The notes under the pieces are model-generated. The model had not been told where the DNA came from, did no database searches, and saw only the letters and a list, made by a program, of their open reading frames with translations. This document shows, piece after piece, positions 1 through 64,000 of a stretch of DNA of 64,000 nucleotides (positions are counted from its first letter, which is position 1; each line of letters opens with the position of its first letter). Position numbers and translations under genes: made by a program. The DNA lies in the NCBI RefSeq assembly GCF_900142475.1, contig NZ_FRAY01000008.1:1-64000 (forward strand), read 5' to 3'. Origin of the DNA: Fibrobacter sp. UWH4 (GTDB lineage: Bacteria > Fibrobacterota > Fibrobacteria > Fibrobacterales > Fibrobacteraceae).

Positions 1-162
1 TTAAAGTCTTGGTCCCGTTAATCACGTTCGTATCATTGACTTTCCAAGAATCCTCTTGGACCCGTCACTAAGCACATCTCCGATTCCTTCAATCTTCCCG
101 GAAGCCTCTCGTGCTTCCGTCCCGCGTCCGTTTCAGCTCTTCAGCCCTCTCGTTCGCGGGTG
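1..162 (-). other. Putative rRNA-operon leader transcript
   Basis: This untranslated stretch lies downstream of the consensus promoter on the minus strand. It contains a 7-bp stem (CGGAAGC 99-105 pairing with GCTTCCG 113-119, loop 106-112) as expected of a structured pre-rRNA leader. No 16S sequence is recognisable within these bases, so the mature rRNA, if present, begins beyond position 1. Confidence 0.4.
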
Positions 163-168
163 AGGCCA

Positions 169-197
169 ATTATAGAACTTTCCGCGACCGTTGTCAA
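169..197 (-). promoter_or_regulatory. Strong consensus promoter, probably of an rRNA operon
   Basis: On the minus strand TTGACA (197-192) and TATAAT (174-169) are separated by exactly 17 nt, a full consensus match. Immediately upstream (198-245) are phased A-tracts resembling an UP element. The predicted start is near 162 and transcription runs off the left edge. No ORF follows it in the window. A perfect promoter with an UP-like element and a structured untranslated leader is typical of rRNA operons; that assignment is inference because the rRNA itself is outside the window. Confidence 0.75.
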
Positions 198-329
198 GGG
201 TTTTGGGCGAAAAATTTCAACTTTTTTCACTTTTTTGCGAAATAACGGGATTCATTCCACATTACATCCACTTTATCAACATATTATTCACAAAAATCTT
301 TTTGCGGGAGGGATAGTGACCCGGACGGG

Positions 330-393
330 CGGACCATTGGTCCGTTACAAGAGCCGCGTGCGGGGGCAAACGCCCCCGCAGACGGCCTTGTAA
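330..393. repeat. Palindrome plus long stem-loop
   Basis: A palindrome CGGACCA-T-TGGTCCG (330-344) is followed by a long imperfect hairpin. Outer arms TTACAAG (345-351) and CTTGTAA (387-393) enclose GCCG/CGGC and an 8-bp GC-rich core GCGGGGGC (360-367) / GCCCCCGC (372-379) with loop AAAC. There is no T-run on either side, so this is not a standard intrinsic terminator. Its role is unknown; it could be a REP-like element or a structured RNA. Confidence 0.55.
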
Positions 394-424
394 TATAGCC
401 CGACCCCGCCATTTAGTGCAATTT

Positions 425-477
425 AGGCAGGTCCAGCGGACCTGCCTGCTTATTTATTGGCGGGGGCCCGCCCTTTT
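425..477. terminator. Paired GC-rich hairpins downstream of the MBL gene
   Basis: A perfect 10-bp stem AGGCAGGTCC (425-434) / GGACCTGCCT (438-447) with loop AGC is followed by a second hairpin GGCGGG (459-464) / CCCGCC (467-472) and then TTTT on the plus strand. They sit just past the stop of the minus-strand MBL gene and probably end its transcription, although the U-run orientation fits the plus strand better. The GACCTGCCT core recurs in the terminator at 31617-31646. Confidence 0.5.
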
Positions 478-490
478 CCTATATAGTTTC

Positions 491-1330
491 CTAGATCTCC
501 ACCGTCATTCCGGTATACATTTGCTCGGCACGATCGCCCAGGACTTCGCGCAGAATTTCAAACGCGCGGTTTCCGGTACAATGGCCGGTGTAGATTTTCT
601 GGACATCAAGTTCGCGCAGGCGCGCCGCAAAGGCCCGCACCACCTCGTCCTTGTAGCGGAACAGGTGGAATCCGCCGAGAAGCGCGTAGATCTTTTTGCC
701 GGGAAAGGTCGCCTCGATTTCTTTGACAATGTTGTCTGCACCGCCGTGACTGCAGCTGTTCATGACAAACAGGCCCTGGGGTGTGTCGAACACGAGACTT
801 TGTTCGTGATCAAAACTGTCGTAGCGGTACTTGCCGTTTTCCTTGACCGAAAGGTGCGCGCGTTCGCCGATCGAGGAGAGGCCGGGCGTCTTGTGCGGAA
901 CCAGGTACACGTTGGGCGCAATCTGCATGTCGCCTTCGCCAAAGCGGATGCGGTCGGCAAAGCGTTTCAGGAACCCCTTGTGGATTCCGATGTATTCGTG
1001 GTACGTGAAGCGACCAATTAATTTGTGCGCATGGTAGCAGTTCTCGCCAGCGCCTTTTCGCAGATAGAAGGGAGCAGTCCTGTTGAGCGCGAAGAACTTG
1101 GCCATGCCGTCGCTGTGGTCAAAATGCGCGTGGCTCAAAATGCCGATGTCCACTTTCGAAAGGTCCACGCCCATCACGCCAGCGTTCTTGGCGAACAGGT
1201 GCGACGCCCCCGTGTCGAGCAGGTAGCGCACGCCCTCGAATTCCACGTACACCGAGAGGCCCCACTCGCCAAAGAGCTTGCGGGAACCGCTTGTGCCAGC
1301 GACATTGTCGATGAGGACCTGGACTTTCAT
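491..1330 (-). CDS. MBL-fold metallohydrolase (COG1237 type)
   Basis: A 279-residue metallo-beta-lactamase-fold protein. The zinc-binding motif SHAHFDHSDG lies near residue 66; further ligand candidates are NSCSHGG near 192 and GHCTG near 249. These features and the length fit COG1237, the family containing the archaeal enzyme annotated as dihydropterin/ribofuranosylaminobenzene phosphate synthase. The substrate here is unknown, and many bacterial members are simply soluble hydrolases. It starts 12 nt after the flavin reductase gene stops, with no separate promoter visible, so the two are probably co-transcribed. The fold assignment is secure; the reaction is not. Confidence 0.85.
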   Translation of the reverse strand: MKVQVLIDNVAGTSGSRKLFGEWGLSVYVEFEGVRYLLDTGASHLFAKNAGVMGVDLSKVDIGILSHAHFDHSDGMAKFFALNRTAPFYLRKGAGENCYHAHKLIGRFTYHEYIGIHKGFLKRFADRIRFGEGDMQIAPNVYLVPHKTPGLSSIGERAHLSVKENGKYRYDSFDHEQSLVFDTPQGLFVMNSCSHGGADNIVKEIEATFPGKKIYALLGGFHLFRYKDEVVRAFAARLRELDVQKIYTGHCTGNRAFEILREVLGDRAEQMYTGMTVEI

Positions 1331-1342
1331 TTCGCAGATTCG

Positions 1343-1900
1343 CTAAAGCGTCTTGCCGTCGCTGAAGGCGTTGCCGACACGGCGTTCCATTACATAATAG
1401 CCGTGACCAGCGGAGTCGTAGCAGACCGGGGCGAGCTTTTCGACCGAGAGTTTTCCGTTCTCGTCGAGTACCGATTCGTCGGCGGTCACGTTCACGATTT
1501 CGCCGAGCAAAAGTTCGGAATTTTCATCGTAGCTCACGAGCTTGCATTCCAGCGCGAGCGGAAGTTCCGCAATCAGCGGAGCATCGACATGGGCGCTCTT
1601 GACAGACGTCAGGCCGGAATGGACAAACTTGTCGGCCACCTTGTTGCCACTGGTGACACCCAGATAGTCGATGGCCTTGATGTTCTTCTCGTTCGCCATA
1701 CTCACGGTAAACGCCTTGCGCGCAAGAATGTTCGGCATGGTCTTATGGCTGTGCGCCACGTAAATGGCCACCTGGTTCGTGTCGCTGATGGAACCCCATG
1801 CGGCCACCATCGCATTCGTGGAACCGTCCTCGTTATAGGTCGCAATGACCAATGTCGGCTGCGGGTAGAGATAAGCCTTGACTCCAAGATCCTTACGCAT
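1343..1900 (-). CDS. Flavin reductase-like FMN-binding protein
   Basis: A 185-residue protein of the flavin reductase-like (split-barrel, FMN-binding) family. The N-terminal half reads as the flavin pocket: PTLVIATYNEDGSTNAM then AWGSISDTN, and later FTVSMANEKN. Family members reduce or bind FMN and often serve as a reductase for a partner or as an oxidative-stress flavoprotein; the partner here is unknown. The ATG at 1900 is chosen because AAAGGAG lies 7 nt upstream. A longer open frame continues upstream but would overlap the phosphatase gene and lacks family similarity. It heads a probable two-gene operon with the MBL hydrolase. Confidence 0.85.
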   Translation of the reverse strand: MRKDLGVKAYLYPQPTLVIATYNEDGSTNAMVAAWGSISDTNQVAIYVAHSHKTMPNILARKAFTVSMANEKNIKAIDYLGVTSGNKVADKFVHSGLTSVKSAHVDAPLIAELPLALECKLVSYDENSELLLGEIVNVTADESVLDENGKLSVEKLAPVCYDSAGHGYYVMERRVGNAFSDGKTL

Positions 1901-1932
1901 GGGAAAACTCCTTTTTTTAGAGATGAACTCGG

Positions 1933-2487
1933 TTATGCCTCTTGACAAGATACAAAAATTTTCGATAGCATCGCACTGCAGCCCGCATTCACGTCGTCCC
2001 AGGTCGCCTGAAAGTCGCCGGTGTACCAGGGGTCCGCCACGTCGCGGCGCTCGCCTACCCAATCCATGAGGAGGGAAACTTTACGGCTTGTGGAGTTTTT
2101 AGCGGGACAATGCGTCAAGTTATTAGCAGGAGAGCCCGCGCCACCTGTTTCACGCGTGTACACGTCGGCAGGCAAAATCCAGCGGAGGTTGCGCAAATTG
2201 TTACGGTCCATGAGCACAATGTAATCGTAATACTCGTAGTCGCGAACCGTCATCTGGCGTGCCGTTTTCCCAGAGCAATCGATTCCGTGCATAGCAAGCA
2301 TGCGGCGTGCCGGCGGGTAAACCGGGTTCCCGATTTCTTCGGTGCTTGTCGCGGCACTTGCAATTTCGAATTCTACATCCACTAACGATTCAGCAGGTAA
2401 ATCCCGCACCAACTTTTTCATCACGAATTCAGCCATCGGGCTTCGGCAAATGTTCCCGTGGCACACAAACAGAATCTTGATCTTCAT
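1933..2487 (-). CDS. Low-molecular-weight protein-tyrosine phosphatase
   Basis: A 184-residue cytoplasmic phosphatase. The P-loop CHGNICRS (Cys9 nucleophile, Arg15) opens the protein and the general-acid loop DPWYTG (Asp152) lies near the C-terminus, the standard order for the family. Such enzymes dephosphorylate tyrosine kinases controlling polysaccharide export, or arsenate in related forms; the target here is unknown. Residues about 108-134 (TRETGGAGSP onward, rich in Gly, Asn, Thr, Ser) form an insertion not expected between the NLRNLR segment and the VSLLMDW segment, making it about 25 residues longer than usual. See the finding on in-frame insertions. Confidence 0.93.
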   Translation of the reverse strand: MKIKILFVCHGNICRSPMAEFVMKKLVRDLPAESLVDVEFEIASAATSTEEIGNPVYPPARRMLAMHGIDCSGKTARQMTVRDYEYYDYIVLMDRNNLRNLRWILPADVYTRETGGAGSPANNLTHCPAKNSTSRKVSLLMDWVGERRDVADPWYTGDFQATWDDVNAGCSAMLSKIFVSCQEA

Positions 2488-2510
2488 GCAGACGAACTAT
2501 TCCAATTAAT

Positions 2511-5500
2511 TTATTTAAGCCGAACCATTTGCAAGTTGCTACCGATACGCACCAAGTAGTTTCCTGCACGTTCGACCATCACGGCAAAATTCGACGATTC
2601 AACCTGCCCCTGTTTCACGATGCGGCCCTGCAGATCGAGCACCGCATAGGCAGCTCCCACACGGGCGTTTACCACCTGAATTTCGCGACCGGCGACCATG
2701 AGAGAGAACTGCGGAACAAAGCCATCGGCGACAATCGCATCCTTGCCCATGCTGGAGCTGGACTTGGCACCTGCAGAACTGCTAGAGGACTTGGCGGTAC
2801 TGCTAGAAGATTTTGCGTTGCTTGAGCTGGACTTTGCTTCGCTGGAACTGGATTTAGCCGTGCTGCTGGAAGAAGCCGCTACACTGGAGCTGCTCGGGAT
2901 AGACTTCCATTGCGCCGATAGGATCAAATTCCCGGATGCCGTGGCAGGAATTTCTGTCACCAGCGCATCACCAAATTCCCAACCCAAGAATGTTTGGTCA
3001 CTCAGAGAGGGTGTGGGCAAGGGCATCTCCTGTCCGGGCGTATAGAAAAGAACATAACCATACGGTTCCTGCGTTTTGGACACATATAACCAAGCAACAT
3101 TGCGCGTTTCGCTGTTGGTCAATACGGGATATTCGTCGCCCTGAATCCAGTTCGCGCCATAAGCACTGCCCGCTATCTCATTACCGAGAGCATCCTTTTG
3201 CACATAGTCGTGCAACGCCTTTGTAACAGTTCCATCTTCAAACGCCAAAGCTTCGACCGGAGTCCCGATGCTGTCGCGAGACAACGTTCCATCCAGATAG
3301 AAGTTGTTATCGAATATCACTACCCAATAATAATCCAGCTCCGAAGGCACACCGCTGATAATCGAGCCCTTGCTATGGTTATTAAGAACAAAGGATTGCT
3401 CGGGCCTGACTGGAGCCCTTGCATGAATACGTTGATCGGTTTCAACATAATAGCCCCCTATCAAGCCATTAACATAACAATCATGACAATCAAAGTCGGC
3501 AGCATTGTAGTTATTCACTATGAAAAAGTGCGTCGAAACTTCTCCAACAAGGCCTCCAACATATCCTCTGGTGGGGAATTGGGTTTCTTTTTCCTCATCG
3601 CCGACAAAGCGACCTTCATTGGAGTTCTGTATAAGGAACGTATAGTAGTCGGAGAGTCCCACAAGGCCTCCGGCCGCACCGTCACCTGCCCCAACATCGA
3701 TGAGTCCACGATGGCTGCTATTTCTTATAATCAACAGATTGTGGGCTTCTGCAACCAATCCACCGACATGAGCATTCAAGTAACCACCGGGTACCACTAT
3801 GGTTCCGTCAAAATGCGTATTCTCAATTTCTATATGGGCATAGGCATTGGAATGGCTGCCAATAATTCCACCCACACTGACACTGAGATGCCTCGAAACG
3901 AAGGAATCCCGTACTTTCAAGTTATGGATAACGACTTTGGTTGCAGCATACTTATATGGTTGCCCCGTGTAGAACATTCCATCGGCATCTCCCATATAAA
4001 GCCCCGAAATCGTGTGACCCTGCCCATCAAAAAATCCATTATATAGAACAATCTCCTTCCAGGGGATAAATTCGTTTATCCGCGAACTATCGAGCGTACC
4101 ATCACGCTTCAAGACATTCTCGTTGACCACGATATCCTTCGTAAGCTTGCCACAAACATTAGCCAGACGCTCATCCTCATTGTATTTTCCTGTGGTAAAC
4201 GATCCGTCTACGAGTGCCGAAAATCCATAAAGTTCCGCAGCATTCGAAATGATGTAGCAGCCGTCCGCAGTATCTATCGCCGGTCTCTTGTATTCGTACC
4301 ACTTCGCATAGAAATCCTTGTCGCCCTTGTCACTCGTTGTAATAGAGTCGACAGGATCGCCCTCCAATTCCTCGTTGTCGTACCAGCCGAGAAACATGCT
4401 GCTGTCACGATAATAACTATCACGCAGATTGCTCCCAATACCTCCCAGATAGCAGGAAACATCGCCAGTCAGTATGAGTGCATCTTGATAACTCTTGTTT
4501 GGATTGCCACAACCAATATAAGGCCCAAGATTTTCCATCTTACCGCCATTGGGATGGTAGGTTACCTTGTAACGGTCATACATCTTAGCCCAGTATTCAA
4601 GATCGCCCGTTGTCGTATTGGAAATTGCCGTATCGTTTTCTCCGCTGAATTCGGCATCCCTATACCAGCCGCCAAAAACCAGGTTTTCCTTGGACGTTCC
4701 CTTAGGAAGCATCGTAATAAGGCCGGCAACATAATTGTCAAGATATCTAGCCGTATCACTATCGAAAGTATGGAATGTGACATTGTACCTATCCGCAATG
4801 GAATTCTTGAGTGTCCCAGTAAAAATCGGATAGGGATCACGGTCGACATCCTGCCCCCAAATGGAGCCTTCTGCATTTTCTCTCAATAGAAATGTCAACG
4901 CACCATTAAACAATGCAGCCGTATCCACCAATGTTCCATAATCGATATTTTTAGAGGAACTCAGCTTTACCGCATAACTGTTGATGACATTGAGGGATTC
5001 ATTACTACTCCTTGTATAACCCAGCAATCTGGAATCATAGTTATTCCCATTATCTACAAGGTTTGCTACACTATAGCAGTTTGTCAAGGTCAATGATGCA
5101 TTGCCGCTTACATAACCCACGACACCTGCGATATAGGGATTGCTTTTCGTGGACTCGATAGTGGAGAATGTATAGAAATTGGTTATCTGGGTCTTTCCAG
5201 GCCCGTAGACAGAATTTACAAGAACGCCAAGATAAGTCGTCGATGAAAAGTACGAATCAAGTATTCCCAGATCCCGGACAACGACAACGGAATTCTCCGG
5301 AGATGTGATCGACTCAAAAAGACCCGCACTGTCAGGTGAATACAGCCCCGAAATCGTATGACCATTCCCGTCGAATTTTCCCGCAAAGTCAACCATCGGT
5401 TTCCATACGGCTAAGGTCTCGGCGCTGTCACTATTGAGCCGGTTCCACTCATTCAGGACGTTTTTGTTTACAACGATATCCTTCGTGAGTTCACCGCAGG

Positions 5501-5696
5501 CGGAAGTATTTGCCGCGGTAGAATCGTGTCCGTTTACAATTTCGGCAAAACCGTAAAGTTCCTCTGCGGTTGAAATCTGGTAGCATCCGCCAGAAAGCTC
5601 CGGAACCTCGGAAGTGATCTCCTTGGCAGAAACCGCTGCAGCACCTGCAATAAAGGCAAGCGCCATAATAGCAAAGGAAAAAGGCCCTAATTTCAT
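2511..5696 (-). CDS. Large secreted surface protein with GLUG-like and InlB-type repeats
   Basis: A 1061-residue exported protein. It has a signal peptide (residues 1-24, ending AAAVSAKE) and two long similar modules, each opening with a segment like GGCYQISTAEELYGFAEIV and continuing with GLUG-like turns (TISGLY..GLF, GGLVGE). Between and after them are segments resembling Listeria-Bacteroides/InlB B-repeats (VTFHTF...FGGWYRD, KVTYHPNGG). A poly-Ser linker follows, then a C-terminal domain with DLQGRIVKQG and a final VRLK, a type of tail common on Fibrobacter secreted proteins and likely used for sorting or anchoring. It is probably an adhesin or surface scaffold; the ligand is unknown. A ribosome site AGGAGAGG precedes the ATG. 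Confidence 0.8.
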   Translation of the reverse strand: MKLGPFSFAIMALAFIAGAAAVSAKEITSEVPELSGGCYQISTAEELYGFAEIVNGHDSTAANTSACGELTKDIVVNKNVLNEWNRLNSDSAETLAVWKPMVDFAGKFDGNGHTISGLYSPDSAGLFESITSPENSVVVVRDLGILDSYFSSTTYLGVLVNSVYGPGKTQITNFYTFSTIESTKSNPYIAGVVGYVSGNASLTLTNCYSVANLVDNGNNYDSRLLGYTRSSNESLNVINSYAVKLSSSKNIDYGTLVDTAALFNGALTFLLRENAEGSIWGQDVDRDPYPIFTGTLKNSIADRYNVTFHTFDSDTARYLDNYVAGLITMLPKGTSKENLVFGGWYRDAEFSGENDTAISNTTTGDLEYWAKMYDRYKVTYHPNGGKMENLGPYIGCGNPNKSYQDALILTGDVSCYLGGIGSNLRDSYYRDSSMFLGWYDNEELEGDPVDSITTSDKGDKDFYAKWYEYKRPAIDTADGCYIISNAAELYGFSALVDGSFTTGKYNEDERLANVCGKLTKDIVVNENVLKRDGTLDSSRINEFIPWKEIVLYNGFFDGQGHTISGLYMGDADGMFYTGQPYKYAATKVVIHNLKVRDSFVSRHLSVSVGGIIGSHSNAYAHIEIENTHFDGTIVVPGGYLNAHVGGLVAEAHNLLIIRNSSHRGLIDVGAGDGAAGGLVGLSDYYTFLIQNSNEGRFVGDEEKETQFPTRGYVGGLVGEVSTHFFIVNNYNAADFDCHDCYVNGLIGGYYVETDQRIHARAPVRPEQSFVLNNHSKGSIISGVPSELDYYWVVIFDNNFYLDGTLSRDSIGTPVEALAFEDGTVTKALHDYVQKDALGNEIAGSAYGANWIQGDEYPVLTNSETRNVAWLYVSKTQEPYGYVLFYTPGQEMPLPTPSLSDQTFLGWEFGDALVTEIPATASGNLILSAQWKSIPSSSSVAASSSSTAKSSSSEAKSSSSNAKSSSSTAKSSSSSAGAKSSSSMGKDAIVADGFVPQFSLMVAGREIQVVNARVGAAYAVLDLQGRIVKQGQVESSNFAVMVERAGNYLVRIGSNLQMVRLK
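2745..2905 (-). repeat. Tandem 21-nt repeat encoding Ser-rich heptads
   Basis: Inside the surface-protein gene the heptad SSSSTAK and variants (SSSSEAK, SSSSNAK) repeat about six times, giving a 21-nt tandem array at DNA level. It forms the flexible linker between the repeat modules and the C-terminal tail. Copy number could vary by slippage. Confidence 0.8.
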
Positions 5697-5747
5697 GATT
5701 TGTGTTCCTCTCCTGAAAAATCTTTTTTGCCTAATAAAAATAATAAC

Positions 5748-5760
5748 TAATTTTCAACAC
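5748..5760 (+). promoter_or_regulatory. -10 box close to start codon (leaderless type)
   Basis: TAATTT (5748-5753) lies 7 nt before the ATG of the DNA glycosylase gene and no Shine-Dalgarno is present. The transcript would start at or next to the ATG. Confidence 0.5.
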
Positions 5761-6282
5761 ATGCCAACCCGTACCCATGTAACGCACGAATTTCCGGCCC
5801 TATACGACCGCGAATCCCGCGTGCTGTTGCTCGGCTCCATACCCTCGCCCAAGTCGCGCGAAATGGCATTCTACTACGGGCACCCGCAAAACCGCTTTTG
5901 GAAAGTCATGGCTGCCGTACTCGGCGAGGCGACCTTGAGCGAAATCGCAGCGGGCAAAGGCGCACCCGAAACCATCGCCCAAAAGAAGGCCATGCTTAAA
6001 AAGCATCACGTGGCGCTATGGGACGTTCTGGACAGCTGCACCATCGTGGGTGCAAGCGACACAAGCATCGGAGACCCAGTTGTGAACAACATAAAAGAGC
6101 TCGTTGAAAAATCCAAAGTCACGCGCATCTTTTGCACCGGCGCCACCGCTCACAAACTGTACCAGAAACTCTGCGCCAAAGACGTCGGAATAGACGCCGT
6201 CAAGCTCCCCTCCACCTCGCCCGCCAACTGCGCCGTATCGTTGGAAAGGCTAGTTGAGGAATACAAGGCGATATTGGGGTAG
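5761..6282 (+). CDS. DNA glycosylase of the uracil-DNA glycosylase superfamily (hypoxanthine type)
   Basis: A 173-residue monofunctional glycosylase. Motif 1 GSIPSPKS (residues 25-32) and the C-terminal motif STSPAN (151-156) are those of the family 6 type (hypoxanthine/deoxyinosine glycosylase), which removes deaminated adenine from DNA in base excision repair. LWDVLDSCTI in between matches the family core. The start is placed at 5761 because the homologous region begins with PTRTHVTHEF and a -10 box lies 7 nt upstream. The frame is open further upstream but runs over the divergent gene's start. It converges on hsdR, with 9 nt between the stops. Confidence 0.85.
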   Translation: MPTRTHVTHEFPALYDRESRVLLLGSIPSPKSREMAFYYGHPQNRFWKVMAAVLGEATLSEIAAGKGAPETIAQKKAMLKKHHVALWDVLDSCTIVGASDTSIGDPVVNNIKELVEKSKVTRIFCTGATAHKLYQKLCAKDVGIDAVKLPSTSPANCAVSLERLVEEYKAILG

Positions 6283-6291
6283 GAAAACGGT

Positions 6292-9200
6292 TTAAACCTT
6301 ATAGTCATTCGGCGAATCTTCTGCAACCTGTCCGTATTCTTGAGATTCCTCACCCGGAGCAAAGTATAGCAGGTTGTTGGCCGCGGTATTTTCTACACTC
6401 GCTTCGAAATCATCCATATTGTCCGTCCACATCTCGCATTGGCTGATGACAGTTTTTAGTGCGTCTTCTTGGCCTTCGGGCGGATACTTGTATTTCTTGA
6501 GCAGGCGTTTGATGAGCCTGCGCATGTTGGCGCGGGCGCTTTCTTTACGCTGCCAGTCGATCGTCCTATTTTTGCGGAGGAGCTCCGTTAGTTCGCGGGT
6601 CATGGCGACCAACTGATCGTTGCTATAGAAATCTTTTGCGGCTTCGGGCTTGGTGAGCGCATCGTAAAACGCGACTTCTTCTTTTGTCAAGCCTAGCTTT
6701 TCGCCTGAGAATGCGGCTTCCTTAATTTGCTGTGCCAAATTGAGCATTTCTTGAATGACTTGCTCGTTGGTCAGCATTCCGTTCAAGTAACGGTTCATCG
6801 CCCCTTGGAAAAGTTCAGAGAATTTCTGCGCGTTTACCACATTCGTGCGCGAATAAACCTTAACCTGTTCCGCAATCAACTTTTTCAGGATTTCAACCGC
6901 GATGTTCTTCTGCTTCATCTTGGCGATGTCTTCAAGGAATTTCGGGTCAAACAGCGAAAACTTTTCACCGACATCGCTAAACAGGTTCAATACGCCATCT
7001 GATTTAACGCTCTGTTTCAAGAGTTCGTTAATGCGCTCGTTGACTTCCTTTAGGCTGAACTTTTTGTCGCCGCGACCGTAGAGAAAACGCATAATTTGCA
7101 CGCGGACCGCTTCGAAAAAGTTCGCCTCGGCCTGCATGTTCTTCGGCACAATCGAAGAACACAGCGAAAGTGATTGATGCAACATCAATCCTTCCTTGAT
7201 AAACGATTTTTTCTGTTCTTCGCGGCTCGGGTCCAGAATAAAGTTCAGTGCATCGGTAATGCACATGCCAATTTGCAATGCAGAACCCGTAAAGAATTTG
7301 GAGTAATCGAATCCGTGGAACAGACTGCGGCAAATTTCCAGTTTTTCTTGGAACTTGGGGAACGCTTCCTTAGCAATATCCATATCACCGTAGCGTTTTC
7401 TGTCGCGAACGGTATAGTCGTTCATTGCGCGTTTGAGCGCACTTGCAATTCCGATGTAGTCAACAACGAGACCGCCTTCCTTGTCTTGGTAAACGCGATT
7501 CACGCGGGCAATGGCCTGCATCAGGTTGTGGCTTTCCATCGGCTTGAAAACGTACATCGTGGCAAGCGACGGAACATCGAATCCAGTAAGCCACATGTCA
7601 ACGACAATCACAATCTTCAAGGGGCTTTCATTATCCTTGAAACGAACAGCAAGTTCTTGGCGGTGAGTTTTGTTGCCTACAATCGGTCGCCATTCTTCCG
7701 GATCCTTGTTGCTTTCCGTCATGACCACGGCAACCTTTGCATCATCACCGGGAACTGCAACCACCTTTGAGCCGATTGTCACTTGCGATGTTGTCCCCGC
7801 CCATTCAGGGCGAAGTTCCAAAATTCGCTCGTAAATTTTCATTGCGATGTTGCGGGAGTATGCAACAATCATCGCCTTGCCCGTATAAAGGTGTTCGCGA
7901 TGTTCTTCGTAATGTTCAAGAATATCATCCACCAGCGAAGCAATCGTCTTGTCGTTCCCGAGGACACTTTCTAGCTGGCCCAATTCTCGCTTGCTCTTTT
8001 CGATGACTTCCGGGTCCGCATTACCGGCGAGCAAATCGTATTCATCGTCAATTTGCTTGAGGACCTTGTCGTCCAAATTGAGTTTGACAACGCGGCTTTC
8101 GTAATAGACAGGGCGAGTCGCACCATCTTCGACCGCCTGCGTCATATCGTAAATGTCGATATAGTTGCCGAACACTTCGGTGGTGTTGCGGTCGTCGCGG
8201 CTGATGGGCGTCCCCGTGAATCCGATAAAACTAGCGTGCGGAAGGCTATCGCGGATAATTCGTGCCGTACCCTTGACCCTGTGCGCAATCAAATTGCCCT
8301 GGTCATCCTTCGTTGTCTTGATTTTTTCAGTCAAGCCGTATTGACCACGGTGCGCTTCGTCTGCAATCACGATGATGTTGCGGCGGTCAGAAAGCGGCTC
8401 GTTCGATTCTTCAAACTTTTGCATCGTTGTAAAGATGATGCCGTTCGCCTTGCGCCCGTTCAGCAGCGATTTCAGATGCTCGCGCGATTCCGCCTGAACA
8501 GGAACCTGCCGCAGAAAATCCTTGCAGTTGGCGAATTGCGTATAAAGCTGATTGTCAAGGTCATTGCGGTCAGTAATCACCACAATCGTCGGGCTTTCGA
8601 TCGTCGATTGTAGCAAGTGCGCATAAAACACCATACTGAGCGATTTACCCGAGCCTTGCGTATGCCAGAAGACGCCGATTTTACCGTCGCCCTGCACGGC
8701 CTGTTTCGTGCGGACAATCGCCTTGCGGACTGCAAAATACTGATGGTACCCCGCCAGAATCTTATAACTTTTCAGCCCTTCGTTGTTGAAGCAGATGAAG
8801 TTCTTGATGATGTCCAGCAGCCGTTCTTTCTGGAAAATTCCTTCGAAGAAAGTCGTGAAATCGGCAAGCGCAGTCGTTTCCTTGTTACCGTCCTTCGTCT
8901 TCCATTCCATAAAGCGGTCGTCACCGCTCGTAATCGTACCCGCCTTGGAAACAAGCTGGTCCGACATCACGCAAATGCAGTTGTATATGAACAGGCTCGG
9001 GACTTCTTGCATGTAATTACGAATCTGCAAGTAGGCTTCGCTTGCATCAGTCTCTTCGCGGCTTGGAGACTTGAGCTCAAACAGACAAATCGGCAGCCCG
9101 TTCAAAAACAGCAGAACATCGGGTCGCTTGTTGGACTTCTCGATAACCGTCCACTGGTTCGCAAAAATGAAGGAATTGTTCTCGACATTCTTGTAATCGA

Positions 9201-9522
9201 CCAGGTAAATAATATCGGCCTTTGTTTCGCCATTCTTTGAATAAGTGACCTCGACACCGTTCTGGATATAATCCATGAACAAGGCGTTCTGTTTTACAAG
9301 GTCGTTATTTTCAAAATGACGAATCTTGTTCAACGCCTCTGCGATGGCATGCGAATCCGCCTTCGGGTTAATTCGGCAAATCGCTTCTTCAAGCACCGGC
9401 TCGTAAAGCGGGTCTCGAAAATCCCTCTCTACATCGGGCCCATAGCAATAATCCCAGCCCAGGGTATCCCTGAACAGCTCAATAAGGCATTGCTCGTAGG
9501 CGTTCTCGTTGTAGAAAGACAT
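6292..9522 (-). CDS. hsdR: Type I restriction enzyme R subunit
   Basis: A 1076-residue motor/nuclease subunit. The PD-(D/E)xK nuclease lies near the N-terminus (Asp135, Glu149, Lys151 in RPDVLLF..FELKSP). It is followed by a superfamily 2 helicase with Walker A TQGSGKS (residues 288-294), DEAH (388-391), a GFTGTPI segment and motif VI IARVNRVY. In complex with HsdM and HsdS it translocates DNA and cuts at a distance when it meets unmethylated sites. The gene starts with AAAGGA at a good distance from ATG. It sits at the 3' end of the island, separated from hsdM/hsdS by accessory genes on the same strand. Confidence 0.96.
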   Translation of the reverse strand: MSFYNENAYEQCLIELFRDTLGWDYCYGPDVERDFRDPLYEPVLEEAICRINPKADSHAIAEALNKIRHFENNDLVKQNALFMDYIQNGVEVTYSKNGETKADIIYLVDYKNVENNSFIFANQWTVIEKSNKRPDVLLFLNGLPICLFELKSPSREETDASEAYLQIRNYMQEVPSLFIYNCICVMSDQLVSKAGTITSGDDRFMEWKTKDGNKETTALADFTTFFEGIFQKERLLDIIKNFICFNNEGLKSYKILAGYHQYFAVRKAIVRTKQAVQGDGKIGVFWHTQGSGKSLSMVFYAHLLQSTIESPTIVVITDRNDLDNQLYTQFANCKDFLRQVPVQAESREHLKSLLNGRKANGIIFTTMQKFEESNEPLSDRRNIIVIADEAHRGQYGLTEKIKTTKDDQGNLIAHRVKGTARIIRDSLPHASFIGFTGTPISRDDRNTTEVFGNYIDIYDMTQAVEDGATRPVYYESRVVKLNLDDKVLKQIDDEYDLLAGNADPEVIEKSKRELGQLESVLGNDKTIASLVDDILEHYEEHREHLYTGKAMIVAYSRNIAMKIYERILELRPEWAGTTSQVTIGSKVVAVPGDDAKVAVVMTESNKDPEEWRPIVGNKTHRQELAVRFKDNESPLKIVIVVDMWLTGFDVPSLATMYVFKPMESHNLMQAIARVNRVYQDKEGGLVVDYIGIASALKRAMNDYTVRDRKRYGDMDIAKEAFPKFQEKLEICRSLFHGFDYSKFFTGSALQIGMCITDALNFILDPSREEQKKSFIKEGLMLHQSLSLCSSIVPKNMQAEANFFEAVRVQIMRFLYGRGDKKFSLKEVNERINELLKQSVKSDGVLNLFSDVGEKFSLFDPKFLEDIAKMKQKNIAVEILKKLIAEQVKVYSRTNVVNAQKFSELFQGAMNRYLNGMLTNEQVIQEMLNLAQQIKEAAFSGEKLGLTKEEVAFYDALTKPEAAKDFYSNDQLVAMTRELTELLRKNRTIDWQRKESARANMRRLIKRLLKKYKYPPEGQEDALKTVISQCEMWTDNMDDFEASVENTAANNLLYFAPGEESQEYGQVAEDSPNDYKV

Positions 9523-9570
9523 TGACTAAATTCCTTTGTGAGAAATTTAATCAAAAAAGGCGACAATAGC

Positions 9571-10143
9571 TCAATTTTGCGTTTCTGAAAGGCTTTTTTC
9601 GATGGATTCCAGGAGCTTATAGACTCCCGTAGAGGGATTTCTGCTTTCAGTCAGCGATTTTGCCCTCTGGATTGCCGTAGAACGGTTGCTCCAAAGCAGG
9701 TTCTTTTGAGTGGCACTCAATTCGCCCTTTCGGTAGTGACCCCATTCGCTTGCAGAATTTTGCAATGCCTTGACGCATTCTTCAGAACCGAGACTTGCCT
9801 TCTGGTCACGAGAATGCAGAAGAAACCACAATTCAACACAAGGATTGGAACAAATCATTGTTCCGTCGCATTTATCCAATTTGACATTTACTTCAGGAAC
9901 GTCACGGTCGTACATCAAGAACGCTTGGATGCGGTCAGTTGGCGACACTTTCTCTTTCTTTATTTCACGGCAAACAAGTGCGTTCGAAATGGATTGGCCC
10001 TCGCAAATAGGCACAATCCTAATCGGAGATCTATAGCGTTGACGCAGTTCCTGAACGTAGCATTCTTCCGTTGGACCCTCGCAAAAAACGAGGAACGCCT
10101 GCTTCATCTTTTTAGGGGTTCTTTCTTCTCTACCTCTTGGCAT
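9571..10143 (-). CDS. RloB-type TOPRIM-like nuclease
   Basis: A 190-residue protein with the RloB pattern: FCEGPTEECY near residue 20 supplies the conserved Glu, YDRDVPE near 78 the DxD pair, and SNPCVELWFLLH near 99 the family signature. This is a TOPRIM-like arrangement expected to bind metal and cut nucleic acid. RloA/RloB were first noted as genes inside type I restriction loci of Campylobacter, and the related AAA ATPase/TOPRIM pair of PARIS works as an anti-phage abortive system. It starts 3 nt after rloA stops, so the two are translated together. The effector role is inferred; the family call is good. Confidence 0.85.
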   Translation of the reverse strand: MPRGREERTPKKMKQAFLVFCEGPTEECYVQELRQRYRSPIRIVPICEGQSISNALVCREIKKEKVSPTDRIQAFLMYDRDVPEVNVKLDKCDGTMICSNPCVELWFLLHSRDQKASLGSEECVKALQNSASEWGHYRKGELSATQKNLLWSNRSTAIQRAKSLTESRNPSTGVYKLLESIEKSLSETQN

Positions 10144-10146
10144 GGA

Positions 10147-11382
10147 CTACCCCTCCGCAAGCATTCTTTTCAGGCTTTCGACAGTAGACGTGACAATGGG
10201 TATCGCATCGAAGCGGCCCTGCCTGTAAGCCTTCTCTGCATCCATGTTTTCTCGGAAGTCCTTGTAATCGTACAGTGACTGGACCTCGGTAGCGCCATTT
10301 TCGTTCTTGGTCACAAAAACAATCTGGTCTTTCCGGAACCGATTCATATTAATCAGGCTCAAATTGTGCGAAGAGAACAAAAGCTGCGACTGCGACGATG
10401 CGTGAATCAAGTCAAGCAAAAACTCAGAAATACTGGCGTGCAGGCTCGTGTCAAATTCATCCAGCATAACAGACTTCTTGTTTTTCACGACATCAATCAT
10501 GCGCAAGAGAATACTGAACAATCTTTTTGTGCCTCCGGATTCTTCGTCAATATCAAACGGAACATTCGGGGCAATTTTGTGGTAAGTCACAAATCTCACG
10601 AACTCACGATTCATAACGCGACCGGGAGCACCGAACGGATTTCCAGGAACGGGCATGGGCATAGCCACCGTTTCAATCTTTTTTTCAATATCGCAAATGT
10701 CGCTATCGCATTGTTGCAATGCGGCAAGAATCAAAGGCTTGTTCGTATCAAAATACGACTCGATATTCATGTCTTGCAACGGAATCAATCCGAGCATAAA
10801 AGTCGACAAGAAATAACGGTAAAGCTTTTGCGCCAACTCGCGGTTCATTGAGCTTGCACGGCTAAGGAAAAGATTCTTGTCGCTGGTATTCACGGCAATA
10901 TCATTGGGCCTAGCAAGAACGCCTTCTGCAAACTTGTATTCGGAACCGTCCCTTTCAAAAACACGGGCACGGCGATCATTGGGATAATAGAAAAGACTTT
11001 CCGAAATAATCTTGGACTTCAACAACGAAAAAGAATATTCGTATTCCACATCGTCGCAAATGAAATCAATCAAAAAACAACTTGGCTTTTCCGGATAGCC
11101 TTCGAACTTGAACGGGGCGTAATTGAAGACGGAATTCTCGTTGTGCAGGTGCGATTCAAGAACCATGCGACAGCAGAAATTTATCGCCTTCAAAATGTTG
11201 GACTTGCCAGACGCATTTGCGCCGAAAAGGCCTATCGATTTGAGGAGCTTTAAGCCGTTCCATTCAATAACATTGTCAGCCAATTTCTTGGATTTGGCTG
11301 TTTTGGTGTTCCCGGCCCTAAAATCGATACAAATCCGATCTCTTATGGAGAAAAAGTTCTCTAATTCGATTTTAACCAGCAT
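10147..11382 (-). CDS. RloA-type AAA ATPase
   Basis: A 411-residue ABC-like/AAA15 ATPase. Walker A is GANASGKS (residues 54-61), a signature-like ESGGTKRL lies near 281, Walker B is VMLDEFDTSLH, and the H-loop is FSSHN. The N-terminal LENFFSIRD start is typical of this OLD/RloA branch. It probably senses a phage or damage signal and controls the RloB nuclease encoded 3 nt downstream. GAGGG before the ATG gives a ribosome site, and a large palindrome lies just upstream. It is oriented with hsdR and probably forms a unit that can be moved in and out of the restriction locus. Confidence 0.88.
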   Translation of the reverse strand: MLVKIELENFFSIRDRICIDFRAGNTKTAKSKKLADNVIEWNGLKLLKSIGLFGANASGKSNILKAINFCCRMVLESHLHNENSVFNYAPFKFEGYPEKPSCFLIDFICDDVEYEYSFSLLKSKIISESLFYYPNDRRARVFERDGSEYKFAEGVLARPNDIAVNTSDKNLFLSRASSMNRELAQKLYRYFLSTFMLGLIPLQDMNIESYFDTNKPLILAALQQCDSDICDIEKKIETVAMPMPVPGNPFGAPGRVMNREFVRFVTYHKIAPNVPFDIDEESGGTKRLFSILLRMIDVVKNKKSVMLDEFDTSLHASISEFLLDLIHASSQSQLLFSSHNLSLINMNRFRKDQIVFVTKNENGATEVQSLYDYKDFRENMDAEKAYRQGRFDAIPIVTSTVESLKRMLAEG

Positions 11383-11392
11383 TAAGCCCTCG

Positions 11393-11424
11393 TTTTTGTA
11401 GAATTTCTACAAAAATACAATATA
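11393..11424 (-). promoter_or_regulatory. Near-perfect palindromic operator at the rloA promoter
   Basis: Arms TTTTTGTAGAA (11393-11403) and TTCTACAAAAA (11405-11415) are exact inverted copies around one central base. On the minus strand a TATATT -10 box (11424-11419) directly abuts it, so the palindrome covers the expected +1 to +20 region and ends 11 bp before the rloA ATG. This is the position of a roadblock repressor site. The regulator is not identified. Confidence 0.6.
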
Positions 11425-11526
11425 AAACCGAAAAAAGCAAGGGGTAGGGGAAGGAATTACCCAAACCGTTCAAAAAATGGAGATCTTTAACGAAAAAAAG
11501 ACTTGCGGACGCATTTTTTACATAAT

Positions 11527-11567
11527 CAAACACATAATCGACATTTTCTATATCGATTTTGTGTTTG
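11527..11567. repeat. Stem-loop between rloA and the DGQHR gene
   Basis: Arms at 11527-11541 (CAAACACATAATCGA) and 11553-11567 pair with a single T-T mismatch around an 11-nt loop. It lies in the AT-rich gap downstream of the DGQHR gene and upstream of the rloA promoter. It may end transcription of the upstream set or be a protein site; no U-run follows, so a terminator role is uncertain. Confidence 0.5.
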
Positions 11568-11621
11568 GATGATGAATTTTCTGGAACAACGGAAGAATCG
11601 TGTTAGTTTCCGGGGATCTTT

Positions 11622-12716
11622 TTATTTTCCTAACGGATTAAATTTTCCGGCATTAAGAGCCTTGATTTTCTTTATTCCCTCATCAGCAAAACGCTGTATT
11701 GCAGTTCTGTCGGCAAAATGCTTTTTATGTTCATCCAAAGCAAAGAATAAGCTTCTTTCTTCAGCATATGACGAAATAAATCTCTTAATTGTATCCTGAA
11801 TAAATTCAGCATTGAATAGTTTCTGCATGGATACCGCACGATCCCAGAAAGTTGGCAAGAGAAGAAGCATATACTTCAAACCCGCTGTTTTTACAGCAAC
11901 CCCAGCATTCGGTTTGAATTTTCCATTTGCATCTGGGGCGAATGTGAAATCAACTACGTCTTCCCACGCTATTAAATACGTGCAAATAACATGGATAATT
12001 TCATCTTCAGTCAATGGTTCGGAATCGATGGCCAAATCTCTAATTTTTATCTGCTTCAGGAATCCCATTAATTCCTTTGCTTTAACCCCATTCTTGACCT
12101 TTTCTGCATTCATAATAATGTGTCCCTTTAGGGGATATTCATTACTTAATTTGGACACAATGCTATAAAGAAAGATTTCATCATCTCTAAGCATGCCTAA
12201 TTTTTCCTTGAGCCACATCAGCAGATTGCTGCTAACTTTTTCCTGCTTTTCGTTGCAACTGATAAAAATTTGTCTTCGATCGCTTAAAGACGGACGGATA
12301 AACAAAGTGAATCCTATTTCAAATTTTTCATCATCTTGAATGAGTCTTTGTTTCTCAGCGAAAGAATACAATCTATGTTGCCCGTCCATCACATCAATAG
12401 ATTCTGCATACTGTTTAAATTCATCTTCAGAATCAGGAAATTCAATGTAATAGAGTTCCTTAAATGATGAATGTTGACGTATCTGATAGAACTTATCCTT
12501 GGTTGCCAGGGTCAATGTATTAGGAAGAATCCCTTTTTTCTCACTTACATATGAAGCAATTTCCTTTATACGTTTTCCGTTTAAAGGTCGTTGTGCGTCC
12601 TGAACCTTTGCAATTTCAATCTTTGTCGCAACGCGGACTAGATCACGAGGATCAATGCAACCGATATAGCATTCGATATCATGCTGGGTAATCTTTTGTA
12701 GGTAAATTTTGCGCAT
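11622..12716 (-). CDS. DGQHR-domain protein (DndB/ParB-like)
   Basis: A 364-residue protein with the diagnostic MDGQHRLYSF motif (residues 110-119) and, further on, IFISCNEKQEKVS, matching the DGQHR family. Relatives include DndB of DNA phosphorothioation systems and proteins near 7-deazaguanine modification and restriction genes; they resemble ParB/sulfiredoxin folds and often bind DNA or ATP. No dnd sulfur genes are present here, so phosphorothioation is unlikely. An HNH nuclease gene ends 16 nt upstream on the same strand, suggesting a functional pair. AAAGG precedes the start. GC is low compared with the flanking core genes. Confidence 0.75.
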   Translation of the reverse strand: MRKIYLQKITQHDIECYIGCIDPRDLVRVATKIEIAKVQDAQRPLNGKRIKEIASYVSEKKGILPNTLTLATKDKFYQIRQHSSFKELYYIEFPDSEDEFKQYAESIDVMDGQHRLYSFAEKQRLIQDDEKFEIGFTLFIRPSLSDRRQIFISCNEKQEKVSSNLLMWLKEKLGMLRDDEIFLYSIVSKLSNEYPLKGHIIMNAEKVKNGVKAKELMGFLKQIKIRDLAIDSEPLTEDEIIHVICTYLIAWEDVVDFTFAPDANGKFKPNAGVAVKTAGLKYMLLLLPTFWDRAVSMQKLFNAEFIQDTIKRFISSYAEERSLFFALDEHKKHFADRTAIQRFADEGIKKIKALNAGKFNPLGK

Positions 12717-12732
12717 CGAAAAAGCCTTTTAT

Positions 12733-13242
12733 TTAGATAAGTTTCATGATTCTTTTAAAAATATAGTCTGTTTTTGCACTTTTACACTCGTTACAGGTTT
12801 CGCAAAGCGCTTGGAAATTGTTTTTAAGTTCGTCCCCAACCAATTTCCAGGGAACTATATGATCGATATGAATTTTTGAAGGGTCGTTTCCGAACAATTC
12901 CCCACAGACCGCACAACAATTTTTCTGTTTTAAGACAAGGTCTTTTCTTATCTCATTAGAAATAGGCTTTCTTCTGGATAATTTATGGAAATTTGCTTCA
13001 AACCATTCTAGCATAGCTATTGAATCCTTTTGAGACAAATCACAATCTGTATGCTTTTTCACAATGACTCGTGTTGTTTCTACTTTATCAAAGGATTCTC
13101 TATAAATTTTACGGATATGAAGCTTAAATTTTTCATCCTTATCCATCTTTGAGCAGATTTTTTGAAAAAGATTCAAAAGGAAGGCTTTGCGATATTCCAT
13201 TCTTACTTCTTCATTATCAAACAAATTTTCCAAAGAATCCAT
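12733..13242 (-). CDS. HNH endonuclease
   Basis: A 169-residue protein whose C-terminal third is a zinc-stabilised HNH nuclease: CxxC (Cys110, Cys113), HIDHIVPW (His125, Asp127, His128), then a second CETC pair (Cys147, Cys150). The N-terminal 100 residues are charged, helical and unrecognised, and probably form a targeting or partner-binding domain. The ATG at 13242 is preferred because AAGGAT lies at the right distance; a TTG two codons upstream would leave no spacing. It is immediately followed by the DGQHR gene and preceded by two small genes on the same strand. Confidence 0.85.
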   Translation of the reverse strand: MDSLENLFDNEEVRMEYRKAFLLNLFQKICSKMDKDEKFKLHIRKIYRESFDKVETTRVIVKKHTDCDLSQKDSIAMLEWFEANFHKLSRRKPISNEIRKDLVLKQKNCCAVCGELFGNDPSKIHIDHIVPWKLVGDELKNNFQALCETCNECKSAKTDYIFKRIMKLI

Positions 13243-13265
13243 ATACAATCCTTTTTTGAAAAAAA

Positions 13266-13610
13266 TTACATTTTTAAGCTATTCAAATACCAATCAAGGG
13301 TGTGCAGATGAGCTACAAACCTAGGCCCATCTTCAATTAGATGACTACCGTCTTCACTGACGGTCCCGTCATCATTACCAAAAATTACTTTTTCTCCAGT
13401 TTCTTCAATTATCCTTTTGACGGTTTCGGTCCCGATGCCATAATGTGTATAGCCGGAATCTATTTCCATATGCGTTATTAAGTGGCTATTAGAACCATCA
13501 GCTTCTTCTATGTCACGCCACAAAAAATATCCAATTTTCTCACCGTCGTACAAAATATCAACGCCAGAAATATTGAAATCAAATGACACTTCGCTTAAAT
13601 CAATTGGCAT
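13266..13610 (-). CDS. Small GNAT-like protein
   Basis: A 114-residue protein. After an N-terminal beta-rich half (DFNISGVDILYDGEKIGYFLW) comes HMEIDSGYTHYGIGTETVKRII, whose xxGxGxxxV pattern resembles the acetyl-CoA pyrophosphate loop of GNAT acetyltransferases. It is short for a GNAT and ends DGPRFVAHLHTLDWYL. The assignment is tentative; it could instead be a scaffold of the same fold without enzyme activity. GAGG lies 6 nt before the ATG. It sits 2 nt after the zinc-ribbon gene and 23 nt before the HNH gene, clearly in one operon. Confidence 0.5.
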   Translation of the reverse strand: MPIDLSEVSFDFNISGVDILYDGEKIGYFLWRDIEEADGSNSHLITHMEIDSGYTHYGIGTETVKRIIEETGEKVIFGNDDGTVSEDGSHLIEDGPRFVAHLHTLDWYLNSLKM

Positions 13611-13612
13611 GA

Positions 13613-13846
13613 CTAACCTCTTTTATTTGTTTTTCCGTCAGTTCTTCCGGCAATTAAAATGACTGAGGGAGAATTAGATGCTCTTACATGATATTCTTTT
13701 CCGCATTCGGGACAATAATATTCCTCAGACTCTTCATGTCCTTTTTGCCCAGGAACTGTTACCCTGAAAACTGCTCCGCAATTGTCACAGGTTTGTTCAA
13801 AATCATCTTTTAAGTAGCCATGGGCTGCTTCGTAGGCGTTGCTCAT
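13613..13846 (-). CDS. Small zinc-ribbon protein
   Basis: A 77-residue protein with two CxxC knuckles, CDNCG (near residue 20) and CPECG (near 45), forming a zinc ribbon, followed by a basic tail (GRTDGKTNKRG). It is the first gene of the accessory set on the minus strand, with AAGGAAA before the ATG and an AT-rich promoter region upstream. Such proteins usually bind nucleic acid or a partner protein. No specific function is recognised. Confidence 0.65.
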   Translation of the reverse strand: MSNAYEAAHGYLKDDFEQTCDNCGAVFRVTVPGQKGHEESEEYYCPECGKEYHVRASNSPSVILIAGRTDGKTNKRG

Positions 13847-13951
13847 AATTAATTTCCTTTGTTTGTTATTTATGATGTAAACTAAAATAAATTATAAATA
13901 GAATAAGAAAAATTATTTTGTTCTTACATTTTCAAACAAAGACGTTGTACT

Positions 13952-13966
13952 ATAAACAGGAATTTA
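13952..13966 (+). repeat. hsdS recombination repeat, copy 1 (direct)
   Basis: ATAAACAGGAATTTA, one of four exact copies in the hsdS region. It opens the silent hsdS half-gene and encodes part of the central INRNL segment of HsdS, so recombination here keeps the reading frame. Nothing upstream of it resembles HsdS. Confidence 0.85.
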
Positions 13967-14638
13967 GAGGAGCAAGCTCAGGCTCTATTCAAGAATTGGT
14001 TCATCGATTTTGAACCATTTGGTGGAGTGATACCAAGTGATTGGGAAAATGGAAAGTTATCAGATTTAGGAACTATTGTCGCCGGAGGAACACCATCTAA
14101 AGCTCGTAGCACATATTACACTGATAACGGAATTGCATGGATTACACCAAAAGATTTGTCTTTACACCCAAATAAGTTCACATCAAAGGGTGAAATTGAC
14201 ATCTCGCAAGAAGGTTATGATAATAGTAGTGCCAAAATCATGCCGAAAGGAACAGTTCTTTTTAGTTCAAGAGCTCCCATTGGCTATATATCCATTGCAC
14301 AAAACGAATTGTGCACCAATCAGGGATTCAAATCTGTCATTCCCAAAGTAAATGTTGGTACTCCGTATGTTTACTTTTACTTGAAAAATCATACTGAAGA
14401 AATTGAAAACAAAGCGTCAGGTTCTACATTCAAGGAGGCTTCTGGCTCGCTTATGAACGGCTTAGAGGCTATAATCCCATCCAATCAAATACTCTCTAAA
14501 TTCAATTCGCTTTGCAATCCTATTTTTGAACAACAGGAATCTTTAGAATTAGAAAATCAGCGACTTGTCTCATTACGAGATAATCTTCTCCCAAAACTTA
14601 TGTCCGGAGAAATAGATGTTGCTGATGTAAGAATTTAG
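13952..14638 (+). pseudogene. hsdS: Silent hsdS half-gene (TRD cassette)
   Basis: Reading from 13955 the frame gives NRNLEEQAQALFKNWFIDFEPFGG followed by a second HsdS target-recognition domain and the C-terminal SLRDNLLPKLMSGEI. This is the back half of a type I specificity subunit without its own start: the frame upstream of the repeat has no HsdS sequence and no ATG until 14027. It is bounded by inverted 15-bp repeats (13952-13966 and 14644-14658), so it can be flipped or joined to another hsdS front half. It is best read as a storage cassette rather than a decayed gene. Base composition is AT-rich. Confidence 0.85.
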
Positions 14639-14643
14639 GCCGC

Positions 14644-14658
14644 TAAATTCCTGTTTAT
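14644..14658 (-). repeat. hsdS recombination repeat, copy 2 (inverted)
   Basis: TAAATTCCTGTTTAT, the exact reverse complement of copy 1. It closes the silent cassette and ends 40 bp before the recombinase start. The flank GCCGC before it is echoed as GCTGC before a degenerate repeat at 16869. Confidence 0.85.
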
Positions 14659-14698
14659 GGTGCTATCATTGGGGTTTTCTTTAACAAAGGATGGCCTT

Positions 14699-15685
14699 AT
14701 GGTGCAAAATCTTATTTCGCAGGTGGTGTTGGCGATGCAGCCGCACTTGGATAATGTGCAGGCAAAGCTGCTTCAGGATACGTTGGGAGCGGTGTTTGAG
14801 CGGTTTGAGGTGCGGGCAAAGTCCGAGGTTCGGGAGCTTGCGGACGACAATCGCTTGATTGATGCGTTTTTGGCGGCAAAGCGAACGGAGGGGTGTTCGC
14901 CGAAGACGTTGAAGTATTACAATACGACGATTCTTATCGCAAAGGCGAGTATCGGAAAATGCATCAAGGATATTCAGACAGATGACTTGCGGAAATACTT
15001 GACGAGTTATCAGCAGGGTAAGAATTTGAGTAAGGTGACGGTGGACAATGTGCGGCGGATTCTTTCTAGTTTTTTCAGTTGGCTTGAAGACGAGAATTAC
15101 ATTTTGAAGAGTCCTGTGCGACGAATTCACAAAATCAAGACGACGATTTGCATCAAGGAGACTTATTCTGACGAGTCCTTGGAGCAGATGCGCGACGGGA
15201 GTCCACAACTGCGGGATGTCGCGATGATAGACATGTTCTCTTCGACGGGAGTTCGTGTGGGCGAAATGGTCTTGTTGAACAGGGACGACATTGATTTTGA
15301 AAATCGGGAATGCATTGTTCTGGGTAAGGGCGACAAGGAACGGATTGTGTATTTTGACGCACGAACCAAGATTCATTTGCAGGAATATCTGAACAGTCGG
15401 AAGGACGAAAATCCGGCGCTGTTCGTGTCGCTAAAATCGCCGCACCGACGGCTTTCTATCAACGGAATCGAGAGCCGATTGCGGAAATTGGGGCGAAAAC
15501 TCAAGATTCATCGGGTGCATCCGCATAAATTCAGGCGAACCATGGCAACGATGGCGATTGACAAAGGTATGCCTATCGAACAATTACAGCATTTATTGGG
15601 CCACCGACGCATCGATACGACGTTGCAATATGCGATGGTCAAGCAAAACAATGTTAAATTTGCTCATAGAAAATATATCGGGTAA
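14699..15685 (+). CDS. Tyrosine recombinase, likely hsdS invertase
   Basis: A 328-residue integrase/Xer-type recombinase. A SAM-like N-terminal domain spans about residues 50-140 (KRTEGCSPKTLKYY). The catalytic set is complete: Arg186 (STGVRVGE), Lys210, His276 and Arg279 (HKFRR), His302 (LGHRR) and nucleophile Tyr311. The start at 14699 has AAAGGA 7 nt upstream; an earlier ATG at 14657 lies inside the recombination repeat and has no ribosome site. It sits between a silent hsdS cassette and a full hsdS gene that begins 4 nt after its stop. By analogy with invertases of other hsdS loci it most likely exchanges hsdS halves at the 15-bp repeats. Confidence 0.9.
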   Translation: MVQNLISQVVLAMQPHLDNVQAKLLQDTLGAVFERFEVRAKSEVRELADDNRLIDAFLAAKRTEGCSPKTLKYYNTTILIAKASIGKCIKDIQTDDLRKYLTSYQQGKNLSKVTVDNVRRILSSFFSWLEDENYILKSPVRRIHKIKTTICIKETYSDESLEQMRDGSPQLRDVAMIDMFSSTGVRVGEMVLLNRDDIDFENRECIVLGKGDKERIVYFDARTKIHLQEYLNSRKDENPALFVSLKSPHRRLSINGIESRLRKLGRKLKIHRVHPHKFRRTMATMAIDKGMPIEQLQHLLGHRRIDTTLQYAMVKQNNVKFAHRKYIG

Positions 15686-15689
15686 TAAA

Positions 15690-16874
15690 ATGAGCGAATG
15701 GAAAGAATGCACAATAGGAGAACTCTGCTCTAATATTTGTAGTGGAGGAACGCCGAATAGAAGTAATGATTCTTTTTATAATAACGGCAATATTCCTTGG
15801 CTTAATACAAAAGAAGTTTCCTTCAATCGTATTTACCAAACCGAAAATTTCATTACTGAATTGGGTTTGAAAAATTCTGCTGCAAAATGGATTCCGCAGA
15901 ATACAGTCGTTGTTGCCATGTATGGTGCGACTGCAGGAAAATCTGCTATTGTCAAAATTCCCGTTACAACAAATCAAGCATGTTGTAATTTAACCATTGA
16001 TGGCTCAAAAGCTGATTATAGATTTGTTTATTACTCATTGTTTAATCGCTATGAACATTTGGCTTCATTGGCGAATGGCGGAGCCCAGCAAAATTTAAAC
16101 GCAGGCTTAATTCGCGAATTCAAAATTAGTGTTCCTGAATTAGAAACTCAAACGAAAATTGCAGATATTTTATCATCGTTAGATGATAAAATTGAGTTGA
16201 ATAATCAGATAAACAGGAATTTAGAGGAACAAGCCCAAGCAATCTTCAAGAACTGGTTCATAGATTTTGAACCATTTGGCGGTGAAATGCCGAAGGATTG
16301 GATTAATGGGAAATTAGGAGATTTTGTAGAAATAAAACGAGGTGGTTCTCCTAGACCAATTCAAGAATTCCTTTCGGATTCCGGCTATCGTTGGCTTAAA
16401 ATATCAGATGTAACGGCATTAAATTCGCCATTTATTTTGCAAATTGCCGAACATATCAAGGAATCGGGCTTAAACAAAACTGTATTTCTGAAAGCTGGTT
16501 CACTTGTATTGTCCAACAGTGCTACACCTGGAATACCTAAAATTCTTGATTTAGATTCCTGCATTCATGATGGTTGGCTCTATTTTCCAAAATCAAAGCT
16601 TTCGAACGAGTTCCTTTACCTCTTTTTTAGAGATATTCGGAAAGACCTTGTAAATTTGGGTAATGGAAGTATTTTTACCAATCTTAAAACGGAAATTCTG
16701 AAAAATTTTGATACAGCATTACCTTCGAATAAAGTTTTAGATGATTTTCAAAAGATTGTTGAGCCTCTTTTCAAGCAAATGCTTAACATTCAAAGAGAAA
16801 TCCAAAACCTCAGTACACTCCGAGACTTATTGCTTCCGAAGTTCATGACAGGAGAAATAAACTTAAGCTGCTAA
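15690..16874 (+). CDS. hsdS: Type I restriction specificity subunit, full-length, opposite to hsdM
   Basis: A 394-residue HsdS with two target-recognition domains. The first half (residues 1-165, SEWKECTIGELC, GGTPNRS) is followed by the central helix LSSLDDKIELNNQINRNLEEQ (about 167-187), the linker FIDFEPFGG, the second recognition domain and the C-terminal STLRDLLLPKFMTGEI. The 15-bp repeat (16209-16223) lies exactly in the central helix. It is translated right behind the recombinase but points away from hsdM, so it may be a donor copy with low expression. Its last 12 bp overlap the stop of the opposite hsdS. Confidence 0.92.
   Translation: MSEWKECTIGELCSNICSGGTPNRSNDSFYNNGNIPWLNTKEVSFNRIYQTENFITELGLKNSAAKWIPQNTVVVAMYGATAGKSAIVKIPVTTNQACCNLTIDGSKADYRFVYYSLFNRYEHLASLANGGAQQNLNAGLIREFKISVPELETQTKIADILSSLDDKIELNNQINRNLEEQAQAIFKNWFIDFEPFGGEMPKDWINGKLGDFVEIKRGGSPRPIQEFLSDSGYRWLKISDVTALNSPFILQIAEHIKESGLNKTVFLKAGSLVLSNSATPGIPKILDLDSCIHDGWLYFPKSKLSNEFLYLFFRDIRKDLVNLGNGSIFTNLKTEILKNFDTALPSNKVLDDFQKIVEPLFKQMLNIQREIQNLSTLRDLLLPKFMTGEINLSC
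16209..16223 (+). repeat. hsdS recombination repeat, copy 3 (direct)
   Basis: ATAAACAGGAATTTA inside the full-length hsdS, in the central helix coding region. Similarity to the silent cassette continues downstream (FKNWFIDFEPFGG) but not upstream, marking the exchange point. Confidence 0.85.
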
Positions 16875-17516
16875 ATTCCCGCGTTCGCGGGCATTTACGG
16901 CTGCACCTCGGCATAACTCAAACTTCGTTTGGTTCTGCACTCGGTTTGCACGTAAATTCCTGTTTATCGCATTGTTGAGTTCGATTTTGTCGTCAAGTGA
17001 GGATAGAATTTTAACTATTTCTTTTTGCTTTGCAACAGGCGGTACGCTGATAGTCAATTTTTGAAAAGTTGATGTCGGTCGTGCTAAAGAAGGAACGCCC
17101 ACTTGAGAGGCGTTAGACAATAATTTGTGCTGACCTAATCTTGAATGAAAATAGTAAACCAGGTATTCAGGAATTACTTTTTCATTGCATCGCACTCTAA
17201 ACTGACTTTGCGAAATGACGTATCGACTGTATTTGGAATTCTGCGGAATATAAACAATTTGCCCCAATGTGCCACGATGTGTAATCACAATATCGCCACG
17301 ATAGGCGTTCGCTTTTCCTAAAGATGTAGCTTTCTCTTCTGTAACATAGTTGAAGGAGTCTTCGTTTAATCGAAAGCCAACAAGATTACTTCCGTTGAGA
17401 ACAGGCACTCCGGAATCCGTGAAACATTCAACTTTAATATTCGATCCGAATGGACCCATAGAAATTTCTTCTATGAGTTCAGACATCTCGTATTCTTTCC
17501 ATTCCGTTTTGCTCAT
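16863..17516 (-). CDS. hsdS: HsdS front half in the hsdM operon, currently truncated
   Basis: A 217-residue product. Residues 1-180 are a normal first HsdS recognition domain and central helix (LSSLDDKIELNNAINRNL). Exactly at the 15-bp repeat (16967-16953) the HsdS sequence stops and 29 unrelated residues follow (RANRVQNQTKFELCRGAAVN onward). A back half is therefore missing. Inversion between this repeat and the copy at 16209 would attach a complete second half in frame. As it stands the product has one recognition domain; half-HsdS proteins of other systems can dimerise into a working subunit, so activity is possible. It lies 130 bp downstream of hsdM on the same strand. Confidence 0.85.
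   Translation of the reverse strand: MSKTEWKEYEMSELIEEISMGPFGSNIKVECFTDSGVPVLNGSNLVGFRLNEDSFNYVTEEKATSLGKANAYRGDIVITHRGTLGQIVYIPQNSKYSRYVISQSQFRVRCNEKVIPEYLVYYFHSRLGQHKLLSNASQVGVPSLARPTSTFQKLTISVPPVAKQKEIVKILSSLDDKIELNNAINRNLRANRVQNQTKFELCRGAAVNARERGNLAA
16953..16967 (-). repeat. hsdS recombination repeat, copy 4 (inverted)
   Basis: TAAATTCCTGTTTAT at the breakpoint of the minus-strand hsdS. Together with copies 1 and 3 in the opposite orientation it allows inversions that change the hsdS fused to the hsdM operon. A GC hairpin CCCGCG/CGCGGG lies nearby at 16877-16890. Confidence 0.85.
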
Positions 17517-17550
17517 TCTCTGTTCTCTTCAATTCTTTTTGGCTTTGGAT

Positions 17551-17623
17551 CCTTCGACTTCGATCAGGATGACACTTGATGAGTTCTTTATGGATTCTAT
17601 CCCCTTACAGGGTCCAGAATGAC
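17551..17623. repeat. Two REP-like intergenic elements between hsdM and hsdS
   Basis: CCTTCGAC...CAGGATGAC (17551-17573) and GGATTC...hairpin...AGAATGAC (17592-17623) are short palindrome-type elements. The second matches, reversed, the element at 52954-52981 inside the glycosyltransferase gene (same ends, different hairpin). They separate hsdM from hsdS and may affect the amount of hsdS mRNA. Confidence 0.6.
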
Positions 17624-17646
17624 AATTTACTTATGCATTCGGGGCT

Positions 17647-19167
17647 TTACATCTTGAATCCTAGACCCTCCAGATTTTTCTTGATTTGTTTTTCGAGGTC
17701 GTGGCTTTTCGCGAACATTTGGGAGAGTTCGCCGGTGAGGCGGGTCATTTTCTGCTCGAAGGGTTCGTCGTCTTGCACGGAGTCTTCAATGCCGACGTAG
17801 CGGCCCGGAGTGAGGATGTAGTCCTGCTTGGCGATGTCTGCGGTTTCGACTACGGCGCAAAAGCCTTTTTCGTCTTGGAGTTTGCCTTTCTGGAATTTTT
17901 CAAAGGTGCTTGCGAGGCGTTCGATGTCCTGTTCGCTGAGGTCGCGATGCTTGCGGTCCACCATGTGGCCCATGTTGCGGGCGTCTATAAAGAGCGTCTT
18001 GCCTTTCTGCTTTTTGCCGCGGCTTATAAACCAGAGCGTGACGGGGATGGTGACGCTGTAGAAGAGCTGGGTGGGCATGGCGACTATGCCTTCGACGAGG
18101 TCCGCTTCAATAATGCGTTTGCGGATTTCGCCTTCGCCGCCGGTTTGCGTGCTGAGTGCGCCGTTCGCAAGGACGAGCCCGATTTTTCCGCCGGGCGCGA
18201 GGTGGTAGATCATGTGTTCGATCCATGCAAAGTTCGCGTTGCCTGCGGGCGGGAGGCCATATTGCCAGCGCGGGTCTTCTTGCAGTTGTTCCTGGCCCCA
18301 GTTTTTAAGGTTGAAGGGCGGGTTCGCCATGATGAAATCGAAGCGTTCGTTGGCGTGCAAGTCGTGGAAGAACGTGTCTTCGTGGTGTTCGCCGAAGTTC
18401 GCGTCGATGCCGCGGATGGCCATGTTCATTTTCGCCATTTTCCAGGTGTCGGCGTTGGCCTCTTGTCCGTAAACGCTTACGTTGTTGCGGTTGCCGCTGT
18501 GGTCCTGGATAAACTTGATACTCTGCACGAACATGCCGCCGGAGCCGCAGCACGGGTCATAGACGCGTTTGCCTTCGCTCGGTTTGAGGATGCTCACGAT
18601 GGTTTTCACGACGCTTGCGGGGGTGTAGAATTCGCCGCCCTTGACGCCTTCGTAGCTTGCGAATTGCGCGATGCAGTATTCGTAGGTGCGACCGAGCAAA
18701 TCCTTGCTCGCTTCGGTGTCGCTCATGTCCATGTTGCTGAACACATCGACCACATTGCCGAGCACGCGCTTGTCGAGGTCGGGGGCCGCGTAGTTCTTGG
18801 GGAGCACACCTTTGAGTGCCTTGTTGTTCTTCTCGACTTCGATCATCGCCTGGTCGAGAATCTTGCCGATTTCAGGAGTGTGGGCGGCTTTTGCGATTTC
18901 GGGCCAGCGGGCGTTTTGCGGAACAAAGAAGATGTTTTCGCTCACGTATTCGTCGAGGTCTTCTTCAAAGCCTTCGCCTTCGGCAACGAGTTCGTTGTAG
19001 CGTTTTTCGAATGCGGCCGAAATGTAGCGCAAGAAGATGAGGCCGGTGAAAATTTTGCGGTAGTCCGCTGCGGGGATGTGCCCCCAGAGTTCGCAAGCGG
19101 CGTTCCAGATTTGCTGTTCAAAGCCGAGAGTTGCCGAGGATTGCGACGATTTCGAAATACGTGCCAT
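17647..19167 (-). CDS. hsdM: Type I modification methyltransferase subunit
   Basis: A 506-residue N6-adenine methyltransferase. The N-terminal bundle (WNAACELWGHI..KIFTGLIFLRYIS) precedes SAM motif I DPCCGSGGMF (residues 204-213) and catalytic motif IV NPPF (282-285), followed by the conserved GVKGGEFYTP-type surroundings. With HsdS it methylates the host recognition sites and, with HsdR, forms the restriction complex. It is the first large gene of the minus-strand operon, and its C-terminus (LEKQIKKNLEGLGFKM) contacts HsdS in the family. GC is higher than in the adjacent hsdS genes, as is common when specificity genes are exchanged. Confidence 0.96.
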   Translation of the reverse strand: MARISKSSQSSATLGFEQQIWNAACELWGHIPAADYRKIFTGLIFLRYISAAFEKRYNELVAEGEGFEEDLDEYVSENIFFVPQNARWPEIAKAAHTPEIGKILDQAMIEVEKNNKALKGVLPKNYAAPDLDKRVLGNVVDVFSNMDMSDTEASKDLLGRTYEYCIAQFASYEGVKGGEFYTPASVVKTIVSILKPSEGKRVYDPCCGSGGMFVQSIKFIQDHSGNRNNVSVYGQEANADTWKMAKMNMAIRGIDANFGEHHEDTFFHDLHANERFDFIMANPPFNLKNWGQEQLQEDPRWQYGLPPAGNANFAWIEHMIYHLAPGGKIGLVLANGALSTQTGGEGEIRKRIIEADLVEGIVAMPTQLFYSVTIPVTLWFISRGKKQKGKTLFIDARNMGHMVDRKHRDLSEQDIERLASTFEKFQKGKLQDEKGFCAVVETADIAKQDYILTPGRYVGIEDSVQDDEPFEQKMTRLTGELSQMFAKSHDLEKQIKKNLEGLGFKM

Positions 19168-19209
19168 GTATTAAAGCCTTTTCTTTTGGATGCAATATAA
19201 ATAATTCAC

Positions 19210-19317
19210 TCATAGTAATCCTCGTAAAAAGGCCGTAAATGCAGGGATTTCATCGGCTGTGGAACAGGCCGTTCTCATGTACCGGTTGAACAATAGCGCC
19301 TTGAAGCCTTCGGGCAT
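19210..19317 (-). CDS. Possible 35-residue leader or remnant upstream of hsdM
   Basis: The frame MPEGFKALLFNRYMRTAC continues to LRGLL and ends 43 bp upstream of hsdM. Its TGA overlaps an ATG (ATGA), a common coupling pattern, but the coupled frame stops after 31 codons across the hsdM start. It may be a remnant of a lost gene, a leader peptide or chance. No family is recognised. Confidence 0.2.
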   Translation of the reverse strand: MPEGFKALLFNRYMRTACSTADEIPAFTAFLRGLL

Positions 19318-19422
19318 AACCGGGGGATTACTTCGTTGAATCAGTTTTATATCCCAATTTGGAATAAGCAACTTTTGACCGCAAAACATTTTATTATTTT
19401 GTCAAATATCACGGAGATGCCT

Positions 19423-20853
19423 ATGTTTGAATCCCTTCATAATGTCATTACGACTCTCAGCGATTTTCTCTACCAGCCCTTTATCGTGCCCTTGTTTTTG
19501 GTGGCGGCGGGCCTGTTCCTCTCGATTCGCATGGGGTTCCCGCAAATCCGTCTGTTCGTTGAAACGCTCCGAGTCCTCAACGAAAAACCGGTGCAGGGGA
19601 GCGGCATTTCTTCTTTTGGCGCCCTGATGGTTTCTACGGCATCCCGCGTGGGCACAGGAAATATCGTGGGCGTGTCGTCGGCGATTTGCATGGGCGGCCC
19701 CGGTGCCGTTTTCTGGATGTGGCTGATTGCAGTCATCGGCAGCGCATCGGCATTTGTGGAATCGACGCTCGCCCAGATTTACAAGCGCGAAGACCTGGTG
19801 ACGGGGCATTCCTACGGCGGTCCATCTTACTATATACAGACAGCTCTGGGACAGCGCTGGCTCGGAATCATTTTCTCGGTGTTCATTTTGCTCACCTATC
19901 TGGTCGGCTACAATCTTCTGGCCTCTTATAACGTGCAGACCAGTTTTTCGGGCTACAGTTTTTATAGCGAAACCAAGACGCCCATTATCATAGGCGCAGG
20001 GCTTGCAATCCTATTTGTGCTTTGTGTGTTCGGCGGCGCCAAAAAACTCACGAAAATCACGAGCTACCTTGTCCCTATCATGAGCATTACCTACATCATC
20101 GTAGCCTTAGGCGTTATCGTGTTCAATTTTACCAACATCCCCTCGATGTTCATGACCATTTTCAAGGACGCCTTCTCGTTTGAAGCGGGTGCCGGTGGCT
20201 TTGCCGGGAGTTGCATCATGTACGGTATCAAGCGCGGCCTTTATTCAAACGAAGCCGGTATGGGTTCTGCTCCGAACGCATCTGCCAGCGCAAGCGTTTC
20301 GCACCCGGTCAAGCAGGGACTGGTGCAATCGCTTTCCGTATTTATCGACACCATCGTGATTTGCTCCGCGACCGCCCTGATGTGCCTTTCCACAAGCGTT
20401 ACCCCTTCTAGCGAAATATCGGGTATTCCGTATGTGCAGGCATCGCTCCACTCCGTTTTCGGAGAACTAGGCCCGGTATTCATTACGGTGGCGATTCTTT
20501 TGTTCGGTTTCACGACGCTTATCGGCAACTACTACTATACCGAAGGCTGCCTGCGATTCATCATAAATCGTCGTCCGGGCAAAATCATCATGACCGTGTT
20601 CAGAATCATCGCCTCTATTATCGTGTTTGCAGGCGCCCTTGCAAGCGCCGGCTTTGCGTGGGATTCGGCGGACCTTTGCCAGGCATTGATGGTGGTCGTC
20701 AATATCCCGTGCATCTTGATTCTTTCTCCGATTGCCATCAAGGCGCTCAAGAACTATACGGAACAACGCAAACAAGGCAAGGAACCCGTTTACTACGCCA
20801 AGGAATGCGGCGTCAACCAGGACACCGATTTCTGGAACCGGCTAGATCAATAA
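19423..20853 (+). CDS. Sodium:alanine symporter (AGCS family)
   Basis: A 476-residue inner-membrane amino-acid carrier. Features of the AGCS family are visible: MVSTASRVGTGNIVGV near residue 66, then TGHSYGGPSYYI, FGFTTLIGNYYY and about ten hydrophobic helices. It imports alanine or glycine with Na+. The ATG at 19423 is chosen because GGAG (19413-19416) is 6 nt upstream; the ATG two codons earlier directly abuts GGAG and could not be used efficiently. The 3' end meets the convergent acetyltransferase gene with one base between stops. Confidence 0.93.
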   Translation: MFESLHNVITTLSDFLYQPFIVPLFLVAAGLFLSIRMGFPQIRLFVETLRVLNEKPVQGSGISSFGALMVSTASRVGTGNIVGVSSAICMGGPGAVFWMWLIAVIGSASAFVESTLAQIYKREDLVTGHSYGGPSYYIQTALGQRWLGIIFSVFILLTYLVGYNLLASYNVQTSFSGYSFYSETKTPIIIGAGLAILFVLCVFGGAKKLTKITSYLVPIMSITYIIVALGVIVFNFTNIPSMFMTIFKDAFSFEAGAGGFAGSCIMYGIKRGLYSNEAGMGSAPNASASASVSHPVKQGLVQSLSVFIDTIVICSATALMCLSTSVTPSSEISGIPYVQASLHSVFGELGPVFITVAILLFGFTTLIGNYYYTEGCLRFIINRRPGKIIMTVFRIIASIIVFAGALASAGFAWDSADLCQALMVVVNIPCILILSPIAIKALKNYTEQRKQGKEPVYYAKECGVNQDTDFWNRLDQ

Positions 20854-20854
20854 A

Positions 20855-21484
20855 TTACACCGACTTCTTTACGCTCCAACTGCCCATGGTCTTGCCATCA
20901 TGGGCAATTTCACATTCATGAAACGTCTCGAAACCGCATTTGGTGTAGAACGCAATATTCTTCTCTGAATTCGTGAACAGCGTCAGCTGCTTACCGCCGC
21001 GTTCGCGGACATAGTCTCCTGCAAACGCAATCAGATTGGTACCAATGCCTTTTCCCTGAAACGGCGGATCCACCGTCAGCGAGCCCACGTACCAAATATC
21101 CGGACCACTTTTCTTATAATCGTGGCACGGCTTGCCGGCAGCTTCATCCATAGCGAGCCAAGTTTGCATTCGCCTAAAATTCACGTCAAAATAAACCTGC
21201 AGCCAGCCGTGAATCAAAAACTGAAAAACCGACGGTCTCTTGAAATGCGGGGGCTCAAGCTCCGCAAGGCCCACGATTTTGCCATCTAACCGAGCCGTCA
21301 AGAAATGCGCCTGGCTAAAATACGTCAGCCAGCCCCTGTACATCACGGCCCAAAGTGCCTTAAGCCGTTCCTTTGTATCAGGGAAATAATTTGCAAAATA
21401 CGCGTAATCTTCATAGGCACGAGCTGACATTTCTACAGCCTCTTTCAGATCTTCGCGTTTCAATACCCCGTATTCTATATTCAA
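20855..21484 (-). CDS. GNAT family N-acetyltransferase
   Basis: A 209-residue GNAT protein. Motif A is VGSLTVDPPFQGKGIGTNLI with the acetyl-CoA loop QGKGIG, motif B is FTNSEKNIAFYTKCGFE, and the final segment carries the MGSW strand. The acceptor is unknown; the length and layout resemble GNATs acting on small molecules or antibiotics. No ATG fits; the TTG at 21484 (NIEYGVLKRE) has AAGGAG 6 nt upstream and is preferred over a TTG at 21508. Promoter and operator-like DNA is shared with the divergent thioredoxin-like gene. Confidence 0.85.
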   Translation of the reverse strand: MNIEYGVLKREDLKEAVEMSARAYEDYAYFANYFPDTKERLKALWAVMYRGWLTYFSQAHFLTARLDGKIVGLAELEPPHFKRPSVFQFLIHGWLQVYFDVNFRRMQTWLAMDEAAGKPCHDYKKSGPDIWYVGSLTVDPPFQGKGIGTNLIAFAGDYVRERGGKQLTLFTNSEKNIAFYTKCGFETFHECEIAHDGKTMGSWSVKKSV

Positions 21485-21530
21485 AATACGCTCCTTTTTT
21501 TTACCCAACTTTCCTTAAACGGAAATCTCC

Positions 21531-21549
21531 ATAATGTAATATACATTAT
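21531..21549. promoter_or_regulatory. Operator-like palindrome between divergent genes
   Basis: ATAATGTA and TACATTAT form exact 8-bp arms around ATA. The site lies between the divergent acetyltransferase and thioredoxin-like genes, upstream of the -10 box of the latter. The regulator is unknown. Confidence 0.45.
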
Positions 21550-21577
21550 ACAATTCGATAAAGTAATAGATTTTTCC

Positions 21578-21590
21578 TATATTGCATTGC
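21578..21590 (+). promoter_or_regulatory. -10 box close to start codon (leaderless type)
   Basis: TATATT (21578-21583) ends 7 nt before the ATG of the thioredoxin-like gene; no Shine-Dalgarno is present. Confidence 0.5.
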
Positions 21591-22391
21591 ATGAAACCGA
21601 ATATATTTTTTGCTCTCGCCAGCGCCATCATCTTTATGGCCGGCGCGACAACCCACGCCGCCACCAAAAATGCAGGCCAGATCTACAACGAAGACATCAA
21701 AATCGTCAAGGTAAACGACAGCAATTTCGAAAGTGAAATTCTAAATTCCAAGAAGCCGGTCATCCTGGAAATTTCTTCAACCAGTTGCCCGCCGTGCCTT
21801 ATCATGATTCCGACGCTTATCGGCATCGCGAAAAACTACAGCGACATCAAGATTGCCTCGGTCGGCATCGACGAACCGGGCATCGAAAGAATCAAGGCGT
21901 CGCTCCCGATCCAGGCATTCCCCACCTTCTTCCTCATCAAGGACGGTAGAATTGTAAATAAATTGGTCGGCGCAGTCAAAGAAGAGGAACTGCTCGCAGC
22001 TTTGCATTACACGCCCAATAAGAACGCCGCCAAGCCCGTCAAAGCCAAGAAAGCAAAAAATTCTCCGAAGAACCTGGTGTGCAAGACGCCCGGACAGTTC
22101 AACGGCCTCAAGAACCTGGTGACCATCTCGTTCGTATTCGGCGCCACCGAAATCGAAAATGTCGATATCGTCACCGACGTTTTCGTACCGCCCGAAATGA
22201 GTGACAGGCGCGAACAGATGATTGAACATGTGCGTGCAAGCGGCAAGGGAGAGGTGGAGCCCACCATGACAGGCTTCCGCATGCACATCGACAACGATTG
22301 TCGATTCATGAAGGCGATGGATATGAAACGCACCTCGACTTACGGCGAGATGCGTGCAGGCCTTGAGTTGCAAGGTTTCAGCTGTCAGTAA
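21591..22391 (+). CDS. Exported thioredoxin-like protein with C-terminal extension
   Basis: A 266-residue protein. A signal peptide (residues 1-23, ending TTHAA) is followed by a thioredoxin fold with active site TSCPPC and the cis-Pro region FPTFFLIKDG. It probably acts as a periplasmic disulfide reductase or isomerase. After a Lys/Ala-rich linker (KPVKAKKAKNSPK) a second domain of about 110 residues (VCKTPGQFNG...GFRMHIDNDC) with several Cys is unrecognised. The start at 21591 follows a -10 box and gives a clean signal peptide. It is convergent with the dehydrogenase/propeller gene. Confidence 0.8.
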   Translation: MKPNIFFALASAIIFMAGATTHAATKNAGQIYNEDIKIVKVNDSNFESEILNSKKPVILEISSTSCPPCLIMIPTLIGIAKNYSDIKIASVGIDEPGIERIKASLPIQAFPTFFLIKDGRIVNKLVGAVKEEELLAALHYTPNKNAAKPVKAKKAKNSPKNLVCKTPGQFNGLKNLVTISFVFGATEIENVDIVTDVFVPPEMSDRREQMIEHVRASGKGEVEPTMTGFRMHIDNDCRFMKAMDMKRTSTYGEMRAGLELQGFSCQ

Positions 22392-22408
22392 AAGCGGCTA
22401 GCAGTGAG

Positions 22409-22451
22409 ATCCCCGCGGGGATGACAGGCGCCTCCGATGTCATCGATGACA
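22409..22451. repeat. Two perfect palindromes between convergent genes (REP-like)
   Basis: ATCCCCGCGGGGAT (22409-22422) and TGTCATCGATGACA (22438-22451) are perfect 14-bp palindromes. The first is a short form of the widespread GAGATCCCCG...CGGGGATGACA type of repeat. They separate the thioredoxin-like gene from the convergent fusion gene and may serve as a bidirectional terminator. Confidence 0.6.
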
Positions 22452-22460
22452 ATGGGTGTG

Positions 22461-24335
22461 TTACCTTTTTTCGTACCTTACATACGCGAAGCGCTTGCTG
22501 TCGGGGGCCCACGAGTTCACGTTGATCGTTCCCTGGCCGCCGAACAGCTTGAGGATCGTACGCGGCTTGCTCCAGCCGGTTTTATCGCTGCCGGTCATCA
22601 GGCGGATTTCCACATTCTTGTTCGGGACATGTTCGCCGGGGCGCACGTCACGCTCATGGTAGGCGAGCATCACGACCTTCGTGCGGTCGGGCGAAATGTG
22701 CGGGAACCAGGTGTTCCAATGCGCATCGAATGTCATCTGCGTCTGTTCGGAGCCATCAGCCCTCATGCGCCAAGCCTGCATACGGCCGGTGCGCACCGAA
22801 TTGAACCAGATGTATTCCCCGTCACAGTCATATTCGGGGCCGTCGTTCAGGCCGAGAGCCGTCGTGAGTTGCATTTCGTTTCCGCCGGCAGTCGGAATGG
22901 TGTATATGTCATATTCGCCATTCCGTTCGGCGCAGTAGGCGAGCATCTTGCCGTCGGGAGTGATACCGTGGAGGTAGCTCGGAGCAAGCGGCGTCACCAG
23001 TTCCGGCATGCGACCGTCAAAGAAAATCTTATAAATGCGCGAAAGCCCGTCTTCTTTAGTATGGTGGCTCACATAGAGGCCTTCGCCATCCGGAGAAAGC
23101 ACATGGTCGTTGTTGCAATTATCGACAAAGTAACTCGGCACTTCGTTCACGTCACCCGACGCAATCTCGTATTTATAGATGCGGCCTTCGCTGTTGAAAG
23201 TGAGGAACTTGCCGTCGGCGCTCCAGTTAGGAGCCTCGATGACGCGATCAAATTCGTCGAGCACTTCCGACTTGCCCGTTTCAATATCATAAACTTCGAG
23301 AATCGACCTGTCGCCGCTGCGGTCCCAGACTTCGCCGGGGCTGAGCTCGAACGGGTAACTTACACCCCACGCGGCACGGAGGCTATCCATCTGCGTCATC
23401 ATCTGCATCGTCTTCGTATGCGGCATTTCGGGGCATTCCTTGAGGCCCTTCTCGAGAGCGGCCTTGCAGCCCAGCACCTCGTACTCGTAGCAATTTTCGA
23501 TGCGAGGAGGAATGACGGATTCCACCAGAGTTCCGGCGACATCGAACCGCTGGATTTCCACCATATCGTTCAGGTTCTGTACGCGGATAAATCCATCTTC
23601 GCCGTAAATCACGCCTTCGTTCTTGAGCGGCGCCACCATAGAGGTCTTGAGGTGCGCCACCTGGCCATTTTTATAAGTCAAGTCGATCCAGTCCGTAGCA
23701 TCGACACCCGTATGGAACTTGACGCATTCCGTCTCGGTTTTGACAATATGATTCGCGCCGTCACCATTCAAGAAAATGTCCGCAAAAGTCAGGCTGTAAA
23801 TGCCCAAGTCCAAAAGCGCACCGCCTGCAAGTTCCGGCTTTTGCAAACGTTCGATATGCGAGAGCGGCATCGAAAAATCGGCCTCCACACTTTTGACCTC
23901 ACCGATTTTCCCCGCCGAAATCCAGTCCTTGACCATCTGCACTGCCGGCAGGAATCGCGTCCACATCGCCTCGCAAAGGAACACGCCCTTTTCTTCGGCA
24001 AGGGCAACAACCTCGGACGCCATCAGCGCATTTGCGGTAAACGCCTTTTCGACAAGCAGATTCCTACCGGAATTCAGACAAAGCAGCACATTGTTGTAGT
24101 GTTCGGAATGCGGCGTCGCCACATAAATCAAGTCCACCTGCGAATCATTCGCAAGTTCCTCGTAACTGCCATACGCACGACCGAATCCGTAATCCTTTGC
24201 AAACTTCTGGGCCTTTTCCAAGGAACGCGAGGCGACCGCATACGCCTCGACACCCATCCCCTTTTTTTCAAGAGTCTTGACCGCAGCGGCCATCTTTGTC
24301 GCGATATGCCCGCATCCGAGAATTGCAAACTTCAT
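22461..24335 (-). CDS. Gfo/Idh/MocA dehydrogenase fused to a TolB-like beta-propeller
   Basis: A 624-residue two-part protein. Residues 1-330 are a Gfo/Idh/MocA NAD(P)-dependent oxidoreductase: Rossmann motif ILGCGHIATK (residues 4-13), VATPHSEHY, the catalytic-region VEKAFTANA (EK motif) and GGALLDLGIY. Residues about 335-624 are PD40/TolB-type propeller blades (APNWSADGKFLTFNS, HVLSPDGEGLYVS, GITPDGKMLAYCAERNGEYDIYTIP, SWAPDSKRFAYV) resembling family proteins usually encoded alone. There is no signal peptide, so the propeller is cytoplasmic. The junction near FELSPGEVWDRS is in frame without a stop. GAGG before the ATG at 24335 fixes the start. The substrate is presumably a sugar or cyclitol. 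Confidence 0.85.
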   Translation of the reverse strand: MKFAILGCGHIATKMAAAVKTLEKKGMGVEAYAVASRSLEKAQKFAKDYGFGRAYGSYEELANDSQVDLIYVATPHSEHYNNVLLCLNSGRNLLVEKAFTANALMASEVVALAEEKGVFLCEAMWTRFLPAVQMVKDWISAGKIGEVKSVEADFSMPLSHIERLQKPELAGGALLDLGIYSLTFADIFLNGDGANHIVKTETECVKFHTGVDATDWIDLTYKNGQVAHLKTSMVAPLKNEGVIYGEDGFIRVQNLNDMVEIQRFDVAGTLVESVIPPRIENCYEYEVLGCKAALEKGLKECPEMPHTKTMQMMTQMDSLRAAWGVSYPFELSPGEVWDRSGDRSILEVYDIETGKSEVLDEFDRVIEAPNWSADGKFLTFNSEGRIYKYEIASGDVNEVPSYFVDNCNNDHVLSPDGEGLYVSHHTKEDGLSRIYKIFFDGRMPELVTPLAPSYLHGITPDGKMLAYCAERNGEYDIYTIPTAGGNEMQLTTALGLNDGPEYDCDGEYIWFNSVRTGRMQAWRMRADGSEQTQMTFDAHWNTWFPHISPDRTKVVMLAYHERDVRPGEHVPNKNVEIRLMTGSDKTGWSKPRTILKLFGGQGTINVNSWAPDSKRFAYVRYEKR

Positions 24336-24455
24336 AAAAACCTCAATTAACCCCGTAGCCAACCTTGCCCGTGGTCCCCCCAATATACACTTATTTAAGG
24401 GACTCGTACAGTGATCCAATCCACAGAAATGGACTCACCTGTAAACATCCGCACT

Positions 24456-25403
24456 TTACTTATTTTGAGCGCGAGCGGCCTGTTGTTCTTCTGGCGTAGG
24501 TTTCGTATCCTCAAGTAGGCGGTCGGCCCATTCGTCCCAGAAACGGCAGCGTTCGCCTTCGAGCTTCATCTTCGCGAACTTCACCGGTTCGGTCTCGACG
24601 GCAAGCGTCACCACCGATTCCTTGTAGGCCTGCGGAAGCCCTGCCACGTGCGCCATGCGCTGCTTGAGCTCTGCCACGGTCGCATCGAGGATGTCCACCT
24701 CGAATCGGCGTTCGATGTAGCGGCGCGCAATAAATCCGAGCGCCATGAAGTAGTCACCCTGGTTCCCTTCGGCCAGATAATTCTTCTGACGCAGTTCCTT
24801 GAGCGCAAGCACAGCCTCTTCGTAAGGCGGAAGCCTTGGCGCCTCGCCCTTCTTCGCAAATTTCTTGTGCAGGAACCAGCCGAGGAACACGAGGAGCGCA
24901 ACCCCCACGACAATCAGCAAGACGTAAATCCACTGCGGGAGCCTCGGGTCGTCCAGCGGGTCTTCCGCTTCCAGAATGTCGTCTTCTTCGCCGGTGGTAC
25001 GCGTCGAAACCTTCACGGCCACGGGGTCGGTATTCACCTTGACGGTATCGCTACCCACGACAGCGTTCACCTGCTGCGGCGCAATCAGAAAATCGCCGCT
25101 CACGAAGGTGTTGAGCGTCGCGAGCCATACGAACTTCGCGGTACCCTTGGGCATGCCCTCGGTCACCTTTTCGTTCTTCATTTCCTTGACTTCGAAACTT
25201 CCGAGGTTTCCGACAAAGCTCGGCAAGTCCACGACGGCATTTTCGGGAGCGGTCACCTGAATTTCGTAGTTGAACATGTCACCCACGAACACCTGGGCGT
25301 TATCCACGTTCGCCTTCACCGAGACGTCGAAGGCGAGGGCCGGCACGGCACAAAAGACTGTCCAAATAATAAATGCGGCAAAAAAATGCGAAAAACGGTA
25401 CAT
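24456..25403 (-). CDS. BatD-like membrane protein
   Basis: A 315-residue protein. A signal peptide (ending PALAFD) leads into a beta-rich periplasmic domain (VSVKANVDNAQVFVGDMF...YEIQVTAPENAVVDLPSF) typical of BatD/oxygen-tolerance proteins. A transmembrane helix follows near residues 165-190 (WIYVLLIVVGVALLVFLGWF) and then a cytoplasmic helical tail. BatD-like proteins are linked to MoxR ATPase/VWA clusters and cell-envelope stress, but no such genes are next to it here. The ATG at 25403 follows AGAGG. It is divergent from the outer-membrane protein gene. Confidence 0.75.
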   Translation of the reverse strand: MYRFSHFFAAFIIWTVFCAVPALAFDVSVKANVDNAQVFVGDMFNYEIQVTAPENAVVDLPSFVGNLGSFEVKEMKNEKVTEGMPKGTAKFVWLATLNTFVSGDFLIAPQQVNAVVGSDTVKVNTDPVAVKVSTRTTGEEDDILEAEDPLDDPRLPQWIYVLLIVVGVALLVFLGWFLHKKFAKKGEAPRLPPYEEAVLALKELRQKNYLAEGNQGDYFMALGFIARRYIERRFEVDILDATVAELKQRMAHVAGLPQAYKESVVTLAVETEPVKFAKMKLEGERCRFWDEWADRLLEDTKPTPEEQQAARAQNK

Positions 25404-25527
25404 ACAAACCTCTTTGCGAAGAATATACAAATTTTGTAGATCAAGGGGCAACCGGCATTCCGTCTTCCAAATAGCCGAACTCGCCGGAAAAATTCCCCCT
25501 TCCTGTCGTCAGGACTCACTTTTTATC

Positions 25528-25542
25528 TATATTCGTTCTAAT
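25528..25542 (+). promoter_or_regulatory. -10 box close to start codon (leaderless type)
   Basis: TATATT (25528-25533) lies 9 nt before the ATG of the secreted beta-barrel-like gene; no Shine-Dalgarno is present. Confidence 0.45.
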
Positions 25543-26577
25543 ATGTCATTACGGTTCTTGGCCCAGTTGGTTTGCGCGGTGTTCCTTTGCACTGCGTTTG
25601 CCCGCGCGGACGAACACGGTGCCGAAACTCCGGCGACCGACAGTACTCAGGCAAAGAACGCCTCGGATAACGGCGCCGCCCCGGCAGAGGGCAGCACGTT
25701 AAAGGTCACGACAGAAAATATCCTTTCCATCGTCTCGATCGTCCTTCCGCACAATGCACTGAAGAACTCCGAATCCCTACACGACTGGCCCTTCCTCGCA
25801 TTCGCGGTTCCCGCCTGGGGCTACAACCTCAAGCTCCAGCAGGACTACGGCAAGGCGCTTTCGTTGAAGGGGCTTGCGGCAGGCGACGTGAACTTTTCCG
25901 GTTTCGGAATCAAGCTGGACGCATCCGTCGAACTGATCCACCTGTTGGAACTGGGCGTGCAGACAAGCCTGGGAACGGCCATCAACTACGGCAAAGCATC
26001 AACCTTCATGGGCGTATACAACCCCGAAAAACGGGACTACGAGCAGGACCTCGTTTTCACGGAATACACCTACGGCGTGACCTACCATTCGACGCTGACA
26101 ATTCCGCTGCTTGCATTCCTCCCCAAGAGCGACTGGACGAAGATCATCCTGAAGGGGTCCGCGGAGCTCACCTATTCCGCCTACACGGGAGCCGACGACA
26201 AACAGGTCTGGAAAGCCGGTAACGAAAACTCGGTCAACGGGTTCAAGTACAGGTACGGCGGGACACTCATCTACATGCTGCCTTTTAGCCGCGTGCCCAT
26301 GGCCATGGTTTCGGCGAACGCGAGCGGTTTCAAGCACGAATATGACTTTGACGAAAGGTACAAGGACTACAATCCAGGATTCGTGAAAGTAAGCATCACC
26401 CCCATGGCATCCGTCAAGATTAGCGACAAGTGGAACGGCATGCTGATGGTAAACATCTCGCGCGACCGCGTCTACGAAAACCAGCCCTACCCCTCTACCG
26501 AAGAAGTTTTGCAGAAACAGGTCGACAGCGAATGGGAGCTGAAGGCCGTCATGTTCATCGCGAGCCGGAAATTCTAA
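25543..26577 (+). CDS. Secreted, probably outer-membrane beta-barrel protein of unknown function
   Basis: A 344-residue protein with a signal peptide (MSLRFLAQLVCAVFLCTAFA), a low-complexity N-terminal stretch (ETPATDSTQAKNASDNGA), and then alternating amphipathic strands rich in Tyr, Gly and Lys that end in an aromatic residue (IASRKF), as barrel proteins do. No named family is recognised. The start is placed at the signal peptide, 9 nt after a -10 box. It is followed after 81 bp by the sodium:solute symporter gene, separated by a REP-like palindrome. Confidence 0.65.
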   Translation: MSLRFLAQLVCAVFLCTAFARADEHGAETPATDSTQAKNASDNGAAPAEGSTLKVTTENILSIVSIVLPHNALKNSESLHDWPFLAFAVPAWGYNLKLQQDYGKALSLKGLAAGDVNFSGFGIKLDASVELIHLLELGVQTSLGTAINYGKASTFMGVYNPEKRDYEQDLVFTEYTYGVTYHSTLTIPLLAFLPKSDWTKIILKGSAELTYSAYTGADDKQVWKAGNENSVNGFKYRYGGTLIYMLPFSRVPMAMVSANASGFKHEYDFDERYKDYNPGFVKVSITPMASVKISDKWNGMLMVNISRDRVYENQPYPSTEEVLQKQVDSEWELKAVMFIASRKF

Positions 26578-26601
26578 ATTTTCAGGGCAATTTAAAGATA
26601 G

Positions 26602-26632
26602 ATTGCCGCGTCGCCCCAAGGCGCCCTGCAAT
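26602..26632. repeat. REP-like palindromic element
   Basis: ATTGC (26602-26606) and GCAAT (26628-26632) flank an interrupted GC-rich stem (GCC..GGC). It resembles the AGATTGCCGCGTCGC...GCAATGACA type of intergenic repeat and sits between the beta-barrel and symporter genes. Confidence 0.5.
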
Positions 26633-26658
26633 GACAAGCTTTCTTATGGTCGCATAAT

Positions 26659-28020
26659 ATGAATATCGCCCTCATCGTTTACCTGGTATTCCTGATTGCA
26701 ATCGCCGTGCGCAGCGCGCGGCGCGTAAGGGACATTCCCGATTTCTTCGTGGCGCGCAAAGGGGCATCCGCGAAGGCTGTCGCCGGAAGCCTAGTCGCGA
26801 CGATTCTTGGCGGGTCGGCCGTGATCGGTGCAGTCGATAGCGGATCAAGGCTCGGCGGGGCCGCCAGCTGGTTCATGCTCGTGGGAGCGCTCGGACTTGT
26901 CGCGCTGATTCCCTTTGCAGGCCGCGCCTACAGTCACGGCAAATACGCACTCCCCGACCTGGTAGAGAATTTGTACGGAAAAGGCCCGCGGCTGGTCGCC
27001 TCCCTGGTGATACCGGTCGCATGGACAGGCATTGTCGCCGCCCAGATTATCGCCGCTGCAAAACTCCTGATGACCTTCACGTCGCTGAACTACACGGCAG
27101 CAGCCGTCATCGCCGCAGCCGTATTTACGGGGTACACGCTTGCGGGCGGGCAGCTTTCCATTCTGCGTACCGACTTTTTGCAGGCCTGCCTGATTATCCT
27201 TGGGCTTTTGCTGGTAGCGGGCTTTGCGCTCTTCGGCGGAATCCCCGGTGCAGAAGCGCGACCTCTTTCCGAAATTTTGCAGCAAGCCCCGGCATTCCCC
27301 TTCAACACGAACTTTTCGCCGCTAGACCTTTTCCTGCTGGTACTTACCTACGGAACCACCTACACGGCGGGCCCCGATATCTTCAGTCGCATGTTCTGCG
27401 CGAAGGATACCGCAACCGCGAAGAAGGCAATCGCGATGGCCGCAGCGACACTTGTTCCCGTCGCCTTTGTCATCGGATTCCTGGCGGTATACGGCGTAGG
27501 GCTCGCAAACGTGCAGGGAGCTCGCATCACGGCGGTTGCCGCGCAAGTTCTCCCGGCACCGCTGATTCCCCTGATTGCCCTCGCGCTCCTGAGCGTCGTC
27601 CTCAGCAGCGCCGATACGACACTGCTCAGCAGCTCCGTCATCTTGTGCGGACTTTTCAGGCTTGACAGGAATAAAGAAAATGCAAATGAAGCCCGCGGAC
27701 TAGCCAAGGCACGCATCGTGATCCTGCTGAACGGCATCGTGGCCCTGCTGCTTGCACTCGTATTTACCGACATCATCGGCACATTGTTATTGGCACTGGC
27801 CGTATACGCAGGCGCCTTCACCGTCCCTATCCTGTGGGGACTTCTCGGACTCCATGCAAAGCCGAAATTCGTGGCGGCCGCCATCGTTACCGGCGGATTT
27901 CTCGCCCTTGCGGGAAAAATCTGCCCTACAGGAACCCTCGGGGCGCATACGGGAGACATCCTGATGATCGCCGCATTCGCCGTAAACGCAGCGATACTTG
28001 CGCTGGGTCGAACGCGCTAG
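26659..28020 (+). CDS. Sodium:solute symporter (SSS family)
   Basis: A 453-residue inner-membrane transporter with about 13 hydrophobic helices. The N-terminal RRVRDIPDFFVARKG and GSLVATILGGSAVIGAVDSGSRLG segments match SSS family helices 1-2, and LLSVVLSSADTTLLSSSVIL corresponds to the Na+-binding helix 8. The family imports sugars, amino acids, pantothenate or organic acids; the substrate cannot be told. No clear Shine-Dalgarno is present, but a weak -10-like TATGGT lies 8 nt before the ATG. It ends 119 bp before secA. Confidence 0.88.
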   Translation: MNIALIVYLVFLIAIAVRSARRVRDIPDFFVARKGASAKAVAGSLVATILGGSAVIGAVDSGSRLGGAASWFMLVGALGLVALIPFAGRAYSHGKYALPDLVENLYGKGPRLVASLVIPVAWTGIVAAQIIAAAKLLMTFTSLNYTAAAVIAAAVFTGYTLAGGQLSILRTDFLQACLIILGLLLVAGFALFGGIPGAEARPLSEILQQAPAFPFNTNFSPLDLFLLVLTYGTTYTAGPDIFSRMFCAKDTATAKKAIAMAAATLVPVAFVIGFLAVYGVGLANVQGARITAVAAQVLPAPLIPLIALALLSVVLSSADTTLLSSSVILCGLFRLDRNKENANEARGLAKARIVILLNGIVALLLALVFTDIIGTLLLALAVYAGAFTVPILWGLLGLHAKPKFVAAAIVTGGFLALAGKICPTGTLGAHTGDILMIAAFAVNAAILALGRTR

Positions 28021-28139
28021 CCATTCACGCCCTGTTTCAGGACGAAACATTTTCCCGTTGGCACGCAATTTGCTAAATTATCCCCGTAATTTTTAATCAG
28101 AGACCGCGGGCAATGCCTTCGGCCGTAAAAAGGAAAAAG

Positions 28140-31109
28140 ATGAGCATAGTCGATACCGTTCTTCACAAGATCTTTGGTACCCCTCACGAACGTAAGGTCA
28201 AGCAGCTGCGCCCTGTCATCGAGCAGATCCATAAGGCCCGCGAAGCCCTGGAAGCACTGGATGACGCCGCCCTGGCCGCCAAGAGTGCGGAATTCCGCGA
28301 AAAGCTCAAGAATGGCGCCACCCTCGAAGACATCAAGGTCGAAGCCTTTGCCGTGTGCCAGGAAGCCTGCGACCGCCGTCTGGGTATCTTCAATATCTTC
28401 AAGCCGGAATTCAACTTCGACTTTAGCCGCCTGGGCCCCGAACTCCAGGAATCGGTGAACGCCGCGAAGGCCGAACTTGCCGCCGGCAAGAACGAATGGG
28501 AAGTCTACCTGCCCGCCTCCGTGTACGCGAAGGTCCGCGAACTTTACCCCGAATCGGTGAAGCCGTTCCGCATGATGCCTTTCGACGTGCAGATGATCGG
28601 CGGCCTCGTGCTCCACGAAGGTGCCATCGCCGAAATGGCGACCGGTGAAGGTAAGACCCTTGCCGCCGCCCTGCCGGTTTACCTGAACGGTCTTTCTGGA
28701 CACGGTGTGCACGTGGTGACCGTGAACGACTACCTCGCCGGCCGTGACGCCAAGCAGATGGGCATGGTCTACAAGTTCCTCGGACTCACGGTGGGTCTCA
28801 TCGTGAACGGCCTGAACCCCGAAGAACGCCGCGTGAGCTACAACAGCGACGTGACCTACGGTACCAACAACGAATTCGGCTTCGACTACCTGCGCGACAA
28901 CATGGCCGTGGAACCCAGCCAGCTGGTGCAGCGCGAACTGAACTTCTGTATCGTCGACGAAGTGGACTCCATCTTGATCGACGAAGCCCGTACGCCGCTT
29001 ATTATCAGTGGTCCGGCCGAAGACGCTACCGAAAAGTACGCCAAGGCAAACGAAATCGCGAAGCAGCTTATCAAGAACAAGGACTTCTCGGTCGACGAAA
29101 AGGACAAGAACATCCAGCTGACCGAAAAGGGCGTGAACCACATTCAGGAACTCATGCACATTACGAACCTGTACGGCGAACATGCCGACTGGGTGCATTT
29201 CCTCGATAACGCCCTCAAGGCCTGGTACCTCTACGAAAAGGACGTGGACTACATCGTCCGCGATACCGAAATCATCATCGTCGACGAAAACACGGGCCGC
29301 CTCATGGAGGGCCGCCGTTACAGCAACGGTATGCACCAGGCGATCGAAGCCAAGGAAGGCGTGCAGATCCGTCGCGAAAACCAGACGCTTGCGACGATTA
29401 CGTTCCAGAACTACTTCCGCATGTACAAGAAGCTTTCGGGTATGACGGGTACCGCCGAAACCGAAGCCACGGAATTCATCAAGATCTACAACATGAACAC
29501 CTGGGTGATTCCGACCAACCGCCCCTGCATCCGCAAGGACCTGCAGGACATGGTGTACAAGTCCGAAGATGCCAAGTGGCGCGCCATCGTGGCCGAAATC
29601 AAGGAACGCCACAGCAAGGGCCAGCCGCTCCTCGTTGGTACGGCATCCATCGAAAAGTCCGAACATTTGCACGGCCTCCTTGAAAAGGAAGGCATTCCGC
29701 ACGAAGTCCTGAACGCCAAGAACCATGGCCGCGAAGCTGAAATCATCCAGTACGCCGGCCACAAGGACAAGGTGACCATTGCAACCAACATGGCCGGTCG
29801 TGGTACCGACATCGCCCTTGGCCCGGGAGTTACCGAGCTCGGTGGCTTGCACGTGCTCGGCACCGAACGCCATGAATCCCGCCGTATCGACAACCAGCTG
29901 CGCGGCCGTTCCGGCCGTCAGGGCGACCCGGGTTCCAGCCAGTACTTCCTCAGCCTCGACGACAACCTGATGCGTATCTTCGGTGGCGACAGCGTCAAGA
30001 ACCTGATGACCCGTTTTGGCGTGGGCGAAGACGAAGTGATTACCCACCCGATCGTGAGCCGCTCCATCCGTGGCGCACAGCGCCGCGTGGAAGGCCAGAG
30101 CTTCGATATCCGTAAGCACTTGCTCGACTACGACAACGTGATGAACGAACAGCGTAAGGTGATTTACGGACTCCGCCGCCGCATTCTGAACGGCGAAGAC
30201 ATCAGCGAAGAAATCATGAACCGTATCGAGGACGCCTGCGACATCAAGGTGTCCACCTACATTCCGGCAAAGAGCTACGCCGAAGCCTGGAACCTCGAAG
30301 GACTCCACGTCGACCTGCAGCGCAGCCTCGGCATGGAATACAGCCTCACGCTCGAAGACGCCATGAGCAAGACGCCCGAACAGGTGCTTGACGAAATCAT
30401 CGCGCTCTGCAAGGCCCGCTACGAAAAGCTCGGCAAGATCATTCCGGAAACCGACTTCCGCCAGATCGAACGCCGCTTCCTGTTGATGACCATCGACCAG
30501 GTATGGAAGGAACACCTGTACGCCATGGACCAGCTGAAGGATTCTATCCGTTTCCACGGATACGCCCAGAAGGACCCGCTGATGGTCTACAAGAACGAAG
30601 GCTACAAGATGTTCGAAGGCTGCATGGAAAAGATCGCGACGCTCACCGCGCTCCGCATCCTGAACATCCGCATCACGCTCCCGAACGGCATGACCGTTTC
30701 GCCGGACCAGTTGCAACTCAAGAGCCAAGAACAGATTGACGCCGAAAAGAAGGCCGCCGATAGTTCGACAAGCTCACCAACCGATAAGGTCCCTGAGCCT
30801 GCCGAAGCTCCGGCTGAAGCCCCTGCCGAACAGATGAGCGCCGACGGTGCAAAGCCCGCAGGACTCGCAGGTACAGCAGCCTCCTCTGAAACGAACGCGA
30901 TTTCCGAAGAACAGCAGTCCCAGCCGATGCCGCAGTCCGCTCTTCCGGGAACGCGCCCGACGGTGCGCCGTACTTACACGAACCCTGCCATCGCCGCAGC
31001 CGCCCGCCGCGCCCAGCAGCAGGCCGCCGCAAAGCTCGGTCGCAACGATCCGTGCTGGTGCGGTTCCGGCCTCAAGTACAAGAAGTGCCACGGCAAAGAC
31101 ATGGAATAA
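28140..31109 (+). CDS. secA: Preprotein translocase ATPase SecA
   Basis: A 989-residue motor that pushes unfolded proteins through SecYEG. Walker A is ATGEGKT (167-173), DEVDSILIDEARTPL is the DEAD box region, IATNMAGRGTDI and RGRSGRQGDPG are helicase motifs, and the C-terminus carries the zinc SEC-C motif NDPCWCGSGLKYKKCH. Relative to E. coli about 60 residues are inserted before FDVQMIGG (about 85-147). The linker before SEC-C is long and contains an in-frame repeat-like segment (see 30763-30807). The start is placed at 28140 behind AAAAAGGA; an ATG nine codons upstream lacks a good ribosome site. Confidence 0.97.
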   Translation: MSIVDTVLHKIFGTPHERKVKQLRPVIEQIHKAREALEALDDAALAAKSAEFREKLKNGATLEDIKVEAFAVCQEACDRRLGIFNIFKPEFNFDFSRLGPELQESVNAAKAELAAGKNEWEVYLPASVYAKVRELYPESVKPFRMMPFDVQMIGGLVLHEGAIAEMATGEGKTLAAALPVYLNGLSGHGVHVVTVNDYLAGRDAKQMGMVYKFLGLTVGLIVNGLNPEERRVSYNSDVTYGTNNEFGFDYLRDNMAVEPSQLVQRELNFCIVDEVDSILIDEARTPLIISGPAEDATEKYAKANEIAKQLIKNKDFSVDEKDKNIQLTEKGVNHIQELMHITNLYGEHADWVHFLDNALKAWYLYEKDVDYIVRDTEIIIVDENTGRLMEGRRYSNGMHQAIEAKEGVQIRRENQTLATITFQNYFRMYKKLSGMTGTAETEATEFIKIYNMNTWVIPTNRPCIRKDLQDMVYKSEDAKWRAIVAEIKERHSKGQPLLVGTASIEKSEHLHGLLEKEGIPHEVLNAKNHGREAEIIQYAGHKDKVTIATNMAGRGTDIALGPGVTELGGLHVLGTERHESRRIDNQLRGRSGRQGDPGSSQYFLSLDDNLMRIFGGDSVKNLMTRFGVGEDEVITHPIVSRSIRGAQRRVEGQSFDIRKHLLDYDNVMNEQRKVIYGLRRRILNGEDISEEIMNRIEDACDIKVSTYIPAKSYAEAWNLEGLHVDLQRSLGMEYSLTLEDAMSKTPEQVLDEIIALCKARYEKLGKIIPETDFRQIERRFLLMTIDQVWKEHLYAMDQLKDSIRFHGYAQKDPLMVYKNEGYKMFEGCMEKIATLTALRILNIRITLPNGMTVSPDQLQLKSQEQIDAEKKAADSSTSSPTDKVPEPAEAPAEAPAEQMSADGAKPAGLAGTAASSETNAISEEQQSQPMPQSALPGTRPTVRRTYTNPAIAAAARRAQQQAAAKLGRNDPCWCGSGLKYKKCHGKDME
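30763..30807 (+). repeat. Palindromic repeat-like insert within secA
   Basis: GTTCGACAAGCTCA (30763-30776) and TGAGCCTGCCGAAG (30794-30807) are imperfect inverted copies around a short spacer. This resembles intergenic repeats found in many genomes and shares the CTTCG/CTCAGG pattern with 17551-17573. It is read in frame as STSSPTDKVPEPAEA in the C-terminal linker. Confidence 0.55.
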
Positions 31110-31163
31110 TTCCCGGAACTAGATATCGCCGTAAAGGCGGTCCCTAGATTTCAAACAAATTAG

Positions 31164-31193
31164 AACCCGGTGCCCAAACGGCGCCGGGTTTCC
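31164..31193 (+). terminator. Terminator of secA
   Basis: AACCCGGTGCC (31164-31174) and GGCGCCGGGTT (31180-31190) form a stem with one mismatch and a 5-nt loop, followed by TCCTT. It lies 54 bp after the secA stop. A smaller CGCC/GGCG hairpin precedes it. Confidence 0.65.
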
Positions 31194-31245
31194 TTATAAG
31201 TAAGAAAAAAACAAGAAGTATTTTAGGGCACGGGATGTTGTGGCA

Positions 31246-31275
31246 TTGACAACGGCCATCCCAATTATTTATATT
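31246..31275 (+). promoter_or_regulatory. Promoter of the small orphan gene
   Basis: TTGACA (31246-31251) and TATATT (31270-31275) with an 18-nt spacer. The predicted start near 31282 leaves a 44-nt leader before the ATG at 31326, unlike the leaderless starts elsewhere in the window. Confidence 0.6.
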
Positions 31276-31325
31276 TGGCGCGGTTTTTTGGGTTGTGTAG
31301 TTAGCTGTAACTATGCGGGGTTAGA

Positions 31326-31583
31326 ATGTGCGCACCTACTGACTACTTGACAACAATTTTGTTGTTTAAGCTTCTGTGCATTGCGGGGTTGGAAATCATC
31401 GCATTGTTTTATATCGACTGGCTTTTCAAGCATGACCGCAACAGCGATTACCTAGAAAAACTCACGCCTAACTATAATCCACCCAGAACGCCGTTGACAA
31501 AAATTTTCATCATGGCAAAATACTCCATTAGGCACTATTCCCGAAGAATCAAGATACTCTTCCACAAGCTGATTCCGGCCTAA
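31326..31583 (+). CDS. Small membrane protein of unknown function
   Basis: An 85-residue protein with one hydrophobic helix (residues 7-30, YLTTILLFKLLCIAGLEIIA) and a strongly basic C-terminal half (KYSIRHYSRRIKILFHKL). It has its own promoter and a strong terminator, forming a compact single-gene unit. No family is recognised. A ribosome site is weak (GGGGTTAGA before ATG), so a non-coding role of the transcript cannot be excluded. Confidence 0.5.
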   Translation: MCAPTDYLTTILLFKLLCIAGLEIIALFYIDWLFKHDRNSDYLEKLTPNYNPPRTPLTKIFIMAKYSIRHYSRRIKILFHKLIPA

Positions 31584-31616
31584 AACAAAACTCCTTAGTG
31601 TGTTGGTTGCACACGG

Positions 31617-31646
31617 GACCTGCCTAGAACCTAGGCAGGTCTTTTT
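31617..31646 (+). terminator. Strong intrinsic terminator
   Basis: A perfect 11-bp stem GACCTGCCTAG (31617-31627) / CTAGGCAGGTC (31631-31641), loop AAC, followed by TTTTT. It ends the small orphan unit and faces the convergent patatin gene. The stem core is shared with the hairpin at 425-447. Confidence 0.9.
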
Positions 31647-31660
31647 ATCGGAGTAGTCCT

Positions 31661-32548
31661 TTACTTTTTCGCGATAGTCGACTTCACGAACTTGACCACA
31701 TCCTTTCTGGTGCGGTTGTAAAGATCGTCCCAGATATCGGAAACTTCGTTCACGAGCGAAAGGTCATCCATCGCGAACTTGGAATCCACCTTGGGAGCGA
31801 CGCGGCAGACATTTTCTTCGCCGATATTGGCGCACGCTTCGAAATAGCCCGAATTGCCGGTACGCGCGACCCATTCGTCCATGACGTACTTGCCCCAACC
31901 GACAATGCTCTTGTCCTTGGGAGCGTTGTTCGGACGGACCATTCCCGTATTGAAGGAAAGAATCTTGTAATTGCCCTTGAATTCCTTGACCTTGTTCAAG
32001 CCGGATTCCAGCACCATGATGGGGTCGTTCGCCCACATGCCGCCATCGCAATAGATTTCTTTCTTGCCGTCCTTGTTACGGCTGACCGTATCGAAATACG
32101 TCGGCGCAGAGCAACTCGAAAGGACTGCGAACCACTGGTCCGTCATGCCGTCACCACGGTCCCAAACCTTCTCGACACTTTCGCCATTCATGAAAGTCGC
32201 CGGGATATAAATCGGCTTCTTGAATTCGTACATCTTGTAGCGGAAGGTACGCTGCAGGAGCTTCTTGAGCTTGGAATTGTCGTAGCGGTAATAGTTGTTC
32301 GTCAGAATCTTGGCGGCGCTCACCTTGGTGAAAATGGCCGAAAGGTTTTCACGGTACAGGTCGTAAAGCTCCGCGGCAGTCATGCCGGAGCAAAGTCCCG
32401 CGGCAACAATAGAGCCCGTAGAGGTCCCCGCGAAGGCCGCTCCGAGATTGGCCAGGCTTTCGCCGAGATCTTCCTCGAGCCTGCGCATAAACTGAAGGGG
32501 ACCGATACCGAGGGCACCACCGCCGGAAACAGAAATCGTAAGTTTCAT
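31661..32548 (-). CDS. Patatin-like phospholipase
   Basis: A 295-residue lipid acyl hydrolase. The oxyanion loop GGGALG (residues 9-14), nucleophile elbow GTSTGS (Ser43) and the dyad Asp in CDGG (Asp168) are all present, so it should be active. There is no signal peptide, and the compact single-domain form resembles cytoplasmic patatins. Such enzymes act in lipid turnover, and some (CapV) are effectors of cyclic-nucleotide defence, but no cyclase gene is next to it. AAAGGAG precedes the ATG. It is divergent from the LpxL-like gene. Confidence 0.9.
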   Translation of the reverse strand: MKLTISVSGGGALGIGPLQFMRRLEEDLGESLANLGAAFAGTSTGSIVAAGLCSGMTAAELYDLYRENLSAIFTKVSAAKILTNNYYRYDNSKLKKLLQRTFRYKMYEFKKPIYIPATFMNGESVEKVWDRGDGMTDQWFAVLSSCSAPTYFDTVSRNKDGKKEIYCDGGMWANDPIMVLESGLNKVKEFKGNYKILSFNTGMVRPNNAPKDKSIVGWGKYVMDEWVARTGNSGYFEACANIGEENVCRVAPKVDSKFAMDDLSLVNEVSDIWDDLYNRTRKDVVKFVKSTIAKK

Positions 32549-32665
32549 TCATTTCTCCTTTTATAGATAAATTTATTTCTTGGTGTAGAAAATAGTTTAT
32601 TCAAATCCAACAGGCAAAGACATTTTGGTAAAATATTGTCCATAAAGTTTTGTACATTTGCAAAG

Positions 32666-33526
32666 ATGGAATTCTTGAGCAGGACATTCAGGGCCGCTTG
32701 CGCCTTTGTATTCGAAAAGGCCGCATTCGCACTCCTGTATACAACAAGGTGGAAACGGAAGGTCGTACTGGCAAACCGCTCCCTGACGCAAGGCGAAAGC
32801 AATGTAGAATCGGAACGTTTTTACAGACAAATGCTCAAGAACCTGACCCGCCACGCCGCCGATATCATTTTCCTGTTCAGGGATTACAAGAAATTGCCCC
32901 AGGATACCGCCGAATATCCCTTTCAAGACGGGCATGGCTTCACCTACGCCCTTGCGGAAGGCAGCGCACCCGTCCTGCAGAAAATGCGCCAGGGCGGCAT
33001 CTTCCTCACCGCCCATTACGGCAACTACGAGGCGATAGGTCCGTGGCTATGCAGGCTAGGAATCCCGCTCAAGGCAAGCTACATCCCACTGAAACCCGCG
33101 TGGCTCAACCGCCTCGTCGAAAACCGGATGCGTGCCGTCGACGGGAAAAGCTACGCCGTTAATGCGAAGACTCCCCGCGAATTTTTGCGGCTGCTCGACG
33201 AACGCCAGCTTTTTTGCCTACTCTCCGACCAGGACAGCCGCATTCCAAGCGCCGGGAAAGGAACATTTCTCGGCAAGGCGGTCCACGTGAATCCGCTCCC
33301 CGACTTTCTGTACAGGCACCGCCCCGACGCCCCCCTATACATCTGCTGGATGGAGGAGCAGCCCGGCCGCAAGTTACTGCATGCCGAAGAAATCCCAGTA
33401 GCCCCTGACGCAAAAGTCATGGATACATTCAACCGCTGGCTCGAAAATAGAATCGCCGAAAATCCCGCCCTGTGGTACGGATGGACGCACCGCCGTTTCT
33501 ACAGCTGCAAGCCGGAGATTTACTAA
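32666..33526 (+). CDS. LpxL/HtrB-type lipid A acyltransferase
   Basis: A 286-residue protein of the lysophospholipid/lauroyl acyltransferase family. The catalytic HxxxxE motif is HYGNYE (FLTAHYGNYEAIG), followed by LLSDQDSR and a C-terminal WYGWTHRRF that is typical of family members acting on lipid A or other envelope lipids at the inner membrane. It begins with MEFLSRTF; no Shine-Dalgarno is visible and a possible -10-like TACATT lies 7 nt before ATG. It converges on the carboxylase gene at its 3' side, 73 bp apart. Confidence 0.85.
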   Translation: MEFLSRTFRAACAFVFEKAAFALLYTTRWKRKVVLANRSLTQGESNVESERFYRQMLKNLTRHAADIIFLFRDYKKLPQDTAEYPFQDGHGFTYALAEGSAPVLQKMRQGGIFLTAHYGNYEAIGPWLCRLGIPLKASYIPLKPAWLNRLVENRMRAVDGKSYAVNAKTPREFLRLLDERQLFCLLSDQDSRIPSAGKGTFLGKAVHVNPLPDFLYRHRPDAPLYICWMEEQPGRKLLHAEEIPVAPDAKVMDTFNRWLENRIAENPALWYGWTHRRFYSCKPEIY

Positions 33527-33599
33527 GCAAGCCATCCGACAAGGCGCTCCACCCCGTCAAGGATCTCGGCAGCGATTTCTACAAGCCGCACGCCGGAAC

Positions 33600-36500
33600 T
33601 CAAGTGCCTGTTGAAGGAATAGGCTTTAAAGAAATCAAGCACTGTCCCGCACGGACTTCGGAAGACTCCTTCACGAAAACCTGCGATACCATTCCAGCCG
33701 CCCCGGCAATGACGGGAATCTCGGTCTTCATGCTTTCGATAATGGCTATAGTGTCGCCTTCCTTGACCTCATCGCCCACCTTCTTCATCATTTTCCACAA
33801 GGAACCAGCAACGGTTCCATAAACACCCTCTTCATCTTCAGCGAGAGTGATCTCGGCGACCGGAGCAGATTCCGCACTGTGACTTTCAAAAGTAAACTGT
33901 CCATTCGCAATCCAGCGTTCCTTTTCTTCTTCGAAAGCCTTGGTACGCTTTTCTTCGAAGGCCGAAATGGATTCCGCGTTGACCTCAAGGAAGCGTTCGT
34001 ATTCTTCGATGTCAAAGGAGCTGTTTTCCACGACAACATGGAACTTGCCGGCGACAAAATCCTTACGCATTTGCAAGAGTTTATCGGCGCTCACTTCGTA
34101 GAAGCGAATCTGGTCGAAAAAGCGCAGCAGATACGGCAGCGGGAAATCGCTTGTTTTCTTGAAACGGTTCCACATCTGCACCGTACGGCCGACGAACTGG
34201 TAACCGCCGGGGCCTTCCATCCCGTAAACACACATGTACGCACCACCGATGCCCACCGCATTTTCGGGGGTCCATGTACGAGCCGGGTTGTACTTGGTCG
34301 TGACAAGACGATGCCTCGGGTCAAGCGGTGTCGCGACAGGCGCACCCAGGTACACATCCCCGAGTCCCATCACAAGGTAATCCGCGGCAAACACGATCTG
34401 TTTCACATCCTCGATCGAATCGAGGCCGTTTACACGGCGGATAAATTCGATATTATTGGGACAGCACCAGGGGGCATCCGGCCTGACGGTCGTCACATAC
34501 TTTTCAATTGCGATTCTTGTCTGGGGATCGTCCCACGAAAGCGGCAGGTAGATGGTACGGGTAGGCACCTTCGTAAGCTTATTTTTCCGCAGGTGTTCCG
34601 CCAAATTCCAAAGACGCTCAAGAACGCCTTCCTGACGGATTTTCCGAACATCATAGTGAATTTGTATAGAACGGATTCCCGGCGTGACGTCGATCAGGAC
34701 ATCGCGAAAGTTTTCCTTGACGGCAAGCATCCAGGCGTGCGCCTTGAAACGAAGCCGCAAGTCAATTTTCGCAGGGCCAAATTCAACAAGTACATTGTCA
34801 TCGCCGTCGGCACGCACGACGATATGTTCCATCTCGGAATCGGTATTGAATTCTGCGATGACAGGCGTGGTCACCGGGGATGCAACAAGCGCAGGTATCG
34901 GCTTTGATACATTTTCGGGAGCGGCAAGCATTTCTTCGCGGACAAGCCTGATTTTCTCGGCTTCTTCGGCAGAAAGCGGAATGAACCGGACCTTATCTCC
35001 GCTACGGAGCTGGCCCATCTTCCAGAGCTCCGCAGAAACGATCGTCACGGGGCAGGCGAAACCACCGAGACTCGGGCCGTCAACCCCCAAAATAATCGGC
35101 ATATCTCCCGTAAAATCCACGGTACCCACCGCGTAGGCATTGTCGTGCAAGTTCGAAGGATGCAAGCCCGCCTCGCCACCATCGGGGCGAGCCCACTTGG
35201 GCTGCGGACCAATCAGGCGAATACCCGTTCTCGAAGAGTTGTAATGCACTTCCCATGTCGCAGCAAAAAATTCCTTGACATCCTCTTCCGTCAAGTAGTC
35301 CGGCGCTCCATGGGGACCGTACATCACGCCAATTTCCCATTCCGTGCCAATAGAAGGTAATGCACATTCCGACGGAATGACGGATTCCCCCGCGATATCG
35401 TTTCCGATATGCAGGACATCCCCGGCAGTCAGGGCACGGCCACCATGTCCGCCAAAACCGCCCAGCGTAAAGGTCGATTTGCTTCCCAAATATTCAGGAA
35501 CATCAATGCCACCGCGAATCGCCAAATAGCAACGTTGTCCCGCCTTGCTTAAGCCGAACTTGAGAGTATCACCCTTATGCACGTCTACCGGAGTATTCTT
35601 GAGGCATGGCACATCATTGATCTTCGCTGGAAAATCACCTCCGGTAAAGGCGACAACGGCATCGGTGTGGAACAGGAGCGTACACCCGGAATGGGTCATC
35701 TCGATTCCGGCGGCATTCTCTGCATTACCGACAATCTTGTTCGCAAGCCTGAAACTGTAATTATCCATCGGGCCGCTAGGCGGAATGCCGACATCCCAAT
35801 ATTTCAGGCGGCCAGGATAATCTTGCACCGTTGTCTGCAACCCCGGAGCAAGAACCTCGAAAATACGGTTGCTGTACTTGTAATCGTTCAGAATCCAGGT
35901 TGAAACATTTCCTGAAACGAAATCGGCCATATCCAGCACATCACGCAGAAGCTTGATGTTTGTCTCGAAACCGTATAGCCGAACTTCTGCAAGAGCATTC
36001 TTTGCATTCTTGATGTTTTCTTCGCGGTCCTTTCCCGCGACAATCACCTTCGCAAGAAGCGGATCGTAAAAGGCACTCACTTCGGTTCCACGGGAAATCC
36101 AGGTATCCACACGGATTCCTTCGGGGAATTTCACCTCGGTCAACAGACCACTACTCGGGCGGAAATTTTTACCGGGGTCTTCGGCGTAAACACGGAATTC
36201 CATCGAATGACCATGCGGAACGAACTTCGCCCCGATTTCAAAGGGGCGCGTTCCTGCAGCAAGCTCGATCATCCAACGCACCAAATCTACATCGTAGACT
36301 GTTTCGGTAACGCCGTGTTCCACTTGCAAGCGCGTGTTGACTTCCAAGAAATAGAACTTGTCACTCGGGGCGTCATAAATAAATTCAACGGTCCCTGCAG
36401 AACGATACGCAACACCCTGCACAAGCCGGAGCGCAGCAGAATGGAGCGCCTCGCGCGTTTTTTCGGGAAGGTTCGGAGCGGGAGTCTCCTCGATCACCTT

Positions 36501-37205
36501 CTGGTTACGGCGTTGCACAGAACAGTCGCGCTCTCCGAGCACAACGGCATTTCCTTCGCCATCGCCAAAAATCTGGACCTCGACATGGCGACCGCGCTCC
36601 ACGTACTTTTCTACAAAAAGGCCTGCGTTCTTGAAGTTGTTCTCGCTCAGTCTCTTGATCCTATCGAAACTTTCAACGAGTTCCTTGTCGCTACGGCAGA
36701 TACTCATACCGATGCCGCCACCGCCCGCCGTACTCTTGAGCATCACCGGGTATCCGATCTCTTTGGAATGTGCCAGGGCATCGTCCACATTTTCCAACAG
36801 GCCCGAACCGGGAACGAGCGGAACATTAAATTCCTGCGCCAGTTCCTTACTACGATGCTTGAGGCCGAATTCTACGAGATGTTTCGGAGTCGGTCCGATA
36901 AAGGCAATCCCGTTTTCTTCGAGGACTTTCGCGAATTCTGCGTTTTCACTCAAGAAGCCGTAACCCGGATGAACCGCCTCGGCCCCCGTCGACTTGATTG
37001 CATCCAAAATCGCGGGAACATTCAGATAGCTATCCTTGACCGGTGCGGGCCCGATACGCACGGCCTCGTCGGCCATCAACACATGGGCGGCCGTTTCGTC
37101 AGGATCTGAATAAACGGCAACAGATTTCACTCCCATTTCTTTCAGGGAGCGGATAATACGACAGGCTATTTCGCCACGGTTTGCTACAAGTACCTTGTTG
37201 AACAT
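33600..37205 (-). CDS. Biotin-dependent urea/guanidine carboxylase
   Basis: A 1201-residue multidomain carboxylase. Residues 1-450 are biotin carboxylase (NRGEIACRIIRS, ATP loop STAGGGGIGMS, EVNTRLQVEHGVTE). About 455-1000 is the carboxyltransferase made of AHS2 and AHS1 modules (PGRLKYWDVGIPPSGPMD, YLPLSWDDPQT). The last 80 residues are the biotinyl domain with ESMKTE (Lys1160). Enzymes of this type carboxylate urea or, when linked to DUF1989 proteins as here, guanidine. Three DUF1989 genes and an ABC importer upstream and allophanate hydrolase nearby favour guanidine carboxylase; this is inferred from context. It is the last gene of the minus-strand operon, 2 nt after the hydrolase gene. 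Confidence 0.9.
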   Translation of the reverse strand: MFNKVLVANRGEIACRIIRSLKEMGVKSVAVYSDPDETAAHVLMADEAVRIGPAPVKDSYLNVPAILDAIKSTGAEAVHPGYGFLSENAEFAKVLEENGIAFIGPTPKHLVEFGLKHRSKELAQEFNVPLVPGSGLLENVDDALAHSKEIGYPVMLKSTAGGGGIGMSICRSDKELVESFDRIKRLSENNFKNAGLFVEKYVERGRHVEVQIFGDGEGNAVVLGERDCSVQRRNQKVIEETPAPNLPEKTREALHSAALRLVQGVAYRSAGTVEFIYDAPSDKFYFLEVNTRLQVEHGVTETVYDVDLVRWMIELAAGTRPFEIGAKFVPHGHSMEFRVYAEDPGKNFRPSSGLLTEVKFPEGIRVDTWISRGTEVSAFYDPLLAKVIVAGKDREENIKNAKNALAEVRLYGFETNIKLLRDVLDMADFVSGNVSTWILNDYKYSNRIFEVLAPGLQTTVQDYPGRLKYWDVGIPPSGPMDNYSFRLANKIVGNAENAAGIEMTHSGCTLLFHTDAVVAFTGGDFPAKINDVPCLKNTPVDVHKGDTLKFGLSKAGQRCYLAIRGGIDVPEYLGSKSTFTLGGFGGHGGRALTAGDVLHIGNDIAGESVIPSECALPSIGTEWEIGVMYGPHGAPDYLTEEDVKEFFAATWEVHYNSSRTGIRLIGPQPKWARPDGGEAGLHPSNLHDNAYAVGTVDFTGDMPIILGVDGPSLGGFACPVTIVSAELWKMGQLRSGDKVRFIPLSAEEAEKIRLVREEMLAAPENVSKPIPALVASPVTTPVIAEFNTDSEMEHIVVRADGDDNVLVEFGPAKIDLRLRFKAHAWMLAVKENFRDVLIDVTPGIRSIQIHYDVRKIRQEGVLERLWNLAEHLRKNKLTKVPTRTIYLPLSWDDPQTRIAIEKYVTTVRPDAPWCCPNNIEFIRRVNGLDSIEDVKQIVFAADYLVMGLGDVYLGAPVATPLDPRHRLVTTKYNPARTWTPENAVGIGGAYMCVYGMEGPGGYQFVGRTVQMWNRFKKTSDFPLPYLLRFFDQIRFYEVSADKLLQMRKDFVAGKFHVVVENSSFDIEEYERFLEVNAESISAFEEKRTKAFEEEKERWIANGQFTFESHSAESAPVAEITLAEDEEGVYGTVAGSLWKMMKKVGDEVKEGDTIAIIESMKTEIPVIAGAAGMVSQVFVKESSEVRAGQCLISLKPIPSTGT

Positions 37206-37207
37206 AA

Positions 37208-38050
37208 CTATTTCCTCTTACACTTTGTCAGTTGCACCAGAAGTTGCGTCAGCGATCCTTCCGGGTCTTCGAGTTCCTCAAGAATCGTAAAATGGTTCTG
37301 ATTCGAAAGCAGGTTGAACGAACCGGAAATTCCGTCTCCCGCACGGCGCATCGCAAATTCGATGCTGTGCCTACGAAGTTCCGGAAGCTCGTCGGCGCCG
37401 ACCACCACGACCACCGACTTTTTAACAAACGGTTTACGCAGCGGACTGAACAGGAGAATTTCACTTTCGGTCAGCTGAAGTTTATCGTTTAAGTAACACT
37501 TGGAAATCGGTTCTAGGTCATAGATGCCACTAATCGCAAGGGCTCCACAGACCCCACGTTCGTCAAGCATATTGACCGCCAAGTGAGCTCCTGCCGACCA
37601 ACCCGACACGAAAATATGCGTCGCATCGAACCCTAGCTCATCATTATGAAGACGCAAGTAACTAAACGCACTGCGGAGACTTGCGATAATACCACGCATA
37701 TCCCTATCGGGAGCGAGCGGATAACCGATATTGACGACATCGAAACCGTGCGCCAACGGCCCGCTCGCAACAAAGCGAAACATCTCCTTGTTACGCATCT
37801 GCCAATATCCTCCATGGATAAAGACAAACAGCGGAGCGTTCCTTTTTCCACAACTAAAGTAATCTAATGTTTCCCGTGGATGCCGACCATAACGCAAATC
37901 CAGCGTATCCTGGAAATTAGTGGCAAGCTTGGCGCTTCGCATATAGAAGATTCCGAGCAAGTCATTACTGTTCTTTACCGCCTTGCTATTGTCGTAAGCC
38001 TCGTCGAGCGCTTCCTTGGTGAAATTTCGATATACGTAGCCGTTTTCCAT
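37208..38050 (-). CDS. Alpha/beta hydrolase, kynurenine-formamidase-like
   Basis: A 280-residue serine hydrolase. The oxyanion motif HGGYW (FVFIHGGYWQ), the nucleophile elbow GWSAGAH and a late NQNHF histidine place it in the arylformamidase/BNA7-like esterase branch. It lies between the DUF1989 genes and the carboxylase with gaps of 18 and 2 nt, so it belongs to the operon. Its job there is unclear: hydrolysis of a carboxylated or formylated guanidine or an amide intermediate is possible. It is not a usual member of guanidine or urea carboxylase operons. Confidence 0.8.
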   Translation of the reverse strand: MENGYVYRNFTKEALDEAYDNSKAVKNSNDLLGIFYMRSAKLATNFQDTLDLRYGRHPRETLDYFSCGKRNAPLFVFIHGGYWQMRNKEMFRFVASGPLAHGFDVVNIGYPLAPDRDMRGIIASLRSAFSYLRLHNDELGFDATHIFVSGWSAGAHLAVNMLDERGVCGALAISGIYDLEPISKCYLNDKLQLTESEILLFSPLRKPFVKKSVVVVVGADELPELRRHSIEFAMRRAGDGISGSFNLLSNQNHFTILEELEDPEGSLTQLLVQLTKCKRK

Positions 38051-38068
38051 GAGTCCATTCCAAATAAA

Positions 38069-38710
38069 TTATTTTTCAAAAACCAGCAAGCGAATCGGAG
38101 TCGGATTGTAGTCATTGCAGGGATTGTTTAACTGAGAACAATCCGAAAGCAGGAACATCACGTCCATATCGGCACGCAGTTCTATGTACTTGCCCGGTCC
38201 CGAAATTCCATCGGCAAATTCCAGGTGCCCCTTGTCATCCAGAATAACCTTTGTGAAAAAATTCAGGTTACAAGTCTGATCGCGCTTGCTCATCCCATAA
38301 TTTTCAAGCGTACGCACGAACGTGTCACGGCAGCTGTGCATATAGCGAGTCTTGTCCGTATAGCGCACCACGTTTCCTTCAGCGGAGCATCCGCTTCCAA
38401 GCGTATCGTGTTCTCCGCAAGTATCCGCAATCACCGTAAGCATTGCATTTCCACAATTGCTGCGAATGACCGTGCCGAGCTCAATCATCGTATTCGCCTG
38501 TGCCGTAATCGTATTGTTCGCATTATAACGTTCCGTCGGATCGTTCGCGTTGTAAATCTGCACATCGCCGGACTGATTCCCTTCTACATCGACCATGCGG
38601 AGCACCTGTCCCTTCTTTAGGGGAAGCATATAGCCGTCGCCCGCAAGCACCGTCACATCGAAGACGGCGTCCTTCAAGTCATGGGAACTTTCAAGAAGTT
38701 TTGAGTTCAT
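38069..38710 (-). CDS. DUF1989 protein, carboxyguanidine deiminase-like subunit (copy 3)
   Basis: A 213-residue urea-carboxylase-associated protein. Conserved features are GDGYMLPLKKGQVLRMVD, NANDPTERYN, the Cys/His cluster DTCGEHDTLGSGCS and the final NNPCNDYNPTPIRLLV. In guanidine users two such proteins form the metal-dependent deiminase that turns carboxyguanidine into allophanate. It closely resembles the neighbour at 38707-39360 and probably arose by duplication. The ATG overlaps the preceding stop (ATGA), indicating coupled translation. Confidence 0.85.
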   Translation of the reverse strand: MNSKLLESSHDLKDAVFDVTVLAGDGYMLPLKKGQVLRMVDVEGNQSGDVQIYNANDPTERYNANNTITAQANTMIELGTVIRSNCGNAMLTVIADTCGEHDTLGSGCSAEGNVVRYTDKTRYMHSCRDTFVRTLENYGMSKRDQTCNLNFFTKVILDDKGHLEFADGISGPGKYIELRADMDVMFLLSDCSQLNNPCNDYNPTPIRLLVFEK

Positions 38711-39360
38711 ACAGACTCCTTGTCCCACACAATCATCCTGACCGGGGTCGGATCGTAAGCATTACAGGGATTGTTCAGCTGCGGACAATTACTCACGACC
38801 GCGAGCACATCCATCTCGGCACGCATTTCCACGTACTTTCCCGGCGAAGAAATCCCGTCAGCAAAGTTAAGGTTTCCCTGTTCATCAAAAGGAACGTACA
38901 TGAAGAAATTCAGGTTGTTCACCTGGTCGCGCTTGTCCAGATTCGGGGTTTCAAGCAGCACCTTCAAGAACGATTCACGGCAAGCATGCATGTAACGTTT
39001 CTCAAGCGCATAGCGACAGGTGTTGCTTTCGCAGGAGCAAGCACTTCCGAGCGTATCGTGGTCACCACAAGTATCGGCAATCACCGTAAGCATCACGTTA
39101 TCATCGTTGGAATAAAGCTTCGTCCCTACACCAACAAGGCAATTCGCCTGTCTTTGCACCGTCTGCTGAACGCTGTAGCGTTCCGAAGGATCATTCGCAT
39201 TGATAAACAATGTATCGACGGCCTGATTTCCCTTGAGATCCAGAATACGGAAAATCTGACCTTTTTTTATCAAATGCAGCCAGCCCTTCCCGGCAGCAAC
39301 ATCCTCGACATAGCAGGCATCTTCTTCCTTGAGCGAACTTTCCAAATACTTCGTAAACAT
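38707..39360 (-). CDS. DUF1989 protein, carboxyguanidine deiminase-like subunit (copy 2)
   Basis: A 217-residue member of the same family, with DTCGDHDTLGSACS, NANDPSERYS and a C-terminal NNPCNAYDPTPVRMIV nearly identical in pattern to copy 3. The start at 39360 is set by AGAGG 6 nt upstream; the longer open frame upstream overlaps the previous gene. Likely pairs with the copy 1 type subunit in the deiminase complex. Confidence 0.85.
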   Translation of the reverse strand: MFTKYLESSLKEEDACYVEDVAAGKGWLHLIKKGQIFRILDLKGNQAVDTLFINANDPSERYSVQQTVQRQANCLVGVGTKLYSNDDNVMLTVIADTCGDHDTLGSACSCESNTCRYALEKRYMHACRESFLKVLLETPNLDKRDQVNNLNFFMYVPFDEQGNLNFADGISSPGKYVEMRAEMDVLAVVSNCPQLNNPCNAYDPTPVRMIVWDKESV

Positions 39361-39370
39361 GATAGACCTC

Positions 39371-40087
39371 TTACAAGTTGTAGTTTGCCGTGTTGATGTA
39401 ACCACGGCCGTTTTCGGGGCACCAGGTAAAGCACGGGTCTTCGGCGCCGGCGACATCGCAAGTCATAAGTTCCACTTTCACGGGCTTGCGTAGATATTCC
39501 TTGCTCGGGTTCAGCGGGTGCATACCCGTATCGATAACCACCAGGGTATCCATTTCGGCACGCAGTTCCACATAGTCGCCCGGCTTGGAATTATTTTCGA
39601 CAAAAGTCATCTTACCGTCGGAAGTCACCACAACCTTGCTAAAGAAATTGACCAGTTCCGTAAAATCCCTCTTGGTCATGCCGTGCTTGCCGATTTCCAC
39701 CAGCAGGGAATCGTAGCCGTTACGGTAAAAATCGTTGTGTGCGCTCTGGTAATCCTTCTCGCCAAAACGTTCCTTGATCAAAGCCGCATGGGTGCATCCA
39801 CACAGAGGGTCGTGCCAGCCCACGGAATCTTCGACGACACTCAACAAGATGCGTCCCATATCGCCGTAAAGGCAACAATTCTTCGCGATGCGGCAGATAT
39901 GCTGAATTTTCAGGGTATCGCCCAAGTTGAAGCGCTCGGTAAAGTTGCGTGCGTTATAACACATGAGCGATGCATTCGCGCCGCCCTCCAAGTCCGTGAG
40001 GCGAATTTTCTGACCACGCCTGACAATGCGCGAGTAGTTCCAGCCACCCGCAATAACATGTTCGCAAAGTACTTTAGATTCAGACAT
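39371..40087 (-). CDS. DUF1989 protein, carboxyguanidine deiminase-like subunit (copy 1)
   Basis: A 238-residue member of the second DUF1989 type. It opens with VIAGGWNYSRIVRRGQKIRLTD and carries DSVGWHDPLCGCTH in place of the DTCGxHDTLG cluster, with a long C-terminal extension (TCDVAGAEDPCFTWCPENGRGY). It is clearly divergent from copies 2 and 3, matching the known split into two urea-carboxylase-associated protein types that act as one heteromeric deiminase. It follows the ATPase gene by 15 nt. Confidence 0.85.
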   Translation of the reverse strand: MSESKVLCEHVIAGGWNYSRIVRRGQKIRLTDLEGGANASLMCYNARNFTERFNLGDTLKIQHICRIAKNCCLYGDMGRILLSVVEDSVGWHDPLCGCTHAALIKERFGEKDYQSAHNDFYRNGYDSLLVEIGKHGMTKRDFTELVNFFSKVVVTSDGKMTFVENNSKPGDYVELRAEMDTLVVIDTGMHPLNPSKEYLRKPVKVELMTCDVAGAEDPCFTWCPENGRGYINTANYNL

Positions 40088-40102
40088 AATAACTCCTGAT
40101 TT

Positions 40103-40951
40103 TTATGGTTGCATCCCAACCATGTTGACGATTTTAAAATCCTCTTCGGCAACTTCGTTCACCTTCGGCGGGCGAATCAGTTCTTCGATATGTTTCCGCG
40201 TTTCGTTAAATTCGCGCAAACTTAGACTTCCCTTGTTACGGGGGCGCGGAACCGGCACTTCGACCATCTCCTTGACCTTTCCGGGATTCGCCTGCAAAGT
40301 CAAGATGCGGTCCGAAAGGAATACGGCTTCGTCCAGATCGTGCGTCACGAAAATGATCGTGATGTCGATGTTCTTCCAGACTTCAAGCAGATACCTCTGC
40401 ATCTGCGTCCTTGTCTGCGCATCGAGCGCACCGAACGGCTCATCCATCAGCAGTACACGCGGCTGAGGCGCCAGCGCCCTCGCGATGGCGACGCGCTGCT
40501 GCATGCCACCCGAAAGCTGCTTCGGGAAAAATTCACCGTACTTTTCGAGACCTACAATTTCAAGCCACTGCTCGGCAACCTCTTCGGCCTCATCGCCTCC
40601 GCGCCCTGTCGATTCGAGGCCAAACATCACATTCTGCTTGACCGAAAGCCACGGAAAAAGGGAGTACTTCTGGAACACCATTCCCCTTTCGGCACCAGTC
40701 CCGCGGACCACATTTCCGTCGAGCAGAAACTCGCCGCCGGTCGCCGTCTCGAGGCCCGCCGCAATACGGATGAGTGTCGACTTTCCACAACCGGAAGGTC
40801 CGATCACCGAGAGGAATTCGCGACGGCGTACGCGGAACGAGATATCGTCCAAAACACGGTGCATTCCCCTGCCGGAAGAATTCTCGAAATCCTTTACGAT
40901 ATGGCGCGCTTCCAGAATGCAGTCATCGAAAACATCTTTAGAACCTTCCAT
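40103..40951 (-). CDS. ABC transporter ATP-binding protein (NitT/TauT type)
   Basis: A 282-residue ATPase: Walker [11 protein letters not shown]-loop FQKYSLFPW, signature LSGGMQQR, Walker [13 protein letters not shown] and H-loop [13 protein letters not shown]. It drives import with the permease and binding protein encoded just upstream. Its start overlaps the permease end by 14 bp. In this operon the cargo is predicted to be guanidine or a related nitrogen compound. Confidence 0.93.
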
Positions 40952-42002
40952 GGTATTTCTCCTTGAGCGCCTTTTCTTCGGGAGTCAGGCGGAACGAAAA
41001 CACGGTATCCTTAGGCGCAAAAATTTCCTTCTTGATCTTGGAGGTCACACCGACATGACCACCTTCCCAGGCAAAGAAATCGCGACTGAGGAAATTGAGC
41101 ACAAGATCGCAACCCAGCCCGATAATTCCGAGAATGATAATCGCCGCATAAACATTGTCGAAATTGCGGTACTTCGCCTGCTGATTGATGAACCAGGTGA
41201 TGCCGGAACTCGTGCCGACCACTTCAGCCACAATCAGGTAGGTCCACGCCCAACCCAGCAAAATGCGCATATCCTTGTACATCTTGGGAGCAATCTCGGG
41301 CAAGATAACCTTGAACATGATGCGTCGAGAAGAGGCTCCCAACGTGCGAGCGGCTTCGATCAAAGTCGAATCGACACGGCGGGTGGTGGCGCACAGCATA
41401 GGGACCTGCTGGAAAAACGTACCGATGATGATAATCGCGATCTTGGGTGCGTCGCTGATTCCGAGAATAGCAACGGCCAATGCACCGAATACCGGCGCCG
41501 GAAAATACCGGAAAAACTCAATGAAGGGACCAGTCAACTTTTCAAAGAACGGGACCGCGCCGCAAATAATGCCCAGCGGCACGCCGACGAGACTCGACAG
41601 CAAAAAGGCCAGGAATACGATTTTTACAGAGTGGAGTATACTTTCGTAAAACCAGACATCGCCATCGCGCCTCGGTTCCGTCATAAAAGCCGTCACTAGA
41701 GCTTTGGCGACCTTATGCGGAGCCGGGAGATAGGCGGGGTTGATGCGCACACCCGTCATCGCTTTCTCGCCCGCGGCCAGCAGGGACTTATTTTCTTCCT
41801 CGAAATTGACGCGTTCGATTTCGTCGCCCGGCTAGCAAAACATGCTGCCACCGGCATCGACCACCTTGACGAGCGGGTGGTACACGAAAGGTACGTAGCT
41901 TACCACGCTCCAGACGGCAAGGGGAATAATGAACGAAAGCACTGCTAGCACCACCGTCCACTTCTTTCCAACATGCTTTTGAATTCCAATCGGGTTAATC
42001 AT
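40938..42002 (-). pseudogene. ABC permease interrupted by an in-frame amber codon
   Basis: Read from ATG 42002 the frame gives a NitT/TauT-type permease with first helix WTVVLAVLSFIIPLAVW and then, at codon 57 (41834-41832), a TAG. After it the same frame continues without another stop to 40938 with the periplasmic loop, the remaining helices and the EAA-type loop EAARTLGASSRR. The stop lies in MFC*PGDEI, where a Gln codon (CAG to TAG) would fit relatives carrying FQPG. Reinitiation at ATG 41759 could give a 273-residue protein lacking the first helix. It is either a nonsense mutation, a suppressed codon or a sequencing error; the rest is intact. Confidence 0.8.
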
Positions 42003-42023
42003 AACGTTTCCAATTTCGGGGTT

Positions 42024-43007
42024 TTACTTTTTCGCCTTGACGAATGTTTCCGTGAACGAAGGGATAATGTAACGGTTCACATCCACATTCTTTTCATAAA
42101 CCTTGTTCTTCACGAAGAACGCGTCGACATTCTTGCTAGACCCATAAACCGAACCGTAGCCATCGCCCTTCTTGAAACGGGCCGCCGCTTCTTCTGCCGT
42201 CAGGAATCTGGTCCCACCCATAAACGTGGCGTATTTCTTTTCGGAGATACCCACGCGGGCGGCAAGAATCTTGACAGCTTCGGCCTTGTTTTTCGGATCG
42301 TTCAGGAAATCGATGACATCGTACCAGGCGGCTACAACCTTTTCCCATTCGGCCTTGTTTTTCATCAGCGACTCCTGCGATACCGCGAGAACGTCGTAGA
42401 TGATTCCGGGTTCGTTCGCGCTAGAGTAAAGTTCCTTGGCTCCTTTGACCACTTCAAGCGCGTTCACGGAATGCGGAACCCATGCGACCACTGCGGAGAC
42501 CTCGCCGCTTTCAAGGGTCTGTACCGCCTGATGCGTCGGCATATTCACAAGCGACACGTCGGATTCTTTCAAGCCCATTTTCGTAAGGGCGTTGATCAGC
42601 AGCGCATGCGAAAGGCATCCGAATTCGACCCCCACCTTCTTTCCCTTGAGATCCTTGATGGAGTTGATTCCGGGAGCACCGACAATCTTGTCGTTTCCGT
42701 TACTGTAGTCGTTGATCAAGATGATAGAGTTGCGGGCGCCCGTCGCGTTAAGCATCATGGCATCGCCATTCGCCACTCCCACGGCATCCACCTGCTTTGC
42801 GGCAAAGGCATCCATAGAAGGGCCATAATCAAACCATTCCAGCTTGACATTGACATCATGCTTTTTGAAGAAGCCCTTCTTATCGGCAATTTCCCACGCG
42901 GTCCATCCCGGCCAATCACTGTAGGCAATTTTCAGCAGGGGCTTTTGAGCATATACGGCAGCAACGGCCGCAGTAACACATACCAGAAGTATTTTTGTCA
43001 AATTCAT
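42024..43007 (-). CDS. ABC transporter substrate-binding protein
   Basis: A 327-residue periplasmic binding protein of the NitT/TauT (nitrate/taurine/ABC-type aliphatic compound) class. A signal peptide (VTAAVAAVYAQ, cut near residue 20) precedes LLKIAYSDWPGWTAWEIADKKGFF, KKVGVEFGCLSHALLI and the later VAWVPHSVNAL typical of the fold. It is first in the catabolic operon, with GAGGA 4 nt before the ATG at 43007. By context it captures guanidine or a similar solute. Confidence 0.9.
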   Translation of the reverse strand: MNLTKILLVCVTAAVAAVYAQKPLLKIAYSDWPGWTAWEIADKKGFFKKHDVNVKLEWFDYGPSMDAFAAKQVDAVGVANGDAMMLNATGARNSIILINDYSNGNDKIVGAPGINSIKDLKGKKVGVEFGCLSHALLINALTKMGLKESDVSLVNMPTHQAVQTLESGEVSAVVAWVPHSVNALEVVKGAKELYSSANEPGIIYDVLAVSQESLMKNKAEWEKVVAAWYDVIDFLNDPKNKAEAVKILAARVGISEKKYATFMGGTRFLTAEEAAARFKKGDGYGSVYGSSKNVDAFFVKNKVYEKNVDVNRYIIPSFTETFVKAKK

Positions 43008-43143
43008 AATATCCTCACTTGTTTGCCAAGGATGTAGCAAAAGGTGTGCCAATTTTCAAAATGGGCCAAATTTTGAAAAAAAACGCATTTTCAAGCGACA
43101 TAAGAACTTTGCAACATTTTTATAGTTCCGCAATTTGTAAAAC

Positions 43144-43156
43144 ACTTTTAAAAAGT
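43144..43156. promoter_or_regulatory. Secondary palindrome in the divergent control region
   Basis: ACTTTT-A-AAAAGT, sharing the ACTTTT/AAAAGT ends of the main operator at 43243-43267. It lies 137 bp upstream of the transporter start and could be a second, weaker repressor site for the minus-strand operon. Confidence 0.4.
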
Positions 43157-43242
43157 CCATCTGCATTTCAAAAAAATGTAAATCCTGTAATTTGTGTAAA
43201 TTAATGAATTTCGGATAAACTTGAAAAAATCTTTTCAAAAAA

Positions 43243-43267
43243 ACTTTTGTAACCTCTTTACAAAAGT
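43243..43267. promoter_or_regulatory. 25-bp operator for the ROK regulator
   Basis: ACTTTTGTAA (43243-43252) and TTACAAAAGT (43258-43267) are perfect 10-bp arms around CCTCT. The right arm overlaps the expected -35 of the regulator promoter (TATATT at 43281-43286). A bound dimer would block transcription, which suggests autoregulation and control of the divergent transporter operon. Confidence 0.65.
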
Positions 43268-43280
43268 GAAGCCGCGTCAC

Positions 43281-43293
43281 TATATTTTAAGGT
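43281..43293 (+). promoter_or_regulatory. -10 box close to start codon (leaderless type)
   Basis: TATATT (43281-43286) is 7 nt before the ATG of the ROK regulator; no Shine-Dalgarno is visible. The -35 region falls in the operator. Confidence 0.55.
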
Positions 43294-44292
43294 ATGAAAC
43301 AAACGAACACAACAGCGGAATTAAAAAAACATAACACACGTGCCGTCAAGACAGCGCTGCTTTCACTCGGTGCAGCCACGAAGGCGGAGCTTTCGCAGGC
43401 GACTGGACTCAGCGTCGTCACCTGCGGCACCATTTTGAACGAATTAACCGCTGCAGGCGAAATCACCGAAGAATCCCAGCGCATTTCTAGCGGCGGGCGC
43501 CCCGCCATAGCCTACCAGTACAATCACGAATGGGGCAAGTCGCTCTGCATATACGCCTACTCCGACAACGAAGAAAAGCTTCTGCATTTCCGCGTCCAGG
43601 ATATCTGCGGCAACATCAAGCAAAACGGGACCTTCAGGGAAAGACTCATTTCTCCCGAAGTCATCATCTCCAATATCCGCAAAATCCTGAAAAAGGAAGC
43701 CGACATCAAAATCATCGTTATCGGCGTACAGGGTTGCGTCAATAACGGCATCATCGAGTTTTCAGACATCGAGGAACTCCGTGGAACAAATCTGGCAGAA
43801 AGAATTGAACACGCGCTAAAAATTCCGACCGTTGTCGAGAACGACATGAATACCATTGCGTTAGGTTATTCAAAATCAAACAGCAACGAGAAAAACGTGG
43901 CGCTCCTCTTTTTCCCGAAAAGGAACACGCCCGCAGGCGGCTTTATCGTCGACGGGAAAATCCTACGCGGCACCTCGAACCTTGCCGGCGAACTTTCGTA
44001 CTACCCCTTCAATTTTAACAAAAGCAGCCAAACGGCGGCCTTCAGCGACATAGAGTACGCGATGCCTATCGTAAACCAGCTTGTCACTGCGGCAGTCGTC
44101 TTCCTTGACCCCGCTCAGATCGTGCTTACCGGCGGGCTTGCATCCGAAATGAACGAGCAGGCCATCGTCCAGCACTTGCGCAGGCATCTGGACCGTTTGC
44201 AGCTGCCCCGAATCATCATCAAGCCCAATACCGAAAGCGAATATTTCGCAGGGCTCTACAACCTTGCCGTGGAACATCTTTTGGAATTATAA
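43294..44292 (+). CDS. ROK-family transcriptional regulator
   Basis: A 332-residue protein with an N-terminal winged helix (residues 1-75: TKAELSQATGLSVVTCGTIL is the recognition helix region, followed by wing RISSGGRPAI) and a ROK-like C-terminal domain (VENDMNTIALGYS, LAGELSY, TGGLASEMN). The usual ROK zinc motif CGxxGCxE is absent, so the ligand may not be a sugar. It is divergent from the transporter/carboxylase operon and 11 bp upstream of allophanate hydrolase, so it is the likely repressor of the whole pathway, responding to guanidine or an intermediate. Confidence 0.85.
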   Translation: MKQTNTTAELKKHNTRAVKTALLSLGAATKAELSQATGLSVVTCGTILNELTAAGEITEESQRISSGGRPAIAYQYNHEWGKSLCIYAYSDNEEKLLHFRVQDICGNIKQNGTFRERLISPEVIISNIRKILKKEADIKIIVIGVQGCVNNGIIEFSDIEELRGTNLAERIEHALKIPTVVENDMNTIALGYSKSNSNEKNVALLFFPKRNTPAGGFIVDGKILRGTSNLAGELSYYPFNFNKSSQTAAFSDIEYAMPIVNQLVTAAVVFLDPAQIVLTGGLASEMNEQAIVQHLRRHLDRLQLPRIIIKPNTESEYFAGLYNLAVEHLLEL

Positions 44293-44303
44293 CAGGAGGA
44301 TTT

Positions 44304-46070
44304 ATGGACCTCAGAATATCATCCCTCTTAAACGCATACCGCAGCGGGGCGACAACTCCACGCGCCGTCATCGAATACGTCCTTGCCGAAATGGAAAAGG
44401 CACCCGCACAAATCTGGATCAGCCGCCTTTCGAAGGAGGCCCTGGAAAAATACCTGGAACCGCTCGAAAAGTTTTCCGAATTTCCCGAAGACAAGCCGCT
44501 TTTCGGAATTCCATTCGCCATCAAGGACAACATCGACGTGGAAGGTCTCGAAAGCACCTCGGCATGCCCCGCCTACGCCTATACGGCAGCAAAAAATTCA
44601 TTTGTCGTAAGCCGCCTGATTGAAGCTGGCGCCATCCCGGTCGGAAAGACGAACATGGACCAGTTCGCCACGGGACTCGTCGGAACACGCAGCCCCTACG
44701 GAGCCATTCCCAACAGGTATGCTCCAGAATACATTTCAGGCGGAAGCAGCAGCGGTTCGGCGGCATCGCTCGCCTATGAACTCTGCAGTTTCGCCCTCGG
44801 CACCGATACGGCGGGCTCCGGGCGCGTTCCCGCGGCATTCAACAAGCTGGTAGGCGTCAAGCCGACGCGCGGTCTGCTCAGCACAAACGGGGTCATTCCC
44901 GCTTGCCGAAGCCTCGACTGCGTCAGCATCTTTGCGCTAGATATTGAAGACGCGAAAATGGTCTTGAACGTCGCACAAGGAGAAGATCCCGAAGACCCGT
45001 ATTCCAGGGAAGCTCCATGGAACGCCAATGCGGAACTGCGTGCGAGACTCACCGAAAAATGGACCTTCGGCGTGCCCGACACGTTAGAGTTTTTCGGCAA
45101 CGAGGGCTACCGAGAAGCATTCGAAAAAGCAGTTTGCGCATTCGAAAGGGCTGGCGGTACAAAGGTCGTCGTCCCGTTCGAACCCTTCCTGAAAGCGGCG
45201 AGGCTTCTCTACGAAGGTCCATGGGTTTTCGAACGCTACAATGCCGTCGGAAAATTCATCGAGGAGCATTCGGACGAAATTCATCCGGTAACCAAGGCAA
45301 TCATATCGCCTAAACAAATTCCGCATCCGTCAGAAGTCTTCGAAGGCTTCCATAAGTTGCAAGCATATAAGAAAATTACAGATAAAATAATATCGTCGGT
45401 CGATTTTCTGCTTACACCGACCGCAGGGACCATCTACAAGACGGACGAAGTCGAAAGCAACCCCATCGCGTTGAATTCCAATCTGGGTTACTACACCAAC
45501 TATATGAACCTGCTGGATTATTCGGCTCTCGCCATCCCCGCTGAAGACGCTACAGGCAAAGACGAAAACGCAACGAGCCTTCCGTTTGGCGTAACGCTCG
45601 TGGGCAAGGCTTTCGACGATTACAAGCTGCTCGATGCCGCCGAAGCGGCTAAGCCCTTCCTTGAAAAAAGAATACCGCTTGCCGTCTGTGGCGCCCACCT
45701 CAGAGGATGCCGGCTCTATTGGGAGCTTTCGCGCGCAACCTTCCTGAAAGGCACTAGAACAGCTCCCGAATACAGGATGTTTACTTTCAACGATCACGGT
45801 ATTCAAAAGCCCGCACTCGTCTCCTGCCCTAAAGGAGAAGGGCACAGTTTCTACATCGAAATCTACGGGCTCACCGCAGAGGACTTCGGCAATTTTGTAA
45901 GCCGCATTCCGAAACCGCTTTGCATCGGCAAAATCAAGACAATCGACGGGACACTTGTTTCGGGATTCCTTTCCGACACCTCTATGGGTGAGTGGATTTA
46001 CGACAAGAAGGCTGTCGATATCTCGGAGTACGGTGACTGGAGAAAGTATATCGCGGCTACAAAGAAGTAG
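44304..46070 (+). CDS. atzF: Allophanate hydrolase
   Basis: A 588-residue amidase-signature enzyme. The catalytic triad is visible: Lys74 (AIKDNID), cis-Ser148 in GGSSSGSA and nucleophile Ser172 in TDTAGSGR, with the same spacings as in characterised AtzF (74 and 24 residues). The C-terminal 170 residues (GRKL-type domain, MFTFNDHGIQKPALV...) match the second domain of allophanate hydrolase. It turns allophanate into two CO2 and two NH3, the last step after carboxylation and deimination. AGGAGG lies 5 nt before the ATG, one of the best ribosome sites in the window. It is co-transcribed with the ROK regulator. Confidence 0.93.
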   Translation: MDLRISSLLNAYRSGATTPRAVIEYVLAEMEKAPAQIWISRLSKEALEKYLEPLEKFSEFPEDKPLFGIPFAIKDNIDVEGLESTSACPAYAYTAAKNSFVVSRLIEAGAIPVGKTNMDQFATGLVGTRSPYGAIPNRYAPEYISGGSSSGSAASLAYELCSFALGTDTAGSGRVPAAFNKLVGVKPTRGLLSTNGVIPACRSLDCVSIFALDIEDAKMVLNVAQGEDPEDPYSREAPWNANAELRARLTEKWTFGVPDTLEFFGNEGYREAFEKAVCAFERAGGTKVVVPFEPFLKAARLLYEGPWVFERYNAVGKFIEEHSDEIHPVTKAIISPKQIPHPSEVFEGFHKLQAYKKITDKIISSVDFLLTPTAGTIYKTDEVESNPIALNSNLGYYTNYMNLLDYSALAIPAEDATGKDENATSLPFGVTLVGKAFDDYKLLDAAEAAKPFLEKRIPLAVCGAHLRGCRLYWELSRATFLKGTRTAPEYRMFTFNDHGIQKPALVSCPKGEGHSFYIEIYGLTAEDFGNFVSRIPKPLCIGKIKTIDGTLVSGFLSDTSMGEWIYDKKAVDISEYGDWRKYIAATKK

Positions 46071-46105
46071 TTGCGATTTCAAGGCTGCTCTAGCAGAAAT
46101 TTTGT

Positions 46106-46118
46106 TATTTTATCGGGT
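46106..46118 (+). promoter_or_regulatory. -10 box close to start codon (leaderless type)
   Basis: TATTTT (46106-46111) is 7 nt before the ATG of the alkylation-repair gene; no Shine-Dalgarno is present. Confidence 0.45.
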
Positions 46119-46952
46119 ATGACTCCCGCCGAACTTGTCAAGCGCCTGTTGGCCGAACAGGATTTAAAGTACCGCGACTTTCATGCGTCGCTGTTGCCGA
46201 ACATCGACAAGAAAACGATTATCGGCGTGCGCGTGCCTACCATGCGAAAAATCGCGAAAGAGTTCGCGGATTCTGCAAAGGGCTCCGCGAGGATTGCTGG
46301 TTCTGCGGCTGGATCTGCGACGGATTCAACGGTTGCAAAATCCGTGCCGACTGATGTCGCCAAATTTTTAGACAAGCTCCCGCACAAATACTTCGAAGAA
46401 AACCAGGTGCACCTTTTTGTGGTCGAGCGCATCAAGGATTTTGACGATTGCCTGCATCGCATCGAGCAGTTTTTGCCCTACATCGACAACTGGGCCGTAT
46501 GCGACGGTAAATCGCCAAAGGCTTTGCTTAAGGACGAGGCGCGGTTCGTGTCGTGCATCGAAAAATGGCTCAAGTCAAAGCACCCTTACACGGTTCGCTT
46601 CGGCGTGAACATGCTCATGAACTTTTTCCTGGACGAGCGATTCGACAAGAAGTTTTCGAAGTGGGTCGCGGCTATCGACGAAAACCTTTTCGATGATGAT
46701 TCGACGGGGGCAGCACAGCCCCAGAAGCAGGCCGCATCGGTAAACGCCGCCCGTCCCACCGACCGCTACTACGTGCAGATGGTCATCGCCTGGTACATGG
46801 CGACGGCGCTTGCCAAGCAGTGGGACGCAACATTCCCCTACATCAAGGGCCGCAAACTTTCGCCCTGGATCCACGCAAAAACCATCCAGAAAGCCTGCGA
46901 AAGCTACCGCATCACATCGGAGCAAAAAGAAATCCTGCGTGGGTTGAAATAG
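46119..46952 (+). CDS. DNA alkylation repair protein (AlkD-like HEAT-repeat glycosylase)
   Basis: A 277-residue all-helical protein of the AlkD/COG4912 family: IGVRVPTMRKIAKEF, EENQVHLFVVERIKDFD, IDNWAVCDG and YYVQMVIAWYMATAL are family landmarks. It removes bulky or charged N3/N7 alkyl bases from DNA. Two low-complexity segments are inserted: residues 51-78 (DSAKGSARIAGSAAGS onward) and around 188-207 (STGAAQPQKQAASVN), lengthening it beyond the usual 230 or so. The start at 46119 follows a -10 box. Confidence 0.85.
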   Translation: MTPAELVKRLLAEQDLKYRDFHASLLPNIDKKTIIGVRVPTMRKIAKEFADSAKGSARIAGSAAGSATDSTVAKSVPTDVAKFLDKLPHKYFEENQVHLFVVERIKDFDDCLHRIEQFLPYIDNWAVCDGKSPKALLKDEARFVSCIEKWLKSKHPYTVRFGVNMLMNFFLDERFDKKFSKWVAAIDENLFDDDSTGAAQPQKQAASVNAARPTDRYYVQMVIAWYMATALAKQWDATFPYIKGRKLSPWIHAKTIQKACESYRITSEQKEILRGLK

Positions 46953-46981
46953 AACCGTAATTTCCCCGAAAAAGTCCACAT

Positions 46982-47010
46982 TTGACATTTATTCATTTTG
47001 GGGGTATATT
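46982..47010 (+). promoter_or_regulatory. Promoter of the GH30 gene, leaderless
   Basis: TTGACA (46982-46987) and TATATT (47005-47010) with a 17-nt spacer. The transcription start should fall at 47017-47018, that is at the first ATG. This is the clearest leaderless arrangement in the window because both hexamers are near consensus. Confidence 0.7.
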
Positions 47011-47017
47011 TAGGGGT

Positions 47018-49006
47018 ATGATGGGTATTGGTAAAGATTTTAAAGTCTCGGGCGTGGCCCTTGCCGCGTTCTGTTTAGCAGGTTTATTTGCCCCTGCGCA
47101 TGCACAGACTAAGGTCGTTGTGGACCCCGGCAAAAAGTATCAGGTTTTCGAGGGCTGGGGCACGAGTCTCTGCTGGTGGGCCGTAAAGGCGGGCGCCTGG
47201 AGCGAGGCGAACCGCAGCAAGCTTCTGGGTGCGATTGCCGACCCGGACACGGGTCTGGGCTACACGATTTTCCGCTACAACATCGGCGGCGGCGACCAGC
47301 CGGGCCATAATCACCTCACGAAGGGCGACGGCGGCGCGAACGTTCCCGGCTACAAGCCTACCGAAAAGGGCGATTTCGACTGGACGGCAGACCCGTACCA
47401 GCGCACGATCGCGGTTGAACTTTCCAAGCGCGTAAAGGACCCGATTTTCGAGGCGTTCAGCAATTCGCCCCCGTGGTGGATGACCAAGAGCGGTTGCGTC
47501 TCGGGCTCTAGCGACGGTAGCGACAACCTCAAGGAAGACTATTTCGACGACTTCGCGGACTACCTCTCCGAAGTGGCGCTGCACTTCAAGAAGGAATGGG
47601 GAATTACGTTCCGCACGGTGGAACCGTTCAACGAGCCGAGTGCCGGCTGGTGGAAATCGAACGGCGGGCAGGAAGGTTGCGGCTTCAAGAACAACCAGAC
47701 GAAAATGATTGTGGAACTCGGCAAGGCGCTTCAGAAGAAGGGCCTGTTCCCGGAGACTTCGGTGAGTGCCGCCGACGAGACGAACATTGGCGATGCCTTG
47801 AACCAGTTCAACAAGTACAGTTCCGAAGCGCTTTCTTACATGTTCCAGGTGAACACGCACAGCTATTCCGGCGGCGACAACCGCGCCAAACTTTTCAATG
47901 CGGCGTTCGCGAAAGACAAGAAGGTGTGGCAGTCCGAAACGGGACCGCTTCACAAGAGCGGCGACGAGAACATTGCACTCTGGATGGCGGGCGTGATTCT
48001 TGCGGACCTGCGCGACATGAAGGCGAGCGCCTGGGTGGACTGGCAGATTGGCGACCCGGCCGAGAACTGGCGTAGCCTCGCGCTGAACCACAGCAAGCAG
48101 ACTTTCAGCCCGAATGCGCGCTACTACATGCATGCCGCATTCAGCCGCTACATCCGTCCGGGCTCGCGCATTATCGACAGCGATAACGGCAATACGCTCG
48201 CGGCGCTGCGAGAAGATGGCGCCTTGGTGCTCGTGGTTCGTAACAGCGGCTCAAGCGACGTGAGGTATGAATTCGACTTGCGCGGGTTTGACAAAATCGG
48301 CGCAAGCGCGAAGGTGGTACGGTTCGAATTGCCGGGCAGTTTAACGACGCAATCCGATATTGCGGTGTCGGGGAAGACGCTCTCGATGACGGCGAAGTCC
48401 AACACGATTACCACGATGGTGATTGACGGCGCCGAAGGTGGCGTCTGCAAGCCGGATTCCATTATTCCGTATTCGAAGATCAACAATAACGAAGGTTGGT
48501 CCACCGCAACTGATATCTCGCTTTCCAAGGGCGATTCGCTTTCGATTGGCCCGCACCCGTGGGAAGGCGGGCGCTGGGTATGGAGCGGCCCGAACAACTT
48601 TACCTCCACGAACCGCGAAATCCACATCGGCAAGATGGACGGCACCATGAGTGGCTACTACAAGGCGGTCCACACGAACGCCTCGGGCTGCGAGGGCTCC
48701 GTGACCTTCAAGGTCGTCGTAGACGATCCGGCGCACCCCTTCGTGGAACCGGATACCACCAAACAGGATTCGACGAGAGATTCGTCGTCGGTAGCGCTGC
48801 GCGATTTCGGAATGTACAGGCAGGAAATGTTCCGTCCAGGCGAACCTTTGCAATTATTCGACATGCAAGGGCGCTTCCTCGGCACACTGCCGGCAGGCTC
48901 CTGGCAGGCTGAAAACATCGCAGCATCGGTCCGCCAGCATTTCAAGCAGGCGGGAACGTTCCTGATTCGTCAGGGAGTACAGATGCACCGCATCCAGGTG
49001 CATTAA
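47018..49006 (+). CDS. Secreted glycoside hydrolase family 30
   Basis: A 662-residue exported enzyme. A signal peptide (residues 1-29, FAPAHAQ) precedes a GH30 barrel with acid/base Glu206 in EPFNEPSAGWW and nucleophile Glu307 in VWQSETGPL. The opening VFEGWGTSLCWWA and later RYNIGGGDQPGHNH resemble the endo-beta-1,6-galactanase and xylanase-type members. After the family beta-sandwich (to about 485) come an Ig-like domain with CKPDSI...GSVTFKVVVDD and a C-terminal tail of the Fibrobacter secreted-protein type (LQLFDMQGRFLGTLPAG...HRIQVH). It acts on plant polysaccharide outside the cell or at its surface; the exact substrate is inferred. A second ATG at 47021 is possible. Confidence 0.88.
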   Translation: MMGIGKDFKVSGVALAAFCLAGLFAPAHAQTKVVVDPGKKYQVFEGWGTSLCWWAVKAGAWSEANRSKLLGAIADPDTGLGYTIFRYNIGGGDQPGHNHLTKGDGGANVPGYKPTEKGDFDWTADPYQRTIAVELSKRVKDPIFEAFSNSPPWWMTKSGCVSGSSDGSDNLKEDYFDDFADYLSEVALHFKKEWGITFRTVEPFNEPSAGWWKSNGGQEGCGFKNNQTKMIVELGKALQKKGLFPETSVSAADETNIGDALNQFNKYSSEALSYMFQVNTHSYSGGDNRAKLFNAAFAKDKKVWQSETGPLHKSGDENIALWMAGVILADLRDMKASAWVDWQIGDPAENWRSLALNHSKQTFSPNARYYMHAAFSRYIRPGSRIIDSDNGNTLAALREDGALVLVVRNSGSSDVRYEFDLRGFDKIGASAKVVRFELPGSLTTQSDIAVSGKTLSMTAKSNTITTMVIDGAEGGVCKPDSIIPYSKINNNEGWSTATDISLSKGDSLSIGPHPWEGGRWVWSGPNNFTSTNREIHIGKMDGTMSGYYKAVHTNASGCEGSVTFKVVVDDPAHPFVEPDTTKQDSTRDSSSVALRDFGMYRQEMFRPGEPLQLFDMQGRFLGTLPAGSWQAENIAASVRQHFKQAGTFLIRQGVQMHRIQVH

Positions 49007-49026
49007 ACGGCATATCAGGAAGTGCC

Positions 49027-49620
49027 TTAAGCGGCGCGACCCTGCCCTGCCTTGATTTCCTTGTTCAGGATTTTCTGACTGCGAATCGCAACGGTCGGGT
49101 GCTCGCGGTAAATTACCGCAAAAAGCTTCGTATAGGGAATCTCGCTTACGGCAAGGTCGCGCATCGCGGCCTTCGCTACTTTCTTGCCAAGTTTCTCGAA
49201 GGCGTAACGGTCCGCCTCGTATTCCTGATGCCAGCAATACAAGTGGAATACCGTACGGAACGGGATTGCCGCCAGGTGCAGCCACAGAACCGCTTCCACA
49301 AGCGACATTCCGCGACTCGCCAGCAGAAAGGCAAAGAGCCACACGGCAAGCAACAGCAAAGCGACCTTCGCCAAATTCCGCAAGATGCCGTGCCGCAACT
49401 CCGAATGGCCTTCCTCGTGCTTTCGGACAAATTCATTCTCGGTAGGTTCCCTGCGATTCTCCGGCAACGGCACGATATCGTTCACCAGCGGAATCAGGCG
49501 GAGCACGGCAAATACACCGCCACGCAACTGCGAAAGCCTCCGCTCGCGAATTTCCAAAGCAAGCCGAGCCATCACCTCGATCACGAGGACCGCAACGAGT
49601 ATCACAGTCGCCGAGATCAT
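49027..49620 (-). CDS. Membrane M48-like zinc metalloprotease
   Basis: A 197-residue inner-membrane protein with two to three hydrophobic helices (VILVAVLVIEVMARLAL, VALLLLAVWLFAFLL). The zinc motif is HEEGH (residues 68-72) and the third ligand is likely Glu in QEYEADRYAFEKLG, the order of M48 peptidases though in a shortened version. It may process envelope proteins. Its ATG overlaps the TGA of DUF4954 by four bases (ATGA), so the two are translationally coupled. Confidence 0.7.
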   Translation of the reverse strand: MISATVILVAVLVIEVMARLALEIRERRLSQLRGGVFAVLRLIPLVNDIVPLPENRREPTENEFVRKHEEGHSELRHGILRNLAKVALLLLAVWLFAFLLASRGMSLVEAVLWLHLAAIPFRTVFHLYCWHQEYEADRYAFEKLGKKVAKAAMRDLAVSEIPYTKLFAVIYREHPTVAIRSQKILNKEIKAGQGRAA

Positions 49621-51494
49621 TCCGCCTTGGCCGTCTTCACGATAGACGCCAAACGGCGCAGCTTATCTTCGACTCGGTTCTTTTCCCATTCGGTAAATCC
49701 CCTGTCCACGGGATGCGCGTCATCGTAGTCGTCGAAAATCTTTCGGCCACGATCGTTGTCCTTGTCGAGGCCGTGCGTCACGCGTTCAAACCAGTCCTTT
49801 TCAAGCTGGCGGTAACGCTTCAGCAACTCGTCGAACGTCTCGGGAAGCACCACCGTGCGCATCACGTCCTTGTTGGCATCGTTGGTCGAAAGGCGACGCA
49901 GTTCCTTGACCGGTTGCGACTGCAAATTCGGATCGTTCACCACCAGGGTTATCACCTGTTCCAGCGCATAGCGTTCCAAGTACTCGCGGTAAATCTTGAT
50001 CGCCTTCTGGCGCACGCGTTCGCGAAGGAAGTTTTCGCCAAGCCCGTCGATATGTTCCTTGGTGTAGAAATCGCGAACTTCCGTCACCTGCAGGCGCTGG
50101 TAGGCGTCGTATACATAGCGCAACGTATCGGGACTGAAAATCGTATAGAACGAAGCCGGCACGAACCCCTTGCCACGAATGGAATACTTGTAAAGGTTGC
50201 GGTCGAGCGCATAGGCGTTATTCGCATAATTCCAGCCAGGCACAATTTCATTCAGCCGCGGAGCAATGCCGTTCAGCTGCGGGTCCCCCGGCTTGATCAG
50301 CGAGAACGGGAACTTGACCCGTTGTGGGAGCGTCGTAAGTCCCGAAGCAATCAGCGTAAAGGGCGACTCGCGGTAATTCGCGGGGAACTTGACATTTACG
50401 CCGAGCCCAAAAAACATTCCCTGTCCGGGCATCACTTCCTGATCGGGCATACGGCCGGTATGGTTGCTACCCACGTTCGCGCCGTAGCCCAGGTTGCCAC
50501 ATCCGTCGGGCCAGAGCGCCGCAATCAAAAGCGAATGGTGATGCATCTGCGTCATGGGGCCCATGTACGAACTGTTCACCTCGCCTTCTTCAATATGGCA
50601 ACACGGAGCGATAATCGACGACTTCACGATCGCCTTGCAGGCAACCGTCGTACGGCTCATCAGCACAGAACCCTGCACCTCCGCGCCCGTATGGATCGTC
50701 ACGCCCATCTGCACGTTCGAATTTTCAAGAATCACGGAATCGTACACGTGGCTCGGTTCCTCGAGCGACGAAAGCACCACCGAGTTACGGATCTTCTCGG
50801 CGCCCTCGATACGCGCATGCGCACCGATCCAGCTGTTACGAATAATGTTCGTATTGCAGATAACCGCACCCTTCCCGACAATGCCGAAAGAAAGTGCGGT
50901 CTCTTCGCGGTATGCCTTGAGCTGCTCCGCGAACGCCGTCGCGACATCGGGCTCCGGCTTGTGGAAAAGCTGCAGGTCCACCAGCTCCATATTGATTTCG
51001 GGGAACACGAGAACGCTGCGACCGCCCATCTCGTTACCCACGTGCATCGCGTTGCCGACCATGTAGCTGATCTTTCCGCTGCTCACGATTGAGCCCACGT
51101 TCTGCACCACCGAACTGCTGCGTACCAGAATGTTGCTGAGCATCGCCACCTTGTGGACAAGAGCGTTCTCCACGAGACAGTTATGCACCAGGCTGTCGTA
51201 AATACCCGTCGGGAAAGACACGTCACCCGGCAACAGGAGTGTCCCGAAAAAGCGCGGCAAGTAAACCTCGCCCATGAACGAGCTCCGAATAATGCGGTTC
51301 GGGTCGAAGTCGTTTTCGACCATGACCTTCGCCCACGACTCGGAACGGTTGCCGTTCCTTTCGAGAACCTGAATCTCGGCCTCGGTCAATGGACGGTATT
51401 TGGACATTGACGCCCGGATCGTCTTGAAATTTTCGACGGAGGACGCCAAAACACTATTCTTGAGCACTTTTTTCAATTTGAGCAAGCGTTGCAT
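49617..51494 (-). CDS. DUF4954 left-handed beta-helix-like protein
   Basis: A 625-residue cytoplasmic protein of the DUF4954 type. Its centre (SVVLSSLEEPSHVYDSVILENSNVQMGVTIHTGAEVQGSVL) is hexapeptide-like and suggests a left-handed beta-helix as in nucleotidyl- or acyltransferases, and MGPMTQMHHHSLLIAALWPDG is strongly conserved-looking. The function is unknown. A -10 box (51506-51501) lies 6 nt before the ATG at 51494. A shorter start (MSKYRPLT, 51407) is possible. It is divergent, with 30 bp between starts, from the next gene. Confidence 0.7.
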   Translation of the reverse strand: MQRLLKLKKVLKNSVLASSVENFKTIRASMSKYRPLTEAEIQVLERNGNRSESWAKVMVENDFDPNRIIRSSFMGEVYLPRFFGTLLLPGDVSFPTGIYDSLVHNCLVENALVHKVAMLSNILVRSSSVVQNVGSIVSSGKISYMVGNAMHVGNEMGGRSVLVFPEINMELVDLQLFHKPEPDVATAFAEQLKAYREETALSFGIVGKGAVICNTNIIRNSWIGAHARIEGAEKIRNSVVLSSLEEPSHVYDSVILENSNVQMGVTIHTGAEVQGSVLMSRTTVACKAIVKSSIIAPCCHIEEGEVNSSYMGPMTQMHHHSLLIAALWPDGCGNLGYGANVGSNHTGRMPDQEVMPGQGMFFGLGVNVKFPANYRESPFTLIASGLTTLPQRVKFPFSLIKPGDPQLNGIAPRLNEIVPGWNYANNAYALDRNLYKYSIRGKGFVPASFYTIFSPDTLRYVYDAYQRLQVTEVRDFYTKEHIDGLGENFLRERVRQKAIKIYREYLERYALEQVITLVVNDPNLQSQPVKELRRLSTNDANKDVMRTVVLPETFDELLKRYRQLEKDWFERVTHGLDKDNDRGRKIFDDYDDAHPVDRGFTEWEKNRVEDKLRRLASIVKTAKAE

Positions 51495-51524
51495 GGTCAA
51501 AAAATAGACTAATTTTGTGCTGCG
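51495..51524. promoter_or_regulatory. Divergent leaderless promoters in 30 bp
   Basis: Between two divergent ATGs lie a minus-strand -10 TATTTT (51506-51501, 6 nt from ATG) and a plus-strand -10 TAATTT (51510-51515, 9 nt from ATG). The -35 regions must lie within each other's coding sequence. The two promoters probably exclude one another. Confidence 0.55.
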
Positions 51525-52025
51525 ATGAAGCAAGAACTCTTCAAATTGATTAGAAAGCACCACTTTAATATTTCTATCTACACCGAAGACATATTCGAAA
51601 GGCGGTGCCAGGAAGAAATTATCCGCAGCGACGAGGACAAAAGCTCCTTCGTCTATCTGGAATTCGACTTCTCGGCCATCGAAAAAATCCTGGGAGACAG
51701 GGACACCTGCATCCAATTCTGGGACGTATTCCTCACCGCACTCAACAAGAACAGCCGCGGAAGCGACATCCTCGGTTTCCTTGAAAACGGCTCGGGCCTT
51801 GGCATGCTGCTGCTCGATTCCAAGATCGAAAGCTGGATCCGCATCCGCGGAAGACTCCTGCAGACCGCGAACGACATGGACTTCAAGGGACTTGCGAACC
51901 TCCTTTCTGCCGTCATCAAGCCCATCGTCTACCCTGCCTGCGTAAGCGACGCGCAGGACATCAACGCCATTACTTCCATTTCGCAGGAATTCGCTCCCGC
52001 AGCCGCCGGCGAACCTTCCGCATAA
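51525..52025 (+). CDS. Protein resembling a degenerate GGDEF domain
   Basis: A 166-residue cytoplasmic protein. FVYLEFDFSAIEKILGDRDTCIQFWDVFL followed by SRGSDILGFLENGSGLGMLLLDS has the helix-strand order of a nucleotide-cyclase (GGDEF) fold, but the GGDEF motif is replaced by ENGSG. It is unlikely to make cyclic di-GMP. It is directly followed (5 nt) by a glycosyltransferase, suggesting a role in polysaccharide synthesis control. This reading is tentative. Confidence 0.45.
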   Translation: MKQELFKLIRKHHFNISIYTEDIFERRCQEEIIRSDEDKSSFVYLEFDFSAIEKILGDRDTCIQFWDVFLTALNKNSRGSDILGFLENGSGLGMLLLDSKIESWIRIRGRLLQTANDMDFKGLANLLSAVIKPIVYPACVSDAQDINAITSISQEFAPAAAGEPSA

Positions 52026-52030
52026 ACTAA

Positions 52031-53419
52031 ATGGTCCAGAAAGTTCTCGTCATCGGGTCCGTCTATCCGCGTTTTCACGAAGACGCCGAAGTCCCCTGGC
52101 TGCGTACCTCCCTTGCGCACCTCAAGAAAGCGGGCCTCGACATCCAGGTTCTCGCCCCCGCATACAAAGGCCTTAAGAGCCACGAAATCGACGGCATCAA
52201 GGTGAACCGTTTCCGCTATGCGCCCGCCAACTGGGAAATGCTCACCCACGAAGAAGGCGCCCCCAGCAAGATGGCAAGCAAGCCCTGGCTGCAGCTACTC
52301 GCGATCCCTTACATCATCAGCGGATTCTTCAAGTGCATCAAGATCTGTCGCAAGTGGAAGCCCGACATCATCCACGCACATTGGCCGTTCCCGCACGCCT
52401 ACATCGCCCTCGGTGCCGCCAAGCTGTTCAGAATCCCGCTGGTCCTCAATTTCCACGGGGCGGAACTCCTGCTCATCCGCAAGAAAAAGTGGGTGAAGCC
52501 GCTCCTGAAATTCGCCATCGGCCAGGCGCAAGCCGTATTCGCAAATTCAAGTTTTACCGCAAGTAAAATCAAGGCCCTCCGCAATGTCGATGTGGAATGG
52601 AGCCCGTATGGCACGACTCTAGAAGGGGGAAGTCTCCCCCTCGCTTCTGCCACGGCATCCGCTACCCCCTCTAGCGGGCGGACAGCACTTAGCGATCCAT
52701 CGCTTAGTGCGCATGGCCACCAGGGTGGGGACACCCCGCAACGCCCCGTACCGCACCCGATAAACGGTAAGTTCAAGATTCTTTTTGTCGGGCGCCATAT
52801 CGAACGCAAGGGCATTCGCTACCTCATCGAGGCCGCCAAGTACCTGCCACGCGACCAGTTCGAAATCCGCATCGTCGGCGTCGGCGACCTCACCAAGCAG
52901 CTGAAGATGCAGGCAGATGCATTGTGTGATCACAATGGGAAATCCCCAGTCGCGTCATTCTCGACCAACGGGAGGGAATCCAGTAGATGCGGATCCGACG
53001 ATGCCTTAAATAGCGAAGCCGCACCTCCTGCAGAAATCATTTTTACCGGCAAACTTTCGCCCGAAGCGCTCGCGAACGAATACAAGACCGCTAACGTCTT
53101 CACGCTCCCGGCGATTGTCGACAGCAAGGGCGACACCGAGGGCCTCGGCGTCGTCCTCATCGAGGCCATGGAACTCGGCCTCCCCATCGTCGCAAGCAAC
53201 GTGGGCGGCATCCCCGATGTCGTCGTGGACGGCGTCTCGGGAATCCTCGTTCCCGAAAAAGACCCCGAGGCCCTCGCAAGCGCCTACAAGCGCCTCGCCG
53301 CCGAGCCCGAGCTTGTAAAGCACCTGCTCGCCGGCTCCCGTAAGCGCATCGCCGAATGCTTCACCTGGGACGGCATCATCGAGCGCCAAATCGCAGTCTA
53401 CAACAAGCTCTCGAAATAA
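52031..53419 (+). CDS. Glycosyltransferase family 4 with two inserted segments
   Basis: A 462-residue GT-B enzyme. The acceptor half has LPWLRTSLAHLKKAG-like and HAHWPFPHAYIALG segments; the donor half has ILFVGRHIERKGIRYLIEAA, VFTLPAIVDSKGDTEGLGVVLIEAMELG (E-x7-E motif) and GIPDVVVDG. It transfers a sugar onto an envelope glycan or lipid. Two in-frame insertions interrupt conserved regions: residues about 197-238 (LEGGSLPLASATASATPSSG onward) and about 302-325 (HNGKSPVASFSTNGRESSR); see the two repeat entries. Without them it would be a normal 390-residue GT4. Confidence 0.88.
   Translation: MVQKVLVIGSVYPRFHEDAEVPWLRTSLAHLKKAGLDIQVLAPAYKGLKSHEIDGIKVNRFRYAPANWEMLTHEEGAPSKMASKPWLQLLAIPYIISGFFKCIKICRKWKPDIIHAHWPFPHAYIALGAAKLFRIPLVLNFHGAELLLIRKKKWVKPLLKFAIGQAQAVFANSSFTASKIKALRNVDVEWSPYGTTLEGGSLPLASATASATPSSGRTALSDPSLSAHGHQGGDTPQRPVPHPINGKFKILFVGRHIERKGIRYLIEAAKYLPRDQFEIRIVGVGDLTKQLKMQADALCDHNGKSPVASFSTNGRESSRCGSDDALNSEAAPPAEIIFTGKLSPEALANEYKTANVFTLPAIVDSKGDTEGLGVVLIEAMELGLPIVASNVGGIPDVVVDGVSGILVPEKDPEALASAYKRLAAEPELVKHLLAGSRKRIAECFTWDGIIERQIAVYNKLSK
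52621..52740 (+). repeat. Palindrome-rich in-frame insertion in the glycosyltransferase
   Basis: Four hairpins in a row: GGGGGA/TCCCCC (52625-52640), CCGCTA/TAGCGG (52659-52677), CACTTAGCGAT/ATCGCTTAGTG (52686-52709, one mismatch) and GGGTG/CACCC (52723-52736). The stretch is translated in frame as a Ser/Gly/Ala/Pro-rich loop. It looks like a mobile palindromic element tolerated in a surface loop. Confidence 0.6.
52937..52995 (+). repeat. REP-like element inside the glycosyltransferase
   Basis: GTCATTCT...GGGAATCC (52954-52981) with a CTCGACC/GGGAGGG-like stem is the reverse of the intergenic element at 17592-17623 (GGATTC...AGAATGAC). Here it is read in frame. This is direct evidence that the same repeat family occupies both coding and non-coding sites. 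Confidence 0.55.
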
Positions 53420-53436
53420 TCAAGCAAGATATTTCC

Positions 53437-54681
53437 TTATTCCGGCATTACGTTCTCGTGCGGCTTGAACTTGATAATCCAAAATTCTGAATCGGAGCCG
53501 AAACGTACCGGCGGACCCCAGCAGTCAAAGCCGGAACTCACGAGCCAAAAGACGCCGCCAAGCGCCCCCTTGCCGTAAGCGACCTTCCATACATAATTGA
53601 TAATGAAAGTCACCGGGAAAAACTGCCCATCGTGCGTATGTCCCGAAAGCGCCATGTCCGGGAACCTGCCTACATGCCCCTTCTCGATTCCCTTGGGCTG
53701 ATGGTCCAGCAAAATCCAGGGGCGGCGCACAACCGTCGTATCGTAGGCAATCCTAGCTGCAGCCGTATCCGCAAGCGAATCAACTACCGGGGCTCCAGCA
53801 ACGCTTTCATTTGCGGCCACAGCGCCCATCGAATCCTGCGGAATTTCAGTCAACTGGAGCGAATCCGGAATCAGCTCCGCAAGCGGGCGACGAAGTACAT
53901 CGCGGCCGCGCGCGACCATGTAGTCGGTGCGCCCCGTAAAGCACGCCTTCCCGATACACGCCGTGGAATCGTCCAGCACCACGAAACCCACCTTGCGCAT
54001 CCAATCATTCGGATTGGAACCCGCGCGTTCCTGCATCGATTCGTGATTCCCGTTGACGGCCACCGCCGCGACCTTCGCCTTCGATGTCAGCATCTTGAAC
54101 AAACTATCGTAACCCCAGGCATCCAGCTGCTCCATGGACACATCGGCCAAGTCACCGCCGAACAACAAGTAGTCCGGCTTGATTGAATCCGCCTGCGCAA
54201 TAAAACGCTGCAACTTTTCCGCCTTGAAAAGCGGATCCACATGAATGTCGCTAAAGAAAATCGCGGTGAACCCTTCCGTATATTGAGATGGCAAATCCAC
54301 CGTCAGGTCCATCATCTTGTAGTCGTCATTGTGCGGCACGCCGTAAGCGAACATCGCAAGCGCAATCCCCACCGTAACGCCCAAAAGCCCGCGGCTCACG
54401 CGGCGGACAAAATGCCTGCTCAAGTGGTGCGGCTGCGTGAAGTAGTAACCGATGCGGTAAAGCGTCCAGGGAATGTAGAACAAAAGCGCATTGGGAAGCC
54501 ACACCGCAAAAAACGCGACGGCAACACTCCCCGCCCATGTATCGCGGAACGTCATCGACAGGAACAGCAGCACCAGCACCGACAGGGCAATAATCCGCCC
54601 CGCCTTTCCCTTGGCAAGGGTGCTCAGGTTGACATAGACCAGGGCGAGCGCCGCAAGCAGTACGAATAAAAAAGCGATCAT
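53437..54681 (-). CDS. Membrane-anchored metallophosphoesterase
   Basis: A 414-residue protein. Four or so N-terminal hydrophobic helices (residues 1-125) anchor a calcineurin-like phosphoesterase domain: FSDIHVD, GGDLADV, NGNHES and SGHTHDGQFF supply the two-metal site. YaeI-like relatives cleave lipid or nucleotide phosphodiesters near the membrane. An insertion rich in Asp/Ser/Ala/Val sits before SGHTHD (about residues 285-320). Its start is 6 nt after the DUF975 gene on the same strand. Confidence 0.88.
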   Translation of the reverse strand: MIAFLFVLLAALALVYVNLSTLAKGKAGRIIALSVLVLLFLSMTFRDTWAGSVAVAFFAVWLPNALLFYIPWTLYRIGYYFTQPHHLSRHFVRRVSRGLLGVTVGIALAMFAYGVPHNDDYKMMDLTVDLPSQYTEGFTAIFFSDIHVDPLFKAEKLQRFIAQADSIKPDYLLFGGDLADVSMEQLDAWGYDSLFKMLTSKAKVAAVAVNGNHESMQERAGSNPNDWMRKVGFVVLDDSTACIGKACFTGRTDYMVARGRDVLRRPLAELIPDSLQLTEIPQDSMGAVAANESVAGAPVVDSLADTAAARIAYDTTVVRRPWILLDHQPKGIEKGHVGRFPDMALSGHTHDGQFFPVTFIINYVWKVAYGKGALGGVFWLVSSGFDCWGPPVRFGSDSEFWIIKFKPHENVMPE

Positions 54682-54687
54682 AACGCT

Positions 54688-55344
54688 CTACTTCAACTCC
54701 AGGTAGAACTTGCTCTTGGCGGTCATATAGTACGGATACAGCCACAACGCCGCAATGCCGAAGGTAAAGCAGCACAGCAGCCCCCAAGCCCAGAAACGGG
54801 CCTGCAAGCAGAAAAATTCCCAACGGTGACCGTACATCATTTCCTTGCTCGCGGTAATGGCCTGCAGCGGAGTATATTCAGGATGTTCGACAAGGACCAA
54901 TTCCGTCATCGTGTAGGAATACGATTTCATGATGCCCGGGACGACCAAAAGCAGGAACCACAACATAAGCATAAAGTATTGAATCATTTCCGTAATCACA
55001 ATCTTCAGGAAATATTCCACGCTGCGGTATCCCAGGAACAGCCGTGCATAAGAAGGCTCAGCCTTCAGCGCCAAATCCAAATAGCAAGCGACAAGTCCTA
55101 TCCACAAAACCCATGTAAACGGCGTACAGATGATTTCCCAGGCATGATAGATCGCGGAGCCTTCTTCCATAAAGAATTGCGGAGTCGAGATTCCCATAAC
55201 GACTGCCAGGAACAATATCAAAGTCAAGGCGCCGTAAAGCCAGCGACCGCTCATCGCATTCCAGGCGAATTCTTTAATTTCCCTATTGCTCATGGAGCGA
55301 GCGCAGTTCAATTCCGCTCCCCACTGATTTCCTTCGTTTTCCAT
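54688..55344 (-). CDS. DUF975-like integral membrane protein
   Basis: A 218-residue protein with five or so hydrophobic helices. The N-terminal SNREIKEFAWNAMSGRWLYG and the C-terminal HRWEFFCLQARFWAWGLLCCFTFGIAALWLYPYYMTAKSKFY match the DUF975 pattern. The function is unknown. AAAGGA precedes the ATG at 55344. It is co-transcribed with the phosphoesterase downstream. Confidence 0.75.
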   Translation of the reverse strand: MENEGNQWGAELNCARSMSNREIKEFAWNAMSGRWLYGALTLILFLAVVMGISTPQFFMEEGSAIYHAWEIICTPFTWVLWIGLVACYLDLALKAEPSYARLFLGYRSVEYFLKIVITEMIQYFMLMLWFLLLVVPGIMKSYSYTMTELVLVEHPEYTPLQAITASKEMMYGHRWEFFCLQARFWAWGLLCCFTFGIAALWLYPYYMTAKSKFYLELK

Positions 55345-55545
55345 ATATTCCTTTCTTATAGAGGTCGTTATGACAATAAACTTAATAAATTAAATTTTTT
55401 CCACAGCCAGCCTTCCCTAAACAGAGCTTCAAATTATCCTTCAAAATAGGCACTTTATCGTCTATTTCTAATTTTATGTTGTTTGAACAGGGGAAATAAA
55501 TTATCTTGTTGTGCAGAGATGAGCGGAGTATCAAAAAGGGATAGA

Positions 55546-58386
55546 ATGGTGTATTTTAGTCATAAGGTATCCGCGATACCGATTATTTTAGCCGCACTAT
55601 TCGCTGCAGGCTGTTATGACCATACCTACGACTATTCCGACTTCGACAATCACGATTCCAGAAGAGCCATCGCTTACCACGATTCATCCGATATTTTCAC
55701 CGCCCTGTCAGGAAATTTTTCGCTGGAGAAGCCCCTGGTTCCCAAGACTCTGACGATTACAGCGCTTGACCAGAAGCTCGACGAATTCGACATCTACGAA
55801 GCCAGCATCCACAAGGACGATTCCGGCAGATACACTTTCACATCGGATTCCAGTTTCTATCCAACCTCATTCGCCAAGCTTACATTCACCTGCACACGCA
55901 GCGCCTCGCCCGACGCAAAGGAACTGACGTTCGAGGAATATGTCGACTTTGGGCGCTACCCCTCGCCAAGTATCAATCTGCTCGGCGCCCTCGAAAGCAA
56001 GCGCGTCAAGTACCTGGTGCAAGAAGACGGTTTTTACCTGAACAATGCCAAGAAAAAGGCCTCGCGCGAAATTTTCAGGATGTTCGGTATGGTGTGGCAA
56101 GAGGGAATAGATTTTGAATCCGACAGTGTCAAGTTCGAGGCCCTGAAAATCATGCCCTACATTCTGGCATCAACAGGCGATTCCGACTCGGCGTTTGCGG
56201 CCACCTTTGAAACGATGGCAAGTTCGATTGAAAAAAACGAGGTTAACGAAAGCCTCTTCGACGCTCTCCATATTGTAGATGCGTTACTGGCACGCGACTG
56301 GAATTTTTCAAAGATCGACAGCACAAGCCTTTCGTACTTTTCAACGCTGTGGCAAGACACCTATGGACTTCCGGCATGCGACAGCATCGGTCTGCAGGCT
56401 CAAATCAATCAGGAAGGCAGCGCACAAGACAAGAACTACCTTGTATGCGACATGCGCAGCGATTCCACCTGGTTCTGGAAAAAATTCAATGCACTCGACA
56501 CTGAATTTGGCACCTGCCACAACGGGAACAAGGATCGTCACGTGAAGAACGACACCGTGTACACTTGCTCCGAAAGCATTCTGGCCTGGGTCCCGGCAAA
56601 CGACAAGGACGCCATCGAGTACCTGTTCGGCGAATGCGGTTACGGCAACAAGGGCAAGTATCGCGCCTATCACGATCACATATTCACGTGCGACGGTTAC
56701 GGATTCTCGATGAGATGGACCGACACCATTTCAGGCTTCAACAGGGAACAGGCAAAGTTCGAAGCAAACTTCTATAACATATACGGCGACTGTACCGCAG
56801 ATAAAGAGAACGAAAAGGCCGCTTACGACAGCAGTTATTTCAAGTGCCACAACGGCAGATGGGAAAGCATTACCGTCCTGGGCTACGTGACCGACGACTC
56901 CTGCACGGCAGGCGACACGCTCAAGCTGCCGCCGTCAAGCTACTTCCGCTGCAATGCCAACAATAACTGGAACGGTATCAGCTACTTTGACTACTACGGT
57001 ATCGCCTGCGGCAAGGAAAATGAAAACGAAGTCGCCTATGCCGACAGCGTCTATTACTGGTGCGTTTTCCGCAACGGCTGGCAATGGAGATGGGAAAGGC
57101 TTCCTGCCGACAAGCAGATTCCGCCCATATTGAACCAGGATACCTGCCGCAACGGACATGTCGTCAAATACGACAGCTACTACATCTGCAAGAACGGCGA
57201 ATGGGAAACTCTCCCCGACAGCGAGGCAATTCCGCCGGTCATCCACGAGGACGGATGCGGCGAACTGGAAGATTCAACCTACATCACGTACGACGGCGAG
57301 TACTACTTCTGCGAAAATTCAAAATGGAGTCACGTTCAAAAAAGCCAGGTCATCGCGCCTGTACTCGCGGGCGACTCCTGTACCACCGACAACAAGGCCG
57401 AAATCCGGAAGTACGACGATAAATACTTTATATGCATCTCCGGATACAATCAATGGGGACAGCTTGTCAAAAGCCACTGGTCGACCGCGCAACCCGAACA
57501 GATAGCAGTTTACGAACGCAACGCCAACCGAAGCGGTTACTGCAAGGCGGGGCAAACCGGAACCACGCTTGAATGGGACGAATCGGCGCAAAGCCTGTTC
57601 GGCTGCGTAAAAAACGTCGACGGAACATCCTACGAATGGGCCCGAATCGTCATCGGCGACATGGATCCGTCCGAACAAAAAAATTTCGCCAACGGGAAGT
57701 TCACAAAAGAAGGCGTGTACGAACGCGACGTCAGCGGAAACCATTACGAATTCGAGCACTTTTTCTGGAACGACAAGAAATGGAAGGACTATGTACGGTT
57801 GCGTCTGGAAAGAGCGACCATTGACGGCACCGGCTACGACGCCAGGATGGTCAACGGCAAGATGTACATACGCGCCCCGTACGGAAGCAAGTCCATTTAC
57901 CTGAACGACTACGAAAACAGGAGCGAATCTTTCGACGCTTTCTATCAGAAGTGGAGCCGCTGGGCAGGCGTAAAGGACATCTGCGGAGATTCCGCCGAAT
58001 GCAAGGGTTCCATCAAGTTCACCCACAACGACGAAAATACCTTTACCACGTGGGAAAGCGCCAAAATCTACTGCCCCGCAGGTTTCCACATCCCCGATAC
58101 GACCGAATGGAAAAGTTCCGGAATCAACGAATGGAAACGCACCATCGATAGCGACGAGATGAACCGCATCACGAATATCGTCGAGGGCATAGACGAAGTG
58201 GACAAAAACGGCTCCTTTGAAAGAGTCCTCGTATTGCTCTGGTCCAGCACCGAAAAAGACGCGGATACGCAGTATTGCTTCACTTACGAAATCTCAAGCT
58301 TCATTTTTAACACCAACAAAAAAGCAATTATCGAATGCCCCAAGGACCTTATGCCCATGGGCCAGGCGATGTGCGTCAGGGACTAG
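55546..58386 (+). CDS. Large lipoprotein with repeats and C-terminal FISUMP domain
   Basis: A 946-residue lipoprotein: signal peptide and lipobox LAALFAAGC (Cys23). Residues about 330-680 contain a repeated module of 40-60 residues of the form CxxG...YDSYYICKNGEWE, with paired Cys and Trp (FKCHNGRWES, YICKNGEWET, YFCENSKWSH, FICISGYNQW). The C-terminus is the FISUMP domain (YCPAGFHIPDTTEW, LLWSSTE, AMCVRD). FISUMP proteins are abundant surface or periplasmic proteins of Fibrobacter with unknown role, probably binding. The start at 55546 is chosen for the lipoprotein signal and AAGGG upstream. Confidence 0.8.
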   Translation: MVYFSHKVSAIPIILAALFAAGCYDHTYDYSDFDNHDSRRAIAYHDSSDIFTALSGNFSLEKPLVPKTLTITALDQKLDEFDIYEASIHKDDSGRYTFTSDSSFYPTSFAKLTFTCTRSASPDAKELTFEEYVDFGRYPSPSINLLGALESKRVKYLVQEDGFYLNNAKKKASREIFRMFGMVWQEGIDFESDSVKFEALKIMPYILASTGDSDSAFAATFETMASSIEKNEVNESLFDALHIVDALLARDWNFSKIDSTSLSYFSTLWQDTYGLPACDSIGLQAQINQEGSAQDKNYLVCDMRSDSTWFWKKFNALDTEFGTCHNGNKDRHVKNDTVYTCSESILAWVPANDKDAIEYLFGECGYGNKGKYRAYHDHIFTCDGYGFSMRWTDTISGFNREQAKFEANFYNIYGDCTADKENEKAAYDSSYFKCHNGRWESITVLGYVTDDSCTAGDTLKLPPSSYFRCNANNNWNGISYFDYYGIACGKENENEVAYADSVYYWCVFRNGWQWRWERLPADKQIPPILNQDTCRNGHVVKYDSYYICKNGEWETLPDSEAIPPVIHEDGCGELEDSTYITYDGEYYFCENSKWSHVQKSQVIAPVLAGDSCTTDNKAEIRKYDDKYFICISGYNQWGQLVKSHWSTAQPEQIAVYERNANRSGYCKAGQTGTTLEWDESAQSLFGCVKNVDGTSYEWARIVIGDMDPSEQKNFANGKFTKEGVYERDVSGNHYEFEHFFWNDKKWKDYVRLRLERATIDGTGYDARMVNGKMYIRAPYGSKSIYLNDYENRSESFDAFYQKWSRWAGVKDICGDSAECKGSIKFTHNDENTFTTWESAKIYCPAGFHIPDTTEWKSSGINEWKRTIDSDEMNRITNIVEGIDEVDKNGSFERVLVLLWSSTEKDADTQYCFTYEISSFIFNTNKKAIIECPKDLMPMGQAMCVRD

Positions 58387-58392
58387 GAGAAA

Positions 58393-59070
58393 ATGGTGAA
58401 ATCTTTGCGGTGCATTTTTACGATGGTATGCGCAATACTTTGCATAGCGCTAGTCGGCTGCGCCACCGACACCTACGAGGTGACCGACAAGGGCTACGCA
58501 TGGCACTACATGGGCCTGATAGACGACACGACCATGGTCGTCGAGGTCAGCCACTGGGAAAGAGGAACCATCCACTGCAACCATTTTATGGCTTACGAGG
58601 ATGGAGAATCGTTCAGCAACACGCTCTCGACCAGTTACTATTCGGTCAGCCTGACGGACCAGAAAGTCGGCAAGAAAAAAACATCGTCCAATGGTATTTT
58701 ACCGGAAGAACCCTTTTTCAAAGAGCTCCCCTCCTGGACCGAAAGCTGCCTCGCCATGGATTCTATCGACGGAAAATTTTACTGCGTAAATGCGGTGCGG
58801 CTCGACGAGTTCTCGAGCGCCTGCGCCCTTGCCATCGTGAATAGTGAAAAACAGGACCTGGATACCCTGGAATTTGAACGCTGCGGTTTTGACCTGCACA
58901 AGGACATCTCCTTTGCAGCACATTACCTCAAGATTTCGGAAAATTTCTACGCGATACGTGACGGCCTGGTAAAATCGCAGCTGCCGACCTACAAAATCAA
59001 GGACTACGGCGACGCCGTCATTGTCATCAACTCATACGGAGATACCCTTTATTATGAGGGCAAGCCATGA
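58393..59070 (+). CDS. Lipoprotein of unknown function
   Basis: A 225-residue lipoprotein (lipobox ALVGC, Cys23). It has no recognised domain; Cys pairs (TIHCNHF, ESCLAM, YCVNAV, SACALA, FERCGF) suggest disulfides. AGGAG precedes the ATG. Its last four bases overlap the next gene (ATGA), so it is coupled to a FISUMP lipoprotein. Confidence 0.7.
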   Translation: MVKSLRCIFTMVCAILCIALVGCATDTYEVTDKGYAWHYMGLIDDTTMVVEVSHWERGTIHCNHFMAYEDGESFSNTLSTSYYSVSLTDQKVGKKKTSSNGILPEEPFFKELPSWTESCLAMDSIDGKFYCVNAVRLDEFSSACALAIVNSEKQDLDTLEFERCGFDLHKDISFAAHYLKISENFYAIRDGLVKSQLPTYKIKDYGDAVIVINSYGDTLYYEGKP

Positions 59071-59864
59071 CTAGGATCCTGCTCCTTTTCGCAACCATTC
59101 TAGTCGCCTGGGGATGCAGCCAAGACGACATTTCGATAAAGCCCGTAGAAACCAAAATCAAAACCGTTTTCGATCCGGCCGAAATAGAATACGGTTCCAT
59201 CGTAGACTCGCGCGATGGACAACTGTACAAGACCGTAAATATCAATGGACGCTGGTGGATGGCGCAAAACCTCAACTACGCCGCCGATTCCACCTACTGC
59301 TACGACGACGAACCGGATTCCTGCACCGTTTACGGCAGGCTTTATCCTTGGACCGTCGCGATGGACCTTGATTCAGCCTACAACAAACTAAACGCCACCT
59401 ACGACGATAAAATCAAGGGCTCACATCAGGGAATATGCCCCGAAGGCTGGCACCTCCCCAGCGAAAAAGAATGGAAAGAGATGATCGACTACGCCGACTC
59501 TCACAACGGTAACGAGGGCGCAAGCGCAAGCATGAGGGCAAAATACGGCTGGATTGCGGACGAAACATACGAAATAAATTATATCGACAGGTTCGGTTTT
59601 GCAGGGCTCCCCGCCGGGGCGAGGGCCAATAAAGAAATGAGAAAATCCGACTGCAACCACTCCTACGGATATGAAACAAACATCTATTGCGGCGTCGGCG
59701 AAGAAGCCTTCTTCTGGACCTCTACGGAACGAATAGACTATCGGAATGACTCCGAACGCGCCCTCTATTTCTTTTTGCACGGATTACAGAACGGAGACTT
59801 CCAAACAAGTGACTGGGGTGAGTTTACAAAACGCGCGGCCCTATCCGTCAGGTGCGTGAAGTAA
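59067..59864 (+). CDS. FISUMP-domain lipoprotein
   Basis: A 265-residue lipoprotein (lipobox LVAWGC, Cys17). The FISUMP domain is complete: DSRDGQLYKTVNINGRWWMAQNLNY, CTVYGRLYPW, CPEGWHLPSEKEW, FGFAGLPAGAR, FFWTSTE and the C-terminal ALSVRCVK. The fold is thought to be a surface or periplasmic binding module. It is translated together with the gene before it. Confidence 0.9.
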   Translation: MTRILLLFATILVAWGCSQDDISIKPVETKIKTVFDPAEIEYGSIVDSRDGQLYKTVNINGRWWMAQNLNYAADSTYCYDDEPDSCTVYGRLYPWTVAMDLDSAYNKLNATYDDKIKGSHQGICPEGWHLPSEKEWKEMIDYADSHNGNEGASASMRAKYGWIADETYEINYIDRFGFAGLPAGARANKEMRKSDCNHSYGYETNIYCGVGEEAFFWTSTERIDYRNDSERALYFFLHGLQNGDFQTSDWGEFTKRAALSVRCVK

Positions 59865-59878
59865 CTGATACGTTTTTC

Positions 59879-59890
59879 TATTTTTCGCAC
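59879..59890 (+). promoter_or_regulatory. -10 box close to start codon (leaderless type)
   Basis: TATTTT (59879-59884) lies 6 nt before the HAD hydrolase ATG; no Shine-Dalgarno is present. A promoter here would restart transcription just after the FISUMP gene. Confidence 0.4.
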
Positions 59891-60502
59891 ATGCTCAAAA
59901 ATTACATCTTTGACTTGGGCGGGGTCATTCTCGATATCCGTATGCAGAATGCATACGAGCAATTCATGGCCCTAGGGCTTCCTGCCACAGAACTCGAAAA
60001 GGGAGGTTCCGTTTACAAGTGGATGGAAGATTACCAGCTCGGCCTGTTGAACACGCAGGAATTCTGTCAGCAGATTGCAGACAAATGCTCTTCAACAACG
60101 AAGCCTCTCGATATTGAACAGGCGTGGAATTCCATCTGCCTCAATATCGCCGAACGCAAGCTGAACGCGCTCCGCCGCCTACGCCAAAGGGAAGGCGTCA
60201 CCGTTTCGCTCCTGAGCAACACAAACGAACTGCACTGGGAATACTGTTGCGAGAAATGGTTCAACGCAAACGGCAACAATCAGGCTGATTTCTTCGGCCA
60301 TATTTTCTTGAGTCAGGAGCTCCATTTGCAAAAGCCCGACCCAGAAATTTTCAGGACGGCGATTCGCACACTGAACGCGAACCCGAGTGAAACGATTTTC
60401 ATTGACGACAATGACGAAAACATCGCAGCCGCCTCATCTTGCGGATTGCAGACACTCCACGCCACTCCCGACATCGATTGGGTAGAATCACTTAACCTCT
60501 GA
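59891..60502 (+). CDS. HAD-superfamily hydrolase
   Basis: A 203-residue HAD phosphatase. Motif I is FDLGGVI (residues 7-13), where the nucleophile Asp is followed by LGG as in the YihX/epoxide-hydrolase-like branch; motif II is LLSNTNE, motif III KPDPEIF and motif IV FIDDNDEN. It dephosphorylates a small sugar or nucleotide metabolite, not identified. It lies between two FISUMP genes, 8 nt before the next start. Confidence 0.9.
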   Translation: MLKNYIFDLGGVILDIRMQNAYEQFMALGLPATELEKGGSVYKWMEDYQLGLLNTQEFCQQIADKCSSTTKPLDIEQAWNSICLNIAERKLNALRRLRQREGVTVSLLSNTNELHWEYCCEKWFNANGNNQADFFGHIFLSQELHLQKPDPEIFRTAIRTLNANPSETIFIDDNDENIAAASSCGLQTLHATPDIDWVESLNL

Positions 60503-60510
60503 AAATTCTG

Positions 60511-61116
60511 ATGCGCCAGTCCCTTCTATACATTTCGATTCTTCTGACCGCCCTGCTTTTCGCCTGCTCCGAGTCATTCACCGACCCGCGCGACGGCCAA
60601 AGCTACGACATTGTGCAAATCGGTTCGCAGACCTGGATGGCCGAGAACCTGAATTACGAAATCGAAGGAAGCGCCTGCCCCGAGGGCGACAAGCGAAACT
60701 GTTCCAAGTACGGACGACTTTACACCTGGGCAGCAGCGCAAAAAGTTTGCCCCGAAGGCTGGAGCCTACCTGACCGTGAGGACTTTGAACAACTTATCGT
60801 AAACGTTGGCGGTACGGATCTTGCAAGCGGCATGGCAGTCGCAGGTGAAAAACTTAAGTCCACCAGCGGCTGGTTCAAGAAAGGCAACGGCTCCGACGAA
60901 TTCGGCTTTAACGCCCTCCCTGCAGGGTACCGCCTGGGCGGCAGCGAAAATGCCACCGGAAAATTCGACGGCATCGGCGGCTATGCCCACCTCTGGACCG
61001 CATCGGAAACTCCCGACGGCCTCGCCCACTACCTTCTCCTCGATTTCAGCACCAAGGCCGCCAAGCTAAGCGCCTTCGGCAAAGACGAAGCACGATCCGT
61101 TAGGTGTGTGAAGTAA
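60511..61116 (+). CDS. FISUMP-domain lipoprotein (short)
   Basis: A 201-residue lipoprotein (lipobox LLFAC, Cys19). Landmarks: DPRDGQSYDIVQIGSQTWMAENLNY, CSKYGRLYTWAAA, CPEGWSLPDREDFEQL, FGFNALPAGYR, HLWTASE, ARSVRCVK. It follows the HAD gene by 8 nt. It is the most typical FISUMP protein of the cluster and supports the Fibrobacter assignment. Confidence 0.92.
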   Translation: MRQSLLYISILLTALLFACSESFTDPRDGQSYDIVQIGSQTWMAENLNYEIEGSACPEGDKRNCSKYGRLYTWAAAQKVCPEGWSLPDREDFEQLIVNVGGTDLASGMAVAGEKLKSTSGWFKKGNGSDEFGFNALPAGYRLGGSENATGKFDGIGGYAHLWTASETPDGLAHYLLLDFSTKAAKLSAFGKDEARSVRCVK

Positions 61117-61723
61117 CATCAACTTTGTTGTTATAGATGACCGCATCTCCATCGATGTTCAGCATGAAAACAACGATTCTCTGTTCAACGATCGCCTTGT
61201 TCTGTATGTAGCTCGCCTTACTAGCAGCATGGAGAAGGTAGGACAATTTAGTCGTCTGGAAAACCTGCATGTGGTCAGTTTCCAGTTTTTCGACGCGTTC
61301 AGGGAATCCCCGAATTATCGTCATAAGGTGCAGCTCCGCAATCAGGAGCAGCGTGTATATTTTGAACGGCAGACGGTGACGCTCATCGAAGTGAACAAGT
61401 TTCTCAAGCAGAAGGAAAAGTTCGAAGGCGACAACAGCCGCATCGCACAGTGGCTCCGTGCCATCGATACGCTCAACCGTGAAGCCGATTTCAGCGAGTT
61501 TGCTACCGACCCCGTGTTCAAGGTCTTGCAAAACGAGGTGAAATTGTGTAATTTTAGTGCTAGATATATGCGTTGCGAATTGATGAAAGATTTTGACGAA
61601 GCTTGGCTGAAGCACCGAACAGCCTGCGAAATCGCAAAGATGCTGCTTGAACAGGGAAAGCTTTCTGTAGCCGAGATCTCTGCTGTTACGAAACTTTCAG
61701 AAAAAGAAATTAGCGAACTATAA
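61112..61723 (+). pseudogene. 5'-truncated Rpn/PD-(D/E)xK transposase-family remnant
   Basis: The frame opens right at the FISUMP stop with NINFVVIDDRISIDVQHENN, FNDRLVLYVARLTSS and continues to the natural C-terminus (AKMLLEQGKLSVAEISAVTK, LSEKEISEL). These are features of the Rpn/TIGR01784 recombination nucleases. The N-terminal catalytic part is missing and there is no start until 61229. The gene was cut, probably when the FISUMP gene landed next to it. A fragment starting at 61229 (164 residues) might still be made. Confidence 0.75.
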
Positions 61724-61751
61724 TGTTGAAGGTACATTCCACAAAGAAATA

Positions 61752-61787
61752 ACCTAAAATAGGCAATCTATTTTAGGTGTTTTTTTT
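61752..61787 (+). terminator. Intrinsic terminator
   Basis: ACCTAAAATAG (61752-61762) and CTATTTTAGGT (61768-61778) form a perfect 11-bp stem with loop GCAAT, followed by G and eight T. It ends transcription from the FISUMP/transposase side and separates it from the convergent NYN gene. Confidence 0.9.
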
Positions 61788-61810
61788 GAAGGATTAGCGA
61801 TGGAGAGGAA

Positions 61811-62527
61811 TTATTTTTTCTTAATACGGAAAACGGGTTGACCTTTAGAATTTTTCCCTTCTTCAAAATACTCTGTAGCGCGAATTAGAGAAGGCCATTT
61901 TGCATAACCAAAATTCTTGGGACTTAACGAAATCAAGTGGTTAATCTGTTGAGATATTTTTGATGCTAGCGCCCAACCATCATCTTCCGCTTCTTCATTT
62001 ATCGCTTTACGAATGGCGTTCATAATTTTAGTATGACCGCGCAATTTATTGCGATCCCATTTCTCGATATTGCTAGTCGCTTCATCCGTTTCCGTAGGCT
62101 TCTTGAACTTGTCAATATAAATGAAGGAATTACATGAATCAATGAACGGTTGCGGAGTCTTTTCTTCGCCAAACCCAATTACTTGTTTTGATTTGGCCCT
62201 GAGCTTCATGGCAAGCGGCGTAAAATCCGAGTCGCTGCTCACAATGGCGAAAATGTCGATGCTTTCTGTGAACAGGAGTTCCATCACGTCAATAGTCATA
62301 GCGAGGTCGGTTGCATTCTTCCCTTTCGTATAGGGAAACTGCTGTATCGGCTGAATCGCGAACGGATGCAAGACCTCTTCCCAGGGATTGTTCCCCTTCC
62401 AGTTGCCGTACGCCCTGCGGATACTCGTCTCCCCGAACTTGGAGAGTTCTTCCATAATGCCGTAAATGGCATCTGCCTTAGCATTGTCGCAGTCGATAAT
62501 TAGGGCAATTTTCTTTTCAGTGTCCAT
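61811..62527 (-). CDS. NYN-domain RNase with OST-HTH-like tail
   Basis: A 238-residue protein. Residues 1-135 are a PIN-like NYN nuclease (LIIDCDNAK, NATDLAMTIDVMELL, FAIVSSDSDFTPLAMKLR) with the acidic residues Asp12/Asp14, Asp94 and Asp118-type cluster. About 160-236 resembles the OST-HTH/LOTUS RNA-binding domain (LRGHTKIMNAIRKAINE...DDGWALASKISQQI). LabA/DUF88-like proteins of this form act on RNA. A -10 box (62540-62535) is 7 nt before the ATG. It is divergent from the last gene. Confidence 0.88.
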   Translation of the reverse strand: MDTEKKIALIIDCDNAKADAIYGIMEELSKFGETSIRRAYGNWKGNNPWEEVLHPFAIQPIQQFPYTKGKNATDLAMTIDVMELLFTESIDIFAIVSSDSDFTPLAMKLRAKSKQVIGFGEEKTPQPFIDSCNSFIYIDKFKKPTETDEATSNIEKWDRNKLRGHTKIMNAIRKAINEEAEDDGWALASKISQQINHLISLSPKNFGYAKWPSLIRATEYFEEGKNSKGQPVFRIKKK

Positions 62528-62534
62528 GTTAGGG

Positions 62535-62540
62535 AATATA
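62535..62540 (-). promoter_or_regulatory. -10 box of the NYN gene (leaderless type)
   Basis: TATATT on the minus strand, 7 nt before the ATG at 62527, with no Shine-Dalgarno. Confidence 0.5.
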
Positions 62541-62600
62541 TAAAAAGTTTTGCGTTAACGAATGAAAAAATAAAGTATTTTGTGTAATAGAGGAAAAAAT

Positions 62601-64000
62601 ATGGACAGTAAAAAGAAATTCTACATAGCATTAAAGGCTATGCTAAAAAACAATGATGCTTTAGAAGACGAAAAAATACCCATAGAAGACCATCCTCATA
62701 CAACATTCATAAGGTACCTTATCAATAGAACTAGATGCCTGTATGATTCAAAAAAATTGAAGCCAATCCATTTCTTAAGGATTCCGTTTGAAATAGCCAA
62801 CGGACATGGGGAAGGTATTGACGAGAAAACTCAAAAGAAGTATAAAGAGTATTTAGATGAACTATTGAAACACTATAAAACTAACAAAAAATGGAACATC
62901 GCTGCACATATTGAATCCTTGCGTCAGCTAAAGGAAACGTCTAGAGTTTTCAATTTCAAAAAAGAGCGTACCCAAAAAGAGTGGGGAGGATGGTATCCTA
63001 ACGAATGGCGAAAAAAACATCCTGATAGTTGGGAGTCAAATATAGACGATTATCAAAACATAGCGAAGGAATTTCGATTTGCCCACTCGCTCGCTCTATT
63101 TGCCAATTCGTGCAAAGATCAACAAAAATCTGCAAAGGATAAATACCCGTTATATTATTTGGGTATAATACAGGCAAAGGATATCTATTGTAATGAACCA
63201 CGTAAGAATACGGAACTAGACACTTTACGGAAAACACTCGAAACTCCGTATTCCGAAAAAATACCATTTGAATTCTTTGAAAAAAATCTAGAGTTATTTT
63301 CGCCCTATTACCTTACACCCCCAGAAATGGATACTTTTTTTAAATGGGCAATCTGTCATTGTGTTCATAACAACAAAAATCCGCATCTTCCCTTCTTGAA
63401 GGAACTATGGACCTTAGGAAAATTGTTTAAAGTACACTGTTTTCACTTTGATTTCCTAGATACCGCAGGAAGCAAAATAAATGACCATTTGTACGTAAAA
63501 ATAAAACAATTGAAAGAATACCTTATCAATGGAGCACTCATTTTTCCTCCAAACGATTATAGTATAGAGAATGACTTTTCCAAAATGATACGCTTTCTGG
63601 GAAGAGAATTTCCCATTGATTCCATTATTGCACTCACACAAAACCTGTTCAGCTTTGACAAAGAGTATCGTGATGCACAAAAAGTGGTAAATACCGGCCT
63701 GTTAGAAAAAAACAAAGCGTTAATTGACGAAAAAAAGACATCTCTATCCATATTAGATTGGTTGGATTATCCATTAACAAAAAATACAGATGAGCAGCAT
63801 CGTTCAATTAATTTCATTTTAAAGGCTATTTGCATCTATAATACCAATCCTAAATTATATAATACGAAAATGCTTGAAATGGGGCCAGCATTGCTAAAGC
63901 AAATACATTCCATAAAACAAGCTATTGCAAAAGATGAGCCTGTCGCATTCTCCACCATCAATAACGAAAGTATTGATGAATCAATTATCCCTGAGCTATG
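62601..64000 (+). CDS. Unrecognised protein, 3' end outside the window
   Basis: An open frame of 466 codons from ATG 62601 (preceded by AGAGGA) to the right edge with no stop. It is rich in Lys, Asn, Ile and Phe and is AT-rich compared with the Fibrobacter-like core, suggesting recent acquisition. Visible segments include KEWGGWYPNEWRKKHPDSW near residue 125 and HLPFLKELWTLGKLFK. No signal peptide, transmembrane helix or known motif is seen. It might be a defence or mobile-element gene; this is not shown. Confidence 0.7.
   Translation, partial: MDSKKKFYIALKAMLKNNDALEDEKIPIEDHPHTTFIRYLINRTRCLYDSKKLKPIHFLRIPFEIANGHGEGIDEKTQKKYKEYLDELLKHYKTNKKWNIAAHIESLRQLKETSRVFNFKKERTQKEWGGWYPNEWRKKHPDSWESNIDDYQNIAKEFRFAHSLALFANSCKDQQKSAKDKYPLYYLGIIQAKDIYCNEPRKNTELDTLRKTLETPYSEKIPFEFFEKNLELFSPYYLTPPEMDTFFKWAICHCVHNNKNPHLPFLKELWTLGKLFKVHCFHFDFLDTAGSKINDHLYVKIKQLKEYLINGALIFPPNDYSIENDFSKMIRFLGREFPIDSIIALTQNLFSFDKEYRDAQKVVNTGLLEKNKALIDEKKTSLSILDWLDYPLTKNTDEQHRSINFILKAICIYNTNPKLYNTKMLEMGPALLKQIHSIKQAIAKDEPVAFSTINNESIDESIIPEL

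Follow-up and report, generated by a model that had tools for sequence, protein, structure and literature searches.

A candidate hsdS inversion locus with its own tyrosine recombinase in Fibrobacter and its likeness to a streptococcal switch

In Streptococcus suis and other streptococci, the type I restriction-modification system SsuCC20p is phase-variable; its switching has been proven and needs xerD, and in the S. suis assemblies the recombinase always lies along hsdM, the opposed orientation having never been seen (PMC10790761). The pneumococcal cod/SpnIII locus with PsrA/CreX likewise combines an hsd-locus tyrosine recombinase with the in-frame exchange of target-recognition domains (TRDs) at a 15-bp repeat (IR1), within an arrangement of three repeat sets (15, 85 and ~300 bp) and three hsdS genes (PMC4948785, PMC7096588). 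In the hsd locus of Listeria monocytogenes CC8, two hsdS genes flank an integrase and four configurations have been observed (PMC4783014). Duplicated-hsdS loci have also been surveyed across REBASE, with a cut-off of inverted repeats of at least 20 bp (PMC7394358).

Here we analysed a stretch of 64,000 nucleotides from Fibrobacter sp. UWH4 (the window), which very probably carries a locus where hsdS segments are inverted by a tyrosine recombinase encoded among them, as far as can be read from the DNA. The closest known system is SsuCC20p, which shares with the window hsdM, hsdR, four target-recognition domains and, to judge by position and family, a XerD-type recombinase (PMC10790761). In both, inverted repeats of 14 bp flank each of two back-half domains, TAAATGATGATTTA in S. 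suis and TAAACAGGAATTTA in the window, and four full-length alleles are possible with one full-length hsdS per state. Unlike SsuCC20p, the window locus belongs to another phylum, has other centre bases in its sites, has its recombinase directed against hsdM, carries a 73-bp insertion in a tail site, and has defence-like genes between the shufflon and hsdR. The IR1 of cod/SpnIII resembles the window site in length and role; its 15-bp copies bound one segment with two back halves, whereas each window cassette has a tail site of its own, and the three repeat sets of that locus are here replaced by a single set of 15–16 bp. Listeria differs from the window by its two unrelated repeat pairs (16 and 29 bp), located at the 5' end and the centre of hsdS (PMC4783014). 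Since the longest exact inverted repeat at the window locus is 16 bp, the REBASE survey with its 20-bp cut-off would miss it. The sequence-only reading had pointed in general terms to similar shufflons in Streptococcus and Bacteroides but had not named the exact match, SsuCC20p.

Table 1. Coordinates of the hsd genes, hsdS parts, sites and insertion in the window.
Feature	Position	Strand	Remarks
hsdR, type I restriction subunit	6292-9522	-	PADLOC REase_I, 1015 bits
Silent hsdS back-half cassette C1	13952-14638	+	Methylase_S 6.5e-21 (Pfam)
Site a, ATAAACAGGAATTTA	13952-13966	+	junction side (start) of C1
Site b, ATAAACAGGAATTTA	14644-14658	-	tail site of C1, 5 bases beyond TAG stop
Tyrosine recombinase, XerD-like	14699-15685	+	Phage_integrase 3.5e-30 (Pfam); XerA/XerD alignments
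hsdS front half B (TRD1-B + central helix)	15690-16223	+	starts 4 bp after recombinase stop
Full-length hsdS B-C2	15690-16874	+	front B joined to C2; Methylase_S (Pfam)
hsdS back-half cassette C2, second target-recognition domain	16209-16874	+	Methylase_S (Pfam)
Site c, ATAAACAGGAATTTA	16209-16223	+	junction of front B and C2
hsdS front half A, in hsdM operon	16863-17516	-	Methylase_S 6.4e-17 (Pfam)
Left copy of 8-bp direct repeat TAAATTCC	16872-16879	-	cf. intact tail 14632-14651
73-bp insertion in C2 tail site	16880-16952	.	GC-rich, partly palindromic, repeat-like
Site d, ATAAACAGGAATTTA	16953-16967	-	junction end of front half A; now reads into insertion
hsdM, type I methyltransferase	17647-19167	-	N6_Mtase 2.9e-110 + HsdM_N (Pfam)

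The type I set is complete, with hsdR, hsdM and hsdS all detected (Pfam, PADLOC), and Methylase_S is found in every hsdS piece. Compared to the Bacillota four-site loci, the HsdM product is 73–76% identical and the HsdR product ~70% identical. A scan of the window recovered the four inverted 15-bp repeats described earlier: ATAAACAGGAATTTA occurs four times without a mismatch, and its orientation alternates (+ - + -). Chance repeats are ruled out, as the expectation is 0.14 and none of 100 shuffles reached four. No further copy was found in the window when up to two mismatches were allowed, and the whole-genome scan added only one match, with one mismatch. A literature search for the site sequence returned nothing relevant. 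The word encodes I-N-R-N-L. Placement of all copies within or next to the HsdS central helix, as had been proposed, applies to junction sites a, c and d; site b is a tail site past the stop codon. Each back half is bounded by an inverted site pair (13952/14644 for C1, 16209/16953 for C2), and the C2 tail site is displaced by 73 bp.

This displacement is due to the insertion, which the sequence-only reading had missed. It is bounded by an 8-bp direct repeat, of which the left copy is, to judge by the intact tail of C1, what is left of the C2 tail site in its original place. The insertion lies between the C2 tail side and site d; it alters the inner flank of site d and adjoins the 15-bp word without entering it, so that site d is complete. 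It also extends the half-length HsdS of front A by 27 in-frame codons. It is present once in this genome, and a search of relatives gave nothing close to it; a repeat family of this genome is thus unsupported. One IMG/VR contig (L141) has an element that resembles it (GCACCTCGGCATAAC...TTCTGCACTCGGTTTGCACCG).

In the one assembled state of this genome that was examined, A is a one-TRD half subunit (217 aa, counting the insertion-encoded tail), B-C2 is a full-length HsdS, and C1 is silent: it consists of a second target-recognition domain with no front half or start upstream. The coordinates given earlier for the front and back halves are correct. All four possible chimeras keep the frame open up to a single stop at the end (A-C1, 411 aa; A-C2, 404; B-C1, 401; B-C2, 394). 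Recombination would hence preserve the reading frame, as had been suggested, and the earlier estimate of at least three specificities, right in that several joins are possible, can be refined to four full-length ones.

A complete tyrosine recombinase between the hsdS units had also been reported, and its frame is indeed intact, with a Phage_integrase domain and the catalytic residues R..K..HxxR..H..Y (XerA/XerD alignments). The open frame begins at 14657; homologues align from the methionine at 14699 (relatives from residue 14/15). Among the best 80 of 476 confirmed relatives, it shares 60–70% identity with recombinases of hsdS loci in many Bacillota, and it belongs to the same family as that of a Streptococcus locus (L056), the streptococcal protein used for comparison. 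The nearest same-genus match of the first search (60%, G018) was set aside, as it lies in another hsd locus without the ATAAACAGGAATTTA site.

The hsdS loci of these relatives in many Bacillota share the same 14-bp site family, and the pairing of recombinase and site is conserved across dozens of loci. The collection comprised 268 sites, and both TAAACAGGAATTTA in the window and TAAATGATGATTTA in S. suis fit the pattern TAAA-YRNN-[AG]ATTTA. A degenerate form of the site pattern reaches 0.616 per kb close to these recombinases against 0.0137 per kb in the remainder of the loci, a 45-fold difference in density. Exactly four sites, all perfect, are present in 49 loci; in all 49, orientation alternates and positions 5–8 are identical within the locus, with 10 different centres between loci, whereas shuffles gave a mean of 0.5 and a maximum of 3. 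A centre that is shared within each locus and differs between loci is what would be expected of a crossover region. Four-site hsd loci on unannotated contigs of Bacillota, Pseudomonadota and Bacteroidota have the recombinase family, site family and +-+- arrangement of the window, but their recognition domains differ, their site centres mostly differ, and their recombinase usually lies along hsdM. Examples come from Ruminococcus (L040), Massiliimalia (L048), Streptococcus (L056), an Oxalobacter MAG (L064) and a Prevotellaceae MAG (L115).

The sequence-only reading had named a lack of breakpoints at the repeats in any related genome as the outcome that would speak against it; we found breakpoints both in Bacillota and in Fibrobacter. 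Between L045 and L048, flanks and recombinase segment are collinear (93.7–99.9% identity), whereas an 878-bp segment (9055–9932) is inverted at 99.8% identity and ends at sites. In Fibrobacter, the last 23 bp of front half A up to its junction are identical, but what follows this site differs between species: G101, G019 and G004 have a cassette start there, with back halves other than those of the window, and G085 and the window have a tail. The full-length hsdS of G101 and that of G019 have a front half that matches A with 97% identity, and the four sites of the window recur in G101 alongside a recombinase with 86% identity. Together with site conservation, in-frame chimeras and the SsuCC20p precedent, these breakpoints support the earlier phase-variable interpretation.

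We propose that the recombinase would act at the four short sites, with the invariant ends (TAAA ... AATTTA) serving as arms and the variable centre, positions 5–8, as the overlap where strands are exchanged. C1 and C2 would each begin with a junction site and be followed, directly after the stop, by a tail site in inverted orientation, such that inversion of opposed sites could place either cassette behind front A, in the hsdM operon, or behind front B, downstream of the recombinase gene. A front half facing a cassette tail would yield a one-domain half subunit ending in -INRNLAA, which would be 27 residues longer with the insertion. Switching is presumably active in this strain, and the alternative subunits may direct methylation and restriction to different motifs. 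B-C2 would be expressed from the recombinase operon; in S. suis, transcription and methylation have been seen for its counterpart, hsdS-E. A promoter scan for the recombinase operon and front half B gave scores near background.

That the two hsdS genes and the fragment are a static duplication, sharing a conserved helix word next to an unrelated integrase, is barely credible. The junction copies do encode the conserved helix, and similarity in the central region is common among HsdS proteins (80% identity over 116 bp downstream of both junction sites here). Yet the copy at 14644 and the original C2 tail remnant lie beyond a stop codon, all copies of the word agree exactly while the flanks diverge, and recombinase and site occur together in dozens of loci. 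A common helix word without recombination is ruled out by the centre bases, which co-vary within loci, and by the observed breakpoints. Homologous recombination of the RecA type among repeated parts of hsdS, a mechanism claimed for the long repeats of pneumococcal spnIII, is also very improbable here as the driver of switching in place of the local recombinase. Inverted identities around sites reach 63 bp in some relatives, and spnIII recombination is reported to be independent of known recombinases (PMC6620402); however, the perfect shared stretches in the window, at 15–16 bp, fall below the length that efficient homologous recombination needs, the tail sites lie outside genes, and switching at the 14-bp sites of SsuCC20p requires xerD (PMC10790761).

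A shufflon that inverted in the past and is now stopped or restricted, by the insertion or another defect, with HsdS fixed as B-C2, is unlikely but deserves more weight. It would fit the insertion with its direct repeat inside a tail site, and three Fibrobacter genomes (G019, G004 and G066) that retain a full-length hsdS and a single site but lack a recombinase in the region examined could be locked or lost forms. Against it stand the four exact sites, with site d spared by a clean insertion, the intact recombinase and the four open chimeras.

Across the family there is a bias towards a single full-length hsdS, with exactly one in 62 of 66 loci. Tentatively, and with more doubt than confidence, we consider that the four-site shufflons may be one horizontally spread machine with a counting rule, by which inversions in coupled pairs would keep one full-length hsdS and the recombinase direction; in such a pair, both cassettes would flip or the cassettes would exchange places. 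A strict parity of paired inversions was rejected: 60 of the 66 loci, which are not independent of each other, fit and 6 do not, and much of this agreement comes from selection for a single full-length hsdS. The recombinase is opposed to hsdM in 6 of the 66 loci, a direction that is rare outside Fibrobacter, and we therefore treat its direction, regular in S. suis, as a variable state. In Fibrobacter the opposed direction is found in the window and also in G101 and G079; these loci still have one full-length hsdS, in states +-+ and ---. As single and paired inversions there predict different states, each with one full-length hsdS, the Fibrobacter loci would be the cleanest natural test of the rule. 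The question from S. suis, whether double recombination is coordinated, thereby becomes a countable prediction over dozens of loci, with clues to how a shufflon is held to one active version.

A literature search outside the main survey of epigenetic invertons (Huang et al. 2020, PMC7672463) found no hsdS inversion in Fibrobacter, in line with the earlier statement that none was known. The four-site system is thus apparently unreported in this genus, and as the same machine is known from S. suis, the window represents a new host for a known system. This extends a proven streptococcal epigenetic switch to another phylum and defines a recognisable 14-bp site family. In keeping with a Fibrobacter host, the genome carries 90 Fib_succ_major domains. 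If real, variation of restriction specificity among the cells of one culture would matter for DNA transfer in Fibrobacter genetics.

The sequence-only reading had proposed an invertible hsdS locus with four exact copies of a 15-bp word. By searching the window sequence, we found all four words to be exact and at the claimed positions, with orientations alternating between plus and minus, and a whole-genome search detected no further exact copy. The host is Fibrobacter, with 90 Fib_succ_major domains counted in its genome. On the minus strand, hsdM is followed by front half A, the shuffling region, six small or medium-sized genes and hsdR. Genes for an AbiLi/AbiLii-like pair (an AAA ATPase and an RloB-like protein), an adjoining DndB/DpdB-like protein and an HNH endonuclease form a small defence cluster within the restriction-modification operon.

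Features of the hsd locus (window coordinates)
Feature	Position	Strand	Remark
hsdR	6292-9522	minus	
AbiLi/AbiLii-like pair	9571-11382	minus	between hsdR and shufflon
DndB/DpdB-like protein	11622-12716		
HNH endonuclease	12733-13248		
Site 1	13952-13966	plus	
Silent back half C1	13952-14638	plus	inside shuffling region
Site 2	14644-14658	minus	
Recombinase	14699-15685	plus	inside shuffling region
Full-length hsdS (front half B + back half C2)	15690-16874	plus	inside shuffling region
Site 3	16209-16223	plus	
hsdS front half A	16863-17516	minus	after hsdM, before shuffling region
TAAATTCC, first copy	16872-16879		
73-bp segment	16880-16952		between two TAAATTCC copies
TAAATTCC, second copy	16953-16960		part of intact site
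Site 4	16953-16967	minus	
hsdM	17647-19167	minus	

Each back-half cassette starts at a site whose word codes for I-N-R-N-L in the central helix; its second site lies inverted directly after the stop codon. Whichever front half is joined to whichever back half, the reading frame is kept and the only stop is the terminal one (411, 404, 401 and 394 aa for the four joins), and the four recognition domains are distinct (24–40% identity). A front half placed against a cassette tail ends in -INRNLAA, which would make a one-domain, presumably functional half subunit. Inversions between opposite sites give 16 enumerated arrangements, covering all four full-length HsdS as well as states with two full-length genes and with none. 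Recombination between the same-direction pairs 13952/16209 and 14644/16953 would permit deletion, recombinase included. We infer that the locus switches at present and that B-C2 is expressed.

Related genomes carry rearrangements at the sites. L045 and L048, near-identical loci from different bins or species, share flanks at 93.7% and 99.4% and the recombinase segment at 99.9% identity; between them, an 878-bp cassette segment (99.8% identical) is inverted with both ends at sites, and the second cassette position is flipped too and holds a different cassette. Cassettes were also relocated between positions in L043/L056 and L088/L115. Among Fibrobacter genomes, G101 has front half A (97%) with the same exact site in a full four-site locus, joined to another back half. 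G019 (A at 97%) and G004 (same junction) have a full-length hsdS with one site. In G085, the junction is joined to a tail, and the contig ends (9049) about 50 bp beyond the next site, possibly because the sample contained more than one arrangement. Rearrangement in relatives thus breaks at the sites, so that the refutation which the sequence-only reading had set for itself (repeats not acting as breakpoints in any relative) does not hold. A related hsdM locus in Fibrobacter G066 has a single full-length hsdS and kept one site copy. No recombinase was found in the fetched regions of G019 (L135), G004 (L136) and G066 (L140), and these loci probably represent either an ancestral state of the shufflon or remnants left by deletion.

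Nearly all relatives of the recombinase carry the same short site, and its degenerate pattern is 45 times denser within 2.6 kb of the recombinases than in the rest of those contigs. Across 268 sites, collected with one mismatch allowed and positions 7-8 free, TAAA at one end and AATTTA at the other hardly change, and almost all variation falls at positions 5-8. When positions 5-8 were left free, 49 loci had exactly four perfect sites; in every one of them the directions alternate and the centre is identical within the locus, compared to an average of 0.5 such loci (maximum 3) in shuffles; between these loci, there are ten different centres. Strand exchange by tyrosine recombinases needs an overlap that is identical within a locus and free between loci. 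Because the centre behaves in this way, crossover probably occurs at positions 5-8.

We scored the orientation of first cassette, recombinase and second cassette relative to hsdM in the 66 loci whose alternating set is complete (in L060 and L102, hsdM is not on the contig and the direction was taken as given). The states were ++− (32 loci), −++ (24), −−− (2, one being the window), +−+ (2, Fibrobacter G101 and G079), +++ (2), −+− (2), −−+ (1) and +−− (1). Exactly one full-length hsdS occurs in 62 of the 66 loci and a recombinase co-directional with hsdM in 60, both above free shuffling; the loci are related, a few of them being near-copies, so that formal probabilities exaggerate the excess. 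In Streptococcus suis, one system never had two or zero complete hsdS or an inverted xerD, and coordinated double recombination was proposed (PMC10790761). Our set supports such coordination as a tendency, with exceptions. Alternatively, part of the one-full-length-hsdS rule might come from selection, if cells with no or two active subunits are at a disadvantage; however, this leaves the rarity of reversed recombinases unexplained.

That S. suis system, SsuCC20p, comprises hsdM, hsdR, four recognition domains, two of them between identical 14-bp repeats (TAAATCATCATTTA/TAAATGATGATTTA), and a recombinase that is required for switching; the hsdS that follows the recombinase is transcribed and active in methylation (PMC10790761). 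The Fibrobacter locus matches it, with the recombinase compared by position and XerD type, except for the site centre bases, the recombinase direction and an insertion. We therefore class it with the SsuCC20p kind, as a new member and not as a new kind. A REBASE survey of inverting hsdS loci (PMC7394358) counted only perfect repeats of 20 bp or longer and would therefore miss this locus, whose longest repeat is 16 bp. In the literature searched, that is, outside the main inverton survey, we found no report of such a locus in Fibrobacter.

The recombinase is of the XerA/XerD type with catalytic residues present. Scanning 84,980 genomes (E up to 1e-3) confirmed 476 relatives, the best 80 of which have 63-70% identity and come mostly from Bacillota, a few being bins placed in other phyla. 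In the recombinase tree, the window and G101 (86% identity) cluster within a Bacillota-dominated set; compared to Bacillota four-site loci, the window's hsdM has 73-76% and its hsdR about 70% identity. Tree and identities fit horizontal transfer of the module as a unit. The two tandem recombinase-hsdS units in each of L052, which has a fifth site, and L097 appear to be duplicated shufflons with more cassettes. Fibrobacter G018 (L031) and G063 (L138) contain a second kind of hsd locus, with two hsdM-like genes, hsdS, a 60%-identical recombinase, hsdS and hsdR, in which the TAAA...AATTTA site is absent. The hsdS peptide repeated in G018 reads KSRFIEMFG, so any recombination site of this locus would be a different one.

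Lastly, the 73-bp segment in the C2 tail has the appearance of an insertion that duplicated an 8-bp target. Based on the flanking repeats, the original tail was likely GCTGC-TAAATTCC-TGTTTAT, resembling the C1 tail. The insertion is frame-preserving, lengthens the half subunit by 27 residues and has one copy in the genome. It bears a palindrome, and a similar element with another inner stem occurs in the IMG/VR contig L141 (about 2560-2700); the two possibly belong to a mobile repeat family.

Follow-up and report, generated by a model that had tools for sequence, protein, structure and literature searches.

The locus described here raises the question of how palindromic repeats scattered between genes come to be translated inside a conserved enzyme, and what lets them persist there. 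The window is a stretch of 64,000 nucleotides from contig C8 of the 3.7-Mb genome G000, which its orthologues in named records place in the genus Fibrobacter. A sequence-only reading had described REP-like palindromic elements translated in frame within a GT4 glycosyltransferase; this was borne out, as the gene is intact and the genome-wide search which that reading had proposed found many further copies. We consider it highly probable that several dispersed repeat families, chiefly of the CGTC/TGTC REP-like type, have been repeatedly copied into Fibrobacter genes and persist in tolerant loops.

The host gene (Table 1) was placed in glycosyltransferase family 4 by its Pfam domains and by a GT-B fold found with AlphaFold2 and Foldseek, the closest solved folds being BshA and MshA (5d00, E=1e-21). 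The AlphaFold2 model, built from 50 orthologues, predicts the GT-B core well (pTM 0.81, most of the core with pLDDT >90), and pLDDT drops below 50 at residues 199-235, 305-317 and 319-326, which are exactly the inserts. Loop 1 lies between the two Rossmann domains, leading from the final strand of the N-terminal domain into the strand that opens the C-terminal one, and loop 2 lies within the C-terminal domain, between helix 288-303 and strand 335-340. Ser/Gly/Thr-rich loops tolerated between conserved GT4 parts had been predicted from the sequence, and the model places them accordingly, at the interdomain junction and in the helix-strand gap. The invariant residues R255, K260, E370 and E378 are all outside the loops, which are probably at the surface and away from the active site. 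Core dN/dS was 0.04-0.14 between close pairs, which points to strong purifying selection on an enzyme that is presumably functional.

Table 1. Repeat elements in the window and the gene that hosts them; C4, C7 and C11 are other contigs of the same genome.
Feature	Position	Strand	Details
GT4-type glycosyltransferase, host gene	52031..53419	+	462 aa, intact, GT-B fold; Pfam PF00534, PF13439
Element A, left part, loop 1	52622..52678	+	codes ..GGSLPLASATASATPSSG; copies C4:129707, C4:391820, C7:87194, others
Element B, nested in A, loop 1	52679..52731	+	codes RTALSDPSLSAHG; hairpin 52685-52710; best copy 86% over 58 nt
Element A, right part, resumed after B	52727..52748	+	codes GDTPQRP; 100% copies C7:87115, C11:19458
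Loop 2 variable segment	52911..53037	+	codes ADALCDHNGKSP...EAAPPAE; palindromic stretch 52919-52938
CGTC-tagged REP-like copy in loop 2	52953..52984	+	29 nt 100% at C4:301520-301548, 19 further matches
Intergenic copy, same family as loop-2 element	17592..17623	-	TGTCATTCTGGACCCTGTAAGGGGATAGAATCCA
Second intergenic copy, adjoining 17592..17623	17547..17573	-	TGTCATCCTGATCGAAGTCGAAGGATCC
Intergenic TGTC-tagged copy	22407..22425	-	TGTCATCCCCGCGGGGATC
Intergenic TGTC-tagged copy, F2-like ends	26600..26635	-	pattern scan

Loop 1 (about 52622-52755) consists of two elements, A with B nested in it. The nesting follows from the pattern of genomic matches: C4:129688-129769 and C7:87115-87223 are among the places where the two parts of A are contiguous (in the C7 copy the right part adjoins the left), and B has separate copies of its own, such as C5:337548-337605. 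A without B occurs in the orthologues L012 and L002. In total, the loop-1 DNA has 44 further partial matches in the genome, mostly intergenic, the best being 86% over 58 nt and 100% over 30 nt. Of the Fibrobacter orthologues of the glycosyltransferase, 14 carry the left part of A, read in the same frame, and it is also present in FeoB (L053). Folded as DNA, the segment is more stable than dinucleotide shuffles (z = -3.0), with hairpins, perfect or nearly so, at 52625-52640, 52685-52710 and 52723-52737 and a long pairing of 52619-52629 with 52665-52674 (CTAGAAGGGGG/CCCCCTCTAG); four hairpins had first been described here, and the loop consists of two nested elements and not one. Between species, the stem of A in this loop has undergone compensatory change (GCCGC/GCGGC vs GCTGC/GCAGC).

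The loop-2 insert (about 52919-53031) reaches further than first noted and carries GCGTCATTCTCGACCAACGGGAGGGAATCCAGT at 52952-52984. Its DNA has 20 other matches in the genome, mostly intergenic, the best being 100% over 29 nt. The whole segment folds no better than shuffles (z = -0.4), so that "hairpin" is a weak description of it, and it is called a repeat because of its genomic copies and not its folding. The loop-2 sequence CGTCATTCTCGACCAACGGGAGGGAATCCAGT and the intergenic element at 17592-17623 share their ends in inverse orientation. The claim that one is the reverse of the other therefore stands for the ends, which match the reverse complement (GTCATTC...GAATCCA), but not for the middle, which differs. 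When 49 matches to the loop-1 and loop-2 repeats were examined, 42 were wholly intergenic, one partly overlapped an ORF and six were inside ORFs.

The nearest sequence family for the GTCAT-type elements is that of the CGTC/TGTC-tagged REPs (Di Nocera et al. 2013, PMC3733652), a superfamily that includes dRS3, RPE-4 and RPE-6 (PMC3733652). Both have a GTC tag followed by AT, a complementary AT before a CC(A) tail, and a mostly intergenic distribution with some intragenic copies. A window copy reads CGTCATTC...GAATCCAGT, with CGTC/TGTC-REP ends, and the intergenic copy TGTCATTCCCGCGAAAGCGGGAATC has the form of this family. In 464 kb there were 32 GTCATxyz...zyxATCY sites; shuffled sequence had 3-11, and each of seven control tags 2-11. 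An 8-9 bp stem with a 4-5 nt loop is present in some copies (TGTCATCCCCGCGTATGCGGGGATCC), whereas in the main Fibrobacter families the stem is longer and compound, made of a 4-5 bp outer stem and a hypervariable inner hairpin. No CGTC/TGTC tag was found in elements A and B or in the heptamer arrays described below, and these are outside that REP family.

CGTC/TGTC REPs are reported to lack a dedicated transposase, and intragenic REPs have already been reported in other species (PMC3733652). A shared insertion site was described there for one gene pair (recB), whereas in Fibrobacter it is seen in three genes across the genus; Fibrobacter has no mention in the text of that paper, and we found no earlier report of the repeat, its peptides or Fibrobacter palindromes in the open-licence literature. 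The GTAG REPs associated with RAYT are likewise short dispersed palindromes, but the copies examined here are tagged GTC and G000 (100% complete) gave no match to Y1_Tnp, the RAYT transposase. Y1_Tnp is present in 4 of 12 Fibrobacter congeners, whose four RAYT loci have just one nearby REP, and RAYT was rejected as the source of the repeats in G000.

Comparison with 59 distinct Fibrobacter orthologues separates the loops from the core. Recognised repeat matches numbered 83 in 12.1 kb of loop vs 0 in 62.9 kb of core, and 37 of the orthologues contain at least one, the same two loops holding at least five unrelated repeat kinds or none. The orthologues do not have these segments in common, and neither of the two outcomes that would have spoken against the sequence-only reading, segments conserved across orthologues or repeats with no other genomic copies, was observed. 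Loop 1 ranges from 20 to 108 aa and loop 2 from 16 to 71 aa; in outgroup families they are short (18-31 and 18-19 aa, respectively). Depending on the species, the loop peptides read CHPERSE..., VILSESEGSS, VILNEREDNLKRRESQPCLHGYDRASKV, CHCEEQGDEAIQ, VIANEVKQSN, SLPLASAADAASATPSSG or LRHDEGEATRVE. Many species have (GACGAGA)n heptamer arrays, of which DERRETRDER is a translation; in Fibrobacter such heptanucleotide tandem repeats are translated in frame, adjoining or between palindromic elements. On the core tree the TGTC-REP in loop 2 requires a minimum of 13 changes, while in loop 1 element A requires 9 and the heptamers 11; these are upper estimates of insertions, as filled loops could also pass from one species to another by homologous recombination.

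The closest relative, G060, is about 95% identical in the core and shares A+B in loop 1, where it has in addition a heptamer array before A+B and another palindromic element after. Its loop 2 is bare (21 aa, no insert). No clean target-site duplication was found at the G000/G060 loop breakpoints, which are blurred. The bare loop 2 of G060 (L227; the counterpart of 52911-53037) contains LASESATPNSA, encoded by a palindrome (TTCGGAGT..ACTCCGAA) that may be an ancient remnant.

Two families were followed through the phylum with strict searches. Of 37 Fibrobacter genomes, 36 contain F1 and 32 contain F2, and the rest of the phylum sample has neither, save for F2 in G055; control patterns written in reverse had no matches. 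This genome, from another family of the phylum, has 27 F2-type repeats, possibly by transfer or by independent spread. In G000, 3 of 26 F1 copies are genic, as are 9 of the first 30 F2 copies; the latter use all six reading frames, and therefore no peptide is being conserved. The F1 repeat (GTCATCCTGAGC...GAAGGATC) has fixed outer arms and an inner hairpin whose sequence varies by copy and is almost perfectly paired. In 28 equal-length copies from several species, the inner 5-bp stem pairs in 96-100% of copies per position vs 41-90% in shuffled columns; the signal was weak when only the stem lengths of inner palindromes were tested. A stem that diverges yet remains paired indicates that the structure is kept via compensatory change. 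According to published proposals, template switching at quasi-palindromes gives rise to such pairing and preserves it (PMC8794818) and changes coding sequence (PMC8604942); it may act on the Fibrobacter F1 and A elements.

The effect had at first been seen in one GT4 only; the GT4 loops were confirmed, and TrpCF, HemC and other genes proved to be hosts as well. In a 464-kb sample, about one eighth of the genome, 13 REP-like copies of two main families lie wholly inside 11 genes, vs 0 in shuffles; gene calls were our own, and in most cases domain matches flank the inserts on both sides. By extrapolation there would be around 100 genic copies per genome. Domain searches identified the hosts as DusA, TruB, DNA topoisomerase III (TopB), CoaD, HemC, TrpC-TrpF, a GSCFA protein and the GT4, and further as HrpB (two copies), a CbiX/siroheme-synthase-like protein (two copies) and the siroheme decarboxylase AhbA/B. 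The CoaD copy is a C-terminal extension and not a loop, and the AhbA/AhbB copy is genic in one gene call and intergenic in another; at L115:4656-5654, AhbA and AhbB seem to share a single open frame, in which an F2 repeat occupies the linker that joins them. Among the six ORF-internal matches mentioned above, two come from a single A copy in FeoB, as its halves and in the same frame, and another is in PriA. In FeoB (L053:607-3063), element A (EGESLPLAPAANAASATPSSGDTPQRPE) is in the frame that it has in the glycosyltransferase of the window, and PriA (L064:1096-3063) has an A-like element adjoining an F2 element in its N-terminal region.

Two of these hosts have recurrent sites. HemC, the porphobilinogen deaminase (L115:300-1274; L164-L193), has one hot site after its second domain, filled across the genus by at least four kinds of insert or by none, the peptides including CHCEGDSPKQS, RHPEECSDEGSS and HSEQREESS. 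The TrpC-TrpF fusion (L117:9248-10882; L194-L223) has three insert sites across the genus, of which the interdomain linker has one and TrpF the other two, and repeat-derived peptides are found at all three. Its orthologue in G025 (L223) carries a long tandem array of the KPGMTAEG type.

According to the explanation that we prefer, repeats would insert without regard to function and selection would then filter the inserts, so that a copy would survive where the frame is kept, the frame read has no stop, and the loop or linker tolerates extra residues. The GT4 loops quickly gain, lose and replace elements around an enzymatic core under strong purifying selection. Copies may arise through a transposase acting in trans or through ectopic recombination or conversion. 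That six frames and unrelated families are used argues against a selected peptide, and the inserted peptides are presumably neutral.

Alternatively, each loop may have received one old element that was later rewritten by gene conversion or template switching, its variety being the product of conversion in place. The common ends of the TGTC-type elements favour conversion, nearly all HemC variants are in one frame (CHPE/RHPE/CHCE), and inner stems that differ by copy yet stay paired are what template switching can produce (PMC8794818). We nevertheless consider this unlikely, since A, B, heptamer arrays and R6 are unrelated families and yet are found in the same loops, sisters have bare loops, and frames differ within the GT4 loops (CHPER, VILSE, VIARN, ASFST).

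It is less probable by far that selection favours diverse loops, for instance because they vary an interaction or regulate the enzyme, and that the repeats serve as raw material for this. The standard deviation of GT4 length is indeed 28 aa, far above the 0-3 aa of two neighbours and the 13 aa of a third, for which just five orthologues were compared, and loops are filled in many species; but they are also bare in many, the six frames yield no common peptide, and the same pattern occurs in the housekeeping biosynthetic enzymes HemC and TrpCF.

Removal of the inserts before or after translation, intein-like or at the RNA level, would leave the protein unaffected, and hairpins could in principle be RNA-processing sites. 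We found no support for it and regard it as very improbable: in each examined orthologue the GT4 inserts are open in frame and free of stops, a property required only of translated sequence, and the unrelated short families have no common splice or intein features. The insert-bearing enzymes are predicted to be translated through the inserts and to be active. That these are ordinary low-complexity or disordered loops resembling repeats by chance, as their Ser/Gly/Thr/Ala-rich composition and predicted lack of fold might suggest, is scarcely credible and was rejected on the 86-100% DNA identity to dispersed genomic copies, the repeat-free 63 kb of core and the absence of strict palindromic families from shuffles.

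The copying of repeats into tolerant loops recalls the Rickettsia palindromic elements (Ogata et al. 2000, 2002; reviewed in PMC10969869 and PMC2229807), a likeness already drawn from the sequence. It holds for the mode, as in both cases several palindromic families occur intergenically and in frame in conserved genes and are tolerated by the protein; TruB, the tRNA pseudouridine synthase, is even a host in both (PMC3733652). It fails for membership, as sequences, hosts and sizes differ: Rickettsia elements are about 100-150 nt long and reside in an obligate intracellular parasite, whereas Fibrobacter F1 and F2 are mostly 25-50 nt, in a rumen or gut host of another phylum. Rickettsia elements have an ORF with a conserved peptide; in Fibrobacter there is no single one, F2 occurring in six frames and different peptides at one site. 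Unlike Rickettsia elements, several families occupy the very same loop across one genus. The Fibrobacter repeats are Rickettsia-like in kind but are not Rickettsia elements, and the label "selfish" would presumably suit them.

A further reading, which we put forward tentatively as possible but not probable, is that loops of Fibrobacter core enzymes are preferred landing pads where unrelated families replace each other and palindromes renew themselves in place. Template switching would act as if rebuilding the hairpin, the inner stem being unique to each copy and almost perfectly paired. If so, protein loops would permanently be places where repeats arise and turn over, and new peptide would continuously arise in essential enzymes of a host that is not an obligate intracellular parasite.

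Rickettsia and a few species rich in REPs are the best-known cases of intergenic palindromes translated inside genes. Fibrobacter, a gut cellulose digester with genomes of 3-4 Mb, offers a large-scale case at fixed places in core enzymes. In annotation, CHPERSE, VIARSEATKQS, SARND and similar peptides should be recognised as translated repeats when they occur in Fibrobacter proteins. Sister versions with bare and filled loops are natural pairs for testing the neutrality of inserts, their copying and the seeding of new protein sequence.
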